Origin: Eubacterium sp.
Lineage (GTDB): Bacteria; Bacillota_A; Clostridia; Lachnospirales; Lachnospiraceae
Assembly (NCBI GenBank): GCA_024687845.1
Contig: JAILEL010000062.1
Location: 1-11,871 of the forward strand
Reading direction: 5' to 3'
Length of the DNA stretch: 11,871 nt
In this document: positions 1-11,871 of the stretch, one piece after another
Numbering within the stretch: position 1 is the stretch's first letter
Layout of the letters: each line of letters begins with the position of its first letter
The notes under the pieces: model-generated
Database searches by the model: none
Told to the model about the DNA's origin: nothing
What the model saw: only the letters and a program-made list of their open reading frames with translations
Program-made: the position numbers and the translations under genes

Positions 1-27
1 CAGGCGAAGACTGTAAAGATCAAATAG
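1..27 (+). CDS. C-terminal tail of an upstream surface-protein gene (partial)
   Basis: Reading from base 1, the sequence encodes QAKTVKIK and then TAG at 25-27. The same eight residues end the proteins finishing at 4819, 7458 and 10499, so the truncated gene almost certainly encodes another exported protein with the shared basic C-terminal module. The similarity continues past the stop codon into the 3' untranslated region and terminator, matching the LRR gene that ends at 4819. Only the last codons are visible, so the N-terminal part and its function cannot be judged. Confidence 0.8.
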   Translation, partial: QAKTVKIK

Positions 28-76
28 TTAGATAACTATTTGAGAATACTGATTATAAAACTGGAAGAACCAGCCT
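1..76 (+). repeat. Duplicated gene-end module, copy 1 (coding tail, 3' UTR, terminator 5' arm)
   Basis: This stretch aligns with 4793-4864: the codons for QAKTVKIK, the stop, then GAGAATACTGATTATAA, CTGGAAGAACCAGCCT and the left arm of the terminator. Copy 1 has four extra bases (TTAG) just after the stop codon. Conservation of non-coding sequence shows that the duplication unit included the gene end and its terminator, not only the protein domain. Confidence 0.8.
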
Positions 77-108
77 AGAGGGAAAGAATCCTTCTGGGCT
101 GGTTTTTT
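68..108 (+). terminator. Rho-independent terminator of the upstream gene
   Basis: AACCAGCC (68-75) pairs with GGCTGGTT (97-104). Pairing continues inward through 76-83 with 89-96, including two G-T pairs, giving a 16-bp stem with a 5-base loop. A run of six T (103-108) follows. It separates the left-edge gene from the hicA promoter. Confidence 0.9.
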
Positions 109-122
109 ATTGTAATCAATTA

Positions 123-169
123 TTGTTGATACAGAATAAGAGTTGTGATAATATCTGTATATACGGATA
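123..169 (+). promoter_or_regulatory. Possible distal promoter and dyad upstream of hicA
   Basis: TTGTTG (123-128) and the extended -10-like TGTGATAAT (144-152, hexamer GATAAT 147-152) are separated by 18 bp and could form a weak upstream promoter. Just downstream lies an 18-bp imperfect palindrome, TATCTGTATATACGGATA (152-169), with one mismatched pair. A promoter here would give a transcript containing the whole hicA ribosome binding site, unlike the strong proximal promoter at 260-288. This is a pattern match only; AT-rich DNA yields such matches by chance. Confidence 0.3.
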
Positions 170-237
170 ATAATACTGCACACTGATTCATATTTTCCCA
201 AAGAAATCGCGAAATATAAAGATATATTAATTAGTTA

Positions 238-275
238 ATACGTGTAAATAATATATGCATTGACATAACACGTAT
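238..275 (+). promoter_or_regulatory. Inverted-repeat operator over the hicA promoter
   Basis: ATACGTGT (238-245) and ACACGTAT (268-275) are perfect 8-bp inverted repeats whose centres are 30 bp apart, about three helical turns. The left half-site lies just upstream of the -35 box and the right half-site lies between the -35 and -10 boxes. A bound repressor would therefore block RNA polymerase. The likely binder is HicB through its C-terminal ribbon-helix-helix; the XRE protein of the same operon is the alternative. The repeat is seen directly; the binder is inferred. Confidence 0.6.
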
Positions 276-288
276 AAAAATATATAAT
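260..288 (+). promoter_or_regulatory. Consensus sigma-70/A-type promoter of the hicA-hicB-xre operon
   Basis: TTGACA (260-265) and TATAAT (283-288) are both perfect consensus hexamers with an ideal 17-bp spacer. Transcription should begin near 294-296, inside the AAAGGAG sequence at 290-296 that serves hicA. Messages from this promoter would then lack most or all of the toxin's Shine-Dalgarno sequence while keeping that of hicB. Confidence 0.88.
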
Positions 289-289
289 G

Positions 290-296
290 AAAGGAG
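290..296 (+). promoter_or_regulatory. hicA ribosome binding site overlapping the predicted transcription start
   Basis: AAAGGAG ends 7 bases before the hicA ATG at 304, which fixes that start codon. It begins only 2 bases after the -10 box of the proximal promoter, so it would be cut off in transcripts starting at the usual distance. Confidence 0.7.
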
Positions 297-303
297 TAGA
301 GAT

Positions 304-492
304 ATGCCTAAGAGACCTAGAGAAATGGAGAGAGAAATTCTTGAGGATGGTTGGATATTTAAGAGTCAGGAAGGTTCGCATAGACATTATGTACATCCAG
401 TAAAAAAAGGAAAGGTTACTATTCCATTTCATAGTAAGGAATTAAGTAAAATAGTTGAAAAGTCTATAAGAAAACAGGCAGGGCTTGAGTAG
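304..492 (+). CDS. hicA: HicA family toxin (mRNA interferase)
   Basis: This 62-residue protein has the size and motifs of HicA/YcfA-like toxins (PF07927), small dsRNA-binding-domain-like RNases that cleave mRNA independently of codons. Visible features are GW at residues 16-17, the catalytic GSHRHY motif at 24-29 with the active-site His at 26, the VTIPFH strand at 38-43, and the usual ending in KQAG. Toxicity is held back by the HicB protein encoded 45 bases downstream. The active-site motif is intact, so the toxin is probably functional. The gene order toxin-first is typical of hicAB. The start at 304 is set by AAAGGAG seven bases upstream; the strong promoter sits so close that this ribosome binding site may be missing from its transcripts. 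Family assignment is firm; activity is inferred. Confidence 0.95.
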   Translation: MPKRPREMEREILEDGWIFKSQEGSHRHYVHPVKKGKVTIPFHSKELSKIVEKSIRKQAGLE

Positions 493-537
493 AATTGAAT
501 GTAAGTATATTTTGTGTAATAAACGGGGAGGTTCCAT

Positions 538-957
538 ATGTTATCAATATATCCAGCATGTTTTTTTAAAGAAGAAAATGGTTATTCTGTCGTTTTTCCT
601 GACCTTAACTGGTTAGCAACCTGTGGTAAGGATGAGAGAGAGGCATTTAATATGGCAGTTGAATGTCTGGCAGGATATATATATAGTTTGAATAAAGATG
701 GGGAGCAGATTCCAAATGCTTCAGGATTAAAGGATATATCACTTTCAGATGTTGCAAAAGCATTGGACGCGGATACTCAAGATGCTTTTGTCAATATGAT
801 CTCTGTAGATGTAGATGAATATGCAAAGGAGCACTTTGAAAAATCAGTAAGGAAAACATTAACTATTCCAGCATGGTTAAATAAAGCTGCAATAGAAAAG
901 AATATTAATTTTTCTCAGACATTACAGGAAGCCTTAATTGCAAAGGTTAGATCATGA
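538..957 (+). CDS. hicB: HicB family antitoxin with C-terminal ribbon-helix-helix
   Basis: The 139-residue protein follows hicA and has the HicB antitoxin layout (HicB_lk_antitox type, PF15919). Residues ~1-60 form the partial RNase H-like fold that binds HicA, recognisable from YPACFFKEENGYSVVFPDL and the later EAFNMAVECLAGYI helix. Residues ~104-139, starting RKTLTIPAWLNKAAIEK, look like a ribbon-helix-helix DNA-binding domain. Such proteins neutralise HicA and repress their own operon, and the inverted repeat at 238-275 is the obvious target. GGGGAGG at 525-531, six bases before the ATG, is an excellent ribosome binding site, better placed than that of hicA. This fits the need for antitoxin excess. 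The stop codon overlaps an ATG (ATGA, 954-957) that opens a ten-codon ORF leading to the next gene. Confidence 0.93.
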   Translation: MLSIYPACFFKEENGYSVVFPDLNWLATCGKDEREAFNMAVECLAGYIYSLNKDGEQIPNASGLKDISLSDVAKALDADTQDAFVNMISVDVDEYAKEHFEKSVRKTLTIPAWLNKAAIEKNINFSQTLQEALIAKVRS

Positions 958-986
958 ATAATTATAAAAATGGGACAATAGTATGA
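954..986 (+). other. Ten-codon ORF linking hicB and the XRE gene
   Basis: ATG at 954-956 overlaps the hicB stop codon (ATGA). The frame reads MNNYKNGTIV and stops at TGA 984-986, which itself overlaps the ATG at 983 of the XRE gene (again ATGA). The XRE start has no strong Shine-Dalgarno sequence (only a weak GGGACA nearby), so terminating ribosomes could re-initiate stepwise through this mini-ORF. The geometry is seen directly; the coupling role is inference and it could be chance. Confidence 0.35.
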
Positions 987-1336
987 TGATTAGTACGAGA
1001 TTATTCAAAATAATGGAAGATAAGGGGATAACTCAGGCTGAACTATCAAGACTTACTGGAATCTCTACAAAAACTATCAGTGACTGGAGAAAGAAAGGTA
1101 CAAATCCAGGAGCTGACAAGATAATGTCTATATGTAAAGCTCTTGAGATTAGACCGGAGACTCTTTTGTCAGAGACTGAAGAGTTTTTGACGTTAGATAA
1201 TATAGAAGTTCAAAAGCTATCAGAAGATGAGGATTATCTGGTAGATTGCTATAGAGGTCTTCCTGAAAGTACGAGAAAACGATTGATTGCATATGCCAGC
1301 CTATTAGCTGGTTTAAATAATGATAAAAAGAATTAG
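983..1336 (+). CDS. XRE-family helix-turn-helix regulator, third gene of the hicAB operon
   Basis: The protein has 117 residues. Residues ~5-62 form a Cro/C1-type helix-turn-helix (HTH_3): LFKIMEDKGITQAELSRLTG, then ISTKTISDWRKKGTNPGADK and the IMSICKALEI helix. The C-terminal ~50 residues are acidic and then helical, ending in a motif seen in short XRE repressors (LPESTRKRLIAYASLL). It follows hicB by 25 bases and is closed by its own terminator, so it is the last gene of the toxin-antitoxin operon. It could co-repress this operon, act in conditional control, or regulate other targets. The start could be ATG 983 or 986; 983 is favoured by its ATGA overlap with the upstream mini-ORF. The family is clear, the target unknown. 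Confidence 0.9.
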   Translation: MMISTRLFKIMEDKGITQAELSRLTGISTKTISDWRKKGTNPGADKIMSICKALEIRPETLLSETEEFLTLDNIEVQKLSEDEDYLVDCYRGLPESTRKRLIAYASLLAGLNNDKKN

Positions 1337-1348
1337 GTTGAATTTTTA

Positions 1349-1380
1349 AGAGGCAGACACCTTGGTTTGCCTCTTTTTTT
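1349..1380 (+). terminator. Rho-independent terminator of the hicAB-xre operon
   Basis: AGAGGCA (1349-1355) pairs with TGCCTCT (1368-1374), with up to two or three further inner pairs, followed by an uninterrupted T run to 1380. It lies 12 bases after the XRE stop codon and closes the cassette just before the palindrome at 1386. Confidence 0.9.
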
Positions 1381-1385
1381 GATGG

Positions 1386-1400
1386 GTATCCATTGGATAC
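1386..1400 (+). promoter_or_regulatory. Palindrome A, GTATCCATTGGATAC (putative operator)
   Basis: A perfect 7+1+7 palindrome lying 109 bases before the lipoprotein start codon and directly after a terminator. It is followed by TTTTAGGAAAATGGCC and TTTTAGT, similar to the sequence after palindrome C. The leader 1401-1509 has no convincing -35/-10 pair; TATAAA at 1454-1459 is the best -10 candidate. It is one of four copies, all between genes. An operator is the simplest reading; its binding protein is unknown. Confidence 0.6.
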
Positions 1401-1509
1401 TTTTAGGAAAATGGCCGTTTTAGTATTGCGATTTAAAAAATTCTGTAATAGTGTATAAACGCGGATGGTCGATAACTGGTCAGCAAAAAAATAGTGTGAG
1501 GTTATTAAA

Positions 1510-2562
1510 ATGAGGAAAAATGTAAAACTTACTAAAAGAAAAATGATGACTATAGCTGTTGCAATGTCTATTATGGTGGCTGCAACAACAGCTTGTGGTG
1601 GAAGTGACAATGCGAATAATGATGTAACAGAAGCCGTAGTAACAGAAGCAGAAACAACTGAGGCGGCAGAAACGGAAGCTGCTACTGAGGCAGAAACGAC
1701 TGAAGCAGCAGAAACGGAAGCTACTACGGAGGAAGCTAAGGATGAAAATACTGCCAGCGATACAGATGGTGCATCAGCTGAAGTTCCAAATGGTGATGGA
1801 CTTCTTAGTGAAGAAGATGTTCAGAAGGATTATGTATGGCTTGATAAGATCAAGGGTTCTATGTCGTTCCAGCTTACTTATGAGGATGTTAAGGACAGAT
1901 TTGGAGTAGACGGAAAGCTTGATAAGGAAGATTCAGGTGATTCAGGCAACAAGCGTTACTATAAATGGATATCTACAGAGGATGATACACATTTTATATA
2001 CATCAACTTTACTGAAAAGGAAGCTGGTAAGTATATGATCTCATCTTTTAATTCAAGTGGATTCTCAAGTGAGGAAGCAGCTGACAAGTATCTCAGTGAG
2101 TTAGAGAGTGCAGCTCAGGAAGAGAATAAGGAAGCCGCTTCAAATGCCGAAACATCATCAGTAACTGAGGATGTATATCCATTCGCCAGCAAAGACGACG
2201 CAATAAAGATGACATTTGACCTGCCAACTGGGTGGTCATATAAGAATAATTCTGGGAAGCTTAAAATCGTAGAATCAGAAGATGTTGAGGCTTTTGGTGC
2301 AGGATTCATTCAGGTTGAACTTAAGGATAGTGCTGAAAAGCTGGATACATATATTGATAGCTTCGAGAATCTTGCTGATACAGATTCAAGAGAGATAAAT
2401 GGAATTACTATGGCAGGAAGAACATACTCATATATCGGTTATGACTGGACAGAGTACTATGCAGAACTTCCAGATGGTAAGGCTATATCAATTGGTATAG
2501 TCCGTACAGATGTAACAGAGGGAACAATGGGAGACAATATACTTAAGAGCCTGAGTTGGTAG
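1510..2562 (+). CDS. Putative exported lipoprotein with Thr/Glu/Ala-rich stalk
   Basis: The 350-residue product begins with a basic N-terminus (RKNVKLTKRK), a hydrophobic stretch at ~13-25 and a Cys at 29 in the context ATTACGG. That resembles a lipoprotein signal peptide, though the -3 residue is Thr rather than the usual Leu. Residues ~30-93 are a low-complexity acidic Thr/Glu/Ala stalk containing two 14-residue tandem repeats. Domain 1 (~94-196) carries a YEDVKDRFGVDGK motif reminiscent of small membrane-associated lipoprotein folds. A second acidic linker leads to domain 2 (~225-350), with FDLPTGWSYK as in PsbP/Mog1-like folds. Both fold suggestions are weak. GTGAGG at 1496-1501 precedes the ATG by eight bases. 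It probably stands on the outer face of the membrane in the wall. I do not recognise a specific function. Confidence 0.8.
   Translation: MRKNVKLTKRKMMTIAVAMSIMVAATTACGGSDNANNDVTEAVVTEAETTEAAETEAATEAETTEAAETEATTEEAKDENTASDTDGASAEVPNGDGLLSEEDVQKDYVWLDKIKGSMSFQLTYEDVKDRFGVDGKLDKEDSGDSGNKRYYKWISTEDDTHFIYINFTEKEAGKYMISSFNSSGFSSEEAADKYLSELESAAQEENKEAASNAETSSVTEDVYPFASKDDAIKMTFDLPTGWSYKNNSGKLKIVESEDVEAFGAGFIQVELKDSAEKLDTYIDSFENLADTDSREINGITMAGRTYSYIGYDWTEYYAELPDGKAISIGIVRTDVTEGTMGDNILKSLSW
1648..1731 (+). repeat. Two tandem 42-bp repeats encoding the lipoprotein stalk
   Basis: Units 1648-1689 and 1690-1731 differ at only a few bases. Each encodes 14 residues, AETTEAAETEA followed by ATE or TTE. They are in frame with the gene, so copy-number change by slippage would lengthen or shorten the stalk without breaking the protein. 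Confidence 0.85.
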
Positions 2563-2599
2563 ATCTGCTAGTAGGTATAGATTGATGGTTTATGTAAAA

Positions 2600-2614
2600 G
2601 TATCCATTGGATAA
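2600..2614 (+). promoter_or_regulatory. Palindrome B, GTATCCATTGGATAA (putative operator)
   Basis: It matches the 15-bp palindrome except for the last base (A instead of C). It sits 37 bases after the lipoprotein stop and 81 bases before the LRR start at 2696. The altered end creates GATAAT (2610-2615), which resembles a -10 box, but no good -35 lies at the right distance, so no promoter is called. No terminator separates this gene from the lipoprotein gene, so readthrough is possible. Confidence 0.5.
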
Positions 2615-2695
2615 TATACAAAAATCCGCTTTTGATGTAGTATGAGAGCATCAAAAACAGGTCGAATGATCTTGATAGGTGAAAGGAGAAAGAAA

Positions 2696-4819
2696 ATGAG
2701 TATAAGGGAGAAAGGTAAATCTAGCATCTTAATGATTCTGATGCTGGCTGCTATGGCTTTGGTGTTAGTTCCAGACATTCAAGTTCATGCAGAAGATATT
2801 TCTGGAGATATTGGAGATGTGGATTATACGTTTACAGAATCAACTGGTGAACTTAAGATAACATTAAAATCGGGTTCAATTTATGAAAATGCTTCAAATA
2901 ATATAATTGGTAAGGGTGATATTTCTTCTGAAAAAAAGGAGGATTATCCGTGGAATACAAGACGAGATAAGATCAAAAAAATAGTAATAACTGGGAAAGT
3001 AACCCAGATTGGTGATTATGCATTTGCGGATTGTGTAAATCTTGAATCTGTTACTATTCCTGATACGGTAAAATATATTGATAGTAATGCATTTGAGAAC
3101 TCAGGTCTTGAAAGCATTAAAATACCTTCAGGATTAAAATATATTGATAATAATGTTTTTAAAAATTGTACACATTTAAAAACAGTTAACTTTGAGAGTT
3201 ATAATCCAGAAAACTATGATGCCACTATATGGAAAAGTGCATTTGAGGGGTGCACGTCACTTGAATCTATAACAATTCCGGGTTGTTTGTGCGGAATAGA
3301 AGATAATGCTTTTAAGGGTTGTACCAGTTTGAAAGAAGTCAAATTTGTTGAAAATACAGATATGCCACTGTATATTGATGAAAATGCATTTGAAGGTTGT
3401 ACATCAATTACAAAACTGGAATTACCAGGTCGTACTGAATACATCAGATTTGAAGCTTTTAAGAATTGTTCTTCTCTTGAATATGTAAATATCAAAGATA
3501 GCAATTGGTCTTTATTTATCATAGGTGATGCATTTAGTGGATGTCCATTAAAGACAGTATATCTTCCAAAAAGATTTATACAAAAGTCAAACCCATTTGA
3601 TGTTAATAACAAGAAAACAATATATCATCTCTATGCTCCTTCAGAATTCTACAATTTTGCAAAAGAAAACGGGCTTGAGTATGAATTCCAGAATGGTGGA
3701 AGATGTGGAGTGACAGATGAAACTGAGCTTAAATGGTATTATGACGATGATGCCAAGGAACTTGTAATTACAGGAAATGGAAAAATGGCCGATTATCCTG
3801 GCATGAATGCTCCATGGAATACTTTAGCTAAGAGTGCTGAAAAGATCACAGTAGAAGCTGGATGTGCAAATATTGGAGAGAATGCATTTTATAATCTTAC
3901 AAAGGTTAAGGAAGTAAGTCTTGGAGATACTGTTAAGACAATAGGAATAGGAGCTTTTGCAGGAGATACATCTCTTACTACTGTAAGCTTATCCAAGAAT
4001 CTTGATACTATAGAAAATGAAGCATTTATTGGATGTACATCTCTCACAAAGGTTGAGATTCCAAACTCAACTGTATCAATTGGAGATAAGGCATTCTACA
4101 ATTGTTCAGGTCTTAAAGAAATTACTATCCCGGATTCTGTAAAGAATATTGGAGAAGATGTAGTAAAGAATACTTCTAAGGATCTTGAAATCAAGACAAC
4201 TGACGGTTCGGCAGCTGCTGATTATGCTGAAAAGATTGGTGCAAAGTCTTCTGCTAAATCAACTGCAACATTAAAGGCTGAAGCTGAAGCTAAGAAGAAA
4301 GCTGAAGAAGAAGCAAAGAAAAAGGCCGAAGAAGAGGCTAAGAAGAAGGCTGATGAGCAGGCTAAAAAGAAGACTCTTAAAAAGGGAGAGTCATTTACAG
4401 TAGCTGGTTTTACATATAAGGTAACAAAGGCTTCTGCTAATTCAAAGACAGTAGGTACTGCTACACTTACAAAAGCAGCAAAGAAGAATCTTAAGAAAGT
4501 AACTATCGCTACAACAGTTAAATATAACGGAATTACATATAAGATCACAGCAATAGGACCAAATGCATTCAAAGGACAGAAGAAACTTACCTCAGTTACA
4601 ATAGGAACCAACGTAACAAATATTGGAGCTAATGCATTTAATGGATGCGCTTCACTAAAGACAGTTACTATTAAGAGTACAAAGATTACTAAAGTAGGTG
4701 CTGGTGCATTTAAGGGTATCAATAAAAAAGCAACAATCAAAGTTCCAAAGGCAAAGAAGAAGGCTTATACTAAACTTTTTAAAGGTAAGGGACAGGCTAA
4801 GACTGTAAAAATCAAATAG
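2696..4819 (+). CDS. Secreted BspA-like leucine-rich-repeat surface protein
   Basis: From ATG 2696 the product has 707 residues. The frame is open back to an ATG at 2642, but AAAGGAG at 2682-2688, seven bases before 2696, and the signal peptide that begins there fix the start. Residues 1-32 are a signal peptide, probable cleavage VHA/ED. Two units of 'structured beta plus PWN' caps (~33-97 and ~337-380) each precede a block of LRR_5 repeats (PF13306; ~98-290 and ~380-500) with repeated IGDYAF, CTSLESITIP-type units. Residues 528-559 form a charged AEEEAKKK helix linker. Residues ~560-707 are a last pair of LRR units plus the very basic tail shared with neighbouring genes. No LPXTG motif or membrane anchor is seen, so retention through the basic tail is inferred. 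BspA-like LRRs often bind host or matrix proteins; the ligand here is unknown. Confidence 0.92.
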   Translation: MSIREKGKSSILMILMLAAMALVLVPDIQVHAEDISGDIGDVDYTFTESTGELKITLKSGSIYENASNNIIGKGDISSEKKEDYPWNTRRDKIKKIVITGKVTQIGDYAFADCVNLESVTIPDTVKYIDSNAFENSGLESIKIPSGLKYIDNNVFKNCTHLKTVNFESYNPENYDATIWKSAFEGCTSLESITIPGCLCGIEDNAFKGCTSLKEVKFVENTDMPLYIDENAFEGCTSITKLELPGRTEYIRFEAFKNCSSLEYVNIKDSNWSLFIIGDAFSGCPLKTVYLPKRFIQKSNPFDVNNKKTIYHLYAPSEFYNFAKENGLEYEFQNGGRCGVTDETELKWYYDDDAKELVITGNGKMADYPGMNAPWNTLAKSAEKITVEAGCANIGENAFYNLTKVKEVSLGDTVKTIGIGAFAGDTSLTTVSLSKNLDTIENEAFIGCTSLTKVEIPNSTVSIGDKAFYNCSGLKEITIPDSVKNIGEDVVKNTSKDLEIKTTDGSAAADYAEKIGAKSSAKSTATLKAEAEAKKKAEEEAKKKAEEEAKKKADEQAKKKTLKKGESFTVAGFTYKVTKASANSKTVGTATLTKAAKKNLKKVTIATTVKYNGITYKITAIGPNAFKGQKKLTSVTIGTNVTNIGANAFNGCASLKTVTIKSTKITKVGAGAFKGINKKATIKVPKAKKKAYTKLFKGKGQAKTVKIK
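4277..4372 (+). repeat. Four 24-bp repeats encoding a charged AEEEAKKK linker helix
   Basis: Units 4277-4300, 4301-4324, 4325-4348 and 4349-4372 encode AEAEAKKK, AEEEAKKK, AEEEAKKK and ADEQAKKK. The alternating acidic and lysine blocks suit a stiff single alpha helix that holds the LRR domain away from the C-terminal module. The in-frame period allows length variation. Confidence 0.85.
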
Positions 4820-4864
4820 ATAACAGTTTGAGAATACTGATTATAAGACTGGAAGAACCAGCCT
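4793..4864 (+). repeat. Duplicated gene-end module, copy 2
   Basis: This is the counterpart of 1-76: the QAKTVKIK codons, stop codon, GAGAATACTGATTATAA and the left terminator arm. It lacks the four extra bases found after the stop in copy 1. Confidence 0.8.
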
Positions 4865-4900
4865 GGAGAGAGATGATCCTTTAGGGCTGGTTCTTTTTTT
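4853..4900 (+). terminator. Rho-independent terminator of the LRR gene
   Basis: GAACCAGCC (4855-4863) pairs with GGCTGGTTC (4885-4893), extendable by two A-T pairs at the base, and is followed by seven T (4894-4900). It is homologous to the terminator at 68-108. Confidence 0.9.
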
Positions 4901-4905
4901 GAATG

Positions 4906-4920
4906 GTATCCAATGGATAC
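4906..4920 (+). promoter_or_regulatory. Palindrome C, GTATCCAATGGATAC (putative operator)
   Basis: A perfect 15-bp palindrome starting five bases after the LRR terminator. It lies 48 bp upstream of the -35 box of the operon promoter at 4969 and 138 bases before the ATG at 5059. It is followed by TTTTCCAGAAACGCCC and TATTTTAGTGGGTTTCGAGG. Confidence 0.65.
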
Positions 4921-4956
4921 TTTTCCAGAAACGCCCTATTTTAGTGGGTTTCGAGG
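4906..4956 (+). repeat. Left arm of an imperfect inverted repeat flanking the 5059-11273 operon
   Basis: Read on the minus strand this arm runs CCTCGAAA, then CTAAAATAG, then CTGG and finally the palindrome. The same ordered blocks occur on the plus strand at 11301-11344. The two arms therefore face each other across 6.4 kb. Spacing between blocks differs, so the match is imperfect. Confidence 0.5.
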
Positions 4957-4968
4957 GGGTGTTATATA

Positions 4969-4997
4969 TTGAAAAAGATTTTTTTAAAGGGTAAAAT
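4969..4997 (+). promoter_or_regulatory. Promoter of the 5059-11273 operon
   Basis: TTGAAA (4969-4974) and TAAAAT (4992-4997) each match consensus at five of six positions with a 17-bp spacer. The predicted start near 5004 gives a leader of about 55 bases ending in AAAGGA (5047-5052), six bases before the ATG. The promoter at 11370-11399 has the same hexamers. Confidence 0.7.
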
Positions 4998-5058
4998 ATA
5001 ATAAGCAAAGTATCTACTGAACAGCTAATAGAACGAATATAGGAAGAAAGGATTTATA

Positions 5059-7458
5059 ATGAGCAAGGTTTTTGGTAGTAAAAAAATAAATTATTGGAAT
5101 AAATGCATAGGCTTATTTTCTCTTGTTTTATTTGCATTTCTCTTGGTCATAATAGTGCCTGTTTTTTCCATGAAACAATCTTGGGCTGCTGGTGGGACAC
5201 TTAGTGAAGTGATTATTCGGACTCCGGCAGCCGCTGATGGTTGTTATCCGAGTTACGATAATAATGATTTTAAGATTATAACAACAGAGGCATTCATTGA
5301 TACAAGCTATTATGAAGATGAATACGAACATGGTATTTGTTGGTCTAAAACTAGTGATAATACTAAGTTAAAGTTTAATGAGAAATTTACATTTGCTGAT
5401 ACTTACTATGTTCATGTTGTAGTCAAAGCATCTAATGGATATACACTTCCTACAGGCTATAAAGCTTATAAGTTTAAATTCAGAGGATCTGAACTGGCTG
5501 AGGCAGCGTATATTCAGGTTCTTTCTGATGATCGTGTGATAGCTGCTTATGACTATACTGCCAAATCACCATGGAAAGCTATAAATATAGAGATTAAAGA
5601 ACCAGCAGCTGGTGAGCAGGTTTATAAAAATGTGCAGCTGGTGAATCAGGATCCACAGAATTCTTTTTATATGGATTTTGTGAATGAGATAGATATATCA
5701 GGAACCTGGTACGAGTCGAAGGATGGCAAGAATTATTCTTTGATGAATGCTACTGATGTCTATAAAGAGGGATATCATTATAAGACTCTGGCTCCGGAAA
5801 AGGTTCTGAAATATCTGAAAAAATATTTCCTGAGTGAAGCATCGGGTGAGGCACAGACCGACCTTACAGGTGCATATGGTGTATCTGATAAGATTACAAT
5901 AGAAGTAAATGAACATAAAGGTATATATAATTTCAATACAGCAAAATGGGAAAAGTATGGTGAAATCGCTGATGAGAGCTTTGTAAATGGGTATCTTACC
6001 ATGCCTGAAACGAAGGTTCCAGTGAGCGATATTAGAATATATGGCTACAATCCACCGACTACTGGTGAAGAGCGTTCGTATGATAATTTTACCTCTGCGA
6101 AGCCAGGAGAGTATGAGATATATACGGGCTCAGATTCTTCCTTTATGAAAAATGGAATCACCTGGGGGCAGTCAAAGGGAGGTTCGAACTTTGATATTCC
6201 TGTAAGCAGTAAGGAACTTTTTGAAAAGGATAAGGCTTATTACATTTGCATTCATGTACGGGCAGTTAAGGCCGAGGGATTTAGCTCAAACATCAAAAAT
6301 ATCAAGGCTAAAATAGGAAACTATGATGCTGATGTTTCAGTGAGTGAAATATCTGATGATATTCTAGTATTAACACTGAAAAAGGTAGCGCATGATCCGG
6401 TAACGGCTTTTAATTATACTATTCCTGCTCCGGTTCCGGGAGAGAAACCGGATAAGATAGGCTTTAATACAACTCCAGAAAATGCACTTATTACTTCATG
6501 TGAGGTTGATTCTTCAAATAACTGGCAGGTTTCTGATGATGGAATAACCTATAGGAGTATGAAAAACGCAGAAACTGGTGAAGTGGAATCATTTGTTGAA
6601 GGAAAATACTATCGCACCAATATAACAAATTCTCATTATACAATTGCAATACTACTTTATATGTTAGGAAAGTTAGATTTCAATGAGAGTGTATCTTATA
6701 AATTTGGTAATATTCAGGTATATATAAATGGAAGAAAATCAACAGAAGAAGGCGTGCTTGACGCGAATGGATATGTGGTTTTCAAATGTGTGAAGCCAAA
6801 AGATGGTGGATCAGATGGTAAGGAGGGCGGTTCCGGCAACGGAGAAAACGGCGATGGCAAACAGGGGGGATCTGATGGTACAGATCCAGCCAAAGACCTG
6901 ATTGATGGAGTCGGAACCATTTCCCCAAATGGAAAATACCTTACAGATGAAGATGGCAAGAAATACAGAACTTCTGAAAAGGTAAAAGCTACAGAACTAA
7001 AACCAAATATGAAGATTGCCGACAAAAAGACTGGTGGCAAATACAGAATCACAAAGGTTGTAAAGGATCCGGAGACGGGACTGATCACTGGTGGAAATGT
7101 AGAATACATGGCACCATATAACAAGAACTGCAAACTTATCTCAGCAACTGGAATCGTAAAACTCGGTGGTGTTAAGTTCAAGGTTACAAGTATAGCTGCG
7201 AACTGCGCAAAGGGATGTAAGAAGCTGAACAAGGTTATCATAGGTTCTTATATTTCAAACATCGGAAAGAATGCATTTAGCGGATGCAGTAAGCTAAAGA
7301 CAGTGACCTTCAAGGGTTCAAGACTGAAGAAGGTTGGGGCAAATGCTTTCAAGGGTATCAACAAGAAAGCAACTATATCAGTTCCTAAGGCAAAGAAGAA
7401 GGCATATACTAAACTTCTTAAAGGCAAAGGTCAGGCAAAGACTGTAAAGATTAAATAA
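5059..7458 (+). CDS. Large secreted modular surface protein with shared basic C-terminus
   Basis: The 799-residue product starts with a signal peptide (residues 1-~45, hydrophobic core FSLVLFAFLLVIIVPVF, probable cleavage near SWAA/GG). The mature part alternates two module types. Type I (~48-175 and ~322-452) has GI(C/T)W followed by a beta-rich stretch with YYVHVVVKA or YYICIHVRA. Type II (~178-315 and ~455-590) has IPAPVPGE, an NWQVSDDG or TWYESKDG core, EGKYYRT and a YINGRK/NGYVVF end. A Gly/Asp-rich flexible linker spans ~581-614. The C-terminal 182 residues (618-799) contain one LRR_5-like unit and the basic GQAKTVKIK tail. I do not recognise a named family for types I and II; a beta-sandwich adhesin-like role is inferred. 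It is the first gene of an operon with the paralogue 23 bases downstream. Confidence 0.88.
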   Translation: MSKVFGSKKINYWNKCIGLFSLVLFAFLLVIIVPVFSMKQSWAAGGTLSEVIIRTPAAADGCYPSYDNNDFKIITTEAFIDTSYYEDEYEHGICWSKTSDNTKLKFNEKFTFADTYYVHVVVKASNGYTLPTGYKAYKFKFRGSELAEAAYIQVLSDDRVIAAYDYTAKSPWKAINIEIKEPAAGEQVYKNVQLVNQDPQNSFYMDFVNEIDISGTWYESKDGKNYSLMNATDVYKEGYHYKTLAPEKVLKYLKKYFLSEASGEAQTDLTGAYGVSDKITIEVNEHKGIYNFNTAKWEKYGEIADESFVNGYLTMPETKVPVSDIRIYGYNPPTTGEERSYDNFTSAKPGEYEIYTGSDSSFMKNGITWGQSKGGSNFDIPVSSKELFEKDKAYYICIHVRAVKAEGFSSNIKNIKAKIGNYDADVSVSEISDDILVLTLKKVAHDPVTAFNYTIPAPVPGEKPDKIGFNTTPENALITSCEVDSSNNWQVSDDGITYRSMKNAETGEVESFVEGKYYRTNITNSHYTIAILLYMLGKLDFNESVSYKFGNIQVYINGRKSTEEGVLDANGYVVFKCVKPKDGGSDGKEGGSGNGENGDGKQGGSDGTDPAKDLIDGVGTISPNGKYLTDEDGKKYRTSEKVKATELKPNMKIADKKTGGKYRITKVVKDPETGLITGGNVEYMAPYNKNCKLISATGIVKLGGVKFKVTSIAANCAKGCKKLNKVIIGSYISNIGKNAFSGCSKLKTVTFKGSRLKKVGANAFKGINKKATISVPKAKKKAYTKLLKGKGQAKTVKIK
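7096..7458 (+). repeat. Nearly identical 3' coding segment, copy 1 of 2
   Basis: Aligned by eye to 10137-10499, this 363-bp segment differs at about 15 positions (~96% identity), and only one change alters the protein (Ile to Val). The 81 bases just upstream are only about 70% identical, so the boundary is abrupt. Confidence 0.85.
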
Positions 7459-7481
7459 ATATGGATTGGAAGGGGAAAGCC

Positions 7482-10400
7482 ATGAAAAGCAGGAGCAGAT
7501 TCAGAAATGTTATTATTATTTTGTTGATGTCGATGATATTTTCGGTGATAACTCCATTTGCAGGTGCGATAGGTCAGGTTAATGCACATGAGTATTATAT
7601 TGATCATGTTGATGTTGGTCTAATGGCTCCTATTGCTGGAAATAAGCCGGATACCGTGTTAGGTCATTATTCAACGAACAGTGAAGATATTCAGATTAAA
7701 AGTATAAGCTGGAGTTATTATAATGGTGATTCCTGGAAAACGATGGGGTCGGATAAAACTTTTGCAGAAAACCAGAAATATATGGTAACTCTCAGGCTTC
7801 ATCCTGCTTATGCACATACTATAGTAGAATACGTTTCGATGTACACCCCGTATGTAAGAGGGAAAGAGGTAAATCCTTCACATGAAAATCACTGGCAGAA
7901 TGTTACCTGTGATGGAAAGGATATCATATATACCTGTACGCTTATGGGAAGAGAGGGCTGGAGTAAGGCGGAGTTTAATATTCCAGAGCCAATAGTTGGT
8001 TATACTCCGGTATCGTTATCTAAGAAATATAAAGTAGAATTTGTATCAGGATTTGATCATGCATTTAGCAAGACATATCTTGATAAGCTTGATGAATCTT
8101 TGATAACTGAAAACTGGTATGAGTCAAGTGATGGAAAATATTATAATCTGATAAGTAAAACTACAAAGTTTAAGGCAGGGTATTATTATAAAAATGAAGC
8201 TGTACTAACATTAACAGAACAATTAGAGAAAGACTTTTATAAAATAGTATCCTTCCCAACAGAGTCTGATTTACCATATTACGGAATCTCAGACAGCATT
8301 TCGTTTATCATAAATGGTAAAGAGTATAAATCATCAGCATATTCTAATCATGTTAAAGGATATGTAGAATTTGGAAAGATTTATGAAAAAATAAAGTTAG
8401 TCAGACTGGAAAATCTTGTTTATCCTGTAGCAGGACAAGCGGTTAGCACAAATGTTACTACGATAGACGATGATAAGTACAAAGTAGAAAATGTTGTATG
8501 GAGAAAGGAGGGTTTTTCAACTCCAGAAACAGTATTTGAAGCTGGTGATAGATATATTGTTACCATTAAATTAAAAGCAGTCGGCACATATTCATTTAAT
8601 CTTGATATGTTTAAAGATGAAAATACAGTTCCTACAGTTATAAATGGTGAACATGCTGATCCATACGCAAGGAAGTCAGTAAATGCTTATGAGGTTAATC
8701 TTTCTTATCTGTATTATTGCCCAAATATAACTGGAAATAATGGAGTTATAGGAGTTTCTGGTATTGAGCAGCCGGTTGAAGGTGAGGCTCCGGATAAGAA
8801 TATCAGCAAGTGGAGCGTTATATATAAGGATAATAAAGATTATTCCGTTCAAAGTGTAAAATGGACCGAAGATGGCAAGGATACCGAGGCAACAGTATTT
8901 GAAGCAGGCAAGACTTATTATGCAGAAATTGAGCTGAAGGCTGCTTCAGGTAAATATTTTCCTTCTTCGACTCAACAATGTAGAAAGATATACAAAATAA
9001 GTGTAAATGATTCGAAACATTGCTATATAAGTAAGGTAGCACCATGGAATGGTGAATCGATAATAATCACCGCCAAATATGAACCAATAGTTTATATAAA
9101 GGAGATACCAATTATAGGATATAAAGGTCCGGCACCAAAGGTCAAGGCTTCTTATGAAGGCTTTGATATAGATAATGAACAGTGCAGAATATGCAAAACA
9201 GCAGATGATTCTGAGAGAAAAAATGGAATCAGATGGGGTAAGTATGATTCAGTTAGCGATACATTTTATCCAAGTAAGATAAGTGACGAACTTACATTTG
9301 AAGAGAATAATGGATATATGGTGGAAATTATGATTAATTCACCAGATGGATACAAATTCCCAGGCAATCTGTCAACCGTAAAGGTAAGCATTAATGGTAC
9401 TACCAAGAATGTAAAGATTAGAAAGGAATCTGTAGATACGGCGATTGTAACATTTTCAAGTAAGGTTCTGGAACAGATCAAGGAGATCAGATACACTATT
9501 CCGGAACCGAAGAATGGCGAAAAACCAGGAAATATGAAGGTTGAGACGAAGCCTGCGAATGCATTTAATGATATTCTGATGGATATGGATATGAGTTCAA
9601 GCTGGCAGGTTTCAACAGATAATACAACCTATGTAGATATGCCTGAGAATGGTACATTTGAAGAGGGAAAATATTATCGAACAAACGCGGTAGGAAAACA
9701 TGCGCTGCTTATTATTGTTTCCGGAATTCTTGGGAAGGCATATAGGGAGAATGTCGCAAGCGGATTTGCGAGTGATTATAAGATCTATGTAAATGGTAAG
9801 AATTCAAAAGACGATGGCGTATATGATGAAGATGGTTATGTAAGATTCTATGTTCCAAGGCAGGATGAGATAGTTAAACCTGATGATGGAAAGCAGGAAG
9901 ACGGCAAGCAGGAAGACGGGAAAAATGGTAAGGCTGAAAAGAAACCTGGTGTTGGAACAATCTCTGCTGATGGCAAGACTCTTACAGATGAATCTGGCAA
10001 GAAATACAAGATAGCTGAGAAGATATCAGCGGCCGACCTTAAGCCGAATGCTAAGATTGCTGATAAGAAGAGCGGTGGAAAGTACAGAATTACCAAGCTG
10101 ATTAAGGACAAGAAGACGGGCAAGGTTACAGGCGGGAATGTAGAATACATGGCGCCTTATAACAAGAACTGCAAACTTATCTCAGCAACCGGAATCGTAA
10201 AGCTTGGAGGTGTTAAGTTCAAGGTTACAAGCATAGCTGCGAACTGCGCAAAGGGATGTAAGAAGCTGAACAAGGTTATCATAGGTTCTTATGTTTCAAA
10301 CATCGGAAAGAATGCATTTAGCGGATGCAGTAAGCTGAAGACAGTAACCTTCAAGGGTTCAAGACTGAAGAAGGTTGGGGCAAATGCTTTCAAGGGTATC

Positions 10401-10499
10401 AACAAGAAAGCAACTATATCAGTTCCTAAGGCTAAGAAGAAGGCATATACCAAACTTCTTAAGGGCAAAGGCCAGGCAAAGACAGTAAAGATTAAATAA
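7482..10499 (+). CDS. Large secreted modular surface protein, paralogue of the preceding gene
   Basis: From ATG 7482 the protein has 1005 residues. An in-frame ATG at 7461 lies only two bases after the previous stop and has no ribosome binding site, whereas AAGGGG at 7470-7475 serves 7482. Residues 1-35 are a signal peptide (RSRFRNVIIILLMSMIF core, cleavage VNA/HE). Module order, by the same two types as the previous protein, is about I (36-168), II (170-305), I (306-425), I (430-540), I (542-672), II (673-805). Typical motifs are VKWTEDGK, FEAGKTYYAEIELKA, GIRWG and SSWQVSTDN with EEGKYYRT. A GKQED repeat linker (~806-823) leads to the 182-residue C-terminal module (824-1005), almost identical to that of its neighbour. 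No sortase motif or transmembrane anchor is seen. Function unknown; an adhesin or wall-associated role is inferred. Confidence 0.88.
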   Translation: MKSRSRFRNVIIILLMSMIFSVITPFAGAIGQVNAHEYYIDHVDVGLMAPIAGNKPDTVLGHYSTNSEDIQIKSISWSYYNGDSWKTMGSDKTFAENQKYMVTLRLHPAYAHTIVEYVSMYTPYVRGKEVNPSHENHWQNVTCDGKDIIYTCTLMGREGWSKAEFNIPEPIVGYTPVSLSKKYKVEFVSGFDHAFSKTYLDKLDESLITENWYESSDGKYYNLISKTTKFKAGYYYKNEAVLTLTEQLEKDFYKIVSFPTESDLPYYGISDSISFIINGKEYKSSAYSNHVKGYVEFGKIYEKIKLVRLENLVYPVAGQAVSTNVTTIDDDKYKVENVVWRKEGFSTPETVFEAGDRYIVTIKLKAVGTYSFNLDMFKDENTVPTVINGEHADPYARKSVNAYEVNLSYLYYCPNITGNNGVIGVSGIEQPVEGEAPDKNISKWSVIYKDNKDYSVQSVKWTEDGKDTEATVFEAGKTYYAEIELKAASGKYFPSSTQQCRKIYKISVNDSKHCYISKVAPWNGESIIITAKYEPIVYIKEIPIIGYKGPAPKVKASYEGFDIDNEQCRICKTADDSERKNGIRWGKYDSVSDTFYPSKISDELTFEENNGYMVEIMINSPDGYKFPGNLSTVKVSINGTTKNVKIRKESVDTAIVTFSSKVLEQIKEIRYTIPEPKNGEKPGNMKVETKPANAFNDILMDMDMSSSWQVSTDNTTYVDMPENGTFEEGKYYRTNAVGKHALLIIVSGILGKAYRENVASGFASDYKIYVNGKNSKDDGVYDEDGYVRFYVPRQDEIVKPDDGKQEDGKQEDGKNGKAEKKPGVGTISADGKTLTDESGKKYKIAEKISAADLKPNAKIADKKSGGKYRITKLIKDKKTGKVTGGNVEYMAPYNKNCKLISATGIVKLGGVKFKVTSIAANCAKGCKKLNKVIIGSYVSNIGKNAFSGCSKLKTVTFKGSRLKKVGANAFKGINKKATISVPKAKKKAYTKLLKGKGQAKTVKIK
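10137..10499 (+). repeat. Nearly identical 3' coding segment, copy 2 of 2
   Basis: This is the partner of 7096-7458 and has the same 363-bp length with no insertion or deletion. It ends exactly at the stop codon; downstream sequences are unrelated, unlike the 1-76/4793-4864 pair. Confidence 0.85.
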
Positions 10500-10526
10500 G
10501 GATAGTCACAAAAGGAGAGATAGAAT

Positions 10527-11273
10527 ATGGGTTTTTTAGACAAGTTTAAAGGGACAACAGAAGTACCAGGCACGGTAAGTCTTGAGAAGAAGACGGCATT
10601 ATCATTAAAGAAAGAGGAGATACACAAGATCTCACTTACAAAGCAGACCAGAAATGGGACAACTCCACTAAATGGACTCAAGGCTAGAGTTCTGCTTGCC
10701 ATGGACTTCAGTGGATCAATGAACAGGATGTTTAAGGATGGCACAGTTCAGGCTATTCTGGAGCAGATGCTTCCTATGGCAATGGAGTTCGATGATGATG
10801 GACAGATGGAGGTATGGCTGTTTGATAATGATTTCAGAAGACTTCCCGATATTACTCTAAATAATGTAGAAGATTATGTTCAGAGAGAAATACTTGCAAA
10901 CAAATGGCATATGGGCGGAACAAATTATGCTCCTGTAATGCAGGATATTACAAGAGTATGTGTTGAGACAAATGCAAGAGAAGGAAAACTGCCGGCTTAT
11001 GTTATATTTATTACAGACGGAGCAAATGCAGATAAAACAGCTACTAAAAAAATAATTAAGGAAGCGTCCTTCTATCCGATCTTTTGGAAATATGTCGGAA
11101 TAGGTGGTGAGTCCTTCCCATTCCTTGAGAGACTTGATGATCTGACAGACAGAAATGTTGATAATGCAGATTACTTTGCAGTATTTGATCCTTCTGATAT
11201 TACATATGACCAGTTACTTGAGGAATTTCCAGACTGGCTTGAGTATGATCAGGTTAAGGGAATGCTGATGTGA
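10527..11273 (+). CDS. TerF-type von Willebrand factor A domain protein (cytosolic)
   Basis: The 248-residue protein has a short N-terminal region (~1-50) and a vWA domain (~51-248). The MIDAS metal site is complete: D60, S62 and S64 in MDFSGSM, T132 in GGTNY and D164 in FITDGAN. The FDDDGQMEVWLFD strand, the DNADYFAVFDPSDI segment and the EEFPDWL ending match the vWA-TerF-like family (PF10138), known from tellurite/stress ter gene clusters. No signal peptide or membrane segment is seen, so it should be cytosolic. AAAGGAG at 10511-10517 precedes the ATG by nine bases. It lies 27 bases after the second modular gene with no terminator between, so it is the third gene of that operon. No TerD-type partner is visible in this window. 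Why a cytosolic MIDAS protein is co-transcribed with exported proteins is unclear. Confidence 0.9.
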   Translation: MGFLDKFKGTTEVPGTVSLEKKTALSLKKEEIHKISLTKQTRNGTTPLNGLKARVLLAMDFSGSMNRMFKDGTVQAILEQMLPMAMEFDDDGQMEVWLFDNDFRRLPDITLNNVEDYVQREILANKWHMGGTNYAPVMQDITRVCVETNAREGKLPAYVIFITDGANADKTATKKIIKEASFYPIFWKYVGIGGESFPFLERLDDLTDRNVDNADYFAVFDPSDITYDQLLEEFPDWLEYDQVKGMLM

Positions 11274-11300
11274 ACTGCTCTTAGCTGTTAATATGTAAAA

Positions 11301-11344
11301 CCTCGAAAAATGGCTAAAATAGTGGGCTGGTATCCAATGGATAC
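11301..11344 (-). repeat. Right arm of the imperfect inverted repeat flanking the operon
   Basis: CCTCGAAA (11301-11308), CTAAAATAG (11314-11322), CTGG and the palindrome appear in the same order as on the minus strand of 4906-4956. It follows the vWA stop by 27 bases. No ordinary hairpin terminator was found between 11274 and 11329. Confidence 0.5.
11330..11344 (+). promoter_or_regulatory. Palindrome D, GTATCCAATGGATAC (putative operator)
   Basis: A perfect 15-bp palindrome, identical to copy C. It ends 25 bp before the -35 box of the next gene, against 48 bp for copy C. It is the only copy whose conserved flank lies on the upstream side. Confidence 0.65.
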
Positions 11345-11369
11345 TTTGCGGGTTTGGCGCATTTTTCTA

Positions 11370-11399
11370 TTGAAAACAGTTATGTAAGTAAGATAAAAT
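11370..11399 (+). promoter_or_regulatory. Promoter of the Ig-like protein gene
   Basis: TTGAAA (11370-11375) and TAAAAT (11394-11399) with an 18-bp spacer, the same hexamers as the promoter at 4969-4997. The predicted start near 11406 gives a leader of about 90 bases that contains a nine-codon ORF. Confidence 0.65.
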
Positions 11400-11463
11400 A
11401 ATTCTCGAAGGTTTTAATCATACAAACTTGTTAACCGGCAGATTAGTGAAGAGGAAAACTAAG

Positions 11464-11493
11464 ATGCTTAAAAAAAATCGAAAGGATGGATGA
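11464..11493 (+). other. Possible leader mini-ORF upstream of the Ig-like gene
   Basis: ATG at 11464, with GAGG at 11451-11454 nine bases before it, opens MLKKNRKDG and stops at TGA 11491-11493, five bases before the main ATG at 11498. It is Lys/Arg-rich. It could be translated and affect initiation of the main gene, or be chance; there is no direct coding evidence. Confidence 0.25.
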
Positions 11494-11497
11494 GAGT

Positions 11498-11871
11498 ATG
11501 AAGAACGAAATATCAAAAGTGCTTCGTGCAAAAGTACTTGGAATTATGCTTGCTTTAGTTCTTGCAATCTCTGTAATTGCTTCAGTAAATTCTTCTGAAG
11601 CTGCTGCAAAGAAATCAAAAATCAAGTTATCCAGTTCCAAGGTAACAGTAGTTGCATTGAAGACAACTCAGCTTACGCTGAAGAACGGCACTAAGAAGAT
11701 TAAGTCAGGGGTTAAGTGGTCATCTTCAAATAAGAAGATTGCTACTGTTAATAGAAAGGGATTAGTAACAGCTAAGACTCCTGGAAAAGTAAAGATTACT
11801 GCTACATACAAAGGAAAGAAATATGTATGTAATGTAACAGTTAAGGCTCCTGCTCTTAAGCTTAATAAGAA
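11498..11871 (+). CDS. Secreted lysine-rich protein with Ig-like Big_2 domain (partial, 3' end outside window)
   Basis: The visible 124 codons begin at ATG 11498, with AAAGGA at 11481-11486 (11 bases upstream, a little far). An in-frame ATG at 11486 lies inside that site and is less likely. Residues ~1-37 are a signal peptide with the hydrophobic stretch VLGIMLALVLAISVIASV and probable cleavage after EAAA. Residues ~40-117 show a bacterial Ig-like domain, group 2 (PF02368): KLSSSKVTVV at the start, the VKWSSSNKKIATVNRKGLVT core and a TPGKVKITATYKGKKY end. It is rich in Lys, so cationic like the C-terminal modules of its neighbours. Its rear part is not in the window, so I cannot tell whether it has more Ig repeats, an enzyme domain or the shared tail. 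It is preceded by its own palindrome and promoter. Confidence 0.9.
   Translation, partial: MKNEISKVLRAKVLGIMLALVLAISVIASVNSSEAAAKKSKIKLSSSKVTVVALKTTQLTLKNGTKKIKSGVKWSSSNKKIATVNRKGLVTAKTPGKVKITATYKGKKYVCNVTVKAPALKLNK

Follow-up and report, generated by a model that had tools for sequence, protein, structure and literature searches.

The window analysed here, an 11,871-nt stretch of contig JAILEL010000062.1 from a Eubacterium sp. of the Lachnospiraceae, carries a 15-bp palindrome ahead of several genes for exported proteins. To our knowledge, little is known about the control of the many LRR and Ig-like surface proteins in gut and rumen Lachnospiraceae. The question raised by this locus is whether the palindrome is a control site and, if so, of which genes and through what kind of protein.

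The palindrome and its distribution

The palindrome is a 15-bp dyad centred on a single base (Table 1). A preliminary description had placed four copies between genes, each ahead of a gene for an exported product, and all four are found where they were reported. Three are exact and the fourth has a single change, of the last base from C to A. Each copy is intergenic, lies 37-86 bp after the end of the preceding gene and stands 81-153 bp upstream of a gene encoding a hydrophobic N-terminus. The hicA leader and the gaps within the 5059-11273 run are without any copy, as had also been described. With up to three mismatches allowed there are six matches in the window, compared with a mean of 0.33 over 200 shuffles (shuffle maximum 3); the remaining two, at 4073 and 5428, have three mismatches and are inside coding sequence.

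Table 1. Palindrome copies, promoter elements and genes in the window
Feature	Coordinates	Strand	Remarks
Palindrome GTATCCATTGGATAC, exact	1386..1400	+	TTTT side towards gene 1510
Candidate -35 TTGCGA	1426..1431	+	25 bp after palindrome; 17-bp spacer; weak -10 TAGTGT at 1449-1454
Target gene, exported lipoprotein-like protein, 350 aa	1510..2562	+	No Pfam match
Palindrome with one change, GTATCCATTGGATAA	2600..2614	+	TTT side away from gene; no TTG at +25/+36
Target gene, BspA-type LRR_5 surface protein	2696..4819	+	Signal peptide
Palindrome GTATCCAATGGATAC, exact	4906..4920	+	Motif scan
Promoter TTGAAA-17-TAAAAT	4969..4997	+	-35 starts 48 bp after palindrome (25 + about two turns)
Target gene, exported protein, C-terminal LRR_5 repeats	5059..7458	+	Heads run 5059-11273
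Run gene 2, exported protein, C-terminal LRR_5 repeats	7482..10499	+	Start 7461 or 7482
Run gene 3, vWA protein, TerF-like	10527..11273	+	PF10138, E 8.8e-62; no signal peptide seen
Palindrome GTATCCAATGGATAC, exact	11330..11344	+	Motif scan
GGC...TTTT stretch, palindrome to -35	11356..11366	+	Resembles column consensus of other sites
Promoter TTGAAA-18-TAAAAT	11370..11399	+	-35 starts 25 bp after palindrome
Target gene, exported Big_2 (bacterial Ig-like) protein	11498..11871	+	Incomplete at window end

The motif is directional. The preceding base is G in 97% of 40 aligned sites, and TTTT flanks one side of 35 of the 36 exact 15-mers in nine site-bearing genomes. The pattern used to scan the genome collection already included TTT; the figure for the flank comes from a search with the 15-mer only, which served as an unbiased check.

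Of 55 matching stretches in the genome collection, 39 belong to a group of Lachnospiraceae-type records. Clade-type sites are present in nine of the 61 genomes of the genus group, where a reversed control pattern gave no matches. Fifty of the other 52 genomes contain no exact copy and two contain one inside coding sequence, the motif is therefore clade-limited. The conservation in relatives that the preliminary description had looked for holds at orthologous genes of other species (see below) and does not extend to these 52 genomes. A relaxed motif (GTATYN5RATACTTTT) occurs once or twice each in 11 further genomes, but its 13 matches compare with 11 for the control across the 61 genomes and so give no further clade. 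The bacteria carrying the motif are a gut group, many of them from ruminants. The motif is also present in one viral contig, probably by chance. No plasmid match to the window was found, and neither the 15-mer nor its 13-bp core was found in the open-licence PMC papers searched.

Genome RGIG8032 (G001) contains 13 exact copies, where 0.007 are expected, and no one-mismatch copy. The 15-mer is thus unusually invariant, as if exchange had kept its identity, and one pair of right flanks in this genome is 90% identical; both would suit a recombinase site, or the remnant of a dispersed repeat that carried promoters to surface-protein genes. We regard such an origin as highly improbable. To the left of the 13 sites the flanking sequences show no relationship (mean identity 0.31), and what the right flanks share (0.45 on average) is mostly promoter elements. 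Single changes in the motif are tolerated in genome G005, and the sites stay ahead of orthologous genes across species.

Target genes and their orthologues

All 13 exact sites in RGIG8032 are found 86-133 bp upstream of a gene, one of them (L015) overlapping the 3' end of the preceding gene. Eleven of the 13 products are exported or membrane proteins by a crude rule, the other two are signal-peptide-like by eye. Wherever the gene start is in view, the distance from site to start is 63-207 bp. A signal peptide or membrane N-terminus is present in 41 of 48 targets and in 38 of 150 other genes (P 1e-13); three of the 48 are probably cytosolic. Gene calls and the signal-peptide rule were simple purpose-written scripts, and seven sites were manually assigned the direction that faces the gene. 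Of the 53 rows in this comparison, five lacked a gene start within 220 bp. Seven further sites were left out of it beforehand: L004, L016, L021, L022 and L133, which stand at a contig end or have no visible gene, and L125 and L127, two one-mismatch sites that lie within genes. These results largely support the surface-protein regulon proposed in the preliminary description, together with its expectation that a scan of relatives would find sites mostly ahead of exported-protein genes. The targets comprise BspA-type LRR proteins, Big_2/Ig-like proteins, other exported proteins, small membrane proteins and an operon encoding CHASE2-HD-GYP and FecR proteins.

The sites are kept at orthologous genes. 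The window gene at 1510 is 70% identical to its counterpart at L045 (RGIG7096), which an exact copy precedes by 95 bp. The gene at 2696 is 52% identical to that at L012 (RGIG8178), where the copy is exact and TTGGAA is present at +25. Identity between other site-bearing genes is 76% for CHASE2-HD-GYP (L030 and L047), 75-79% for a membrane protein of 137-144 aa (L002, L043 and L051) and 33-49% for a protein of 577-590 aa (L015, L031 and L129). Further pairs are L008/L134 (68%), L028/L050 (57%) and L024/L034 (56%). The CHASE2-HD-GYP orthologues of G029 and G039, genomes with no exact site, have a different gene order and nothing upstream closer than 6-7 mismatches.

Spacing between palindrome and promoter

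The fixed geometry of palindrome and sigma-A-type promoter is new in this analysis. Among exact clade sites the TTG of the -35 element starts at +25 bp in 26 of 42, at +36 bp in 12 and at either in 36. The same is seen at two of 17 chance sites, and the rate at other offsets is 0.019 per site. Six of 16 one-mismatch sites, which played no part in finding the rule, also have TTG at +25 or +36 (6 of 14 in the main tally; L013 2807 and window 2600, listed separately, do not fit). It is absent from six of the 42 exact and ten of the 16 one-mismatch clade sites. Record titles were used to separate clade from chance sites ahead of this tally. Three clade sites dropped out of it: L004 and L022 because they stand at a contig end, and L024, which has TTG at +36, because its key was that of L009. 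L031 was counted on both strands. Sites of the +36 class (10 sites) contain 11 extra bp, one helical turn more, and the elements adjoining the palindrome and the -35 are unchanged.

Behind the 1386 copy an alternative pair, TTTAAA/TATAAA at +31, scores equally with TTGCGA/TAGTGT, and the window promoter scan did not list the candidate at 1426. At L045 the orthologous promoter shows TTGCGG at +25 with a -10 of TAGGAT. The 2600 copy is possibly a weak or decayed site, since its orientation is reversed and it has no TTG at either distance.

The 6-bp inverted repeat (GUAUCC/GGAUAC in RNA) with TTTT on one side, and the position of the window copies soon after the preceding gene, would be consistent with a hairpin and U tract that terminates that gene. 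This is hardly credible. At L030, L034, L035 and L047 the neighbouring upstream gene runs divergently, away from the site, which leaves no transcript to end, and fixed spacing to a downstream -35 would be left unexplained. None of the copies is among the terminator-like elements of the window scan, which does place a separate terminator upstream of the 1386 copy, at 1348-1375. Rfam at gathering thresholds gave no match in the window or nine loci, and the leaders are not generally structured (z below -2.5 in 3 of 36).

The +25/+36 geometry argues for an activator bound upstream of RNA polymerase (class I). At most exact sites the palindrome lies wholly upstream of the -35 at whole-turn steps, including that of +48 at window 4906. 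We consider it likely that a single dimeric transcription factor binds the palindrome as its operator and thereby activates surface-protein genes that form a dispersed regulon. The palindrome stands at a fixed distance before many surface-gene promoters, and joint activation of the site-bearing genes by one DNA-binding protein is therefore probable; like the preliminary description, we infer one uncharacterised regulator. The dimer would bind G-GTATCCAWTGGATAC-TTTT, with the centre of the site near -69, -80 or -91 relative to the inferred transcription start of sigma-A-type promoters. From that helix face it would draw in RNA polymerase, the probable contact being the alpha C-terminal domain seated on the conserved GGCnnTTTT stretch. 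The activated set would include all the target classes named above and the few probably cytosolic proteins.

Palindromic operators are common for repressors, and a repressor of the same genes, acting alone or by looping, could account for the two sites 40 bp apart ahead of one gene at L051. The sites at L031 and L129 are merely 63-64 bp from the start codon, where they could overlap the promoter; these two may have a different mode of action. Repression is nevertheless unlikely, as 36 of the 42 exact sites are wholly upstream of the -35, where bound protein leaves polymerase unblocked, and steps of one turn are what class I activators show.

A more far-reaching reading is one that we suggest only tentatively. 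Lachnospiraceae of one clade, many of them from ruminants, may possess a previously unreported global activator from a protein family so far without a known role of this kind. Through one strictly kept 15-bp operator with one-turn spacing, it would determine much of the cells' surface coat. The activator would be tied to c-di-GMP turnover, since the same operator would also drive the CHASE2-HD-GYP operon. A control site defined this sharply (one 15-mer, two main distances) makes the regulon predictable in genomes of the clade, the regulator could be pulled down with one oligonucleotide, and the coupling of c-di-GMP to adhesion becomes a question that can be asked.

Candidate regulators and known systems

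The regulator was not found among the CRP-type HTH, RNPP_C and sampled Xre proteins of site-bearing genomes. The CRP-type HTH (PF13545) is over cut-off in three of nine site-bearing genomes, whose completeness is not given (G003, G030 and, barely, G004). It is absent over cut-off from the 13-site genome, and its distribution does not match that of the sites. The PlcR-type RNPP C-terminal domain (PF18768) is found in none of the nine and in five of 61 genomes overall, one over cut-off. In G003 one site stands at the gene for a 163-aa membrane protein, which has relatives in six of 61 genomes, five of them site-bearing. The other six loci examined have no motif match (up to three mismatches) nearby, by eye the relatives are like paired membrane/zinc-ribbon proteins, and this protein was not accepted as the regulator.

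Xre-type is the fold of BldD. There are 116 HTH_3 matches in seven site-bearing genomes, of which part were compared (7 of 35 in G002, for example). An Xre protein beside thymidylate synthase is present in all seven genomes sampled but also in 54 of 61 in the genus group, and is uninformative. Another, beside ispF, has E below 1e-12 in exactly six of 61 genomes, all site-bearing, and is a weak lead. Two site-bearing genomes, G003 and G030, lack it at this position; the locus has no palindrome match up to three mismatches, and other inverted repeats are found upstream in three of the six.

Operators of the CRP/FNR type are even-length dyads (TGTGA-N6-TCACA), whereas the motif here is a 15-bp dyad on one central base. 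In E. coli, CRP is active at -61.5, -71.5/-72.5 and -81.5/-82.5 and hardly at -66.5 or -76.5 (PMC6301791). The sites described here share with class I CRP sites a place entirely upstream of the -35 and a periodicity of one turn, but differ in sequence, in the position of the centre and in the odd length of the dyad (PMC6301791). The distribution of PF13545 is a further difference.

The BldD protein of Streptomyces binds an odd-length pseudo-palindrome of 13 bp (TNAC-N5-GTNA), has about 167 transcription units and is linked to c-di-GMP (PMC4151990). A dimer on an odd-length dyad would be common to both systems, and a gene of c-di-GMP phosphodiesterase type (HD-GYP) is among the targets here. 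BldD, however, represses development genes, and its site differs in sequence from our motif (PMC4151990).

The PlcR regulon of Bacillus cereus has 28 boxes that control 45 genes, 40 of whose products are exported (PMC2464732). The PlcR box, TATGnAnnnnTnCATA, is 16 bp long and stands at various distances from the -35, whereas GTATCCAWTGGATAC is 15 bp long and stands at mainly two (PMC2464732); PF18768, as noted above, also sets the systems apart. Both have dispersed palindromic boxes before sigma-A promoters, AT-rich surroundings and some environment-sensing targets (PMC2464732). The likeness extends to their working, in that most targets here are exported and the promoters are of sigma-A type (36 of 42).

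The palindrome in the window and its relatives

The 15-bp palindrome is present four times in the window, at the positions given in the preliminary description (see table). All four copies are intergenic, with a gene start 81-153 bp on whose product carries a signal peptide or hydrophobic N-terminus, as had been claimed. At up to three mismatches the window contains six matches, against 0.33 expected. The window scan found no copy ahead of the toxin-antitoxin and Xre genes, which are flanked by surface-protein genes.

A surface-protein regulon under one regulator had been proposed, and its test was run in relatives of the window. A genome collection, described as holding 84,980 species, was scanned for GTATCCAWTGGATACTTT, which gave 55 stretches. 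Thirty-nine are in records named Lachnospiraceae, 'Eubacterium sp.', Butyrivibrio or, once, Clostridia, many of them from ruminant stomachs. The other 16 are spread over other groups, by our own estimate about 15 matches would arise by chance.

RGIG8032 (G001) contains 13 exact 15-mers against 0.007 expected and no one-mismatch copies, two-mismatch copies number four against three for the reversed control. Of 61 related genomes (the genus group), 11 carry the exact 15-mer; the reversed pattern is absent from all 61. In G016 and G042 the single copy falls within coding sequence, which leaves nine site-bearing genomes. A relaxed motif adds only scattered matches, about as many as its control. 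The motif is therefore confined to part of the genus group, plus the few outliers G007, G008 and RUI043.

The palindrome is kept ahead of related genes in different species, the conservation in relatives that the proposal implied. Upstream of the CHASE2 orthologues in G029 and G039, genomes outside the clade of Lachnospiraceae-type site bearers, the best match has 6-7 mismatches; the palindrome is lost there.

Palindrome sites and neighbouring features in the window and at the loci examined (L-numbers); offsets run from palindrome to TTG
Location	Feature	Likeness	Site or TTG
Window 1386, 4906, 11330	palindrome		exact; 4906 misses rule, TTG +48
Window 2600	palindrome		one base changed
L019	exact site missing rule		TTG +26
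L021	exact site missing rule		TTG +37
L015; L031 (both strands counted)	exact sites missing rule
Window 1510 / L045	related genes	70%	both
Window 2696 / L012	related genes	52%	both
L030 / LC2019 (L047)	CHASE2 operons, orthologues	76% identity	own site in each
L002 / L043 / L051	137-144 aa membrane protein	75-79%	kept
L015 / L031 / L129	577-590 aa protein	33-49%	kept
L008 / L134	related genes	68%	differs by one base
L028 / L050	related genes	57%	kept
L024 / L034	related genes	56%	kept
L126	target, zinc-ribbon protein, probably cytosolic
L122	target, DUF4428 protein, probably cytosolic
L124	target, D-Ala-D-Ala ligase (by eye), probably cytosolic
Window 10527-11273; L001 1508-2254; L122; L126	vWA-TerF-like, DUF4428 and zinc-ribbon genes
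Window 304-1333	HicA-like toxin (PF07927), HicB-like antitoxin (PF15919), Xre regulator (PF13443)
Window genes ending 27, 4819, 7458, 10499	product C-terminus QAKTVKIK
L051 3598-3652 (G009)	palindrome pair 40 bp apart before one small membrane-protein gene
L013 ~3600-3667, minus strand (G007)	promoter TTGACA/TATACT, no long ORF near downstream		exact

Target genes

Our target survey comprises 53 rows, each for a site with one mismatch or none, from 12 genomes or records including the window; five have no gene start within 220 bp, leaving 48 targets. By a simple rule a hydrophobic N-terminus is present in 41 of the 48, against 38 of 150 other genes of the same loci, which bears out the claim of exported products. 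All 13 exact sites of G001 lie 86-133 bp before a gene. Among the seven targets failing the rule, four (L008, L028, L134, L050) resemble signal peptides by eye and three are probably cytosolic. Seven sites fall outside the survey (L004, L016, L021, L022, L133, L125, L127), the last two within genes.

Target domains include LRR_5, Big_2, fn3, Flg_new, DUF6273 and He_PIG. The L030 target is a CHASE2 protein with HD domains, followed by a gene for a FecR-domain protein. Behind some site promoters lie vWA-TerF-like, DUF4428 and zinc-ribbon genes without signal peptide, a hint that the regulon may also have a part in envelope stress.

The stretches after window positions 27 and 4819 are closely similar, and the products of the four genes ending at 27, 4819, 7458 and 10499 share a C-terminus; it is as if the ends of paralogous genes had been exchanged.

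Promoter geometry

A G precedes the palindrome in 97% of 40 aligned sites. The TTT after it is part of the scan pattern; in an unbiased search of the nine site-bearing genomes TTTT lies on one side of 35 of 36 exact 15-mers. The TTG of the -35 element is at exactly +25 in 26 of 42 exact clade sites and at +36 in 12, one or the other in 36, other offsets averaging 0.019 per site. Two of 17 exact matches in other groups fit this rule, as do six of 14 one-mismatch sites counted (six of 16 with L013 2807 and window 2600); six exact clade sites miss it. The window 2600 copy may be weak, because the geometry is absent there although present at L012.

GGCnnTTTT stands at a fixed place after the palindrome in both classes (26 sites at +25, 10 at +36). 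Sites of the +36 class repeat it 11 bp downstream, where the second stretch adjoins the -35 element. Taking the usual distances from the -35 element to the transcription start, the dyad centres would fall near -69, -80 and -91. According to PMC6301791, E. coli CRP is active at positions that differ by one helical turn and has little activity at those in between. The simplest reading is that a dimeric activator would sit on the palindrome, upstream of polymerase. Repression through the palindrome, its action as an RNA hairpin and a role in recombination each fit less well. On the activator reading we infer that the bound protein activates and that a single protein serves all sites.

At L013 the first part of the predicted transcript folds into a long hairpin that has GGAGG in its loop (-34 kcal/mol, z -7.56) and no Rfam match. 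The transcript is possibly a small RNA within the regulon.

Regulator and known parallels

The regulator was not found among CRP-type HTH, RNPP C-terminal domain and sampled Xre proteins of site-bearing genomes. At L282-L287 (G004, G005, G009, G001, G002, G010) an Xre gene has on one side a gene that by eye resembles one for a wall-polymer transferase, and on the other a gene for a small membrane protein, which adjoins ispF. The Xre gene is present in site-bearing genomes only (6 of 61) and absent from that locus in site-bearing G003 and G030.

Neither the 15-mer nor its core turned up in the open-licence PMC papers searched, which does not prove absence; for a Lachnospiraceae palindrome regulon with leucine-rich repeat targets the literature search found nothing apparently related. 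The regulon is real and well-bounded, apparently undescribed and of a kind already known. The preliminary description was correct in its essentials; this analysis adds the rule on promoter spacing, the limit of the motif to a clade, and an HD-GYP target.

The PlcR box and the PlcR regulator family both fail the test here. As a parallel only, the PlcR regulon is the closest working one, with 28 boxes, 45 genes and 40 exported products (PMC2464732).
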